Shown here: positions 1 through 64,000 of the stretch, piece by piece
How positions within the stretch are numbered: the stretch's first letter is position 1
Layout: each line of letters opens with the position of its first letter
Assembly: GCA_001986395.2 (NCBI GenBank)
Contig: MQVO02000002.1
Span: 1,798,001-1,862,000 of the forward strand
Length of the DNA stretch: 64,000 nt
Direction of reading: 5' to 3'
Source: Irpex lacteus
Lineage: Eukaryota > Basidiomycota > Agaricomycetes > Polyporales > Irpicaceae
Notes under the pieces: model-generated
Database searches by the model: none
Told to the model about the DNA's origin: nothing
The model's input: the letters and a program-made list of their open reading frames with translations, nothing else
Program-made: the position numbers and the translations under genes

Positions 1-2665
1 GGTCGCGTTTGAGTTTGGATGGAGAAGGAGGGAATTCAGACTTCGGAGTGAAGAACTGATCTGGTTCCTTACCCTTGCTTCGCGAAGTGCTAGGCTCAGG
101 TTTGGGTGTAGGAGGTGTGGAAGGACGAGGGGGAACAGATGGGCGCGGTATCTGTGACGGACGCTCAGCTGCAGATGGAACTGTAGGAGCGGTTGTCGTA
201 GATGGTGCACCAGAAGGAGGCGATGGTTGAGTTGGAGGCACTTGAGGCGTGGTAGTAGCCGGCTCAGATGAGGGCGTATGAAGGGGAATGAAGTCAAAGG
301 AGACTTGAGTGGATGGCGGATTGGTTGTGTTCGAAGATGATGAGGAAGGTGGAACGAGGAAAGGAAAGACCAATTCGTCGAATATAACGTCGATACTCGA
401 GACGATCTTATGGGTATGCCTGTTCCAGAGACGGTAACCTTTAGAACCCGCCTCATACCCAACAAAGACGAGAGACTGAGCATTAGGCTCAAGTTTTCGT
501 CGATGATCCTTGTGGATTTGGCGATAGGCTAGGCAGCCGAAGACGCGGAAGTACGAAACATCCGGCTTCTCGCCTGTGAGAACCTCGATAGATGTCCTCC
601 AGTCCAGAGCCTTTTTAGGGGCACGATTCCGGACGTGGACAGCTGTTTTCACAGCTTCCTCCCAGAATCCATACGACATACCGGCGGCGTGGAGAAGAGA
701 CTTAGCAGCTTCAACGATGGTGCGGTTGTAGCGCTCAGCCTTGCCGTTTTGTTGAGGAGTATCCGGATTCGTGCGCTGGTGAACGATACCAAGAGACTTG
801 AGCTTCGCAATAAAGCTCTTCGACTGGTACTCCCCCCCTCTGTCAGAGCGGAGGACCTTGATGTCGCGGCCATACTGGTTCTTGACCATAGCACGGAACT
901 CGTCGAACTTCGACTCCTGCTCAGACTTGTGGCGTAGGAAGTAGATCCAGAGCGTGTCAGAGAAGTCGTCGATGAACGTGAGCCAGAACTTGTGGCCGCC
1001 GACAACGGAGTCGGCTTGCATGGGACCAGCGAGATCGGTGTGTACGAGGTCGAATGGATGTTCAGCACGTGATGTCGAGGAAGATGGGAATGTTGTGCGA
1101 TGCATTTTGCCCATAACGCAGCCTTCGCATGGGTGAGGCGAGCGTTTCGACTCGTTGAGCTTCAAACCCTTGACCGGAGGATTCTCAGCGCGAAGCTGTT
1201 GAAGAGCCTCCCAGTTCAAGTGTCCAAAACGTTGGTGAGCGAGGTCGATGGGTGCAGAGTCAACATGAGTGGAGGAGGCGACAGAGGGGGCCTGAACAGC
1301 GAGTCCAAACCAGTACTGACCGCCTTTGAGGTGGCCTATGCCTACGGTCCTATTATCCTTGGTGATCCTAGCTCCATTGTCTGAGAAGACGACGGAGAAT
1401 CCCTTTGCGTCGAGGCAAGAAACCGAGATAGTTGGGCAGGCGATACTCGGGCAGTATAAGACGTTGTCAAACTGCACTGTGAGAGCCTTGCCGTCGATCT
1501 GTGTGGTGCCTACAACACGACCAGAGCCGAGTGTCGCCAACGTCGTAGAAGAGTCGGCAAGCTTGGCGATACGAGGCGTGTCGAAAGCCTTGTACTCAGC
1601 GAAGTCGTTGATGTTGTTGGACATGTGTTTTGTGCAGCCAGAGTCAAGCATCCAGGGCGTAGTGCCCGCGTAGAAGAAAACAGTAGCATTGGTGGTCTCA
1701 GACGCGGAGTCTTCGACGGAAACAGCATGTACAGCGGCAGATCCAGTAGACGACGGTGCACCAGACGATTCCTTCCCCTTTCCCTTCCTAGACTGGGCCT
1801 CCACCTTCTGAGCAGCCTTCTTGCGGCACTCACTCTCGACGTGTCCATCGTAGTTGCACCAGTCGCAGTGCTTCCCACTCTTCTTCTTCGAAGCGGACTT
1901 TCGCGCGCGAGGAGCAGCGGTGACTGCGCTGACGGACGCGGAAGAGTCCTTGCGAGAGGCTTCGTCGAGAAGGCGAGAGCGAATGTCGTCGAAGCTGAGA
2001 TCCTTGGGCGCGGTGACGGCTAGGATAGGTTCGACGATGTTGGCGAAGGAGTCGGGGATGACGGAGAGGAGACCGAAGATCTTGAGAAGCTCTTTGCTGT
2101 CGAGGATGCCAGAGTCGTTGACCTCCTTCCACAGACGACCACGTTCTTCAAGTTGCTCAGCGAGAGGGCGCGTGCCGTCGAGAGACGAGAAGAAGTACTG
2201 CTTGAACTTGAGGAACGAAGACAGCGTGGTGGTAGCGGAGTAGTTGGCCTTGAGCTTGGCGAAGACTTCAGCGGCAGAGTCGGTCTCGTGGTTGATGAGA
2301 TGGTGGAGGGAAGGATCGATGGTGGTCAGAAGAATCATGGTGACGGCGGCGTCAGCGCGATACCAGTCGGCCTCGTCAGCATCACCAGCAGCGGGCTTAG
2401 TTAGCGACGGGTTAACGAGGTTTTCAGCGCCCATGGTGCGGAGATACTGGATGAACAGCGTGCTCCACGTCTTCCAAGTCGACGCGCCGGTCAGCTTAGG
2501 GATAGTCTCAGGTTTGACCTGGAGAATGTAACCCGTACCGCTCTTGACGAAAGCGGAAGCTGAGGCGGACGGACCAGCAGATCCAAAGGTGGCGTGAGCG
2601 GCAGCGGAGGGGACGGGGCCCGTCGACGCTGAACCGCCAGCGACAGGAGAGTTCCTGCCAGACAT
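1..2665 (-). CDS. Ty1/copia Gag-Pol polyprotein, 5' half (runs off left edge)
   Basis: One uninterrupted frame of about 888 codons runs from the ATG at 2665 to the left edge with no stop, so the RT and RNase H parts lie outside the window. Domains in order: a Gag region; a CX2CX4HX4C zinc knuckle (CDWCNYDGHVESEC) near residue 266; the aspartic protease motif MLDSGC near 339; a GAG-pre-integrase segment ending HPCEGCVMGKMHR; and an integrase core with HTDLAGP near 541, SDRGGEY near 605 and QNGKAERYN near 640, which supply the D, D and E. A Ser/Pro/Thr-rich linker follows. The order protease-integrase before RT is that of Ty1/copia (Pseudoviridae). The Kozak context and the primer site 120 nt upstream support the start. 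Lack of stops suggests a fairly young insertion. Confidence 0.93.
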   Translation of the reverse strand, partial: MSGRNSPVAGGSASTGPVPSAAAHATFGSAGPSASASAFVKSGTGYILQVKPETIPKLTGASTWKTWSTLFIQYLRTMGAENLVNPSLTKPAAGDADEADWYRADAAVTMILLTTIDPSLHHLINHETDSAAEVFAKLKANYSATTTLSSFLKFKQYFFSSLDGTRPLAEQLEERGRLWKEVNDSGILDSKELLKIFGLLSVIPDSFANIVEPILAVTAPKDLSFDDIRSRLLDEASRKDSSASVSAVTAAPRARKSASKKKSGKHCDWCNYDGHVESECRKKAAQKVEAQSRKGKGKESSGAPSSTGSAAVHAVSVEDSASETTNATVFFYAGTTPWMLDSGCTKHMSNNINDFAEYKAFDTPRIAKLADSSTTLATLGSGRVVGTTQIDGKALTVQFDNVLYCPSIACPTISVSCLDAKGFSVVFSDNGARITKDNRTVGIGHLKGGQYWFGLAVQAPSVASSTHVDSAPIDLAHQRFGHLNWEALQQLRAENPPVKGLKLNESKRSPHPCEGCVMGKMHRTTFPSSSTSRAEHPFDLVHTDLAGPMQADSVVGGHKFWLTFIDDFSDTLWIYFLRHKSEQESKFDEFRAMVKNQYGRDIKVLRSDRGGEYQSKSFIAKLKSLGIVHQRTNPDTPQQNGKAERYNRTIVEAAKSLLHAAGMSYGFWEEAVKTAVHVRNRAPKKALDWRTSIEVLTGEKPDVSYFRVFGCLAYRQIHKDHRRKLEPNAQSLVFVGYEAGSKGYRLWNRHTHKIVSSIDVIFDELVFPFLVPPSSSSSNTTNPPSTQVSFDFIPLHTPSSEPATTTPQVPPTQPSPPSGAPSTTTAPTVPSAAERPSQIPRPSVPPRPSTPPTPKPEPSTSRSKGKEPDQFFTPKSEFPPSPSKLKRD

Positions 2666-2785
2666 GAGGATGAAGGGTTAGGGATAGATGGATCGGACCT
2701 GAGTACGCGTGTGCGGACGTTGAGCGGAGCGATGCGCAGATAGAGCGCGGAAAGGTGAACAGCGGGTGAAGATTAGAGCCAGGCG

Positions 2786-2797
2786 GGGCTCATAACC
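2786..2797 (-). promoter_or_regulatory. Primer binding site, half-tRNA initiator Met type
   Basis: On the minus strand GGTTATGAGCCC lies about 120 nt before the Gag ATG. It is complementary to GGGCUCAUAACC, the anticodon arm of initiator tRNA-Met. Copia-type elements are known to prime on such an internal tRNA half. The LTR end should lie just to the right, near 2798-2800. Confidence 0.7.
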
Positions 2798-3110
2798 TAA
2801 AGACGAGTCGCTCGGGACGTCGTCAATAGGCAGGGGCTGGATACGCTGTCGTAATCCCACCACGCACTGTAAAGACCTAGATACACGAGCGTACGAGTTA
2901 ATTCCAGGTGCGAAAGGAAAGAGCACGATATAACATAGACTGTACCTAGATACACAAGCGTACGAGTTAATCTAGTACAGGACTGGTAAGCATACGAGGC
3001 ATACTGCAAGGGCAACTAAACTACTCACTCCAGGTGCGAAAGGAAAGAGCACGATGGAGTGTCAGGAGCGGGGGCGATGGTATATATACTACAGAGCCAC
3101 AGTCGACTCG
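2798..3110 (-). mobile_element. Probable 5' LTR of the copia element
   Basis: This is the stretch immediately outside the primer binding site, where the LTR must lie. It holds a tandem duplication and a TATATATAC box around 3081. The outer LTR boundary cannot be fixed because the partner LTR is outside the window. Confidence 0.45.
2876..3055. repeat. Imperfect direct duplication inside the probable LTR
   Basis: Two copies of a block begin CCTAGATACAC[G/A]AGCGTACG (2876 and 2945) and end GGAAAGAGCACGAT (to about 2929 and 3054). The second copy carries about 55 extra bases between the shared halves, so one copy is an internally deleted version of the other. Confidence 0.75.
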
Positions 3111-5067
3111 AAAAGGAAATCCTGTGATGCAGGAGAATGTCCGCGCGACGAAGAACAAAGGCGTTGCCATATGAAACAAAAGAAAGGCGCCCTATCGGGC
3201 AAGTCCGTGAGCCGGGCCGGAAAGTTCAATAATATGTCTGTGTTATCATTGCGAACGGTGTTTCGAAACTCGACCGAGGGTGGCTAGTATAAGTAAGCGC
3301 GCAGCCGGGCTATACCCGATAACATCTTGTAACTTGGCGGTATTCAAAGTTAATAAACATGCATACGTATGAGAGCAGTAAATACTTACTGTAATACTTC
3401 CCGGACCCAGAGCGAAACTAAAAAAGCTGACTATAGGCCACACTGCGCAAAATCGCGGTCACATGATACAGTGGCGCTCAGAACCTTGTTTTCGTGAGCG
3501 CATATAACTCTCGCCATGGCACCTTCACGCAAAAAGTCACTCTTGTTCTCAAACCACCACCAGCGATCTCCTCGAATTTCGGAACATAGGCGTCGTCTCC
3601 CTGACTCTTCTGCGTCGTCAGACCTCTTTATGCTCTCGCTTACCATCTGTCCCATGCTAACACACTTTCGAGTCGTCTAAGCCCATTTCCCAAGGTTACC
3701 CAGTACGTCTTGTCATCGGGATCGGGTGAAAAAATGTTATAAAGGGAGCCTGTACGCTGTGGATCTACGCTCAAGGTACGTCCAAGCTACCTCTGAAACG
3801 GCTTCGCAAGATGATCGCTCGTCCGGTTCAGTGCACCGTCTTGTGCTCAGCCGGGGATAGCTTACCATGGACGGCCTGAAGGAGGACCTGGAGTAAACAT
3901 GCGAACAAACGTACGCACTGAGTACGAGATCTATCCAAGTACGTCGCCACCACAATGCCAGTGAGGCCGGAGTCGGACAACCTCGTCACATGACACACAG
4001 TCCTCCTCCGACCTTTCCTCTCCATCGCCCGGCCAGGAAGCGCATATGTTCGTCACGACAAGGACGGTAAGTACAACTTGTTCGATCTTGCGCTGATAAT
4101 AACAAACTGCCTTATATCAGCACACAATCGAGTGACTTTCGAGTCCCTATATGCGCTGATTATGAGCCGGGTTGTCCATAGCTTCTGCAATAGCGCGACG
4201 GGGGTGGTATTTACTACTGCTAAAATACCTGGATGCATATGTGAGTGACCTTCACATGCTGCCTTCGGCGAATGCTGACATACAACAGCCATTTCCGTAC
4301 AATGTGTGAAGGTACGTTCTCACGTGTCCATAAGTATATGCGCTTCTTACGACTCGGATCGTTGATAGCTTTAGTTATGATTGTCGATCAGTCTACTTAC
4401 TGATCATGCCGGCGAGTCAGCTCAATTTTCCCTGTTTCGAGTCATCTTAATGATATTGCAGAGTATAGCAGCGCTACCCAGGACTCGGACGCTCTTGCTA
4501 AAGCTTGGGTGCCTCAACTACGTGAGTACCAGATTCGAGACCTTCGCAGATGAGGCCCAGGTAAGTCAGTTTTGCTTTCATATGTAATGTCACGCACACT
4601 CACCTAGTCGCATGCATCCTTCAGCGGATCATTACATCTTTCGGTACGTGTCCCTCATCCATACTCCACCTCTTCCTACCATGACCAGTGCACACTGCAT
4701 GCCAACGTCGTTCGTCTCACGATCGCTACGTCGCACCCTCCCTCGTGTTCTCCCGTTTAAGTAGCACGCTTATACTTGCTTATCGACTCAGGCTCTCGTC
4801 TCCTTACCGTATCTAGTTAGACAGGAAATATATATTTGGTGCATTCCGCTTTGCTGCAGTGAAGATTTGAACAAGCATTATCGCACACAATTATATACCC
4901 ACGTGCAAGCAACACAGATCTTCCCAATGCACACGTTCTCTTGGATGCGATAGGGTGCAAAACGTCTTGCACCGTGGAAAACGATTATCACCCTCTAGCA
5001 CTGTGACAGCCTTTATCACGGCAGATCTCACATAGCTCTAAGCAGATATAAATTCCTTAGGACAGAT
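3111..5067. other. No recognisable gene; scattered exon-like pieces
   Basis: No long frame. Several good splice-like signals occur on the plus strand (for example GGTAAGT after 4067, GGTAAGT after 4559, and CAG/GTACGT flanking a roughly 20-nt piece near 4624-4645), and an ATG frame of about 54 codons starts at 3516. They could be leading small exons of the gene ending at 5643, but I could not join them into one frame. Confidence 0.3.
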
Positions 5068-5643
5068 TTGGTTAGCTATGGCTGCGATACGATGATATTG
5101 CTCCTAAACTTTGATATTCTCAGATATCAATATGTTTATTTTCGTGATGATACAGCGCCCAAGAAAGCCGGCTCACTCAAGAAAGGACTACCGGACATCG
5201 CAACTGTACGCGAACTAATGTCCTGGAGAACAAGAATATACAAGACTCATCACGCATACTCTCTCCTCTGCCCATCAGCAATTCTCGACGACAGCTTGCT
5301 TCTCGACCTCGCTTCGTACGGACCCATTGATGCCAATAAGATACGTCAAGTGCTCCAGCCGAGTTGGATATGGTGGGAAGTGTACGGAGGGCGGTTATCG
5401 GTGTTTCTCGAGATGTTACCGCGAGTGTTTACACCACGGCCGAGGAAGTCTACGGCTCAGTCCACAACTGGTGGTCCCGGCGCTGAACCAGGACCAGCAC
5501 CGACCGGCGGACAAGTCTATGATTGGGATGTCACAGTTCACGAGCTTCATAGCAATGCTGTGCATCCTACCGAAGCTACAAAGATCCATCGTTTTGTTTT
5601 CGAGAACCAAGACGTGTATGTGATCGAGTCAGAGGCTATGTAA
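5068..5643 (+). CDS. Hypothetical protein, probable last exon
   Basis: An open frame of up to 191 codons ends at TAA 5641-5643. From about residue 40 it looks like real protein: a lysine-rich start (SLKKGLPDIATV), a Trp-rich segment (QPSWIWWEVYGGRL), then a Pro/Gly-rich linker and a final segment ending VYVIESEAM. I do not recognise a family. The first 35 or so codons are AT-rich and may be intron, so the real exon probably starts inside the given range and upstream exons may lie in the preceding 1.5 kb. Confidence 0.45.
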   Translation: MVSYGCDTMILLLNFDILRYQYVYFRDDTAPKKAGSLKKGLPDIATVRELMSWRTRIYKTHHAYSLLCPSAILDDSLLLDLASYGPIDANKIRQVLQPSWIWWEVYGGRLSVFLEMLPRVFTPRPRKSTAQSTTGGPGAEPGPAPTGGQVYDWDVTVHELHSNAVHPTEATKIHRFVFENQDVYVIESEAM

Positions 5644-6109
5644 GACCCGGTGCGGTAATATCCTCCCCCCAGGCCCCCACTGCTTCACAATGTCATAACT
5701 ACGTCGATAGTTCATTTCGCATAACCATTATCTAACACCTCTTATTAACATGCCTGATGATCAGATGCACTGTGCGAGATATACAGGCGGATCTGCTGGC
5801 AACCCTCGCAATGCGCGGATTTTTCCTAAGTACAAAGTTCACACGCTTCCAGCGTCTATTGACCACCTCAACAATCGGCGCCCGAGTAGCCTAGTCCGCT
5901 CGCAAGCTCGCGCCTCCTTTGCCTGTCTCGGTTGGCGCGCATCAGCTTGAGACCGGACTGGCTGGCAAGTCTACTGTAGTGCCACTTCTGTACGACTCAA
6001 AGGCTGTGAAGCGTCTCATCTACCGACGAACGAGTATGTGTTTGACTTCCTGATATGTCAATTCATTCTCATCCCGTGTCCCGACGCGTGCTCTATCTTC
6101 CTCATCAGA

Positions 6110-7049
6110 CTTGGTATAATTGGCTAACGCCTGCCTGGCCGATTTCCTGCTCAGCGCACAAGCAGGTAGGGGCGGATCGCACAGCTTAAATGGATCTCAT
6201 AGGATTATAACGTTAACGAGGCACATGGAAACCAGTAGTGAGAAATGCGAGATGTTTGCATGCCGCTGCAGGCCTTCGCGCCTCCGGTGCTTCTGCCAGC
6301 AGCTTCATGCGGGGATTACGGGAGAGGATCGACTGAAGAGAGGTGAACTGAACTGGGAGCTGATTTACCGCGGCGAAGAAATAAGTATACTTAAGTGGGA
6401 ACGCAAGTACTTAGACAGTACCGTTATACTATCAGGTTAAGATTAAGAGAGGAAGTAAAAGGTCAGAAATATCCTGTCTTGGACAGCAGTGGCAACGGAT
6501 ACTTATAATGGGGATGCAAGGAAACGAGACGAAAGTGGCTGAAAGTGCGGGTGGCTCAGCGCTAAGGGCGGGACAAATGGTCACGTGGGGTCGCTCAGCG
6601 GGGGATGGGGGCGTAAGTTGAACTTGGTATAGTTGGCTAACGCCTGCCTGGCCGATTTCCTGTCTGGCGTATACTTAAGGAGGTAGAGGAGGATTGTATA
6701 GCATAAATAGATCTGATGGAGGATTATAACTAGGGACGCAGAAACCAGTAGTGAGAAATGCGAGATGTGTGCATGCCGCTCCAGGCCTTCGCGCCTCCGG
6801 CGCTTCGGCCAGCAGCTTCATGCGGGGATTACAGGCGAGGATCGACTAAAGAGAATTTTGCACCGGTGAGAGAGATAAGTTGGCAGATAGTATAGGGCAA
6901 AGTAAGGAACAAGAACACTCTCAATATAGGAGAAGACACTGATATAAAGGTTACTTATGAAAGACGAAAGTAGCGGGCGGTTCAGCGCTAAGGGCGGGAC
7001 AAATGGTCACGTGGGGTCGCTCAGCGGGGGATGGGGGCGTAAGTTGAAC
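6110..7049. repeat. Tandem duplication, two diverged copies (6110-6622 and 6623-7049)
   Basis: Both copies begin CTTGGTATA[A/G]TTGGCTAACGCC and end GGGGGCGTAAGTTGAAC. Shared inner landmarks are GCCTTCGCGCCTCCGG, GCAGCTTCATGCGGGGATTA and GGTCACGTGGGGTCGCTCAG. The copies abut, and the second is about 86 bp shorter. No frame spans them. A related short piece (GGTATAGTTGGCT) recurs near 7786. The GC-rich inner block can form hairpins. Origin unknown; possibly a SINE- or MITE-like unit. The stretch 5644-6109 before it holds nothing I can support. Confidence 0.75.
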
Positions 7050-7246
7050 CGATTTCAGGAAATCGGAACGGCATATGCGGCACGTCACGCTAAACCTCAG
7101 GCCTCAGCCGCCGCCACCAGCTCGAGCGAGGGAAGAGAGGATTTTAGAATTGACCACGCCTTATGTTTGGCGAACGGTGTCTACCGTTTTGAATCCGGCT
7201 GCAATAGAGAGTAAACTTGTAAATATGAACCGTGTACTGTAAGTAT

Positions 7247-8467
7247 TCAATCATCCTCCGTAAGATCAATAACGCCGCCGCTTCCGCCTCCCAGCACAAT
7301 GGGAGAACCCTCACGTTTGATACAGGCAGGATCCAGTTGACGAAGCTCTTCCTCGAAAGCAGCCTCTTGCGCTTCAAGAGCTGCGCGCTGAGCTCTGAGA
7401 GCTTCTCGCCGAGCCTGGATACTACGTGAGCAAAAGCCGAAAACATATAGAAGTCGCGATCGAACAGTGCTATACCTGTATCTCTTGCGCGGTCGGCATA
7501 TCTTCCAGCTTCATTCGAGAGCTAGATTGCGGGGGTGATTGTGCGGTACGGGGGCGCTTGGAAGAACTACCAGAAGGAGTCGACAATCCCGGCCGCTTCG
7601 CAGGCGGAGGCGGAGGATCCAGAGGCACAATGCCTTGCGCTTGTAGCAGGTCTGTTGCATTCCAGTCAGCATCGCTTGGTAAGAGAAGGTTTCGTGAATC
7701 TAGACCTTTGGAGCGATATTGCCAAGTAAAAGTGTAGTATGGAGATTCGACGGGATCAATAATTGTGGCGCGCAGATGTTGGTTAGGTATAGTTGGCTCA
7801 GCATCGCCCAGGCTAAAACGTATCATCGTGTGCTAGCCATGTCAACCATAGTAGAACATACATACGTGACCCGATGACCTCCGGCTCTCTTGGCCCTTTC
7901 ATGAATAGGTTTAGTGTCAATGCCCTGTGGGAATCGATAGTTGGGGTCCGTTTGAGTCTCTCGAACGTTTTTGACGCGATAGATCTTGCAGCATATAGTA
8001 CCCAGGTCGCATAAATTGACACTACTTTCTTGTAGAGCACGATCGTCATCTGCACCGAGTTAGGTAACCAAAATTGCACGAGTGACGTTGGCCTTACCGG
8101 TAAGAACGATGGATGAGAATTGGAGAGGTCTTATTGTAGAGGCACCGGTGTAGACTCCTTCTAATTCAACTAACCTCCGCTGTTGAAGGCCGCTAAATCT
8201 CTGCATAAAATTCCCGTCAACCCAGAGGTGACAAGCAATATGGAATTCATGCGAGTTATTCTGCAATTGTATGGTGAAGTTCTAGAACGCAGATTGTAAA
8301 CTCAGTTGAACAATGACATAAGAGAGCCTGATATGCAATAGTACTACCTTGCCTGCTTCGCTGATAATGTGGCAACTTCTTGCCTTCTGGCCGTCCTCCT
8401 TCTCTTCATATTCCGTCAGCACTTCGCCGTCGCAGGCAACCTGACATTCAACGTGGTCTATCTTCAT
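7247..8467 (-). CDS. DUF7918-family protein, five exons, 330 aa
   Basis: Exons 8467-8348, 8281-8098, 8049-7866, 7812-7476 and 7414-7247 join in frame through four GT-AG introns, three of 48-61 nt and the first 66 nt. The product starts MKIDHVECQVACDGEVLTEY, has a SCHIISEAGK segment, a central LWVDGNFMQRFSG part and a YYTFTWQYRSKGLD strand near the end of the folded domain. This pattern matches my memory of DUF7918, a domain of unknown function common in basidiomycetes. A Pro/Ser-rich linker with SSKRPRTAQ (possible nuclear signal), a short Ala/Arg/Glu helix and a tail follow. The tail holds IKRE (sumoylation consensus) and ends VIDLTEDD, a SUMO-interacting-like motif. The start is the only nearby ATG and has AAC before it. 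Nothing indicates damage, so it is probably a working gene. Confidence 0.82.
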
Positions 8468-9127
8468 GTTATTTGAGTAAATCAGCTTGTTCAATTCAAT
8501 TCCTGGTTTCCGTGGTTTCCGTGGTTTCCGTGGTTCTGAGGTAAATCAGTGTAAAAATGCAAAGACGGAAAGCAAAGGTGGTGGTGGCGGCCTCGAAACC
8601 TTCGAGAGAACGTTGAAATTCACAAACAAGCTGTATGAAAGCCCGACGTCGGCGTCGGGCACACTGGGGAAAGAACAGGAACAAGGGATCGATGGAAGCT
8701 TCGTCCGAGTCGCAGCAGTGGTCAGAGTACTCGTACATGTGTGTAGTATATAGCTCAGCTCACCTTCGTCGCAGCAGTGGTCAGGGTACTGAAGAGACGA
8801 AGGTTTGCATGTTCGCGGAACCAAATCAGATGTAGACGCTCGCGTAGCCCTACGCCACGGTCACACTCTCCCCTCCTCTAAAACAACCTATCCCACTCGT
8901 GCACCCTCTGGTGCGGGATCGCAAACGACGCCCACGTCGCGGACTCCACGGAGGGAGTGGGGTCACTTGAGGACACCTCAGAATCGAGCAGATGGAAAAA
9001 CCGCCTCAGCTAAATAATGATAAAGTAGTGATCACATGGCTATAGTTACCTATAGTGCCCTCGTTTTGACTCAATCTTTACTCATCAGTACTATTACATT
9101 CTATTCTAGCCACCACCTAATCTGATA
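8468..9127. other. Intergenic; short direct repeats only
   Basis: The 9-bp unit GGTTTCCGT is repeated about four times near 8503-8535. A block with CGCAGCAGTGGTCAG[A/G]GTACT occurs twice (around 8709 and 8770). No coding frame is convincing. Confidence 0.5.
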
Positions 9128-9777
9128 CTATACAAATAAAAAAGAACTAAGTATACGGCTGTATGATAAGTAGCTATGACGGTCAGTGAATGAGTTAACG
9201 AAAAATGTGGGACAAAGATCAAGGACATTGTCGGAAGAGTACACACGAGGTGCAATTGGACCAAAGGATGGGAATAATTGTACGCTACGTAGCACACTAG
9301 GCAAAGGTATGCCACTTCCCAGTGGCCGACCATTGATGCCAAGGGAGCGTTTGATGCGGTAGAGGAGATGGTGTGGCTGAGGTGTTCTTTGGAATGGTGT
9401 GAACCACTCTACGTAGGCTAGGTAGCAGGGAGGTGGTGGTATCAGGGGGGAATAGTTGCGCTGCAACACGAGAGGGAATAGAGAATATGACTTTGAGCCG
9501 TGCCACACGATAGCCTATATGATGAGATCACCATTAAGCGGGGCACAGGAACGGGTTTACAACGTTGCTCACCTAAAACCCCAATATATTCCCCCATCCC
9601 TCCATTAACCAGTACAGTGTCAAATCGCGCCGGTAGAGTGCGATTATGAGCGTCCTTGCGAGCAGCAGTTGCATAAGCGGTATCGATCTCCCTCGGTCTT
9701 GAGAATGTGATGGAGCAGGCGACAGGCATGGAATGAGTCGCAGACGGAGAAGGTGCGTGCTGACCCGATCGCGACAC
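9128..9777 (-). pseudogene. Plavaka-like transposase, C-terminal remnant
   Basis: Three frame segments read in order on the minus strand. The first (9777 to about 9572) contains LPARFDTVLVN and is followed by a likely 54-nt intron. After it GYRVARLKVIFSIPSR continues. A one-base shift in a C-run near 9449 leads into LAYVEWFTPFQRTPQPHH, RSLGINGRP, LFPSFGPIAPR and NVLDLCPTFFVNSFTDRHSY. This C-terminal pattern is one I associate with the Plavaka-type DDE transposases of basidiomycetes; no search was run. The catalytic core is not visible upstream, and 9780-10095 holds only weak frames. It is a frameshifted remnant. Confidence 0.65.
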
Positions 9778-10179
9778 GGGTCGATTTTCTAATCCGACTG
9801 TTTCCTCTGTTCAGGAAAAACGAGTCTCACCATGAGGATAAAACCCGTCTCATCCACCATTGTGCGTTGCCGGCTAGACTTACCGCACGCAGACTGTTTC
9901 ATCTCCGACCACCAATTTCCTCTGTAACCCTCTTGTTTCTCCTCCTTCGCCCTCAAAATTGTCCGCTAATTCTCCCTCGAATGGTTCATGGGTGATGCAT
10001 TGAGCGCCGGCCCCATGGTGGCGTTTTGATGGCAACATGTGTGGGACTCCGGCGGCCGGCCACGTCACGCTCACCATCGACATCAAGTTCCACAATGAAT
10101 CTCAACATCTGTAATCGCACTTGAACCTACGACTGCAAACGAAAACCGGAAGACTCACAGTGTTACTCATTCACGGGTT

Positions 10180-11398
10180 AGTTCTAACTTCCACAGATGA
10201 AGAACGTCTTGTCGGACGTTCAAGTTCGTGCCGCCGCAAAGAACACATACCACAGCCACTCCGAAAACACTATTTGTGCTACCTGAACATCTCATTGTGC
10301 GTAACATCGATGACCCCGAGATTGTTTGGGACAAAAAGCACTGGCCGCACAAGGTTGTTAAGAAGAATGACAAGCCCGCCATTCAGCCTGAGGTATCGTA
10401 CCGTAACGAGAACAGGCAGTTTGTGAATATTCGCACTTACAGCTACTACATGTGAGTGCTAATTTATTTGTTAGACTCCCAAGGAGATTTCCGCTATGGT
10501 TTTGGGCACGATAAAGGAAACCGCTGAGGCTTACCTCGGCGGCCACGCTATCGCTCACGCCGTCATTCGAGTCGCTATCTCTGCTTGTGCGTATTGCGTG
10601 CATGTTCGTGCACCTTTAAATTTGATGGCTCTACCTTAGATTTCAACGATTCTCAGCATCACTTCACGAAGGATGCTGGTACTATTGCCTGTCTCCAAGT
10701 CCTCTGTATTATCAAAGAGCACACCGCTGCTGCTATCGCCTACGGTCTTGACAAGAAGGGTGGTGCCGATATCTCTAAGAACCTCTGGCGTCCGTTCTCT
10801 TGGTAAGCTGCAGTAAGAGATCGAAAAGACCAAGCGTACGCTCTCCAGTCAGCAGGCTGCCCGTCTCGAGACCTAATCCTTTGATAATGGTAACAACTTC
10901 TTTGAGACTCTCACCCATGCCAAGTCTGAGGAGCACAACATGCACCTCTTCCATTAAGATGATGAAGCCTGTCGAGCAGGTTCTCAATAATGCGAAGTTC
11001 GAGAAGGAGGACATCAACGCAAAACTCGAAGAGGACATCAACGAGATCGTCCTCGTTGGTAGTTACACTCATATTCCCGAGCTTCAGCAGCTCCTCAAGG
11101 AGTACTTGGGAAAGAAGCCTTCTGGGGGTATCAACCTCGACAAGGCTTTTGCTTACGGTGCTGCCGTTCAGCGTGGTGTTCTCTCCACTGGCGGTGATGA
11201 GTCCCTTGGTGACGTCGTTCTTGTTGATGTCAACCCCTTAACTTTCAGCATCAAGACCACTGGTTGCTTCATGACCAAGACAACTCCTCATGACATCGTC
11301 ATTCCCTTTCAGGAGCCAGATGTATGTCGTGGCCTCTTTTCGTCGATGTGGCTAACAGCAGATCTATAATAGCAAGTTGCGGATGTTCAAAGGTACGT
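10180..11398 (+). pseudogene. Decayed Hsp70 (BiP/Kar2-like) copy
   Basis: Pieces of an Hsp70 appear in family order but in changing frames: TDEERLVG, then [155 protein letters not shown] and [14 protein letters not shown]. The [11 protein letters not shown] and KPVEQVL style resembles the ER form. Missing parts include the ATPase segment with DLGGGT and the whole peptide-binding domain beyond about 11310. A GTGAGT...TTAG intron remains near 10452-10474, so this is a genomic duplicate rather than a retrocopy. Substitutions at conserved sites and stops (for example after LET near 10877) show it is dead. Confidence 0.85.
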
Positions 11399-11649
11399 AT
11401 AGTTATTAGTAACAAAAGATAAAGTGTATTAAAATACTGCAGTATAATGCAAAAAAACATATACTTGGAAATCTCATAAAACGACGAGCATGAGTTGAAT
11501 GCTTGTTCTATTGGTGCGCCGCAAATGTCGAGCTTACCTAAATAGGCACTACACCTTGAGGAAGTGACGCCCTCTGGACTTAATTTTCCACATTTGGTGG
11601 ACGTTCCTGTACGGTAGCACTACAACTCGATACGTATAACCAGTTGACT

Positions 11650-14600
11650 CTAAAATACACTATGAGAGTCCTGGCGTTTCTGCCGCTTCTTGGGTGAAGG
11701 AGGAAGAATGTCCCGATAAATTATCCCGCGGCCTACGCGAGGTTGTGCCGAAGTTACCTATGGTCGGTGTAACCGGCCTCGAAATTGCACATTCTCGCGT
11801 AGTGGTTTCTGTGTATCCAAGATGTTAGCCAGCAATTTTTGCAATCAAAACATCAGTGCCAACGCATGGATCTGTTTTAGAACTCACCGATTTTCGATAC
11901 ATCGCAAAATCCATCCGAGTTAGGTAGCTGCAAAGCAATCTCAGAAATGACCTCTCTGAATTCCGACATGTGTGAGGCATCCAGCATTACATGCGCCCTT
12001 GAGAGTGGATCCTTGAGGTAAGTGACGATGCCATGGAGCGATGGACGAACTTTCGATATGTCGTGCTCAAGGCGATCTGCCAGCTGAAGTTCAATTGCTC
12101 TGAGGCTATTTATCGACTATAGGATACAATTATCAGTCGATGTTAAGCTTATAATTAGTTCAAAACGTTACCAAGTCAGTGGCATCAGCAGCGTCGGTAG
12201 TAGGTGTTTCTCTCTCACCGGATGTGTCGGGCTCCAATAGGGAATCATCACCGGTGAGCTGTAAGAGCTCTGATGCTCGTGTACCCTCAATTTGTAGCAG
12301 GGAGGTTGACTGGACATGTGCGCGTGGAGGTAGTGCTGCCGACTCGAACGTAGCATCATCTCCGGGTGTAGCAGATGTAGTACGAGGAGACTTCATATGT
12401 GCGGGGAGCTCATCCGAGCTCCGAGTCGATGATTCGATACAAACACTGGCAGCTTGATTGGGTACTTGTGAAACTGTGCCTTGACCAGTACCTGGTTCAA
12501 CGAGCGGAGAGGTTATCTCACGATCGTATAGTTGACCATACCATGCACGATTTCGGATGTTGATCTCGGTAGCTTCTTCCAGACTTGATGCGAAGGAGAA
12601 GGAAGAAGGGAGGAGATGACCGCATTGCATCCACTCTTCGATGAGTAGCCTGAACGCGCGCATGTTCTTACATGCGCCACCACGGTATGTCCAGTGGGGA
12701 CATGTACACGTAGCAGCGCCAGAGGGATGTGCAGTCAGCCAATATGCGAGGGAACTATTCGCCATTGAAGAGCAGCGAGCCCACAGCTCGTATGGGCGCG
12801 AGCTTGGGATTGGCTTTAGTTTTCTCGCTAGAAATAGTATGGTGCGAGCATCGGCATTGCGACGCTGGTCCGCGGAATACCAAGCAAAGGGACTGTGCAC
12901 AGCACAGTGAGTGGATACTGCATGTGTTGCTTGGTCATTCGTACTGGATAGCGATGATGCAGAGAGAATGGGACCAAATCTTCGTAATTTCCAAGCGGCG
13001 TATTGAGTAATCATGCGGCGCTGTGCGTAGATTTGAGGGATTATGCTGGAGATAAGGTGGTAAAGGAGCATGTCGAAGCGTGGTCGGTGTCCGGAATGCT
13101 GCCATTGAGGAACGTACTTGAGCTTTAGGCTCCCATTAAGCGACTCTAGATGATTAGTTGTCGGAGTAACACCTTCCAGGGGGATACCGAGCAGATGCGC
13201 AGCGGTTTCACGTCCATAGCGAGACCATCCTTCCCACATATCTCTAGGCATCCATGTGGATACCAGGTAGTCAAGATACTTCCCAGCCCCCTCCATGTAC
13301 GGCCGAGCCTCACGATCGAGCGTAAGGAATCGGCATTCCTCCCGTGTATGTTCAATAACCTTGAGTGCTCGGTGGTGTTCAGAAGCCTAGCAACATATAT
13401 TCAGTTCATGATTGAAGACCGAAAGCATTATCACTTACGCTTCCTCTAAAGTGAAAAGGCGTTTGCTGAGATGTGTTCGCCATGAGGATTCTCCGCAGGG
13501 AAGGCAGCTCTTCCGCTTATTCGTCCAGCACTGACGAACATGAAACTTACACAGCAAAAGGATGATCTCCGGCCACACTCGCAAAAGAGCTCCGCGCTCC
13601 TTGAAGTCCGTATCCGTGATAGCGACACACGGACAGAAAACTATGCCATCCTTCTTACCCATCCAAGTCTTCCACTCAGCAAGCAGCTCGGTGAGGATAG
13701 ATGTGTCGTATCCAGCATCTGTTGCGCGATTCCCGGTTGGTGCAGAGAAGAGGAACATTGCTACCGGAACACCGTGTCCGGACTCGTCAACACCAAGCGC
13801 AATCCACAGAAGGAGTCTCGACGTGCAGAGGCCGAAGGTGCCGTCTAGAACAAGCTGCTTCTTGTGGCAGTACTTCCACGCTGCCTGCTTCATGTTCGCC
13901 GTAGAGATTGAGACCTTAAGTCATTTGTGTGCGGCAGCCCGGGCGTGATAGTGAAACACGGCATCGTAGATGTGCTTCTTGAATTGTGTACTCTGCGGGT
14001 TGAGCCAATTGTCGACGTTATGTTCGGGCGAAATCTTCACATCGATCTGGTACGCTTTGCGATAATGCTGACGATAAAGGCGGCTGAAATCAGACGGCAG
14101 TATTTGATAGCGATGGTTTATGGTAGAGTCGTCCGCCGTGTGTTGCCCTCGATATGCGAGGTCATTGAGCATGTCGAGATTTGTTCTCTGTATTGTATTG
14201 ATGCTGAGAGTAGTTACGCATTGGTATAGCACTAAGACATAATGAGAAAGCACGTACCCTGCACCATTTCCGAGTTGATGTACAGCTACCTCCGCGACAT
14301 GTTCGTGCAGGAGGACGGCAGGTACTCGAATGAGTTTAGCATCAAGACACGCATCATTATGCTCGAGATAGCCAACCAAACGACATATTGAGGCCGTTCC
14401 GTCGTCGGAGAACTTGTATGTCACATCTGCATGAACAAGGCAGCCGGTATAGTCGTATGCTGCACGCCGAGAACCACTGTTGAGATCCGCAACTTCACCG
14501 GCCCCGTTGTTTCGTTTTCGCTTTCTGCCTGCTCTCGCTTGTGTGTTTTAACCACATACGCTTCGATTTGGTATTTATACGTAAGTACAAAGGATTATAC

Positions 14601-15218
14601 ATGAGCAATATTGAGCAAATTTTACCATTGGTATACCACCCGTCTACCTGCGCGCTTTGCACCACGATTTTTCCATTCGTCTGACCATGCAATACTCCAC
14701 TTGTTCTACAACCTCTCGAGAGAAATGTCATCGAGGGATAGCTGTTGCAGTATGTTCTGTGCAGACTGCTGTGCGAATGATGAGGTTGAGAAGGTCTGGA
14801 TGATTGCTTGCCCATTGTTGTGGATTGCTTGAATCTGCGAGCGTTGATGACCGGTACAGTGAAGCGATTTTGTATTGCACTAGTATAGAACAACTATTAG
14901 CAATAGTACAATAGATATAGCGTAAACTGTAACATACTTTCACAGACCCACGACGCTCATCCCAACTTCCCGCGGTTATGTCTCCGGTTCCTGCAAGAAT
15001 GTCGGAAGCGTTATAGAGCTTTAGCTAACAATTTATAGATGCCAGAAGCTTCATGTCAGAGCCGTACTGTACAATCATATACAGAGTGTACTCACCTGAG
15101 TGACCTCAAACTTTCCTGGGTCGGTGGCGGATGCTCTTACAACATCTAAGTCCGAGTTCTGCAAGCTAGCAGGGTTGTCCGAGGCGGGTGGCGCACATAG
15201 ATGCAGAAGTTTGGGCAT
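11650..15218 (-). pseudogene. MULE-type transposase gene with in-frame stops
   Basis: Exons can be followed from ATG 15218 (MPKLLHLCAPPASD) through SWDERRGSVK, a helix-rich part ending WSIAWSDEWKN, a KRKRNN basic patch, AYDYTGCLVHADVTYKF, and then the MULE core. The core has LDGTFGLCTSRLLLW (first D), AITDTDFKERGAL (second D), LLCKFHVRQCW and TNHLESLNGSLK (E). A SWIM-like finger (CTCPHW...GGACKNMRA) and a Ser/Thr-rich tail follow. Beyond 12160 two further exon-like pieces end with SPKKRQKRQDSHSVF at TAG 11650-11652. Damage: TAG at 14708-14706 and TGA at 13923-13921. The simplest GT-AG joining at 13433-13391 also breaks frame, though a GC-AG intron would restore it. Confidence 0.85.
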
Positions 15219-15399
15219 CTCAAAGTCAGGGTGAATACTGGAGTACGTTGTTCATGTAACAGAATAGGGGGGGTTATCTGAGCTTGCGATAGTCGACCTG
15301 ACTTGACCCCGAGAGCGGTTGGGCGGCCAGAAGTTGGCAGAGGACCATATTTTCACCTGAGAGAATCGCTCAGGGGTGGTTTTTGGCACGTTGATAGCC

Positions 15400-16705
15400 A
15401 GTAGCTGTATAGATGCCATGCCGACCTGTAAGTATTGCCATCGCTCAGCATCGAATCACGTCTCACAACTTACAAGCAGTGAAACTTACCTTATCAGTGG
15501 TGAGTGTACATAGACAGCTGCAGAGCTACAGTACTCAAGATATCTCGTTCGTAATGATTAAGCATAAACCTTGCACACAGTTGCTGCATACCATCTCATT
15601 GCCCGAGCTCTCCGCAGGCGTTGCGCCGAGCACAAACGACGATGACTGGCTGTCTTCATAATCACAGCAATTTTCACTATGTGCGATGTCTGTCACTGGG
15701 CAACATCCTTTTTTCACGTCAATCGTCAGTTCTGTAAGTCAAAGAGGCTCAAAACAAGCCCGCACCGTACATTTTATGTTGGATAGTAACTCATTTGTGA
15801 AAGCAAACACAGATTTCACGTTGTAAATTAACTGAACGCTTATGTAAACATGTCGCATGCTTAACTTGCCTTTATCGAACAGTGGCGGCTACCACGTGTC
15901 GACATGATGCGCCCTCTCCGCCTGTCTATCATTCCTTCGACAGTTTCTTTCGGTTCCCTTGTCTTTCCGTGCCTGCATCATCCACGTCATTCTCTGCGAC
16001 GACTGTCTGTCCCTATTCAGGAAAAGTTGCCACTCGGAGCTACCATTGCACCGGTTATCCTTGCCTCTGATAAGACAAAGCTGTCAAACTTTCGTGGTGA
16101 CCAGACAGCGTGGGGACAGACAGTCGTCCCAGAGAATGACGTGGGTGGTGCAGGCACGGAAGGATAAGGGAACCGAAGAAGAATGAAGGAAACCGTCAAA
16201 GGTGTGATAGACAGATGGAGGGGGCGCATCACGTCAACACGTGGTAGCCGCCATCTCTCAAAAAAGGCAGGTCAAGCGTGCGATAGGTTTACATAAGCAT
16301 TCAGTTAATTTACATCGTGAAAACTGTGTTCGCCTTCACAAAGGAGTTACCATCCAAAATAAAATGTACGTACGGGCTTGTTTTGAGCCTCTTTGACTTA
16401 CGGAACTGATTGCTGACGTGAAAAAAAGGATGTTGCTCAGTGACAGACATCGCGCGTAGTGAAAAATGCTGTGATTCTGAAGACAGCCAGTCATGTTCGT
16501 TTGTGCTCGGCGCAACGCCTGCGGAGAGCTCGGGCAATGAGATGGTATGCAGCAATCGTGTACAATGTTCATGCTTAATCATTAACGAGTAAGGTATCTT
16601 GAGTAACTCTGCAACCGTCTATGTGCACTCACCACTCATAAGGTCAGTTTCAGTGCTTATTGAGGTATGATATGATGCTGAACGATGACAATTCTTACAG
16701 GTCAG
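15400..16705. repeat. Long imperfect inverted repeat between two divergent MULE copies
   Basis: The left arm (about 15400-16020) is the reverse complement of the right arm (about 16105-16705) with scattered substitutions and indels; the axis is near 16061. Matching landmarks are GAGCTCTCCGCAGGCGTTGC (left, near 15607) against GCAACGCCTGCGGAGAGCTC (right, near 16513), and TGCCTGCATCATCCACGTCATTC against its inverse near 16133-16160. The arms hold the 5' flanks of both MULE genes and could act as a two-way promoter. No gene lies inside. Confidence 0.85.
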
Positions 16706-17502
16706 CATGGTATCTATGCAATTGCTAGCTACCGACATGCCAAAAACCAGCCCTCGGGTGGTTCTCTCAAGGTGAAAATATGGTCGTCTGCAAACTTATG
16801 GCCGCCCAACCCCTCTCAGGGTCCAGTTAGCTCGGCTATCCCAAGCTCAGGTAACCCCCACTATTCTTGTACCTGAACACCGTGCTCTAATACTTACTCT
16901 ATCGCTGAGATGCCCAAACTGCTGCATCTTTGTACTTCTGCCGCCTCGGACGACCCTCCTAGTTTACAGGACCCGGACTTGGATGTTGTAAGAGTGGCCG
17001 TCACCAACCCAGGAAAATCCGATGAGGTCACTCCGGTGAGCACATGTTGCATATAAGTGTACAGTACATTTCTGACGTGAAGCTTCGGGTATTTGTGAAT
17101 TAGTAGCTGAAGCTCTATGACGTTTCCGACGCTCTTTCGGGAGCCAGTTTCTCAGCCGGCATTGGAGCCGGAGACATGCCCGCAGGAGGTTGGGATGAAC
17201 GTCGTGGGTCCGTGAAGGTACGTGATAATTTAAGTTGAGTTATTGTACCACTCCTCATAGTCAGTATGTACTAGTGCAATACAAAATCGCTTCAATGTAG
17301 CGATCATCAACGCTCGCAGATCCAAATGATTCATGAAACCGGGCAAGCAATCATTAAGACCTTTTCGACCTCATCATTCGCACAGGAGACGGCACAGAAC
17401 CTACTCAAGCAGCTATCCCTCGATGATGCTTCTCTCGAGCAATTAGAGAGTAAGTGGAGTATTGCGTGGTCAGACGAGTGGAAAAACTGTGGTGGAAAAC
17501 GC

Positions 17503-18215
17503 CAGTAGTGGTACACATCAATGTAATACATTTAGGGGCTACAGCCCCAAAAAATCTGTGCAAGTTACCAGGGCTGAGTAATTACGTAGTTTGCCCCACA
17601 TTCTGTGATTACTCTGTGATTACTTTGTAATACATCCTGGGACAATGTGATTACTCTGTAATACGTTGTGAGGGCAACGTTAACACTCTGTCACACATTG
17701 TGGGAGGTCTGTTATTACATTGTGGGGACTACAGGGGCTGTGATAACTCTGTGATAACTTGGTGATAACTCTGTAATAACTATGACAGAGCCCTGTGATC
17801 TCATCTGAATGATTAATAGCATATCCATAATAGGTAATAGTAGCTGTCAACGTGCTTGGGCGCTTATTTTGGCGATTTTGATCGTGGCCACAGTATTGAT
17901 GGGGCATGGGATTGGTGCAACTCCTTGGATGTTTTGGGTAAAGTTTATATAGAAATGTTCCCTAGGCTTCTGGGATTCAGAATATGTAATTACCTTTCCC
18001 AGGGGATGCCTGGAAAGTGTACAAAATGCGAATCAATATCAGATCTAGCCAGATCTGAATCTGATGTACACAGATCCTTTTCTAGCGCTTGAACCGGTAG
18101 GGGGATCCTCTAGAAAATTTAGGATAGTGATATGGAGTGTATAGAGCATGTCTGGGCAAATTTTGGGGCTTATCAGACGGTGGCTTGATATAGATCTGCA
18201 TGGGGGTGCCTGAAA
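17503..18215 (+). repeat. Left 713-bp TIR of the 2.4-kb element
   Basis: Reverse complement of 19204-19916. The outer 300 bp contain a series of short repeats of the form TGTGATTACTCTGTAATAC spaced about 20 bp apart, likely protein-binding sites. Small ORFs here (for example 17856-18092) recur identically in the other arm and are not genes. Confidence 0.92.
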
Positions 18216-19150
18216 ATGTGGCCAGGCTGATCCAGGATGAATGGGGGGCTCTGATAATGATCAGAGACGTTTATCCTAATCCCATATGGTGTACTAACAA
18301 GTGGGAAAATGAATTTTGATGATAGCTTCACTGGTTGGGGAGATATGACCCATGTGCTCCTCCTCCCCTCCCCCTCCCAAAAAAGCGCCTCCAGCAGCTT
18401 GCAGCTTTGATAGGGGGCCTTAGCAATGATTCATAATTATATTTGAGTATATTATACACGTCCTGATGTAGTTTCTAGGCCTCAATCACGTGTCTAGATA
18501 GAGATCTGCAGGGGTGTGCCTGACACTGTGGCCAGGCTGATCAGGGAGGAAGGGATGGTCCAAATGATAATCTGGAGCGCGTTTCCTGATGTCCCATATT
18601 ATATTTATAGTATGCAAAAGGAATTAGGGCGATAGCCTTGCTGGTGGGTGAGATCTGGACCATGTGCTCCTCCTCCCCTGGACCCCTCCAAAAAGTCGCG
18701 CTATTGTGGGGGAATGATTGATTGGGAGCCTTAGATAATTTAGGACAATGTTATTTGGTATATATGACACGTCTGTACCATTTTTTGAGCCCCTCAGAGC
18801 GTGTCTTCATATGGCAATCAACTGGTCACATGACACTGTGGCCAGCTCCCTACAGGCAGGATGGGGAGCTATGGTAGCAAACTAAGCTTCGGATATAGGT
18901 GCCCCATACCCCCTCAATATTATCCAGAAGGAATTTTGATGATAGCTGCTCAGGGGAGGGCTCAGTGAGCATGTCTTCCTTCTCCTCCTCCTCCCCCCCA
19001 AAAAGCGTCCTCCCCTGGATCACACACTCATGGGAAGACCAAAATAACACTTGGACAATTTTACCAAACATATACACAATATATATACCAAGTTTCAGCC
19101 CTCCCCGATCATTTTTACCCCCCCTAGAGCGTTCACAGTAGTGATATACA
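18110..19150. repeat. Degenerate tandem repeat, 310-bp period, inside the 2.4-kb element
   Basis: The motif TGTGGCCAG[G/C] occurs with GCCAG starting at 18221, 18531 and 18841, exactly 310 bp apart. Each is followed at similar distance by GATGATAGC-like and CTCCTCCTCC...CCAAAAA blocks. The first unit starts inside the left TIR. No coding frame. Confidence 0.8.
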
Positions 19151-19203
19151 CTGGGAGAGACACATTTGAGACAGTGTCTGCAAGTACATATGTAACCTAA
19201 CCC

Positions 19204-19916
19204 TTTCAGGCACCCCCATGCAGATCTATATCAAGCCACCGTCTGATAAGCCCCAAAATTTGCCCAGACATGCTCTATACACTCCATATCACTATCCTAA
19301 ATTTTCTAGAGGATCCCCCTACCGGTTCAAGCGCTAGAAAAGGATCTGTGTACATCAGATTCAGATCTGGCTAGATCTGATATTGATTCGCATTTTGTAC
19401 ACTTTCCAGGCATCCCCTGGGAAAGGTAATTACATATTCTGAATCCCAGAAGCCTAGGGAACATTTCTATATAAACTTTACCCAAAACATCCAAGGAGTT
19501 GCACCAATCCCATGCCCCATCAATACTGTGGCCACGATCAAAATCGCCAAAATAAGCGCCCAAGCACGTTGACAGCTACTATTACCTATTATGGATATGC
19601 TATTAATCATTCAGATGAGATCACAGGGCTCTGTCATAGTTATTACAGAGTTATCACCAAGTTATCACAGAGTTATCACAGCCCCTGTAGTCCCCACAAT
19701 GTAATAACAGACCTCCCACAATGTGTGACAGAGTGTTAACGTTGCCCTCACAACGTATTACAGAGTAATCACATTGTCCCAGGATGTATTACAAAGTAAT
19801 CACAGAGTAATCACAGAATGTGGGGCAAACTACGTAATTACTCAGCCCTGGTAACTTGCACAGATTTTTTGGGGCTGTAGCCCCTAAATGTATTACATTG
19901 ATGTGTACCACTACTG
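19204..19916 (-). repeat. Right 713-bp TIR of the 2.4-kb element
   Basis: Inverse of the left TIR, ending CCACTACTG. No difference between the arms was seen on reading, which argues for recent insertion or arm-to-arm conversion. Confidence 0.92.
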
Positions 19917-20729
19917 AAAACGCGTAGGTAGACGGGTGGTATACCAATGGTAAAATTTGCTTAATATTGCTCATGTATAATCCCTTGTACTTACGTATAA
20001 ATACCAAATCGAAGCGTATGTGGTTACAACACACAAGCGAGAGCAGGCAGAAAGCGAAAACGAAACAACGGGGCCGGTGAAGTTACGGATCTCGACAGTG
20101 GTTCTCGGCGTGCAGCATACAACTATACCGGCTGCCTTGTTCATGCAGATGTGACATACAAGTTCTCCGACGACGGAACGGCCTCAATATGTCGTTTGGT
20201 TGGCTATCTCGAGCATAATGATGCGTGTCTTAATGCTAAACTCATTCGAGTACCTGCCGTCCTCCTGCACGAACATGTCGCGGAGGTAGCTGTACATCAA
20301 CTCGGAAATGGTGCAGGGTACGTGCTTTCTCATTATGTCTTAGTGCTATACCAATGCGTAACTACTCTCAGCATCAATACAATACAGAGAACAAATCTCG
20401 ACATGCTCAATGACCTCGCATATCGAGGGCAACACACGGCGGACGACTCTACCATAAACCATCGCTATCAAATACTGCCGTCTGATTTCAGCCGCCTTTA
20501 TCGTCAGCATTATCGCAAAGCGTACCAGATCGATGTGAAGATTTCGCCCGAACATAACGTCGACAATTGGCTCAACCCGCAGAGTACACAATTCAAGAAG
20601 CACATCTACGATGCCGTGTTTCACTATCACGCCCGGGCTGCCGCACACAAATGACTTAAGGTCTCAATCTCTACGGCGAACATGAAGCAGGCAGCGTGAA
20701 AGTACTGCCACAAGAAGCAGCTCGTTCTA

Positions 20730-21153
20730 CAGTAGTGGTACTTAGGATTGTAATACAATCCTGGACTATTGTCTTATAATGGGTGTGCACTTAGTGGTGG
20801 TGTTGTATTTAATGTAGCAGACTGGGTGGAATTGTAATACTTTGCCTTGGTATTGTATTACAACATCGGTAGGCCGTGTATTTACATATCTGCACTACAA
20901 TAGGCAGTGTAATAACCTTCGGCGTAGTGTAATAACCTCTGGGCATTATACACTAGCCTCTCGGTGGGCAGTGTAATAACACTGGGCCAGTGTATTTGTG
21001 TCTACAGTAGATGCGGGTAGTGTCATAATGTTCCAAGGCATTGTAATTGGTCTCGTGACAGGTGTAATTACAGCCCTATTTAATGTAACACGTGGTCCGT
21101 ACCTTGTAATAACTTGTAAATACCTTATAATAATGCACCGACCGGTTTGATAT
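20730..21153 (+). repeat. Left 424-bp TIR of the large KDZ element
   Basis: Matches the inverse of 31047-31470 except for about three G/A-type transitions (for example CTTGTAATAAC here against CTTATAATAAC, and CCGGTTTG against CCAGTTTG). Short motifs such as TTGTAATAC, GTGTAATAAC and TTGTAATTG recur throughout. From 21154 to 21785 there is no gene; this is the 3' flank of the transposase gene. Confidence 0.9.
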
Positions 21154-21785
21154 TGATTTCGGATCCTTTTGCTATTCCAAATGGATTCAACGCTGGCGCT
21201 ACAAAAAAGCACCCGGATGGCCTGGCATTTTCACGGCTATTGCCGCTGCCTGGCGGTCTTGCAAAACCTTGATTGCACTTACCGTACCTAGCTTACCACG
21301 GCAGCTCCCGCGTTGAGCGCTACTTAGAGTACTCTACCGTATACTTTTACCCTTTATATAAGTGAGCGTAGTCATTTTTGATATACTGCATTGTCTCTGG
21401 AATACTTATAACAAGAGCTATACACACGTTTACATGAGTTATTTGGCCGATATATGAGGGAAATGTTGTTAGACTTAGCGTAATACTTACTTCGGCCAAC
21501 AAGCGCCCATCGTATTGCATGCTTCTCGACATATGCCGGACTGTTAGTAGCACTCATTTAACCACGTATGGTAACAGCATATGATATCATTGGGTCTTCA
21601 TACAGTGCGTGACGTGTTTTGCAGGAATAGCACGAGAGATACAGCTGGCTTTACGAACATTTCCAAATCGGGCAGTCAGCTTTGTGGCGTTCGGCAAGGC
21701 ACGGCATGATCCAAGTCTACGCACGAAGTCCTTCAAAGTACAACGTTTGCTTGATATTATCAATAAGATCTGAACTAAATACAAG

Positions 21786-24700
21786 TTATCCACTACTATC
21801 TGATGCGTTACCGATTTCCATGTCATGCTCGGAATCTGACTCAGGCTCTGAGTCCGCTGGTAGCCTCACGACCCTCTCCACGGGAACCGACGCAGAAGCT
21901 CGCGAAGGGTCTTGTGCTACGCTGAATTGTGAGGCTACCCACTCCGCGTGAAGCTGTCGAACGGTAAAAAAAGGGACCCATAAATTTTGAAACTTGATGG
22001 CGAGCTCCTCATACATAGATGCTTGCTTTTCCGCGTACGCCTTGAGCCCGACACGAAGCGCCGCGGATGTCTTGTCACTATCGCGGCCCTGTTGCCCACG
22101 CCACCACTCAGACTTCCACTTGAAGAAAGCAAGAACACGACGCATTTCTTCTTGTATCAGTTCAACCTCTTCCGCCCATCGTCTGGCCCGAGCGCGCGTC
22201 TTTGTCCACTCAATTTGCAAGGTTTGATCGAAAGCGTCGTCGTCATCGGTTTGCTCGCCGTTTGGCCGTGGAACCCGCCATATCCATGAGAGTTCTCGAC
22301 GACCCTCTCCTAGTGGACGATCCTCGTCGTCGTCATTCCCAGGACCTGAAATATCCTTGTCAGCGAGATGGCGTAACCGAGTCGACCATTGCCCGTTCGG
22401 GTCAAGGGTCAGCAGAGCGGCATGAGCGGCACGGTAACGCTCAGCTGCCACGCCGACCTTGTCTTGGAACTTGGTATACAAGCTCCGTATGCGCGTGTTG
22501 AGCTTCTGACCAGTGCCAGAGACATTGCTGTGCTTGAATTGGGCGATTCCTGCCATGGTACAACGAAGGCGGCGGATGTCAGCGAGAGAATCATCCCCGA
22601 TAGCCACGCGGAGCTGAATCTCCTTTTGAACGAGCGAGGCCATTGGTCGACTGACACGGAGGTGGTCGGGGAGCGCGGACGGGAAGTAGAGTGGGATTTC
22701 TTCCGGATGAGCGCGTGCAGAGGTTCCTGCAGGGTCGATACCATCAATTTGGTATTCAGTGAGCTCGCCTTTGTTGGTGTCATCCTCGTGATCGGCTTCC
22801 TCTCTGCTGGCAGTCCAGGTTGCAAGTAAACCACGCACGCAAGGCATATACACGTCTTGAATCTTCCTCCAGGCGTTGATGCGATGCGCGACGGCATTGC
22901 ACTTTGTTTGCAGCGCAGCCTGATCCGCTGTCGAGAGTTTCGTCTTCGCGCGAATCCGAAGGGTCCGTCTACATGAGATCATTAGTGATGTTCAGATCTC
23001 CATAGCAACTGACTTACTGAGTGTGCTCTAGCTCGAGCCCGATTTGGAGGAACGCCGAGGCCGTCACCTCGTGAGGGGCGGGTGTACCAGATGCCACCTC
23101 AGCGGCTTCTTCATTAGCGAGTTTGAGACGGATGTCAGCGAGCGTAAGGGCTATGCAAACGGGCTTTATGATCAGCAGAGTAGCATACAGGTATGGGATG
23201 ATCTACTTACAGCTTGTCTGCTCGACAAAAGGGTCCGGGTTCTTGTATGGGTCAGCCTCCCACAGCTCGATGGCGGCCTTCCACGTCGTGAGGATGGCAT
23301 GCGGGACTGTTTGGGTGAACTCCTCAAATATTGTTTCTTGCTTGATCTTCATATCCTAGGCTTCTTGTAGACGGCGTAGAAAGAGATCCCCTAGCGGAAT
23401 ATCAATATAGTAGCAAACGGCTAATACTAAATTACTCACCGAATCCGAGCGTCTTGACCCAATTCCAACCACCCCAGTGATCATCTACAACTTCGCGTCG
23501 ACCTGCCGGCGGCATTTCCTTCGTACTCATGGAGACAGAGTTCATATGGGCCCAGCCGGTCTCGACCCCTTCGCCATATGTACGTCCCGAACCAGGCAAG
23601 TAGTTGAGCGAGAAGGGCGAGTGTCCTTTCTCGCCGTGAACCCGCCAATGCTTCTTCGGGATAGCCCACAGCATTGACGCGATGCGTGTCGCATCAAGTT
23701 GCATATGGGGGGGAAAGGCGGCAACGCGTTTGGCAAAATTCTTTGAATACTGACAGGCGATATCGTAGGTGAAGAAGATCGGCACGGTAGTGCCGGTCAA
23801 CGTACCCAGAAGTATGTAGTCCATCGAGCAGTATCTGAATCAAGATTCCCTGATCAGCGATCACATTCATGATTGCGTAGATGTAGATAAAACTTACTTC
23901 TCGCCTTTCTGTAAGTTTGCGAGGCCGTTCCGACGGACGAGGCAGTGCCTATTGCAGAGGCACGCCGCAGTTCCCGATGCTAGATATCCACCATGAGGTA
24001 CGTTGGCGTTTCGAATGGCCTTATGCTCAGCAGAACAAGTATTACTCTGACTATTCATTAGACAGGTCCAAACCTACGACAATGAGTTATACGTACCTCC
24101 TGTTGATCAACCGTCTGATCTACGAACTCCATATACTTCGATTCCTCCACAAAATATGACCAGCCAGACGTCAGCTCAACGTCCTTAAATCCTCGGTCTT
24201 TCAACTTCAAACGAAAGTTGGCGTCGAGCATCAAGTATAATACATACAGCCACCTGTGCCGTTGATAAGTAGAGATGCAAAACGACAACATGTTGAACTT
24301 ACGCGACACTGGCAGGAGCGTTTGCCCAGTCTGTTGGTAGGTTTCGTTCAGGGTGAGGGCATGCCGCGCACTCGACCGTACAAGTGCCCTCGGCCGTGCT
24401 CTCGATACCGTTCGGATCATGGCCACGAGCACTCCTTTTGAGGAGCATCAAATTACGCCACTGTCGCACAACGACGGCCAACTGCTTGTATCGATTCTGC
24501 CAGATCATCAGTAAACATATCAATGAGCTGACCAAAGACGTAAAGGGACGTACTGGTACTGTGCGCGTACCCGTGTTATCAGTGATCCGGCAGAGCGACT
24601 TGTGATAATCGTGGAGACTTGTCTTGCCTTGAAGAGTGAGCTCATGGAAGAACTCGAGGGCACTGAAGGTAAACACTGTGCTCATCCTATGCCGCGAGGC

Positions 24701-25573
24701 GGGGTACCATCCATATCTCATAAGTTGCGCCCACTCCGGGACTACGCCAGCGTCGTCGGGAGTCACGCACGCGCAGAAGACAAGATCAACGACATGAAAT
24801 CCATTGACGTGACCAACCGTAAATTGTTCCTTGTGACGTCCAGCGTGGGGACATTTGGCACCGCCATCTCCCAGATGGAGCTTCAGCCCGAGCTCGCGTA
24901 GGGATGCTCGTTCGAAGAAACCAGTAGTTTTCCACATCTATTAGATAGTCAGCATCAATCAGCTCCGAGTCAGTCATAGCGATCACGTACTTCGATGCGA
25001 TGAAGCCCTTGGACACGATGATCTCTGACCATACAGGCCTTGCATAGCAACCCTCCGCCATCACAATCCTTGCATCGGTACTCTCCCACAGTGTGTTGAC
25101 CGTTCTGAGCACACCTTGTGCAAGGGGGGACAGAGGTCACGCTCCCGCCGTGACCATCGCGTCGAAGTAGCTCGTCCAAGTAAGCCGCACGTAAGGGTAG
25201 CCATTCTTGTATATTATCCTAGTAGATGTTCGTTAACAAATGAGATTGTTTCTGTGAAACGACGTACCACTGCTCGGCGGTACGGGTGTTGCTTTTTCGG
25301 CGGGGGTTCAATCTGCTGTACGGGAATCTCGTCGTCCACTCTCGAAGGCTCACGAGCGTTCTCAGTAACCTCTATAGAAGTAGTGTTCCTGCTGGTAGTG
25401 CGAAGACGACCTTTGGATGTTGTGGCAAGTCGGGACGAGGACACGGTCACTGTCTTGTTCCGGTGTGCGTACTGCTGTTGTATTGCCTGCCCGGAGGGTT
25501 CAATGGCCGATAGCTTGCCACCCCGCTTTTTAGGCCGGCCTCCCTTTGGAGGCTTTGAGCCTCGTGTAGACAT
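21786..25573 (-). CDS. KDZ transposase, ten exons, 1102 codons, one in-frame TAG
   Basis: Exons 25573-25268, 25218-24991, 24937-24554, 24496-24303, 24253-24097, 24046-23898, 23834-23440, 23390-23211, 23150-23018 and 22968-21786 join in frame across nine GT-AG introns. The N-terminus is basic with an AT-hook-like PPKGGRPKKRGGK. A cysteine cluster near residues 138-165 (CTRC...CKDC...CKAC..DH) matches the CxC2-like cluster of the family. The catalytic part shows MLDANFRLKLKDRG near 380, FTYDIACQYSKNF near 495 and GRTYGEGVETGWAHMN near 560, then DDHWGGWNWVKTLGFG. The third part is helical (RRLRCTMAGIAQFKHS) and ends acidic (SDSEHDMEIG). The only defect is TAG at 23358-23356, codon 616, where CAG would fit. 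It may cut the protein after the catalytic part. Confidence 0.9.
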
Positions 25574-26536
25574 GTATATGTAGAGAGAAGATGTTGAGGG
25601 GATTGATCATCATGGCCCTTGGACGAAGTCTATCGCGCGGATTTTATAGCAAGTCGCCTCGTTGTGTCCATGCATACCTGCAAGACAAATTGATGAGACA
25701 GTGGTAAAGATAATCGTAATGAAGTCGAGCTGAGATAGTGCTGAAGGCTGAGGGATTATCAATCATCAATCAGCCTCAGGTGAAAGTGGATGAAAGCAGT
25801 GATCGTAGAGATAAGCCGCGCGCAACCTGTACGAGTACATGGGATCATTTCGATCTTTCCTTTGCTCACCGTGACTCTGTCCTCCTCAGCGCATGGTTCG
25901 AGGTCAAAATTTTCAACGCTGATCTTACGAGACTATGGTTATTGTGCACTTACTGGTGAATGTACTACATTGCGGAAAAGTGTGTGCGGCTGGAACCATC
26001 AATACTGAACGCATGGACGAGTTCGTACACAGTGTGCACATGCGTAACGATAAGTATCTATATGACAAAATTGTATCGTCCTCATGTAATATGTATGCGT
26101 ACGTCTTGATAAAGTGAACTCGTGCAGCACATTATCGATGTGCCATACTCACAGATTTGTATGATACCAGGTTGATGTGATATTCATACACCATGCCTCG
26201 TCGCGCATGCTCATGAATGCAATCTCACATCCGCTTTGTTCGGTAAGGTTGTCTACTGCGTCAGATTGTCATGCACCACTCTCAACGTGATGTGTTCACT
26301 AAGGATACATGCGAAATTGATACATCGTTCAGGCGGTAAGTCGCCAGACTCGATGACTTTTGCACAAGTTCACTATAATAAGTACTGAGTACCAACCGAG
26401 TCAATTGCTCATGCCTCGCGCGGGCAAACATGTCATTCATACAATCACACCTGGGTATTATAGCAGAGCACATATATTTTGCAGGCAGAGGCGGTGATTA
26501 CTACTGTATGCAAGCAACTAAAATCTATCTATATGT
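25574..26536. other. Spacer between transposase and second KDZ gene
   Basis: Holds the upstream region of the minus-strand transposase gene and the 3' flank of the next minus-strand gene. No coding frame is convincing. CTGAAGGCTGAGG near 25741 pairs with CAATCAGCCTCAG near 25768 as a local hairpin. Confidence 0.5.
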
Positions 26537-28031
26537 CTACTCCGAGGTCAGCTGTTCAACCTCATGGTTGGCCAGAGCATCGCGATAGGACTCGAGCGCA
26601 TGCCTCTTCGAGAGCTCCCCATTCTGGTGGTTGTTGGATACTCCCTGCGTAAGGAAGCTCGCGCGATGCCTGACAATGTGTTAGTTACTTGCAGTGAAGA
26701 AGCTTGTAGTGACTTACCAATTCTTGACCACACCAGTCTTCTTGCCACGCGTGACGACGTAGAACGCGGACTTCCCGAAGGAGTGGTCCTCGGGATCCGA
26801 CTCGTAGCCGTATTGTGCCATGAGATCTGATGAAGTGTGTCTTAGTTTCTCGCATCATCATGCAACTCTATAATAATGACGCACATTCTCGATGGAGGGT
26901 GATTTCCTCCCTGGCTGTGAGACCGCTTCGACCCCAATCGGGCTCGGGGTACGGGACACGCCTGGTCCTGTGCGGAGTGTTCGGAGGGGTGTGTGTTCGT
27001 GCAGGCGTAGGCGTCTGAGGTACCGACACGTTTCCAGCACGACGTTGCGGAGTTCTAGGGGACATCAAACCGTTAGCAGGGTTTTGAGACGCACGTCCCT
27101 TTGTTTGAGTAGGCTGTCTAAACAAAGAGGGGCTAGTACAAACAAAAGGGTCGGGAGGGTCGGTGTTTGAAAGAGCAGAATTAATCTCGAAAGGCGTACC
27201 TGCTGTCACGCGCGGCCGGACTCTTTAAAATATCATGTGTGGGAGTCGGCGACACACTACTCTCCCTCATAATGTTTGTGAATACGTTAGGGCCGTCAGG
27301 AAGAGGGGCACGGTAGGCGGTCTCCGCGTAACTGAGGGACTGAGCATCGGGCATAGTACGGGAGCTACGCGTTGGTGTCACCGGCTCTTCGCGGCGTGGT
27401 TTATAGTCCGCTGTCATTGTGTAAGAATGATGTGTTGACGTAAAGAAAATAAGTAGTGCTTACGCGATTCAGGGGAAGAGTCGGAAACGACAACAGGGGT
27501 TTCGCTGACAACAACGACAGGGCGACCTGCCTTACGAGTCGTCACACGGACACCATGGGATAGGTGGGTGTCCAGAATGAACCGCGAGGCGTCGATGGTC
27601 AAATTCGCACGGACATACCCGCCCAATCGAATGACGGTGTTCCCATCCTCTGAATGAGAAATCAGTACAGCTCCGAAGGAGCAAGTAGTAAGCTCACCAG
27701 ATTCAGAATCCCCTTCTACGCCGTGCTCTGCATAGTCACGGTGGCCGTGCGTGTGCTCGGGGCTCGGGGCTTCATTGTATTGGGGTACTTGACAGCGTCG
27801 AGAGGTAGCAGCTTGACGAGGTGTAGCACGGTTCGGAGTGCACGGAGTGTCTGTGTAACGAGGAGTGCTGGCACGGTGGGCCTCACGTTGTCCAGCACGA
27901 TTCTCGGTATGGCGAGATTCACTGGCAGCACGCCCTCCACTACCTCCTTGTGGGCGGGGTATGCGACTTGACTGAGAGTGAGCTGGACGGTGGTCGTCCT
28001 GGGAGGGCGATACAGGGTGATGCTCCGTCAT
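26537..28031 (-). CDS. KDZ-element protein with C-terminal RNase H1-N/viroplasmin-type domain, 401 aa
   Basis: Exons 28031-27698, 27649-27464, 27410-27200, 27117-26885, 26826-26718 and 26669-26537 join in frame (402 codons with stop). The N-terminal 110 residues are disordered (His, Pro, Arg, Ser rich). Exon 2 holds a beta-rich piece (VIRLGGYVRANLTIDASRF). The middle is Thr/Pro rich with several TP and SP sites (PQTPTPARTHTPPNTPHRTR). The C-terminus reads KSAFYVVTRGKKTGVVKNW, then GVSNNHQNG and HALESYRDALANHE. This is the pattern YVV-G-GI-W...G...F-T-eA--Y of the RNase H1 N-terminal, hybrid- or dsRNA-binding domain (Pfam Cauli_VI). No RNase H catalytic domain follows. The gene faces away from the 28172 gene with only 140 bp between their starts, so they may share a promoter. 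Role in transposition or silencing is speculation. Confidence 0.8.
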
Positions 28032-28171
28032 GGTGGTGGTAACGGTTAAGCAGACAGAGCAGGGGTGTCAGAGTTTTTGAACGGCCCGTTTGTTTGTTCA
28101 GACCAACTAAAACAGAGGGTGAGCCGCTCGCACCTACCCTCCCACGCAAGCAACGTGGCAGTGAATACCCC

Positions 28172-30547
28172 ATGACTCGCAAAACTTGGACGACGCCTGA
28201 GCAGCGAGTGTCGCTACAGTCCCACAATGCTGCCTTCCTGGCGGCTCGCACAGGCGGGACTCTTGTTACTTGGTACCCGAAAATATACCAAGCATGGTTT
28301 GATGCGTATCCAGAGCCCGAGCCCTTGCCGGCTGACATCGCGGAGGAAGGAGGAGACGCTATCGCCGCTGCAAAGAAGCTGAGAAGCAGCAGAGAAGGAG
28401 TAAGTAGTCATCACGGGACAAATCTGACAGATGGCTGACCTGACATTTTAGCAAGTGAAATGGTGGTACATCAACACCAACCGTGTAGCTCGTGGGGGGG
28501 CCGGTCAGAAGAAGGTCCTACCCCTGGGAAAGAAGACACGCACAATGCACGCCAGTCAAGCGTACATCAAGTTACATAAGGAGAAAGTAATGCCACAAAT
28601 CGAGGCTGAGTGGGCAGAGGTCAGTAAGGATTACACCGACGAAGAAAAGAAAAAAAAGCTCGCCTTCACTATGAGGCGTGCTGCCGAGCTGTACGAAGAG
28701 GAGGAGGAAGACGTGCAAAAGGAAGTACAGGTCTTTCGAGACAGCAAGGGCAAAGCGCGCGAAGGTTCAGGGGAAGAGTCGCCGGAAGTAAAGGAGCTAA
28801 GAGAAAGGCAGCAGTGAGTTAGAGACCTATTCCGTATGATGTGGTACTTACATTTCCTTAAAGGGCTATCGACTCCATTCCGCATACCCTCGAAGTATGC
28901 TTGCAAGATCTTGAAAAGCTTACCGGCTGGATCGGCAGTATTATTGTCGGTGGTCCCGATCCTCGCACTGGTCATTTCAACTGCTACACGTGAGTAACTG
29001 GCATGTCATGAGAATATTGTCACTCACCTAGCCTCCAGATACCACGTAGGAAAAACCATGAACACCGGTTATAACTTCGACGAGGCCTACGAGACTTGGG
29101 GCGCAGCGGAAACCAAGTTCAAGGAGTTCCTTCCTAAGTGCTACGGTATGTGGATTGAATTTGGATATTACCGACAAGGCTAACGTCTCTGTAGAGACAG
29201 GAGTTGTAAAGGAATTGCATACTCTGTACAGTACGACAATAAGCCGTCAGCCTACTCCGCAGAACGAAAGTCGCAGTACCTCACCAGTGGCGGCAGCTCA
29301 TGACGGCAGTCCCAATGTTTCCGAGCCTGCCAATGATACCCAAACAGTGCCGGACATCGAGGCGGAGCGGGAACGCCAAATGGCAGAGAATCGGCGGACA
29401 TTTCAAGCTCTTGAGTTGAACCAGGGCCCCGTGCCATCTTCAAGCAATTGTCCAAAGCCTAGGGCACGCAAGCCGAAATCGAGGGCCACCGCGGAGCCTC
29501 CAAAGTCGGATCGCAGAACGAGAGCAACGTGAGTACATCCTATCATATCCAACTATCAGATTTACTAACGCCTTTTATAGAAGTGAACAAGAGAGGAACG
29601 TACTCGGCCAAGGCGCAGAGCTCGATACTGCCGCCAGTACGGCTGCGCCTCCGCCAACACCCTCTGCCTCCTCAACAACACAGCCTACCATGCCCGATCC
29701 AGGGCACGCTCGTGCTCCGACACCTGCATCCCAGCCTCCAGAAACTCCCGCTACCGCAGAGAAGCCAGCTGCTGACGAAGAGCAGCAGCCAGCCGCTGAA
29801 GAAGAGCAGTCAGCCACTAACGCAGAGCAACAGCAGCCTGGCCCCACCATTGAGCAGCCTGCTGGCATCGTGGAGCACCAGTCATCCGCAACTGCAGCTG
29901 CAGCATCTACCGGGCCTTCTCGTCAGTCGTCGTCCCCCGCACCTAGCACGTTATCGGCATCAGCACAACAGTCTCAAGAACCTTCGGGTGACCTACCACC
30001 TTGGTGGAAAGACGCGCTGGCTTACCTTCAGACGGTCCCGGGTCAGGGTGAGTGGCAAAACGTGTGCGATCTTTGGATCGCACATGAGACTCGACAGGGC
30101 TTCCCGGACGGCAATGCGCCAAATCGAGTATCGACAGACAACAGGCCGAGCGAAGTAAAGGCCTGGATACAAAGACACCGCAAGTACGACAAGCCACCCT
30201 CAGATATGGATGCGAAAGAGTTTGGGGGGAGATGGAAAGCGTGGTGGGAGACGTTGCAGCCTGCATGGCGTAAGATATCGTGGCCACCAGCTCAGCCCGT
30301 CGAGTTATTGGGCGGCGATTGGGAGACGTTGGACAAAGGGGGCTGCAATGGGTTCTTCACCATTATCTTGACGTTGGTGTGGTGGTTTGGGGCGATTCAG
30401 GGTGCCGGTGAGGATATGGATGAGTGGAAGATGGCGGTGGCGGATGTAGCGTGGGTGCTGGGCGCGATGGGTAAGTCATCGGGTAAGCGCTCTTCTCCCG
30501 ACGGCGCGGCCATTTCGGCCTCCCCCAACAAGCGACGAAAACTCTGA
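28172..30547 (+). CDS. KDZ-element protein of unknown function, six exons, 707 aa
   Basis: Exons 28172-28399, 28452-28813, 28864-28989, 29039-29145, 29195-29528 and 29581-30547 join in frame (708 codons with stop). The N-terminus (KTWTTPEQRVSLQSHNAAFL, WYPKIYQAWFDAYP) and exon 2 (WYINTNRVARGG, HASQAYIKLHKEKVMPQ, Glu-rich helix) match a family of large uncharacterised Agaricomycete proteins I remember as common in repeat-rich genomes. I know no biochemical function. Exon 3 has CLQDLEKLTGWIGSIIVGGP. Residues about 230-470 are disordered (Pro, Gln, Ala, Glu). The C-terminal part is Trp-rich (LPPWWKDALAYL, RWKAWWETLQPAWRKISWPP, VWWFGAIQGAG) and ends with SPNKRRKL, a likely nuclear signal. The start at 28172 is chosen because it fits the conserved beginning; the frame is also open upstream to 28094. 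Confidence 0.82.
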
Positions 30548-31046
30548 ACGTTTGGGTACCTGCTCGTCCAATGTCCTTACTCGAATATTGTATCGCTGCT
30601 AATTGGTAATTCTGAGATTTCGTATTCCCTAATATTGCATATTTTTATAGCGTACATTACTTCCCAAGACACCGTCTTTTATTGTAAATATTCTTTATTT
30701 CAACCATGTACATATTGGTATACCTGTCTATAATCTCTAATTGCAGAGCTGCTCATTGGTATTGTGAACGTAACCCGTGGGAAATATTGCTGGCCACAGT
30801 ACAAGCGCCAATGCCACCACGGAGCTGCGACTGATTTGGAAACTGTAATCAAGAATAAAAGCGCCTGAAGAATAGCCTGCTGGACACATCACGGCAACGG
30901 CCGCTTCACGTGTCTACGCGCTTTTCCAGTAGAGCTTTCTGGCTATGACGTCATTTTTGTAGGGATTCCTGCACATGAGGTGAACCCGACTTGAATGACG
31001 TCATCTCCATTCTTGCCTTAAGCGCCGTTGGTTGTGCGCTTCGCCT
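30548..31046. other. 3' flank inside the KDZ element
   Basis: AT-rich after the stop of the 707-aa gene, with AATATTGTA, ATTTTTATAG and TTGTAAATATTC stretches fitting a polyadenylation region. Nothing coding. Confidence 0.5.
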
Positions 31047-31470
31047 ATATCAAACTGGTCGGTGCATTATTATAAGGTATTTACAAGTTATTATAAGGTA
31101 CGGACCACGTGTTATATTAAATAGGGCTGTAATTACACCTGTCACGAGACCAATTACAATGCCTTGGAACATTATGACACTGCCCGCATCTACTGTAGAC
31201 ACAAATACACTGGCCCAGTGTTATTACACTGCCCACCGAGAGGCTAGTGTATAATGCCCAGAGGTTATTACACTACGCCGAAGGTTATTACACTGCCTAT
31301 TGTAGTGCAGATATGTAAATACACGGCCTACCGATGTTGTAATACAATACCAAGGCAAAGTATTACAATTCCACCCAGTCTGCTACATTAAATACAACAC
31401 CACCACTAAGTGCACACCCATTATAAGACAATAGTCCAGGATTGTATTACAATCCTAAGTACCACTACTG
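31047..31470 (-). repeat. Right 424-bp TIR of the large KDZ element
   Basis: Inverse of 20730-21153, ending AAGTACCACTACTG at 31470. The few differences from the left arm are transitions. Confidence 0.9.
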
Positions 31471-31483
31471 GAGGTGCACGTAC

Positions 31484-31945
31484 CTGCAGGTGAGGGGAAA
31501 TCAGCCGAAGGCGGGTTAAGCACAGGAGAGTTGTGCTCCTCGTCTGCAAGCGGGGCCGCTGGAGAGAGATGGAGGGTAGCTATATTTAATATTATATCAG
31601 CTCATTATAGCACAATTAAACTCACCAGTGTGTTCGTCATTCGCGTCCGAGTACAGATCTGTGTCGTTCGTCGTATCACGACGCCGCTTACGCGCTAAGA
31701 TTAAGATTAATAAAGTGCACAAGATTAAAGTAGGGGGGCTTACAGCGTGGAGGACTGGGTTCTGGCTCTCTTTCTAAGCTGTCCTCTGCTCGCAATGCGT
31801 CCCATGCGTCGTCCAAGGCTTTAGCTTCCGAGCAAGCCTGCCAGTGCTTTACAAAGCCGCGGTTACCTATACGGCGCTTGCAGATATTGCACCAGGTCCT
31901 GCTTGAAGACTGGTAGCTCGATGTTCTGAGAATGTTTGAAGACAT
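31484..31945 (-). pseudogene. 5' part of a zinc-finger gene cut by the KDZ element
   Basis: Exons 31945-31744, 31694-31626 and 31579-31484 join in frame. They encode MSSNILRTSSYQSS, then a single C2HC finger (WCNICKRRIGNRGFVKHWQAC), a basic SRKRRRDTTND patch and a Pro/Ala-rich piece. The start has a good context (CCCACCATGT). A third donor site (CAG/GTACGT at 31484/31483) is followed after 13 nt by the KDZ element end at 31470, so everything downstream is lost. The finger followed by disorder resembles the N-terminus of basidiomycete transposases of the Plavaka type, but this is a guess. Confidence 0.55.
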
Positions 31946-32204
31946 GGTGGGGCTGACGAGGTGTGTAGAACGGGGGACGAAGGGATTAAGAGGGAAACGC
32001 ATCTTGAACATGGATTGTTAAGGTTCGTCGCTGATCTCGATTACCCCGAGGCACCCCGAGGTTATGCCAGATAATCGGAAGCATTCAAATAATGATTGAA
32101 TGATCGGAAGGCGTCAAGATAATAAATTACAAGAATCAGATGCTTCCAGATGCTAGGTACAACGTCGAGATGTCCTCTGATACCAATTGCCTCATCCGTA
32201 TATC

Positions 32205-33291
32205 TTATCTCCGCACTGCGATGCATCCCGAGTCTGATCTCGGCATCGCCATCAATCCCGAGGTAACGGGAGAACGGTAGGGATGGCTACCGATACGCCC
32301 GGATCCGGATGCACTTTCAAAATTTCCGACATAAAGCGTGCATGATTGGCAGAATCGAATTGTAGTTTTTGGGTCGAAACACTCACGAAGCTTGTCCATG
32401 AGTACATGCGGCTTCGACTTGTTCAAGTAGTTGGCCATGACTGAGTCCACAATGTGACCAGCCATGACGTTGAAGACGGCACGACCAACTTCAGAGGGAA
32501 CAGTGAGTCCACCACGAAATTGGTACCAGTCGATGACCGTCTGGAGAGCAGTATTGACGCGGAATTTCCACATCGGCCATGTATCTGGCCCAGTAAGTTT
32601 TCCCACGTCGGTGAATGCCTTGTGGATGTCCAACAAGGACATGGATAAGTCGAGGTTGGAGGCAGCAGGGATAGAAAGAAGATTCGACACTGAGCGCATT
32701 GAGTCAGAGCTGCTGCCAGAAGTAGAGGGAGGAGCAGGGGGACGAGCAGAGGGACGAGCAGGCTTCTTGCCATGCAGTCTATCACGACAAGCGTCGTCAT
32801 TCATAGGTTCGTCGTTGTCGTCACCATCGCGGCTATTGGGAGACGGCGACTTATGGTGCCTGTCGCGGCGACGATCTTCGTTTCATCCAAGAACATTGAA
32901 CGGAGACTTGTGGTGAAGATCAGCAGGAGGAGCTGAGACATGACGGCCTCCAGTAGATTTCTGCAGCCTGCTCTGAGGCAGGGCCAGCAAGATGATCGTC
33001 ATTGAGGACGATGTCAAGAGCAGCATAAACAGAGGGGCCCTGAGCAGTAGGAGAGGCAAAAGCTGCACAAGCAGCCTCAGTCTGAGTTTGGGTCTTGGTC
33101 GACATTGGGACCGGTTCATGAGCAGAAGTGGGTTGAGAAGATGGGGTAGGAGTGAAGATGGGAGTGCGTCTTCTGGGTTTACGAGTAGAAGGTTTGGGTT
33201 TCCTCCAGTCGACACATCGAGTGAAGTCAGTTGGGCGAGTAGTGCGGCCTGAGCAACGAGGACGGGGCTGATCAGTACGATCAGTGCTCAT
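32205..33291 (-). pseudogene. Broken gag-like retrotransposon gene
   Basis: An N-terminal frame from ATG 33291 (MSTDRTDQPRPRC, then Pro/Arg-rich, AALDIVLNDDHLAGPASEQ) shifts frame near 32945 into SAPPADLHHKSPFNVLG. It meets a TGA near 32883 and continues as EDRRRDRHHKSPSPNSRDG. Next come SLLDIHKAFTDVGKLTG, DTWPMWKFRVNTALQTVIDW, MAGHIVDSVMANYLNKSKP and KLRECFDPKTTIRF. The W-MWKFRV-TAL and later helices look like the Gag of Ty1/copia elements (the UBN2/DUF4219 type). No protease, integrase or RT is seen beyond 32300. Frameshift plus stop mark it as dead. The stretch 31946-32204 holds nothing else. Confidence 0.55.
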
Positions 33292-33795
33292 ACACGATGA
33301 GTAGAGTTTGGAATTTCAGAGTAGTAAGCGTAGACGGTGAAGACGGGGCTTTAAACCTATTACAATAGAGCAGATAATTGTTGACAACGTTGAGGAAGGT
33401 AGTTGGCAGAGGCAGATAGCAATCACACAGGTGGAGGTTGGGGATCAAAGTGCGATAGTAGGATTCAGTGCAAGTACCAGGTATATAAAACAAAGAGAAG
33501 CGTCTATATTAGGTTTGATCCAATCTAATCAGTTACCTGATAAGATAGTGAAAAGTATATCAGTCGAACAGCTGTTTTTCAGCTTTTAATAAAATAGGAG
33601 CCCATGCAACCCACCCTTTTTGGCCACTCTTTGATGGGATTACCCAATAAAGTGTTGCCACATCAGTTGTAAAGCTTACAAATCACACTTCCTCTCACTG
33701 CCAGCGATTAGCCTTAGTACGGAGCATCAGGTTACCAGGCTAGGTACTGACTAAGGTACATGGTATGTGGCATCAGTACTTGTCCATAAGGTATG
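33292..33795. other. Intergenic, AT-rich, no gene
   Basis: Contains a TATATAAAAC box near 33482 and an AATAAA-type run near 33648. It could be LTR debris of the gag-like gene. No frame of note. Confidence 0.4.
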
Positions 33796-33799
33796 ACTT

Positions 33800-34222
33800 C
33801 AGATGACGAGCCAGAGATGAAGCAGGCCACATGACTTCAGCCAGTTGCCAAATCACATGACCAGCCAGAGATGAAGTAGGTCACATGACTTCAGCCAGTA
33901 GGCATGTCACAATTATTGCCAGTATCAATTTATAATTATGATTTGGAAACTCACTGAAGTCATGTGACCTACTTCATCTCTGGCTGGTCATGTGATTTGG
34001 CAACTGGCTGAAGTCATGTGACCTGCTTCATCTCTGGCTGGTCATGTGATTTGGCAACTGGCTGAAGTCATGTGACCTGCTTCATCTCTGGCTGGTCATG
34101 TGATTTGGCAACTGGCTGAAGTCATGTGACCTGCTTCATCTCTGGCTGGTCATGTGATTTGGCAACTGGCTGAAGTCATGTGACCTGCTTCATCTCTGGC
34201 TGGTCATGTGATTTGGCAACTC
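33800..34222. repeat. 54-bp satellite: about five direct copies plus inverted copies
   Basis: Units starting CTGAAGTCATGTGACCT occur at 33954, 34008, 34062, 34116 and 34170, each 54 bp and nearly identical. Two inverted copies (AGGTCACATGACTTCAG type) lie at about 33800-33895, separated from the direct block by some 50 AT-rich bases. The whole can fold as a large hairpin. The spacing is uniform and there are no unique spacers, so it is not a CRISPR array. Confidence 0.9.
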
Positions 34223-34865
34223 AAGTGTGATAATATAATAGTAACAGGCTGTTTATGCTTAGGCTATATTATTACATATCAATTTTATCATAGTGTGCTT
34301 GTTGCCCCACCTTGTGAAGTGTCCATTTCCTTGTAACCTATCTCACAATGCATAACTCCCAAGCCCTCAATATCTCATCTGCTACGCCACGGTCCATGAC
34401 TATATGTTTTTCAACTATGTAGGCACAACCATATTCCTTGTATTCATGTTTGAGTCCAATCCCAAGTCTGACTTTGCGAAGACAGTGGATCATATCATGC
34501 AAAATGTGTTTATGCATTATGAGATAATTGACTGTAACAGATAACGTCTTTGTCCTTATATTCTTATTGCTATAACAGCACATATGCAAGACTAGCAGTT
34601 ATCTGTGATGCTGTCACAGCGCGAGAGGAGCTCAGAATCGATATCCGCCTCACAGTTGATGTCAGTGTCAGAGTCCGCAGATGACAGAACAATGGGAGGG
34701 TACCAGGACCCTTTTCTTCCAGCACATGAGATGGGGTGCAAGTAGAAACAAATAACTCAGAGCATCACAAGTGCCACCGCCCTTCGTAGACATGCAATCA
34801 CCTACAGCTCATGCACCACTGTGCCTGCAAAAAGCAAGACTGCAAGCTGCAGCTGAGTTATCTGA
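34223..34865. other. No gene recognised
   Basis: AT-rich sequence with short minus-strand frames (for example 34589-34338) that show no family features. Confidence 0.4.
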
Positions 34866-35348
34866 TGTCACGACTACGACAACCAACACAAGACGGTCCG
34901 GTGAGGTAGGCAGTGCGTAGCTAAGTACGACCAGCGAGGAGACACGCGGGGACGACAATGGGGGCGTGGAGAGTGATGGAGAGCGTTGAGATCATCACGA
35001 GGGAGTAACCCAAGAGTAGAGCTAAAGACCAAGAGGTAGATTCTGAGGACTTCAGAATGAAGTCCAGTGGGTATATATACATGTCAGCAAAGACCCCTGG
35101 TACTGGGTGTGTACTCCTAACACCACTATGAGTAAGCAATGATGACGCGATATGGTGCAATGTTCTACAAGGTTCTAGCACCTTCTATGGATCATGTGGA
35201 CGTGGGATGGGACTATACAGTATTACATAACAATGTCCCAGGGTCAGGTGACTGGTCTTTCAGAATAGGTACAGAAATGTCGTAGAAATTGAGAGAAAAA
35301 TTGGAAAAATAGTCGAAAATGAAAGGGAAAATTGTTCAAGTCGTGACA
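34866..35348. mobile_element. Solo LTR, 483 bp
   Basis: It begins TGTCACGACT and ends AGTCGTGACA, perfect 10-bp inverted termini with the TG...CA ends of LTRs. The flanks are TCTGA (34861-34865) and CCTGA (35349-35353), a 5-bp target duplication with one mismatch. A TATATATAC box lies near 35075. No internal retrotransposon sequence adjoins either side, so it is a recombined solo LTR. The family (Gypsy or copia) is not decidable from this. The minus-strand frame of 86 codons inside it is not a gene. Confidence 0.85.
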
Positions 35349-35688
35349 CCTGACCACTCACGGCCTGCACTGTACGCAACCAGCCCGCACTTGCTTATGC
35401 AACCAGTCCACATTCGCAACCAGCTACAAGATAAACAATGAGCAGAAGGCGGATCAAAGGCAAACAACCAATCGGAGCACGTTATTATCTCGAGCTCCGA
35501 ACCAATGAGGGGGGCACCTTTGTCCTGTTAATAGCAGACACTTGCACTCCTTATAATAGAGATTGTCCAAATTCTTATGCAGTGCAAGAGTCATTTCTAG
35601 TTCATGACAAGTCTCTCCTATGATACAAAATCATGTTCCTTTGACAATCCTGATTTGAAACACGGAACAGGGGCTTAAGTTGTGATTT
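35349..35688. other. No gene recognised
   Basis: A 61-codon frame at 35438-35623 shows no known features. The rest is AT-rich. Confidence 0.4.
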
Positions 35689-36185
35689 CTACTCTTCTTG
35701 CACTGAATAATATGCCCTCATTATTGCGTCTGGTGTCTGGAAGAGTCTTGGCAATGATGACGATGATGTCAATACAAATATAGCAATAACAATGCTGAAC
35801 ATAGTGACAACAATGGTGACAATGACAACGGCAACAACAATGACAACGACAACGGCAGTGACAAACGGCAACAACAATGGTAACAACAGCAATAACAATG
35901 ATAACGGCAGTGACAATAACAACAGTGACAATGACAACGGCGACAACAACGGTGACAACAGCAGTGACAATGACAATGACAACGACAACGACAACGACAA
36001 CGACAACAATGCAGTGACAATAACAACAGTGACAATGACAACGGCGACAACAACGGTGACAACAGCAGTGACAATGACAATGACAACGACAACGACAACG
36101 ACAACGACAACAATGCAGTGACAATAACAACAGTGACAATGACAACGGCGACAACAACGGTGACAACAGCAGTGACAATGACAAT

Positions 36186-36229
<44 letters not shown>

Positions 36230-36581
36230 TAACAGTGACAATGACAACGATAATGACAACAGTGACAATGACAACGATAATGACAACAGTGGCAACGACA
36301 ATGGCAGTGACAACAGTGACAACGACATAACAGTGACAATTTTGAAAATAATAAACACAACGACTACAACAGTGACCACAACGCTAGTGACAACAGTCAA
36401 CAAATATTATAATAGTAATGAACAGTCTCAAGAGAATGACAACATAGAGAATGCAATGGATGTGGTAAGCAATGGGAGATGCCATATGGGGGTGTGTCTT
36501 GTCCATATATGGGTGCGTCTGGTTTATGTAAGCAGACCAGACGCAATAATGAGGGCATATTATTCAGTGCAAGAAGAGTAG
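35689..36581. mobile_element. Inverted-repeat element filled with ACAATG/ACAACG microsatellite
   Basis: 46-bp arms, 35689-35734 (CTACTCTTCTTGCACTGAAT...) and 36536-36581, are perfect inverses. Between them, about 35790-36330 is built of CAGTGACAA, ACAACG and ACAATG hexamers. A higher-order unit of about 103 bp occurs roughly three times. Long Leu/Ser/Cys or Thr/Asn frames here are only repeat translation. The arms resemble a MITE, but no target duplication is evident. Confidence 0.7.
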
Positions 36582-36660
36582 TTTTTCCTGACGTGCGCCG
36601 ATAATACCTCAGCATCTTATTGGCGCACCCCTCGACTTATTACTGTGAGGTGCTCATCAC

Positions 36661-37245
36661 TTCGATATATACTCCATTCGATATCGGCAGAATTTAATGA
36701 TGCAAAACGATGGCTGCTTCTGGCATAAAGAGCCAACATGCTGGGATGACCAACTGCCACGACTTCCGCTTCTACGCAACAACGATAGCTCATGGACTAC
36801 ATTGTGGTAACATTCTACCAATTTCTCCTGTCTTTTCGTCGGCATAAAACAAAAGACAGAATGGGGTCTGAAACATGATCCTATTTGGATGGCTAGTACG
36901 TGGTGCATGTGGTGCAGCACCGCGTACGAGCCATCCAAATAAGGCATGCGATGCCAGCACCGTTCATAGCTGCCCCAATCGGGGATTGAACCAGCGACCT
37001 CATGTCGTGATCATACCCCTGTGCCAAATGGCCGACATTGAGCACCTTTCGTCAATGTCTTTGTATTCAGACTCTGCGTACTTCGGTAATATATACTCCA
37101 TTCGATATCGGTAGAATTCAACGATGCAAGATGATGACTGCTTCTGGCATAAAGGGATAGCATGCTGAGATGGCAAACTGCCACATCCCACGCTTCTACA
37201 CAATAAGGATAGCTCGCGTACTACATTCCGATAACATTCTACACA
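36661..37245. repeat. Direct repeats flanking a hairpin and a tRNA-like segment
   Basis: Two diverged direct copies, about 36661-36820 and 37089-37245, share ATATACTCCATTCGATATCGG and CTGCTTCTGGCATAAAG. Between them a hairpin has arms ATTTGGATGGCTAGTACG and CGTACGAGCCATCCAAAT (about 36884-36941). On the minus strand, TGGCACAGGGG and GGTTCAATCCC (about 37026-36976) fit polymerase III A and B boxes. The anticodon arm is not well formed, so this is a SINE-like tRNA fragment rather than a tRNA gene. Confidence 0.55.
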
Positions 37246-37507
37246 CATATCGGGGTTTCAATAGGTGTTGTCTGATTTTGCGTTGTTGATTGACACTCAC
37301 ATTCCCAACAACTGTGTAGAACGTTATAGGAACCTCGGTCGACACGTGTGTTTGGGCGCTAATTACAAGCCCAAGGCCACCTGAACCCCAAGCCCAACTG
37401 AATCCTATGTACTCTTTTCTATAGCATTGCTTATATTATCTGTTTTACAGTTCAGATAAGAAATGTGATTAGATGACATCTTGACATTTAGAATATTACA
37501 TAATCAT

Positions 37508-37891
37508 TCTGTTGGAAATAGTGCCAGCTCACTAATAACAAGCAGAATGTGGCACCATTATTTTGTGGCACCACTATTTAAATTTATTTTGACTGACCTG
37601 CCCTAAATCAAATGGTCTGTGCACAATTCCTGAAATCTATATAAACTCTCACTGAGCATACTCACATCTCTCATCTTCCTCCCTAAGTTGTGACTGAGCT
37701 AGTACACCACATAAGTCTTCTTAGTCATTTGCAGTCTTGCACTATCCTTCACCTATCATTTACTCTGAAGTTCTTATTTTCACATTACTCACCAATCAAG
37801 GTTAGTTGCTATCTGTTTTGAAGTCTCTCTGCTCACATTTCTATTTCTATGTAAAGCTCCCATCTCTGTGACTATTTTCAAGCAAGCGAAT
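37508..37891 (+). promoter_or_regulatory. TATA promoter and leader of the small gene, possibly an LTR
   Basis: TATATAA lies at 37638-37644, about 250 bp before the ATG at 37892, followed by a pyrimidine-rich leader. The stretch begins TGTTGGAAATAG near 37508, which would fit an LTR start, but I found no matching inverse end. Confidence 0.45.
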
Positions 37892-38157
37892 ATGACAGAA
37901 GTCAATGTCAATGTACCAGTGAGTTTTTAACAGAACAACAAAGCACACCACTGACATCATTTCATCTGAAGCTGGACAAACCTGCTCCAGTTTGTCTTCA
38001 TGTCACACATGGCAACATCAATGTTGCAGTGAACGTAAAGATCACAGGCAGCTTTACTGAGTTGCAATTCTATGTGAACAAATCAGTTGAGGATATCATC
38101 ATGGCTGAACCAAAGCCTGAAGATGTAGAGATGACAGACAGCACGACCAATAATTAG
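37892..38157 (+). CDS. Small two-exon hypothetical protein, 70 aa
   Basis: Exon 1, 37892-37918 (MTEVNVNVP), is joined to exon 2, 37972-38157, across a 53-nt GT-AG intron with a CTGAC branch-like site. Without splicing the frame stops after 12 codons. The product alternates hydrophobic residues (VCLHVTHGNINVAVNVKITG, LQFYVNKSVEDIIM), suggesting beta strands, and ends acidic (EPKPEDVEMTDSTTNN). No family is recognised. It sits behind a clear TATA box in a transposon-rich tract. It could be a short host gene or the start of a retroelement whose remainder is lost. Confidence 0.45.
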
Positions 38158-40384
38158 AATAAGGTAAATGCTTCAGCTATTGCCCTACACAATGTTTCAT
38201 GACTGAGGCATATAGTAGATCTAGGTTCATGCACTAGCTAGAACGATTTTGGTCAACAACAGTAGAGATAGTGACCTTAGCTTGCAATAACTTACGTTTT
38301 TGTCAATACAACTTAATATCTTTCATCACAAATTGTCAGAGTTTCCAACCCCTTACTGCCATGCACCAGAGTCCTGAGACTAGAGAAATCACCACACAAG
38401 TACACCACGGCAGGCTGAGCCGACCATCTCGAGATGCTGCACTTGAGCAGACAAGATTCCGACTTGGCCCTGCTCGAGACCTCTAAAGAAAGCTGAATGC
38501 CCGGCGTACTTGAGGGATAGACACCCAGGTACATTATAGCCAGCTAAGCCGGCCGTCTTGCAACTCGAGCAGTTGCGCACAAAATTGACGGTACTTCCAG
38601 CAGCGCGGCCACTAAGCGAGCGAACAAGCCTGGATGTTCGCGCCTACTCGCGAGTTGCCCATCGCCGGCTAAGCCGGCCACCTCCACCTCTCATATTGTC
38701 CAGCGCGGAGAGAGCCATGTGGTATGCGCGAGCTAGTAGTGTTGTTTCAGATATAGCGAGTTTATACAACATCATTGATGCAGCGACGTACCTTACGAAT
38801 ACACCGTACAAACCGAGCGTGTGCCTTGTCAGATGGCTTCGCTCCCATATCTCATCGGGTGTCACGCCTCCAACATAGATGGTACGTGTTCGTCGTATTA
38901 GTGTGTGCTCAGACTCACACACAATCGGGCGACGACGCACGGAAGCCCGCGTACTGGGCTTTGGATGGATCATGCGCCAGCGTGTCCGCTCACGCAATGA
39001 CTCGCCATGCTCTCGGTGAAGTGCGCCAGTGCTCTTTGCATACGCGCTGTGCACTGGTTTGCCCGAGCGTGAGCGTACGAACCCATCGTCGCAGTCACCG
39101 TATACCCTCGCTAGCACTTGTCCGGTTGCCTACTCGACCTTAGGCGGAGCAGGGGCGAGCGCAGGCGACAGTGCCAGCGATTCTTCGACGGCAGGCTCGC
39201 TAGGGCCAGGGAGGGATCGTCCGAGATGGCGATGGAGCCGTTGCGAGCTGAGCTTCGTGGCGTAGCGGGGCTGGACCAAGAGAGCTCTGTTAAATGGGGA
39301 GACGGAGTGTTAGTTCAATCGTTGTTCGGTCAGAGGAACGGGTAAAAAAGGAAGTAGACTGGAGAAGTTGCGAGGGAAAGAAAGAACGCGAAAGAAGATG
39401 TTTGAAAGGACGTCCGAGACTGAAGGCGAGTGAGACGATGAGTGGGCAAGTGGACGAGAGGATGGGATGGAAGTAGGCGCAGCGCGAGAGGATGAAAAGT
39501 GAGATGGACGGTGCCCAGTCAGCGGATGCGAGGGTATGATAATGAGAGGTGAGCGAGCAGTGGAATCGGGGAATAGGACGGCGAGAGAACGAGTGAGGGT
39601 AGGGTGCGAGCATAGTCAGGAGGATGCGGCGGCGTCAGCGCAAATGCGAGGGTATGGGAGCGGGATAGCGAGCGAGCGAACGGAATATGAGGACGAGAAG
39701 GCGAGGAGACGAGTGGCGGTGAGGCGCGAGGGTACTATGCCAGGGGTGCGCGATTACGCCAGGAGTGCGAGGATGCGAGGAGTGACGTGCGAGAATGAGA
39801 CGGGATGAGAGACAGAAAGCGAACAAAGGGCAACAGAGACGATGGACGAGGTGCAAACGAAAGAGAATAACGGGGTGTAAAGGCAACGGAAAGAGGATGG
39901 TGGATGGGGATAGCATGGCGTGGTGAAAGTGCGGCGGCATGTGCCATAGTGTCCGAGTCCAGGGTACGACAATGAAAAGGTGGACGAGAGGATGGGACAG
40001 CGTATGGGGCAGGAGGAAGGGTCGCAGTGAAAGTGAACGGCGCGCATGAGAAGAGAATAGTAGGGTATATGGGGCAACGGAGTGAGCAGGAGGATAGATG
40101 GGCAAAGTATGAGAAGGCGTAGCATGGTGGAAGTGTACCAGCGTAGGCGGAGGGTACTAGGGTACGATAATGCGAAGGTGGCCGAGAGAATGGAACAGCC
40201 CAGGGAATAGGATGGCAGAATAGAATATGGAACAGATACGATGGGTGGCATGGAAATGGGTGTGAATTGCAGGGTGTAGAGGAGAATAGAAAGAGAACGA
40301 CAGTAGAACGACGGAAGGGAGAATGTGACGATGTTAACAGAAAAACGATAGATGCTTACCGAGCCCTGACGAGAACCATCCCAT
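38158..40384. other. No gene recognised; degenerate repeats 39380-40340
   Basis: A minus-strand frame at 39117-38644 has no known features. GGCTAAGCCGGCC-like words recur near 38413, 38545 and 38666. From about 39380 to 40340 purine-rich blocks recur, for example GAAGGTGGCCGAGAG near 40165 and AAAAGGTGGACGAGAGG near 39974, about 196 bp apart. Long minus-strand frames there are low-complexity Leu/Ser/Phe/Pro and unlikely to be genes. Confidence 0.45.
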
Positions 40385-40886
40385 CGATGTCCTCTATACG
40401 ACAAGAAACCCGTACCTCCTGCCTGCTTGCTCGTTGACGAAGGGCTTGATAACAACAGACTAGAATATGGGTTCACGTTAGTGTGTATAGCACGATACAA
40501 ACGGATGAACGGGACATACCTGGTGCGCGCGGGTAGGTGCACGGGAGCTCAGGTTGAGCATCACCGTGACCTCGGCCTTCTCAGGAAGAATGGGCAAGGC
40601 CTATTGAAACACTCCATAAGTACAGAAACGAACACGACGAGAGAAAGCCCATACTGACCGTCCACCCCAAGCTCTCATCCAACAACGTCGCTAACATCCC
40701 CTTATGCACGGTCCCCTCATGTCCACGCGACGCCGTACCCAATGCCAAATCACTGCACTCGCTTTGTTGGCCTTCCGACGAGGGCAACACCAAATTCCTC
40801 GATCGCTTGGGGATCCTGCTGCGCAGCTGTCCATGAGTTCATCCAAGGTTATGTCCATGTACGGCCTCGTTTGTACCAATCACTAG
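40385..40886 (-). pseudogene. Hot-dog fold thioesterase gene, frame disrupted
   Basis: Minus-strand exons: one ends at 40659 with GHEGTVHKGMLATLLDESLGWT, the next is 40600-40520 (ALPILPEKAEVTVMLNLSSR then APTRAHQ), the next starts at 40459 (SVVIKPFVNEQAGR). The pattern G..G.VHGG.LATLLDE, then LP.K..VT..LN..YRAPTRA and VVV is that of fungal acyl-CoA thioesterase-like hot-dog proteins; here the usual HGG reads HKG. After AGR the expected continuation (EVRVSCRIEDIDGMVLVRA) is one base out of frame, and I see no intron that repairs it. The beginning and end of the gene are not defined. Probably decaying, or there is a sequence error. Confidence 0.55.
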
Positions 40887-43800
40887 CATAGTCGTTCGGA
40901 CGTAGTTCAGGGCGCTGAAGTTATGATTCGAGTTCTTCGACGGTCGAAGTACTGGTGAGAGAGGTGCCGTACAGTGACGAGAGTGAGAGGAGACGAGGAG
41001 CCGTTGCAGAGAGACCTGCGAAGCCTTTACAGAGCAGATGACTGTGAAGGAGGAGAAGGCAAGTTGAGAGGGTCTTGATGTCTAGGAGACGAAGCGACAC
41101 TTCAAGGAGGTGGTCGTAGATGTGGATACGCGATGCCAGTGGTGAGGACTGCACAGAGTCCACTGCTTCTTATCTGGGAGACGGTACGGGAGGTCGGAGG
41201 TCAGGCGAGGGAGCAGGACCGGAGTGGTGGACGTAGATAGAAGAGAGAGGGACCAACAGACGGTCCAGTAACAGACGGTCCAGTCAGTAGACGAGCTGTA
41301 TTTCACGGAAAACGAGAGGTTTGTGGCGCCATTAGATGACACTTGACCATGCGGGGAGGTGTACGACGAACTAACGAGACGGGTTTTCCAGTGGTAAGAG
41401 GCCCGGGGCGTTTATAGTAAAGAGCGGGAGTGGGAGCACTAGTAAACCAGCCTACGACATGTTAAAGAGCCACCACTGAATGAACATTAATGGATACGTA
41501 CCTGCTTTGACCCCGCGGCTCGATACCGTCGACTGTTCGCCATCTTATCGCGTCGCGTCCCAAGGCTCGACTTTGACGATTCTACATACGTGTTTCATCG
41601 AATAACCCCAAGCTGAGTAGTCGGACATCGAGGCATTGAGCGAGCTACCACTGGTTGTGCAAGCGAGATGAGGTCAACAGAGAGGAGCTTGTCGTGGTCG
41701 CAATCGTAGTCGTTATTCTGTTCCGGTGACTTCAAATCCAGGCCAAGACGCCTTGCTAGCAGTTTAGTATACAATACCAACTGCAATAGGCGAGAAGAGA
41801 TACGATGAGATAGCGTAATAGTGGTGGTCGTAGGAGGATGAGAAGCGTAGCGCCCAACGTACGTCTACTTCAGCTGGTTCAGATCCGAGTCTTCCTGGTG
41901 GTTTGTTTACCACACCCATCTAAGTATCTATTATTGTGAGAACGAGACTCGAAACTTGAACAGCCTGAGTTAAATTCGAAATGAGAGTCACGCTTGCGTA
42001 CGTACTAACACTTATGTCAACGAAAGATCAAAACATACATGCGCAATGCCAGTGACACAAACCAGAACTCCGAGTCGCAACACATGTGTGGATAACGTGA
42101 GTTCAACCTTGAGGGTATTGTCCTCTTGTAGATCGTTAGTTGAACGGCTTTGTAACGGACCTCATTCCGGCATCGCAACTCAAATGTCCTCAGTATGCGT
42201 TCATCAAGTTCCTCGAATTCTTTGAGGAACACGCAGCAGAATACACGTCAGATAGTATGATTGCTAGGAGGGAACGCCCTACTTACCGTTACGCGATCCG
42301 ATCAAAGGTCCGGATCTCCTTCGCGTTACGCCACGCACTGCCTACGGCACTTAACCATAGACATCTATACCTTGACAGGATAGATTAAGGGGCCGAAACG
42401 AAGTCAGGTACGCACAAAAACTAAGTTTCTTTGCTCCGTGAGGCGATACTGATGTAATACGCGATATACATATTGTTTGCGAGCGGTGAGCGTTGAATGT
42501 TGAATGCTCAGCGTTCATTGCCCGAAACAGCAATATGCTGATCCTCTCGTGCCAGGTACCATCGCGCTAAGACTTGAACGAGCGAAGGCCATTTCGCATG
42601 TCACCGTACGTTCGCACATCTGTCTGGGGACTGTATCATCAGCCTGCGGGACAACGTCAAGAAGGGTGCTGAAGTACATACAGAACGTCAACGCACTGGA
42701 GATTTAGGCTTAGAGTAGATGCGGCGGACGTGGTCCGCGATGTAGGATCTGTCAAAAGTGTTGTGAGTATTGTACCCGATGTGTAACTGCTCTTGTCAAG
42801 CCGTCAGTCGACGTGTACGATAGGGTTTCATATGCACGCACGGACAGGTAACGCCGTAAGGTGAGCTGGCAGGTGATTCTGGTGTATCGTGGTTTAGAGA
42901 GTAGCTCACTCGTCCTTGCCAGTGAATGACTTCGCAGGTAGACAATCGAGCCGAATACCCACTGGAATCGACGAGCACACCGATATGTTGTATGACTGGA
43001 GGAGCTATGGGCGCGATTGGAGTCCGCAGATCTCTAACGAACAATAATTGAGAACAAAAGCGATATAGAGCTCATATCATTCGCCGACCAAGTGATTATC
43101 TGCAATCGAGACAGCAACTTCATCAGAATCACCACGAGAGCGTAGCGCATCATACAAATACGTAGTACACACCATGACCAGAGTAATAAGGCACCGTTCT
43201 ACGGCGATACCGTACTACAAATCGACCAAGGCATCAGACAGCGGTGTCCCGTTGCAGAGGCTATCGATATTACCTCTCGGCCGATCTCCGTTGACAGTCG
43301 AGCAAGTGGCCTGGGCTTTTGTGCTTTAGGAGATAGTCAGTTTGAGTAGCGAAAAAGCTGGAGTGGGACTGACCGGGGAACGATCGGCCGTGGACGAACA
43401 AAGTATCGTCCACCGACAGCTGCACAGGTATAGATTGTGAGACTGCGCGTTTGAAGACCTGCAAATCGATGACCTGTCCTGCTAACTGTAAGCCAAACGA
43501 GTCAGACGACTGAACTATGATCAAATTATCACTCCAAGCTCAACAATTTGGAGAATTAAACGACGTACGTATTATATGAAATATTCCCCAGGGAAATCGG
43601 CTAACCACTTTTCTGTGGCCATATTATCGTCAACTACCGAGGAGGGCCGCACACTGGGCGACTTACCGTGCCATTATTCGCGCGCAGTATCCACGTCGCG
43701 CAGAAGTCCGACTGTCGTGCGTGGGCCAGGCGTGATTCGTGTCCGGTCACCGGTAGCGAGTAGATTATTGACATGACTTCTACGGTCATACCCATCGCAT

Positions 43801-46016
43801 CTACTCACGCTCATCGAATCGGACTTGCGTGAGACCATGGCAGTGTTGTGGCCACATCGAACCATGTTGCCTTGCTAGGATGCGGAGGGGAATGGCAAAT
43901 CGATGCTGAGCATTAATCAGAGGCCCGTGCACGGCGATATTCTGGCGTACCAGAAACGACCACGACAAGTAGCTTCACGGTCGTACTCAGCGTATAACCA
44001 CGCATCGGCGACAATGACTGCACGACGGCTGCACGGACGAAGAAGTTGTTGGACTGTGACTTCTTTGGGGTCCCGAGGATTGCTAGCGCGATGAGACGAA
44101 AAGCCAAGCCTCGTACGTTTAACTGAACGCCGAAGTGAGTGATACGATGGTACTAGACGAGTAATCAGAATCGTTACCTCAAGCCCAAAATCTCCAAAGC
44201 TATACGACGTGCGTTTCACATGAAATGCTCTCAAGAGAAATTGGCTAACCGCTTTTTTATGGCAGTATCAGCGTCAATTAAACAGGAGCGTCATACGGTG
44301 AAGAGCTCACAGTGCCACTACTCGCGCACGAGATTTATGCAGACGTCGGGCTTGTTGTTGTGCATGGGCCGTTTCCAAGTTCTATGAGCGAGCAGAGTAT
44401 CGACACGACTTGTAGGGCTCGCTTCTGTCGTATCTACGCACGTTCACCGGATCGCACTTCCGTGAGGCTATGGTGAGAAGTGTCGCGGTCGTACCGACCC
44501 ATATCGTGCGGTAAGCACGCAAGTCGATGGCCGATACTTACATGCTAAGATGCATCAGTGCTTAGATAGGCATCCATAGCGACGCTATAGCGTACCTGAA
44601 CGCGCCACCGTGAGCGGCACCATGAATATACTGGGGTTAATACGTCGTGATAAAACGTGGCCGTCGATGGCAAATTTAAGGATGAGCGCTGGGGAGGCAA
44701 TCATTATTTGAAGAACTATGCCAGGCGACAATTTGCACACCTACAAGCGTCACGGTCGCGCTATCTTTCAGTTTATCTCAGTAGGACGGCGCGTGAACAC
44801 TATTATCGACAGCACATCAAAGCGAGAGCATTAATCAGAGAAGTCTTTGCGGTAACGCTTTAGCGTACCTGGACATGACCGCGGTGCACTTCGTACGCGG
44901 CTGTAACGCGATGTTGTTTCCGTTGTTCGGTCGAAATTTACCCAAATGACGGACGAGAAGGGTTCGAACATCCGTTGGAAAGGGCGGATTTGGCAGCGAT
45001 TTGCGTAGCAAAATCAAGGTACTAGTAGACGTATCAGCGATCTTTCCCTCTGCCGCATAGAAGACGAATACCTACCGGTTGCAAATCGACGACTGGGCGA
45101 TCGAGTCAGTTCGGAGCTACGATGAGTTCCTGGCTACGTGTAGCCAGGGTAAGACGCTGAGCACAGCGACAACGACCCTGTCGTATGGAAGCTCCTTGCC
45201 TAATGTCGAACGTCTACGTCAACTGCGAGGCTGTCCACCCAACTCCGCCTCCAATAACCAACCTACGAATTCAAAGAACATACTCACCACGGTGCGCTAC
45301 CCTCATACTTACATCAATCCAACCGGCTGAAGTCTCTTCCGTTACAAGAGGTTCTTGTTCCGCTTTCGTGACTTCGTCCCGGATATTTGATGATACGTTG
45401 TCGATGCGGTACAGTATGCGGGGAAGCACGGTATGATGTGTGATTTGCTTGATCTGCTGCAATAGGTGGAAGTAGTGAGCTTGGAAGTTAGGAAGTGCGA
45501 TGGCCTGGTACCTGAGACGTAGGTCGATAATTTGTAAGGCGAACGACGATGATCGGTTTGAGCACGTACCAGTTTGGTGGTAGAGGACTGGGATGAATCG
45601 AGGCGGCGTGGATCCTGCAATGTAACAGAAAGGTAGAGTACGGTAAATTCCACGCAGCGTTTGCTCGCCGGTACTTCTCAAGTCGAGTAAGTCCGACACC
45701 GACGCGACTTCCTGTTTGCATCTTTTCTTCGTTGGCCAACGAAAGCGTGTGCATCCGAAGCGACGTTCATCGCCCTCGACTGGATACGGTTAGTTTACTG
45801 AGTAGAATAGTATCTCGCTCCCGTTGCGCTGCGACGTACGTGAGTGCTACGTCCGGGAACCTAACAAAACGTCTATATGACATGAGACGGGTCATCTGAT
45901 AAACAATGGGAGCAATTTTTGGTACAGCAGGAAGCCAGACACGTACGATTAGCCTCCATTTTTCGATCCATATGTACTTCGGGCGTTGTCAAATCGTCAA
46001 CGCAACTTGCCCTGCT
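40887..46016. other. About 5 kb without a recognisable gene
   Basis: Only short frames with no family features, on both strands. A diverged direct repeat lies inside (43540-44400, listed separately). A 24-bp word at 42369-42392 (core GACAGGATAGATTAAGGGG) recurs inverted at 57740-57763, showing dispersed repeats. The stretch 40921-41342 (minus) has Leu-rich frames with CKGFAGLSATAP, conceivably an F-box-like gene, but I could not assemble it. Confidence 0.4.
43540..44400 (+). repeat. Diverged direct repeat, about 645 bp apart
   Basis: GAAAT[A/G]...AGGGAAATCGGCTAACCACTTTT near 43577 matches AGAGAAATTGGCTAACCGCTTTT near 44222. Downstream blocks also match (CGTGCGTGGGCC near 43720 against TGTGCATGGGCC near 44360). 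A third weaker copy may follow near 44830 (GCATTAATCAGAG). No coding role seen. Confidence 0.6.
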
Positions 46017-47460
46017 GAGACGGGTGAAAGTTCGACGTGCGCGTGGTGCCTGTAGAGGCTACGTTCGATTCGCTAAGCTCTCTTGCTAATATGTTCGATT
46101 AGTTGAGGCTCGGTAGGCTTGGCAGAGGCAGTTCGCTGAGTAGAACCGTACCTCATTCTCGCGCCATGTCGCACAACATTCTATGTGAGTAAAGAAATGA
46201 GAGCCTAATGAAATGGATGAGCGGCATGAAAAGGGTAAATTGGAACAAGGATAGCTATGTTAGTACGTACGCTCGGTTGATCGATCCTCCTACCATCGTT
46301 AATTATCGAATCTTCAGTAGAATTGGGCCCTGGCGAGACGGATGAAAGCTGGGCTCGATTACGTAGTATATGGTATAGGATACGTTCTGTTTAATAACCT
46401 TGGAGGCACTGTAAGTAAATTCAGATGTGAGAAGGGTGGTCTTTGTGGTAGCGGGAAGCCACGTACGCTTCGTTGGTCGATCCTCGCAGTATCGAATTCT
46501 CAGCGAAATTTGACCTCATCGAGACGGATGAAAGCTGGGCTCGATTAGTACGTGCGCACGTTGTATGTACAGCATACGCTCGGTTGAGTAGCATCCTAGG
46601 CACAGTAAGCACAATCAGTGAACCACGTCAGCAGAACGACTACCTTACGCTCAGTTGTCCGATCCTCGTGTACCTCGGGCGCCGTCAAATCTTCAGTACA
46701 ATTTGGCCTTTTCGAGGCGGATGAAAGCCGAGTTCAATTACGTGCGTGCTGTATGTACTACATACGCTCGATTGAAGATGTCATCTTCAGGAACCTAACA
46801 AAAATCAATGGGCGATATGAGAATAGTGAATTGGTCAACAGACAAGAATCGCTAATTCGGTGCAGTAAGTACCTGACTCCCGCACGACCAGTCTTCGTTC
46901 TTCGATCCCCGCGCCCATCGAGTGAATTGTGAATTCCCGGATATAATTTGTCCATAACGTCGTCTTGATCTTTCACAAGACGTAACCAAACTCAGCTACG
47001 TCTTTGTCGCGACGGGTAAATGCTAGACTCGATTACGTGCGCATATTATATGTATAGCATACGCTCGATACAGTACACTGTGAGCAAATTCAACAGGGAA
47101 AGGGGTGAGAAGGGTGGCCTTCGTTGTAGCGGGAAGCCACTTACGCTTCGTTGGTCGATCCTCGCAGTATCGAATTCTCAGTGCAATTGGACCTCATCGA
47201 GACGGATGAAAGCTGGGTTCAATTACGAGGGCGTGCTGTATGTAGAGCATGCGCTCGATTGAGTAGCATCCTAGGCACAGTAAGCAAATCCATTCAACCA
47301 CGTCAGCAGAACGACTGTACGCTCAGCTGTTCGATCCTCGTGTACCTCGGGCGCCGTCAAATCCACAAAGCAATCTGGCCTTGTCGAGACGGGTCAAAGC
47401 TGAGTTCATTTACGTGCGTGCTGTATGTACTGCATACGCTCGATTGAGTAGCCTTCGAAT
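46017..47460 (+). repeat. Degenerate satellite, about 190-bp monomer, seven copies
   Basis: The anchor GAGACGG[A/G]TGAAAGCT recurs at 46017, 46335, 46521, 46714, 47009 (weak), 47199 and 47386; most neighbours are 186-193 bp apart. Each monomer also has CGCTCG[A/G]TTGAGTAGCATCC-like, TCGATCCTCG and TACGTGCGTGCTGTATGTA words. A higher-order period of about 665 bp joins 46440-46770 to 47105-47440. Frames here are repeat translation only. Confidence 0.85.
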
Positions 47461-49514
47461 CTTCACTAGCATCACCAAGCAAATGCGATGATCTATGTCA
47501 GCAACGACGACTAGAGTTGTCTTGGAAGCTTACCAGACGTCTCCATCATACACCCAGATTTAATTTCCGGACTAGAGATCACGCAGCGTTCGTCAAAGCA
47601 GTATCTCATGGAGATAAGTACATACTTACTGCCGTATACGGCATGCGTAAGTTATTCACGTCGCCCAGTCGCACGATTGATCGGGGCCCGTATATCTGCT
47701 ATCACTGTTTGCAAATACGGACGATCGTACGAAATGGGACGCACACGATAGAGTCTGTCGAGCACAAGGCGCAAGATTGGGCAATTTCGCGTAAAGGTTG
47801 TTCGAAAGACCGACGGCCCCGGGCGAAGTGAACTCGAAGAAGTGGGAAGTGCGATGCGGGCGTGGGGGCGCGATGTACATTGCATCGGACGCATTCAAGT
47901 TAGCGCGGACCTTGTGTCAAGAATGCGTATTCTTGGCTGGCGATTTGTCAAAGAGTTCAGAGCGATGCGCACGATGGGAGGCGTGGGTGGTGTCACGTGG
48001 GACGGGAGAAGCAGTGTTTGCGGCTGAGGTGAGCGATCGCGAGGCGAGGTTGAAGGTTGTTGTTGAAGGTTTGTGAAGGACTGAATGGACTGGAGATGGG
48101 ATGTGTGTCAGTGGGTTACGAGAGAATTAAGGTACGAAGAGGTGAATAAGGGGCCGAGGCGAGTCTAGGAACGAGCACCGTTGTGGCGGAGATGGACGTG
48201 TGTAGATACAGTGCAGATCCACAGGGCCTCGTTGCAGGAAAGGCTGTGGAAGCAGGCGAGTAGAGGATGAGTACTTGGAAGTACTTGGATATGTCGGGAT
48301 CGGTGTGTCAGGTTTGATGGCCAGCAACTCTCTTTGTCCGAGATCGCCTGGTTGACAGCCGTGTCCAGACCGCGGCCCACTCATCTGGCGCCACGAAGGC
48401 GACGGACCCAAACCGAGAGAGCCCAGAATCCAGATCGCTTGCTCGGTGCTGTCCACTGTCCGCGATGGCTGGAATTCATTCCTTCTCAGCTGCGAATGAG
48501 AAGACCCAAGTTATGCGCGAGTGTGCAGCTCGAGTGACCCACGGAGGAACGCGGGAATAATGGTGAGAACGGCACGTATCTTGGTGGATTCGGAATGGAG
48601 AGATAAACTATGTGTCTCACGTGGGCGATGGAACATGGAACATCCACATTGTGACGATGTTGCAGCAACACACGAACATTCATCGGCGTCTCGCGCGATC
48701 TCTGCAACCCGTGCGATGGACGGGCTGCCACTGGGCTGCCTCGTACGTATCTGCTTCCGTTCGTCCCTTGTAATCTTGACTTTCCTTATCGGGGTCGAGA
48801 GTCTAGACTGCCCATCCTGTCCGTCCATCCAGTGCGTCCCATGATATACGCTAAATACTGCGAACATCACGGCGGCCGTCTCTGATGTGTTCGAGGCTTT
48901 CTGTCGCGGACAGGCGGCGCAAGCTCAGCACATTATTACACTGCCAAACGCGAAAGTCGAGTCGTCGAGAAGACGAAGGAGATTCAAACGAGACGTTGTT
49001 CAGAGAACTTCAGACGAGACGTCGACCCACCTGTCAGTTCCGTCTGCGCTTTCCGTAGCTTGTTGGACTCCGACATCTGACACAGATTATCCCATCAAAC
49101 CCGACTCCCATGCCGCGACTCATGTGGTGCAACGGACGAGTCTCGGAAGACGATTAGACCACTCTCGGTCTTCTCGGTGGCGTAGTATGTCTAACTTTTT
49201 CACGGTGTGAAGACTGCTGCACGAAAAACAAGGATCATGTCAAGAGGATATGTTTGACGGTTTGTGTCTGTCGCGACCCCGCCTGTCAGGCCGTCGGGGA
49301 ACCAGCTGTGATTGGCTGGGACGTGTGATAGGTCGGAGCCGGATGTGCCGTGCCTGGCCATGGGCGGAGGAACCGACAAAACGGAACCCATCAAATATTT
49401 GAGACTCCGAAATAAAATTGTACCTGATTTGCCTTAATTGAGAGGGGGAAGCCAGGCACCTTTTAGGTTGAAGCGATTCCCTCCTAGGACGCTTCCCCTG
49501 AACCTGAAAAGTGC
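47461..49514. other. Intergenic; upstream region of the C2H2 gene
   Basis: Frames such as 47517-47831 and 48887-49210 have no family features. The second encodes a repeated VVQRTS word. The last 200 bp are the likely promoter and leader of the gene at 49515. Confidence 0.4.
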
Positions 49515-52500
49515 ATGGACGACGACAACATCCTCCACGACGCCAGCCACAGCGACGACTTCCAAAACAACAACGACGAACAGCGCCTGACCGACGAACA
49601 CGACGCTATGTCCGTCGTCGTCTCTCCTCCTCCCCCTCCTCCGGGCCTCTTTGGAGCGCCCTCCATGTCCAGCTCGGCCACAGGACCTTCCAGCGCAGCG
49701 AACACGAAACGATACCGTCCTGCCCCAGCCAAGACCTTCCAGTGCAGAGGCTATGGCGAATGCAGAATGGTCTTCAGCAGGAGCGAGCATCTTGCCAGGC
49801 ACATCAGGTACGCCCCTTTTCACTTGACTGTATGCACGATCAGGCCCCGTGGTTATACTATGTATACTCCATAACCACACTTGTGGACACCTGTGGACCA
49901 CGTCCTTTCCCCACTCTGCTCGTCGACCACGACGGCGACGACGCTGCCAGCACATCCATCGTCGGGGCAATATCCGAGGAAAAAGATGGTGGCACCAGTA
50001 GGCGCTAGTCGCTCGCCCGGTGTCGTGTTATGTCTTGATTTGGGCCGCTTCATACCGTTGTTATACACGTCTTTGCTGACTATATGCGTTTCTTAGGAAA
50101 CATACTGGCGAGCGACCGTTCACCTGTCACTGCGGCAAGCAGTTTTCGCGTCTCGACAACCTCCGTCAGCATGCGCAGACTGTCCACGCCGATAAGCAGG
50201 ACCAGAACGACCGCATGATGCAGGAGCTCACGTCGTTGCACGCCAGTATGACAGCAGCCAGCAAAGGCAGCGCTCCCCGCGGAAAGCGCGCACAACAAGC
50301 CGCTGCTGCTGCTGCCGCCGCGGCGCAAGCTGCAGCGGTCTCAAACACTCTCGACGGCACTCACCCCGCACTGGTGATCAAGCAAGAAGCGATGTCTATG
50401 CGCCCTGGTACCAGCACCGGCTACGAGGGCGGAAACGGTGTGTTTCATCATCCCAGCACCAGCCATTGGGCAGCATCCTCAAGCGTCGACCGCACGAACA
50501 GCACCAGCAGCACCCATTCCTTTCGTGACCAACCATCTGCAACAACCAACGCAAGCTCATCGGCCGGCCAGTCCTTTCGTGTCCCCCCACGCGACAACAC
50601 CCAATATCCCGGCCAGTCCTTTCTCGCCCCCTCCTCCACCCCATTCAGCTTCAGTCTCCCCGATATCGCAGACCACACTCCAACCTCACGAAGTCGGCCA
50701 GGAACTGGATCTGGCAGCCGTCCTGCTACGGGAACCACACTCCCACCCATCTCTACCGTCGTCGCCTCATCCCTCTCTTCCTCCGTCTCTTTCGCGCAAC
50801 CACCCCCGCTCGTCGTCCCGCAGCAGCGTGAGCAGCAACACCACGGGGGGCTCACATCCTCACAGCTACTACCCCTACCCACACCCAGCGGGTTCGCTCG
50901 ACGACCCTCCACCGCCTCCTCTCGTCCCGGGACAGCACCTGCGTCATACTACTATGGGTCACCCTTCGCTTACCCTGCAGGAACAGCACTATCCGCCGCC
51001 ACAGCAGCAGCAGGGGTGGTCTCCGCTCGCCCCGAACTTTCCCTTTCCCTCGCCACACGCCGAGGACTTGAGTACGCAGCACCACCTCCAGTCTCAGCAT
51101 CGTCGGTATATGGACGAGATGCACCGTCAGCAACACAGACAATCGGAGAGAGTTACTACGAGCCCACATCTCCTATTGGGGGATACGACTCACCATTTTC
51201 CTTCCACGCTCCCGCATCATCAAGCACAGCAACGACGGCTGGGAGTGCAGCGGCGACGAACGCCTCCTACGCCCGGCGGCTCCATTCATCCTCATCAACC
51301 GCAGCCGCCAATCCTCGTAAACGGGCCTATGCAGGATCCGACGACGAGAGGGATGGGGAACGGAGCGATGGGGGGTATGATGGGGGAGACAACAGCGATG
51401 GAGAGCGGGATCGAGAGAGATGGTACAAGTACCGAGGAGATGTACGGCCTTTCAGCAGCAGCGGGGGTGGGCTCCGGCCAGGTACCGCGGCGAGCACGTC
51501 TGGCGTCGGAGGATTCTCAGCAACAGCAGCAGCAGCAGCAGGGGGGTCAGGGTATGAGTACGGGAGCGAGTCTCGGCCACAGTCTCGACGGCTCTCCGTC
51601 ATGGAACTCTGCAATGACGTCGATGGAGTTGAGTCAGCAGTTAGACCACTTGTACCGCTATCAGGCGCAGCGGGCGGGCTCGCAGGAGGAGCTAGTGGTG
51701 CAGCAGGAGCAGGACCAGCAGGGACAGGAGCGTCCAGGCCCACCACGTCGTCCGGACTCGTCCTTGGCGCACAACAACTCGCTCTCGATGACCGACGGAG
51801 CTCTCCCAGGGCAACAGCGTCACTCGCCGATGGAGGACATGACGAGGGTTGGTTCAAGACAGTATTCTCTCGAGCTGAGGCGGCAGCAGGAAGAGCAGCT
51901 CCGGCGGTTGCAGCAGCAACATCAGCAGCATCAGCAGTATATGGAGCTCGGGGCGGCGGAGGTGGAGGGTCTTTATCGCCCTCACCAAGCCCCTCATCCG
52001 TATATGGAGCTGGATTTGTCGGGGGCGGGGCCGGGGGCAGGCGACGGGGATCGGTACGGGCAACACCACCACGGTTTGCATATGAGCGCGGGGGAAGTGG
52101 ACGGAGTGTATCACCCGAGTACCGGGGAGGGGGACGGTATGAGTATGAGTACGACGACGGGGAGAGCGAGGGCGGGGAGTGGAGAGGAGTCTCGCCTGCT
52201 GCAGGGGCAGGGGCAGGAGACGGGCAACGGCAGCAACGGAGGAGGACATCGCAGTCACCCTCCACACCACCCAGCGCACCACCATCCAACGCACCACCAG
52301 CACTATTATCCTCATCCTCAGCAGGTGTACGAGTTGGATATGGGGGATGGGTACGGGCATCCGCATCACCTAGCGGGGATGGAGCAGCAGCTCGTGAACG
52401 TGAGCGTGAGTGGGTACCAGGGGATGACGGACGGGGTTGGAGTGGTCGGGGGGCATCACCCCATTCCGATGGGTCTGGGTCTGGGAGTGGACGGGGAGAA

Positions 52501-52548
52501 CGAGATGATCAAGTTCGAGCCGGGTTTGGAATGAGGGTCGTTGGGTGA
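49515..52548 (+). CDS. C2H2 zinc-finger transcription factor, two exons, 914 aa
   Basis: Exon 1, 49515-49807, and exon 2, 50097-52548, join in frame across a 289-nt intron that splits the finger pair at [11 protein letters not shown]. Finger 1 is [18 protein letters not shown] (CX5C, then HX3H); finger 2 is [21 protein letters not shown] with CX1CX12HX4H, a form usual in fungal Msn2-like factors. The rest is disordered: an Ala run after the fingers, VIKQEA, Ser/Pro-rich tracts with NPRKRAYAG (possible nuclear signal), and [14 protein letters not shown], which I remember as conserved in basidiomycete members. The ATG is chosen as the first in frame after upstream stops. A second long ORF overlaps in another frame. 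Role: DNA-binding regulator; targets unknown. Confidence 0.85.
50438..52534 (+). other. 698-codon ORF overlapping the C2H2 gene in another frame
   Basis: This frame lies on the same strand within exon 2 of the C2H2 gene. Its product looks protein-like rather than random: His/Pro/Gln-rich ([19 protein letters not shown]), a Gln helix ([20 protein letters not shown]), [23 protein letters not shown], and a C-terminus [12 protein letters not shown] with an IKFE sumoylation consensus. CAG/GCA/AGC repeats read as Ala or Ser in one frame give Gln in this one, and high GC lowers stop frequency, so chance is possible. It could also be an alternative C-terminus reached by splicing. Confidence 0.35.
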
Positions 52549-53241
52549 GCGACGAACGGAGGGTTTTCTTAGTGCTTTATTTTCTCTCTCCTGGGATTGG
52601 AATTGGGAACGTCGTTGTTATTGGTTTCTTGGTTTTTGGTTCGTGGTTTCGTACTCTCACTCTCTCTTACTCCCTTTCTATTGCTCGCTCGCGTTTCGTT
52701 TAAAGTGCCAGTGCTCTGTGTTGTATACCTCCCACCCCTCGACACTCGCTCGTCTAACTTACGCTGCCGTGCTTCGTCTAGTGTACACTCCACCCACTAT
52801 TCTCCTACTCTTTTTCATTAATCTCTCTGCTTACTTATTATTTCTGAACTCTCTCGTACACACACACGCAGTTTGCTTTGTTTCCTATTCGTTCTTTCTC
52901 GGTGGTTTCATGTTTATACCTTACGGCTTTCGATGTACCGCTATATTTCTTGTGTAACGCTCCTAAGTACCCTTTACAGTCTCCCAATATTCGTCTTTCG
53001 TTCCAAGTTCCAACGCGTCGTCGTTCGAGTCGTGTGATGTGATTGGCTGATACGCTTACGGTAGTGATTTAGTCGAGCGCGTCGTCGGACCGCTTGTGTC
53101 TCGGAACTTATCCACTTTGCATCGAACCTCCACACTCCAGTACGTAAAATCCACCATGCAGGATCTCCCCACCCCCGCTTTCTCCTCCTCCTCCTCGCTC
53201 TCTCGCTCTCTCCAAGTCTCCCCATAGTCATCCCCGAAAAA

Positions 53242-54391
53242 ATGGCGTCCGTTTTGCGCGCATACAAGTACGTGAACTGTACATCTCATGAGTAGGAGGC
53301 TGATCGCGTTGGTCTGCATATAGTGCTGTCCTCCAGCGACGACCCATGGCGGCTCAGTCTGCCACCTCTGCTGTGCTGTTCGGCGCGTCTGACGTCGTGG
53401 CTCAGCAGCTCGTAGGCAAAGTTGGCATCCGGAACCACGACGTACGTCCTTCACTCTCCTCTATAACCCTCCCTCCACTCACACAACCTAACCTCCTTAC
53501 ACCGCGTTCAGTTCACGAGAACCGCACGAGCGACGTTCTACGGCGGTACGCACTGTCCTGTACGCTCGGATGAGAAAGGCCGACTGACGTTTGTGGGTAT
53601 ATGCATGCAGGCGTGTTCTTTGGTCCTGCCGTTACGAAGTGGTTCCAGCTGTTGAACAGACTCAAGTTCTCCACGCCAGTCAAGGGTACCATCTTCCGCG
53701 TACGTCCCTCTCTCCCTCATCCTACTCAATACCCGTGCTGACGACTTTGTAGGTGTACCTCGATCAATTCGTGTTCACGCCATGTAAGTCACTGAACGCG
53801 TTCGACGAGGTTTCGAACGAGGCTAATTGGTCGCGTGGTGGTGTAGGCGTGGTCGGGTTCTACTTCACCTCGATGACGTTGATGGAAGGCAAGGGCTTCT
53901 CCGAAGCACAGGCGCGATTAGAAAAGGTCCGTCCTACACCCTCCCTCCCTAACCACATCTCCCTCTCCTACTAATATACAATACCTTCCTATAGTCATAC
54001 GCCCCAACTCTCATACGTAACTGGTACGTTCTCCGTCCTCTCTCTCCATCCCTCCCGTCGAGTGGGGTGAGTGTATGCTAACTCTACGCGTGTAGGGGCG
54101 TGTTCATCCCGACACAGATCATCAACTTTGCGTTCGTACCGCATCATCTACGCGTACTCGTCGTTGGTGTTGTGTCTCTCTTCTGGAGTACGTTTTCTCC
54201 CTCCCTCTCCCTCCCCTCTCCATCCTCTTCCCTCTCCTTGTCTGCACACTCACTCATCTCTGACTAAACTTTTACCTCGTATAGATACCTACCTCAGCAT
54301 AGCGAACGCAGAAAGCAAAGAACCAGCACCTGAGCCCGAGGTCGGGGAGAGTGCGTTTATCGAGGACTTGGAGAAGAAGCAGCCTGTTTGA
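53242..54391 (+). CDS. Mpv17/PMP22-family membrane protein, nine exons, 201 aa
   Basis: Exons 53242-53267, 53324-53441, 53512-53545, 53611-53699, 53753-53783, 53847-53926, 53995-54023, 54096-54187 and 54285-54391 join in frame. The product has the family order: QSATSAVLFGASDVVAQQLV at the N-terminal membrane helix, FTRTARATFYGGVFFGPAVT, YLDQFVFTP, VVGFYFTSMTLMEG, SYAPTLIRNWGVFIPTQIIN, FAFVPHHLR and LFWNTYLS. Length and the four hydrophobic segments fit Mpv17/Sym1, small membrane proteins of the mitochondrial inner membrane or peroxisome thought to form channels. The acidic tail (EPAPEPEVGESAFIEDLEKK) is longer than usual. All introns but one start GTACGT/GTAAGT or similar; intron 6 starts GTCCGT. 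It appears intact. Confidence 0.93.
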
Positions 54392-54872
54392 AGCCTGGTC
54401 TGTTCTCAAAAAGTGGAGAGTAGGATGGTGGAGGTGGAGGAGAGCTGGGGGAGAGGTTGATACGTAGACGAGGGTATCTTTCATTGCATATCTCGATATT
54501 TTGATTTCTTTTTCTTTTTGCTTGTTGCTTAGATTCAAATGCTAATAGACCACACACACACACGCACATGTTTCCCCTCTCTGCCCCCGTACGCTCGACC
54601 CCGTCGCCCTGGTGATATAGCTGACGAACACACGCTCCCGTTGCTGATCTTTCCTCATAGACACAGACAAGCAACTAGACAGCATCGGGACCGTGTTGTC
54701 ATAGGTTGGCGCTTAGATGCACGACGATGACTCTGCCAGGTACGGATACCATATGCTCATGGATATAAAGCTCAAGTGCTTTATCGCGAACGCAAACCTC
54801 AACATACCTACCCCAAACTCGTCTACCTTCTCATCCATCTCCCTCGCTCGCTCGCACGAACATATACTCAAG

Positions 54873-55903
54873 ATGTCAACCTCGGACCTCACGGCAGAGA
54901 AGATCGCACAGCAGTTCGGGCTCGGAAGCGAGCATGGACAGTACGCGTGGCGGGTGATGTTGAACTCTCCGTTGGATGCTGAGCGGTGTCAGGCGATTGT
55001 GAGTCTACTCCATACTTCCCACTTTACTTTTGCTGACATGAAGTGATGTGTGATTCGTTTATCTTAGATTTCTACGATTGCGAGGGAGGATGTTATACCC
55101 CATCGGAGGAAGCCTACTAATGAGGAGGAAGCAGAGGGGGAGCCATTCCCGAAGGTGGATTCTACGGCGAGTGTCGTACGCGAGCCTCCGTCTCCAATCA
55201 TCGTACGTACCCCCACGCGCGAGAATAATGCTACCAAAGTTGATGTCAAACGCAGGCAGAGTTCGCACAAACACACGGCGCAGCCCTCATCAACGCCTGC
55301 CTCTCGCACCTAAACGAGCCTCCCTACGTCGCCTTCTCCCCACAATCGCGGCCCTTATTCGCCCTGCTCAAAGAGGTGTCCTACCTCGACGTTTACTCGG
55401 GTTTGTTGGAGAAGGGAGGGGTGGGGAAGAAGGTGTATAGTGCGTTTTTGAGGGCTGTGGGGAGATTGGTTGGGGATGGGGGGTGGGTTGGTGGGGTTGG
55501 GTGTGTTGTTGAGGTGAGTTCAAACATCTCACCCGTCATGCCCCATCAGGCAAACTGATTACACGTGGTTTTCGTTCTGTTTGTGTAGTTAGACGAAGAC
55601 GCGAAATACACAAACTTCGGCGCCCAAGCTCCCCTCGACGTCCTCACCATCCTCCTCCTCGTACTCCCCATACTATTAAACACTATCGCCGCTCTAGGAC
55701 CTGAGGGTATACCGGTGCAGCATCCGAAGTCGGCGGAGAATGTTAGGGGGGTGTTGAAAGTGAGTATCGATGGATTTGCGAGGTTGGGAAGGGAGAGGGA
55801 AGAGGTGGTGTGGGATGGGGATGGGGAGGGGACGAGGGTTGGTGATAGTGTTGCGTTGGTGTGGGAGGGGTTGGGGAGGGTTAGGGATTCGATACGGGTT
55901 TGA
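54873..55903 (+). CDS. Conserved-looking hypothetical protein, four exons, 277 aa
   Basis: Exons 54873-54998, 55068-55202, 55256-55513 and 55589-55903 join in frame with good donors (GTGAGT, GTACGT, GTGAGT). The product starts MSTSDLTAEKIAQQFGLGSE, has an acidic linker, HGAALINACLSHLNEPPYVAF, LFALLKEVSYLDVYSGLLEK, a Gly-rich turn, a Leu-rich helix that could cross a membrane (LDVLTILLLVLPILLN) and a helical C-terminus ending VRDSIRV. Alternating helices suggest an all-alpha protein. I do not recognise the family. It lies 480 bp after the Mpv17 gene on the same strand. Complete frame and clean splice sites make it a real gene. Confidence 0.8.
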
Positions 55904-58757
55904 CGGCATTCGATGGCTTGTGATCACGTCTCCTCGTCCGCTCGTACTTCCACGCGTTATTTCAACATTTTAGTGGTAGTGAGATTGGTGAGTCGTATAT
56001 CCCCGTACCCAGTTTGCCTAAGGTGAAGTAGTATCCTGACTTTCAGGTAGTGAAATCGAACAGTCTTTCATGCGAGATCGTGATTTATTACTTCGTGCAT
56101 ACTGAGGCAGACGTTCGATGGACATGATCATTACCAAACTCCCTCGTAATTCACCGCACGCTTTTTTTTTACTAAACCGTAAGTCTACTTTTGCGAACGC
56201 TTCAAGCATTACTTCGTGGGTTCGTTGGTACCTTTGTTGCCCATTCACAGCAGTCGACTATAGCGCGCTCTTGTGGTCAATAGTCTACTCGAATTAGCAA
56301 CGCCTCAACATCTTCGGCCGCGATACGCAGGAGGCAGGTGTGTACCCCAGCTCTCCTAAAGTAACTCATGCTCCTTCACGCATTGGTATTTCTATTCATC
56401 CAGCCTCAAACTACCAATGCCTCCTCGGTCGAGATGCATAAAGGATGGTGAGTACCCCGGGTCTGCTGTGGAAGCTCATAGTTTACTCACGCATCTGTGT
56501 TGTAGGCAACTCTATATCCTAGTCCGGGCTTGTTGCGTTCAGTAGTCTATTTAAGCTCGGCTTTTGCTTGGACATCCATCCTGAATCGACGTTAAAGCTA
56601 CCAATACGAGTCCTGTATACTCGAGCAGTGGCCCATGATCGTCCCGTTCTCTGCGCTCGGTGCCTTGTGACAAAAATGGTATGTGCATTTCCTCAACTCG
56701 ACGAATCAATAGCAGGCCTACTTAACCTTTCACGGTGTAGCTACTATTCCATTCAGTCGTTCATATCAATCAGTGGAGACTAGAGTGCATTGTGAATGTA
56801 ATGCGCGCAAGCCTATCGAGGCCTTCCTGCCGACATACCGAATTTGTATTCGCGAATACGTCGTAGCGATTGCCATGACTGTATCTCTTGCTGCTTCATA
56901 ATACCAGTTGATCGTATTAACTTGTATTCGTCACAGCTTTCAGAAATTGTATCGACTTTTAGACAAGTATTCGCTGGTGACGCAATCCTGTTGGTGTGTT
57001 CGGCTCATATCTCTTGAATAGTATTCTCGATTGACACGACTTGTTTTGTCTCAGAGCTCCAGTCTTCCCAAATGTGTCTCAGCATTGCGAGAACTCGGTT
57101 AAGTCCGCAGAGTTCCGATACTTGATGACCATCCAGGCAAGCATCTCGACGAGTCAAGCAAGGGTAAAGTCATCGTTCTTACGGGTCCCTTTGTGATTAA
57201 AGTGACCACCCACACAACATCTATCTCAGTGACTCAAAGTTCTCGTGTACATTGAGCGATGGAGATCTCTCACTCACACCGGCGTGAAAGCTCAACTGTT
57301 AACGTTCTGCCCCGGACATGAGGAATCGACAATGACAAATCGCACACGAGCTATACCGTTTCTCTCATCTCACACACACTCGGGAATCGGGAAGTGTGGC
57401 TACCCGCTGTCTCCATTTCGCACCTAACGCCGGACCAGTACTTGGGACGACTTTTGACGTGAGATCCTACGTCCTCGCTCTAACTCTATGCCTAAATCGT
57501 TGAATAGATTACTTTACTGTGCACCCTTGTTCAGTTCGAGTGACGGACCACGGAGATGAAGAACGAGCTGTCGCACATGGTGTACGCAAAGATGGTGCCT
57601 GGCACGAGGTAGGAGGATCAGCACATTGCCTATTTGGGTAAAGAATGCTTATTCAACGCCCAAGGCTTCTTGAGGATTACCGGGAGCAGCGCCTCAGGTT
57701 TGACGTGCCTTAGTGCTAAATAGCTCGTCTCGGCCCCTTAATCTATCCTGTCAAGTCGTTGTTGGCACGTCAAACTTCGAAGTTCAGGTGCCTATCGCTC
57801 GACGGACCCCGGTGAAACGCGTGCGATCCGAGGTTGGTTCGGTGCATGGCTCATATTCCGGCGTTTTCTCGACGTAGCACCCCAGTAAGCTATCGCAGAA
57901 GTCCAATCGGCGTATGAACTTACTACGCCACCTCAGAGCCATGAAATAGGAAGATAAAGCAGGTATAAGCTAATTGAGACTTGGAAGATAAGCACCGAAG
58001 ATTGATTGCTGAACGGATACCCGCCTGTGTCGAGCCCTCACATATTCATGGTTTGTTATTTGTGCTCTCTCTTTGAAGTTTGAAATGATATGTCAACCGA
58101 TAATCTCCTTGAGTGCCTTTCGCAGGATTGATCTGAGAGATGTTTATACAATGAGAGAGATCTCCGGCAATCCCGCCATATGTCTCTTGATGCTGAAAAC
58201 CCTGAAATCATCCTTAACAGGCACGTTCGAGAAATCTTGCAGCCTGCAAATAAGCGTCGAGAAAGCTCATCGTCTTTGCGACCGAAAAAATCGCAATATG
58301 AGCTTCGCCCGCTTTCAGACGATGGCAGGCGTGTGCGTGCTCGTGATATGTGCTAAGCTGTCCTCGGTATGATCGACTCACCTGGACGTTTGGTGCTGAT
58401 GGCCAGCCTGCTCAAGAATCAGTCCGCAAGCGACTCAAGTTGCACTTGAAGTTGTCAGTCGTTTAATATCCAAGAATTATATTCTTCCTCGGCGGACGCT
58501 AATTAAACTATATTGGATCACTTTGGAGCTACGCCGTACTCGAATAGTGTCTAAGGCCGCACCGGATTGAAGGGTATGTTCTTCTATCTGATTTCCAAAG
58601 CTCCCTCTCGTTCTCCGCGTGCCAGTCTATTGTTATATTGCTATCACTCGTCCTTTTCACCCAAAATAATAAGAGGTTTAGACAGCTACATTTTGTAAAA
58701 CTCTCACGTAAATGACGACACCTTAATTACATCGTGTAAAGACGACAGAACGTTTCC
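55904..58757. other. Intergenic with degenerate repeats
   Basis: No gene recognised. A diverged repeat of about 120 bp occurs near 56293-56390 and 56412-56505 (shared GTGTGTACCCC / GTGAGTACCCC, CTCATG / CTCATA, CACGCAT). A 24-bp word at 57740-57763 is the inverse of 42369-42392. Frames such as 58073-58372 have no known features. Confidence 0.45.
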
Positions 58758-61342
58758 TTAAGCTTCGCTTGCATAGCGTGGCGGCTCCTCGTCCTCAGCA
58801 TGCTCTGCTGGTAGCTCAGAGATGATGGCCCTTGTAACACGTTCGACAAGTCTCGGCAGGAATGCAGCGTCAGTAATGAACCGTCTGCCACTGGACTGCA
58901 ACACTGGGCTGCTGCGATCTTCCACGTTGACCGCTTCTATAGTGGGTGGAACTACGGGGTCCGAAGCGCTATCTCTCGGCGCGACTAATTGTGACGGGGA
59001 GGATTGAAGTGGTGGTCTATAAAGGTCATCCTGGACCGAGGCGGCCTTGGTCGGCTGCTTGGTGCTGTTTAATATCCTTGTTCTGCGTACGATGAACGAT
59101 GGGCCCGTACGAAAATCTCCGACTTGCTGCATATTGTCTTCTTGTGGATACGGTCGAGCCATGGCGTCCTATATCATTGTGCTGCTGTCCCTGTGTCTCT
59201 TACGCATAGCTATATATACCGCTCCGAGCACCACCAGCAAGACAACCCCGCCTACCACTATGCCGCTTATTGCCCCAGGTGAGATCTGACGCGAGTGAAC
59301 CGCGTGGGCTTTGATATCTGTTGGATCAACGGGACCCATACTTCAAGTAACTTATCAATAAAACCCATCCGGTTCGTGAAATACTAGTATCTGAGATTCG
59401 CTGACTCAGCTGGTGGTAGAGATATTCGATGATGATGTGACATTGTTCAAGAAATTTGCGGTGGCATACAATACTTCCGTCGCAGTGAGCTGCCCGAAAT
59501 ACGATATGTTTGCACCTCGGATTGGGGGGCCTTCCCATGACGGGGAGTATATATTGCTGCCTTTTGTTGTTGCAAGGTCTAGCAAGGCGTTGAACTTTGA
59601 TAGAATAATGCGTTATTACTCCTATCGGAGGTGCGATTGCATGCTATAAATACCTGGACAGTGATGTAACTCCGGATGAAGATAGCTTGTGGTGATTCCG
59701 CCTCGCTTATCGCATATGCTTCATACAATGATCGTATGAAAGGTGCTGTAATTGTCGTTGTAAACATGATGGAGATTTTATGAGCAATCATAATCGCCGC
59801 ACCTCTATAGATGGTTATAAGATTAGCTGAAATAGTGCCCTGCGCTACGTCATTTGGTGAAAACCCTTGTACGATAGATAGCTTCATGAGTGAACGGAAG
59901 CGTGACAGGATGACATAAGCGTACCTTCTGTGATTATCCCGTTTGATGCGTTCGTCCACGCTACATTGAGTGGGGTCGTTGAGATTAATTGGCTCAGGCT
60001 AAAGGATCTTCGTTAGGTCCGCGAGTAATGCAAGTAAACTCCACATACAACGACATGTAAGAGCTGTTCGTTTTAGAGAGGCTGCTAAGTCCGTCCATAG
60101 TGTAACCTTGAGTGTACGAAAAGAGGCTTTGCCGGAGTTGACATTCTCCCGATGCGACGGTCACAGCATCGTATAGTGTAAACCCGTTATATAGCTGGTT
60201 GCGAATGAATTCCGCTGAATACAGGGCGGCAGACATGTATTCCGGCCTGGGGGTGCTCTGATAGAGACGAGCCGAAAGACTGTCTAGAAGTTAGTCTATA
60301 AGAAGCAATTAGACATGGAATTTGGAGCATACGCCATAAATGCACTGTCGAAGAATGAGCAAGGTACGCATTTTACGAGTGAGTACGATAGACATACGCA
60401 ACTGTAGGACCGTTGACTTCGACGTCGCTTGCATTGTTCGTAAACTTTATAAAAAGGTCGGGTTACTTCAAGGTGAGTCTAGTAGAGGGAAAGAACCATA
60501 CACGGAATACTCCTCCTGCGGTTGTAGCTGGTGAACGGTTAGTAGGCGTTTCACGGTCGATTGATATATGATGTTCTTACCACCACGACACGATCGAGAA
60601 ATATTGACTTCCTTCATGGGATGTCGTCCTGCCACAGCATCTTCAGGGGTAATCATCCAAGCACTGAGATCGTCCCATATAGACTGGGCCAGCTGAAGCG
60701 ATGATGAATCGTTGTAAGCCCTATAGGCACTTATAGCAGCCAGACCCCATGAACTTTATCGTAGTCAAACGCTTCGTAAGTAAGGTAGTACAAAGGAAGG
60801 TACGACAGCCACGTACGCGGGAAAGTAATTCTCTGGTGCAGCTTGCCTGAGACGCTCTTCAGTTATTTGGATGTTTAAAGGGGGTGTCGGTTGACTCACA
60901 CTTCGGCATATATCGCTGGTTCTCCTGACGATACTATGCGTAGACTCGTGAGAACGAGGTCTTTGTTGGTTGTAGATCCATTGAAGTAATCCCCCGTCGA
61001 TAGAGCGCTCGACATACTTGCCGACGTATGTCCTTGAAGCTCTAGCGTCTCGCTTCATACACAGGATGTCATGCGATGAATGTAAAACTCACCAGGAAAC
61101 AGGCCGGACGATTCATCCACAGTGAGATTTGACTCTTTGAGGAGTCCGCTGACGAGGGAAAGACGGTCGCCATGGTTGAGTGTTGTCGAAGGACTCTGAT
61201 GGGGAGTCCATATAAACGATGCAGTACAATTCTTTATGAATAGAGACCGGCTTACCAGCCATGTAGAAGGTATTGTGAAATCCTGAGCTCTAACGTAAAG
61301 TAATAATGAGAGAAAGGAGACGACAGATGGTACTGGCCACAT
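58758..61342 (-). CDS. GH76-like secreted protein with C-terminal membrane anchor, many small exons
   Basis: Starts at ATG 61342 with a signal peptide (MWPVPSVVSFLSLLLYVRAQ), then FTIPSTWL. Exon 2 from 61195 reads SPSTTLNHGDRLSLVSGLL. Next come STGDYFNGSTTNKDLVL; SWGLAAISAYRAYNDSSSLQ and WDDLSAWMITPEDAVAGRHP (about 60740-60610); ATTAGGVF; YMSAALYSAEFIRNQLYNG and FSYTQGYTMDGLSSLS (about 60240-60070); VAWTNASNGIITE; FIRSYITVQ and FNALLDLATTKGSNIYSPSW; then a membrane helix (GIVVGGVVLLVVLGAVYIAM) and a cytoplasmic tail ending YASEA at 58758. This order matches basidiomycete glycoside hydrolase family 76-related (alpha-1,6-mannanase-like) proteins with an anchor. An in-frame TAG after the membrane helix (near 59165) and a stop before it mean some exon borders are unsolved, so it may be damaged or alternatively spliced. 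Confidence 0.65.
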
Positions 61343-63991
61343 TTGGCGTGGTGTATGATGGGCAAAGGAGACGGTCGGCCAGGGAGGCAAAGAAGTGTGG
61401 TCGTTCTTATACGTTACGTTGCGCAGAATCAATATCACCCATCTGAGATGAAAGATACTATCTAGGTAAGACTTGTCAACCTTCTCTCGATAAGTAAGAT
61501 GCATACTGATCACGTACCGCACTGGTTCGGGCGGTCCACACTGAAGCTTATTTTACATAGCTTGCTGCTGAAGTAGAGCTGATATCATTCAGTCGAGATG
61601 AATATGGAATTACCTGACCCGGATACTTTGATGCTTTCCCAAGCATATTGACCTCACCTGTTGTCGTAGCAGTCAAGATACACAGCTGATGCAAGCTAAT
61701 GACGAGCCTAGCGACAGATAGTATGCAGTGCGTTTCCACTGATGGGCTGTTTCAGACACGGCTCGTACGATGTTTTTATTCTAACCTCGTCGGATTTTGT
61801 AGACTGGCAGGACGTCCAGACCGGACAGGACCTTAGCCAGTGCCAGTGGTGACAACAGATCCAAACTCGATAAGAACTCGCCTTCATGGTCATCGTTTTC
61901 CGCCAGCTGTTCGATTACTAACGGTATTTCAAAGCTATACGGTTCGTCAGTTGATTATCACGATGACCTTCGGCAGCATGTACGTACGAGCTGCTGAGGC
62001 TGCAACTCAATTATTGAGGCAGACAATACTGATTACACCGCTATGCGGTGAACGTGCCTGATTCTGTAGTAAAGAAAGAAGATGAACAGATGTCAGTAAT
62101 ATGCGGCGTCCACGCTATAACGTGTTCTCACCGTACACAGCACTTTTAGTACGCGGAGGTCGCTTTACCCATCTAAGCAGGTTAGGAGTCAGGGCACGAC
62201 GAAGAAGTTCATTCAAAACGAAGCAAGTAGCGATATCTCGCCCCACATTTATTATGACAAGCGTGTAGTTCTGAGCGATGCATTGGCCTTCGTCGACTCG
62301 TCCACCGGGATAGGGTTCAGTGCAGCACACCCTATTGCCTACACGCCCATGGCCCATGCCCGTTACTAGTCCCTAGATGCAGCTGCTCTATGCAGGGTCA
62401 GCCTTTCTTCATGGAATACGAGCATAGAGCAAAAATAATAGATCAGCGCGCACCGCAAGGGCAAAGACCGACCCGTTACGTGTCGTTGTCACGTGAAGTA
62501 GACATACGATGCGTATGTAAGACGAACTCCTTCGTAAGATATGATAAAGCTGGTTGGATGTCTGTGGAGCAGAGTATAGTCAATGTAGGTACAAACTATC
62601 TGGAGACGGAGAACACTTGGGTGCGTACCGCCAGCTCAGAGCTCACACCTTTTCGCGCTTCACGGCTCGTCACACGTGTAGTGGCACTTGATCGCGTGAG
62701 AGCGTCAACAGACTGAAAACTTGGCTGAGATACGCTTGAGATAGCGACTATGCAGCCTTGGGCCGTGAACTTGAACATTTTCGGACCGCCGCGTGGGATT
62801 TTTAGGGCGAATCACTGATATATACTGCAAACAGAAGTTATCGTGTCAATTCGTAATCAACATAAAGGAATTTAACCCGTACCGACTCATTCTTTTGGAG
62901 CGGTAAGCTTCTGCCAGGGCCAGTCCTTCGCTTCGGCCGGCTTACTTATACGGGATATGACCGATCTATACGGTCACCACTTAGATGTACTGCACCTGTT
63001 AAAGATATGGAGAGTAGGCAGGCTGCCAACGATATCCTACCCGCTCGACGATCACGGACCAAAATCATATTCGACTTGTTTGGCCTTCGTCGCAGTATCA
63101 TCCGGCTTGCTTCTCCGTACGACAAAATACTATATTGTCTGCTCTCAGTGAAGAGACAGCATGAGAGTATGCAATACTGCGAATTGTCAGTCAGTGGAGT
63201 ACAATGATACGGCGACATAAATAATATGCGGCACGTACCCTAAGTTGACGAATGGATTATCGTTCTACAACTTGATATGATACAGGGCTAAAGTAATAGC
63301 TCGAGGACTCCGACATTCAGGACGAAGCGATGGCTGAGACTCGTCCACGCTACTGTATCTTCGTGCCTCAGAGCAGAGAGTGATTATATTTCCAAATCCA
63401 TAATAGACAGAGTAATTTGATCTACCAAATGGTCTAATGTTTGTGTGTTAGAATCTGGCAAGCAAGCCACAATATTGTAATGAAGAATCGGTGAACTGAC
63501 TAGGACAGCCTGCCCATAAGACGACCCTGGACTCTAGAGCTTTCATTGATAATTGGGCCTCATATAGCGACATAAGTACTATATCATCCTTCGTCACGGC
63601 GACGAAATGGATGAGGGTCATATGTGAAATTTACTGTCAGTCAAGATGTGAAGTAGTCGAGGTGATAAGTACGGCGACAAAAGTACGTACCTTTTACTCG
63701 TTGTCATTCTACAGCTGGTTCGATGTTGGAGCCATATCTGTCACTTGGTATACTTAGCTATTTGTGTTTCTCGCTTTTCGCCTTCAGACATCTGAAACTG
63801 TCCATCGATTATGTGGTGTCGTTCAAGTTCGAATTCAAGTTTGACGGCGGTGGCCGGCGCCTCATAGTGACTTGAGCTGTGACAAGCGCGTTACACTCGC
63901 GTTACCCGCGCTAAACGCGTTGTGTCACGCACTTTGTCTTCGTCACTCGTCTGTTTCTCTCACCTCCTCCCGTTCCACGTCCACCGCCACC
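61343..63991. other. No gene recognised
   Basis: Short frames on both strands (for example 62390-62716 plus) lack family features. The first few hundred bases to the right of 61342 are the promoter side of the GH76-like gene. The last 120 bp are pyrimidine-rich (TCTGTTTCTCTCACCTCCTCC) and look like a leader of the next gene. Confidence 0.4.
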
Positions 63992-64000
63992 ATGCTCGAA
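63992..64000 (+). CDS. Probable start of a gene running off the right edge
   Basis: ATGCTCGAA at the very end is preceded by CCGCCACC, a strong start context, and by a pyrimidine-rich leader typical of expressed fungal genes. Only three codons are visible, so the product is unknown. Confidence 0.4.

Follow-up and report, generated by a model that had tools for sequence, protein, structure and literature searches.

The window, a stretch of 64,000 nucleotides from Irpex lacteus, contains a KDZ transposon of 10,741 bp (20730..31470) with three genes between its terminal inverted repeats (TIRs). The left TIR (20730..21153, plus strand), which holds an array of the motif TGTAATA, and the right TIR (31047..31470, minus strand) are each 424 bp long and differ at 4 positions, in agreement with an initial annotation of this DNA that had placed 424-bp TIRs around a 10.74-kb element. 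Both TIRs open with CAGTAGTGG, which gives the element the CA..TG termini by which the Kyakuja lineage is recognized. A target-site duplication (TSD) was looked for and is absent from the window element, where the outer flanks read CGTTCTA on the left and GAGGTGC on the right. Since the TIRs are nearly identical despite the missing TSD, a flank was perhaps rearranged after insertion.

The first of the three genes, T (21786..25573, minus strand), is predicted to encode a KDZ transposase with a CxC2 cluster in ten exons; the nine GT-AG introns of this model were picked by eye and its splice sites are predictions. The product matches the KDZ domain (PF18758) with 192.5 bits and CxC2 (PF18803) with 110.5 bits, far above the respective Pfam cut-offs of 26.6 and 27, so that the ten-exon KDZ transposase first proposed from the sequence was borne out. 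The frame is interrupted by a single in-frame TAG (23356..23358, minus strand; codon 616 of 1102), at a place where the relative of T in a second element, C37, is open. Neither this stop nor the missing TSD is mentioned in the initial annotation. The window copy probably makes a truncated transposase and, because of this stop, would supply at most A and B, the products of the two other genes, unless T is provided in trans. The KDZ segments of the window and C37 share 78% identity. We assign the family provisionally to the Kyakuja-type KDZ cut-and-paste transposons; the tree of transposases described below was made of rows from this genome.

Genes A and B are both multi-exon and lie back to back inside the TIRs, their starts separated by a divergent intergenic region of 140 bp (28032..28171), just as originally described. 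A (28172..30547, plus strand) has six predicted exons and encodes 707 aa. B (26537..28031, minus strand) also has six predicted exons and encodes 401 aa, with an RNase H1 N-terminal-like domain at the C-terminus.

We searched the whole 44.3-Mb genome for the TIR end with a 30-base pattern, allowing up to 3 mismatches. The five occurrences comprise both window ends, both ends of C37, and one solo end at C187 that has none of A, B, and T within the surrounding 3 kb. The initial annotation had named TIRs flanking the transposase alone as a test of its reading; no such copy was found in the 44.3-Mb genome, and C37 (C37:435963-450432; 14.47 kb) carries the same three genes, T, B, and A, in the order and orientation of the window. 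This second element is bordered by a perfect 7-bp TSD (ATGCCCT on both sides). A TSD is therefore present in one of the three elements with both ends located, the window and C18 elements having none. The C37 termini match those of the window over 44 bp at 84%; the first 60 bases are identical at both ends of C37, and its repeat-rich long arms are only 69% alike further in. The A gene of C37 is open through ∼750 aa and has five introns at places homologous to those of the window gene, where they were sought. The two A proteins share 38% identity over 755 columns; that the frame has stayed open over this distance suggests that the protein is under selection.

Beyond these two elements, the order A(-) B(+) T(+) was found at six distinct loci in all, namely the window, C37, C6, C18, C147, and C314. 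The C6 arrangement exists in two identical copies, with a stretch of ∼1.3 kb between B and T that was not covered, and the A end of C314 is known solely through a search match. Four of the six loci (the window, C37, C18, and C147) have TIR arms on both sides. The TIRs of C18 are 498 bp long, 97% alike, and end in CAGGT; those of C147 measure at least 448 bp and are 95% alike, their outer ends lying beyond the stretch covered. No inverted partner was found for the left segment of C6 (900 bp).

The union of two genome searches gave at least 13 places with A-like C-terminal domains, and we grouped 49 KDZ matches into 25 KDZ places. Among the matches listed, a KDZ place is at most 10 kb away for 9 of the 13 A-like loci, where a fraction of 1.1% would be expected from the part of the genome this near to KDZ (binomial probability 1.5e-15); treating the two identical copies at C6 as one leaves 8 of 12. 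Two of the neighboring loci were tallied as having A nearby, not as A-B-T loci: at C141, an A-like 3' end adjoins T in a different layout, and at C32, an A-like match known by search lies 8 kb from KDZ. Four A-like loci are located away from KDZ. At C213, the copy is broken and adjoins a frame that resembles Copia on inspection by eye; C180 has an interrupted copy of the C141 type, and at C173 a gene nearly the same as the A gene of the C141 type is accompanied by a second A-like end. Both C173 loci are open frames, and the closest KDZ match is 28-30 kb away from them.

As a whole protein, window B reaches 20.2 bits against Cauli_VI/HBD (PF01693), where the cut-off is 21. The last 81 residues alone score 23.7 bits, and two relatives also exceed the cut-off (a C37 fragment with 30.9 bits and P0007 with 23.2 bits). 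Of the RNase H1-N-like protein proposed initially, the domain resemblance stands on fair evidence, but the match of window B by itself is marginal. The domain of B and its relatives is alike to the RNase H1 hybrid-binding domain (PF01693; 3BSU). Unlike in RNase H1, the RNase H catalytic domain was not found in B, where Cauli_VI is the sole Pfam match in the 401 aa at E values up to 0.1. A search of the genome with window B returned the window and C37 only, and none of five genomic PF01693 matches falls at an A-B-T locus. Because these searches missed the distant loci, the stretch next to A was inspected by eye to identify the B-like genes at C6, C18, C147, and C314; B of C18 is known from this inspection alone. 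Those of C147, C314, and C6 have hybrid-binding-like domains with an intron inside; B of the window/C37 type has a single such domain, and the C147 and C6 types have two each. Submitted singly to Pfam, four of five B-like pieces from these three loci had no match and one matched Cauli_VI below the cut-off. As a profile, the domains of C147, C314, and C6 gave the N-domain of human RNase H1 (3BSU) as the top match in the PDB (E 1.6e-4), and they align with those of the window-type group at E 1.6e-7. We regard B as a nuclease-less protein that probably binds hybrids or dsRNA. B also contains the conserved stretch VVVVSxxPVxVxDSSPE, which we take to resemble a SUMO-interaction motif (putative). 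Searches of the protein database yielded three relatives of B, all from Irpex lacteus and one of them 90% identical in the alignment.

The layout of A comprises a homeodomain-like N-terminus, a helical middle, a TGW..GGPxP domain, a low-complexity linker, and a Trp-rich C-terminal domain. Four blocks are conserved across the relatives, namely the N-terminal helical block, which bears a WFxN-like motif, the helical middle, TGW..GGPxP, and the Trp-rich C-terminal block. Five relatives were found in the protein database (Irpex rosettiformis, Cytidiella melzeri, Ganoderma sinense, Mycena crocata, and Arthromyces matolae), and no Pfam family reached its cut-off with A. A profile of the N-terminus gave 34 matches in the PDB, 24 of them named homeobox, homeotic, or homeodomain and in register through the recognition helix; the best E value, 0.08, is below significance. 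Pfam Homeodomain was detected in one of seven members of the A set (E 0.034). A may thus be a homeodomain-like protein, which on this weak evidence is a lead and not a proof. The profile of the helical middle had no match in the PDB. AlphaFold modeled the Trp-rich C-terminus of window A with low confidence (mean pLDDT 49.3), and A by way of Irpex rosettiformis P0003 and four other relatives likewise (mean pLDDT 45.4). Two fold searches with the latter model returned nothing usable, and a missing fold proves nothing. The A N-termini of the window group align with those of C147/C6 across 247 columns (hhalign E 5e-10).

Thirteen of the 14 TGTAATA sites in the window element are located in the TIRs (7 left, 6 right), leaving one in the 9,893-bp interior. 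The seven sites of the left TIR compare with at most five for the commonest heptamer in each of 200 shuffles. The left TIR of C37 contains a 1.5-kb array with a unit of ∼21 bp that includes TTGTAGT, and its periodicity reaches a z of 14.5 at lag 21 and of 20.6 at lag 43. A 21-bp period is a borderline trace in the window TIR, where its z of 3.8 equals the best of 300 shuffles. In the TIRs of C18 and C147, this period is absent and no heptamer is clearly prominent; arrays in the TIRs are therefore not a feature of every element. We also considered TAAT, as a homeodomain site, in support of a homeodomain-like A. It occurs 16 times in the window TIR (shuffled mean 7.3, maximum 15), but is not enriched in the TIRs of C37, C18, and C147, and this argument was dropped.

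We next placed A on a tree of KDZ transposases that included 19 of the 25 KDZ places; one identical C6 copy, C58:2631k, C58:567k, C212, C213, and the weak C255 were left out. An A-like gene lies within 10 kb of 8 of 13 rows in the Kyakuja-type clade versus none of six rows in the other clade (Fisher p 0.018, an optimistic value because the rows are related). For two of these six rows (L067 and L068), letters upstream of the transposase were available and no A was found in them; the remaining rows were judged by the A searches. For five Kyakuja-type rows, no A was found nearby, four of them as judged by the A searches alone and one of these four lying 4 kb from a contig end.

TET/JBP gave no match in A, B, or T, and a genome-wide Tet_JBP search found no place in the window element, in line with the initial observation that no dioxygenase motif is evident there. 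That search gave five places, of which only C18:926.9k is above the cut-off, the four weaker ones lying elsewhere. C18:926.9k adjoins a KDZ transposase (row C18:924k), which has no A in the 9.2 kb covered and falls into the Kyakuja-type clade on a very long branch, its placement being unsure. None of the five Tet_JBP places lies within 10 kb of any of the 13 A-like loci listed. Therefore, TET/JBP and A/B look like alternative cargo, as judged from one TET element.

Taken together, the sequence comparisons show that the A/B pair is carried between TIRs and has been inherited with T through deep divergence. We conclude that A and B make up a genuine accessory module that recurs in KDZ transposons. 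The initial annotation had suggested accessory factors acting on DNA, RNA, or silencing. This reading is partly supported. That the two are encoded by the element, and are not captured or host genes, is strongly supported by six KDZ loci, four with TIR arms; for the suggested action, there is a resemblance of domains, fair for B and weak for A.

Several features of the window element have counterparts in known systems. TET+ Kyakuja/Zisupton (KDZ) transposons of Agaricomycetes have CA..TG ends and 7-bp TSDs (Kojima 2025, PMC12730594). As far as this source was drawn on, they resemble the elements described here in the KDZ transposase, the CA..TG ends, the 7-bp TSD (C37 copy), and the presence of an extra gene, but the window element has a divergent A/B pair and no TET/JBP gene. 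Two Kyakuja families of Laccaria are reported to have no TIRs, in contrast to the long TIRs of the window element (PMC12730594). Cryptococcus KDZ1-KDZ3 are 9-11 kb in size, with TIRs of 139-241 bp and TSDs of 4-8 bp (PMC12810828). They share the size class and the possession of TIRs with the window element, so that neither size nor TIRs are new, and they differ in having CxC1, where window T has CxC2, and in their shorter TIRs; the portion of that paper used here names no A or B genes. We found no description of an A/B pair in the literature searched, which consisted of partial texts and did not include the 2014 PNAS paper defining KDZ. Judged against this literature, the pair would be the new part.

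The reading that we prefer, with a probability of about 0.45, is a three-gene KDZ mobile unit consisting of T and a divergent pair in which A would read the TIR motifs and B would bind hybrids or dsRNA. A TIR motif array together with an element-encoded, probable DNA-binding protein forms the basis of the role proposed for A, which would recognize TGTAATA in the window family and the ∼21-bp-period TTGTAGT in C37. At the element, RNA:DNA hybrids or dsRNA may be the targets of B, which could thereby support the role of A or blunt RNA-based silencing. TnpA of En/Spm is an element-encoded accessory protein of a two-protein DNA transposon. Other transposons of this kind are Harbinger/Nuwa with its Myb-like protein and MuDR with the VANDAL regulator (PMC12730594, as far as consulted). 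By analogy with En/Spm TnpA, the Harbinger Myb-like protein, and the VANDAL regulators, A might aid synapsis or maintain element expression. In all of these systems, the element encodes, next to its transposase, an accessory protein that binds DNA or has a regulating function. Unlike them, the window element has two accessory genes, one of which (B) has an RNase H1 hybrid-binding-like domain, and we saw no sequence relation.

A rather unlikely alternative is that A and B are required for the transposition reaction (end binding, nuclear import, or synapsis) and have no role in silencing. The concentration of motif arrays in the TIRs of two elements and the co-inheritance of the pair with one transposase clade would fit such a role, but the five rows of the same clade for which no A was found nearby, including the TET element, indicate that this transposase type does not strictly need A. 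We consider it unlikely that A and B instead constitute an anti-silencing module, in which B would sequester dsRNA or RNA:DNA hybrids of the element and A would direct B or chromatin factors to the TIRs, in analogy to the presumed role of TET/JBP in other fungal KDZ elements. It is favored by a B that lacks a nuclease domain yet retains the hybrid-binding-like one, and by the sole above-cut-off Tet_JBP place adjoining a KDZ transposase with no A in the 9.2 kb covered; but one TET element provides no statistics, and its position in the tree is unsure. The still more specific proposal, that a KDZ lineage of mushroom-forming fungi has, instead of TET/JBP, a dedicated two-protein anti-silencing system of a TIR-reading, homeodomain-like A and a nuclease-less, hybrid-binding B intercepting dsRNA or R-loops of the element, appears quite improbable to us. 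Large fungal elements carry cargo, and the two open C173 frames could mean life outside elements, but chance capture of host genes by one large element is hardly credible and was set aside, because six loci, of which four have TIR arms, show the same pair with its order unchanged, and because the A-like loci that lie away from KDZ consist of a broken copy at C213, a near-copy with a second end at C173, and an interrupted copy at C180.

TET/JBP is the accessory enzyme described for fungal KDZ elements in the literature consulted. Next to it, A and B would represent a second, unrelated KDZ accessory module, with a fixed three-gene order between TIRs that has been kept through deep divergence. 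Elements with A and B share the Irpex lacteus genome with a TET+ KDZ element, which would allow a direct comparison of two solutions within one class of transposons. In addition, the module provides a handle on the unannotated A-like proteins of Agaricomycetes, which may be transposon factors and not host genes.

The KDZ element of the window adjoins a plus-strand reading frame (20001-20654) which appears to be part of another transposon-type gene, as does a second frame on the minus strand (12160-13296). Both presumably resemble MULE-like proteins; a Pfam scan of frame 20001-20654 returned zero matches.

Elsewhere in the genome, the second element on contig C37 contains an imperfect palindrome of 1 kb (69%; C37:442691-443753) between T, the transposase gene, and B, the RNase H1-N-like gene. 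On C6, two 900-bp segments (148151-149050 and 173000-173899) are identical at an offset of 24.8 kb, and so are the KDZ/A matches of both repeat units. These identities place the C6 element within either a tandem duplication or a duplicate created by the assembly. On C187, a solo TIR end (L075, 1016755-1016784; 47 bp at 79%) had no partner within the 3 kb examined.

Two convergent domains resembling the C-terminus of A, the 707-aa Trp-rich protein, are found at C173:248.9-250.2k (L044), where the nearest KDZ match is 28-30 kb off; one is a near-copy of the C141 type (at C141 itself, an A-like 3' end lies beside T in another layout). A tandem pair of RNase H1-N (PF01693) matches at C37:962592-963807, not close to KDZ, may represent host RNase H1-like genes.

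Four Tet_JBP matches under the cut-off (24.5-27.3 bits; C37:802358, C140:29736, C315:896890, C307:87745) are distant from A-like loci. The genome that harbors the window element also has a KDZ element, on C18, with a TET/JBP dioxygenase-like gene. A was not found in the 9.2 kb examined around it (L069, C18:925200-934400); the gene itself lies on the minus strand at 1619-2191 of this locus (Pfam Tet_JBP, 44 bits).
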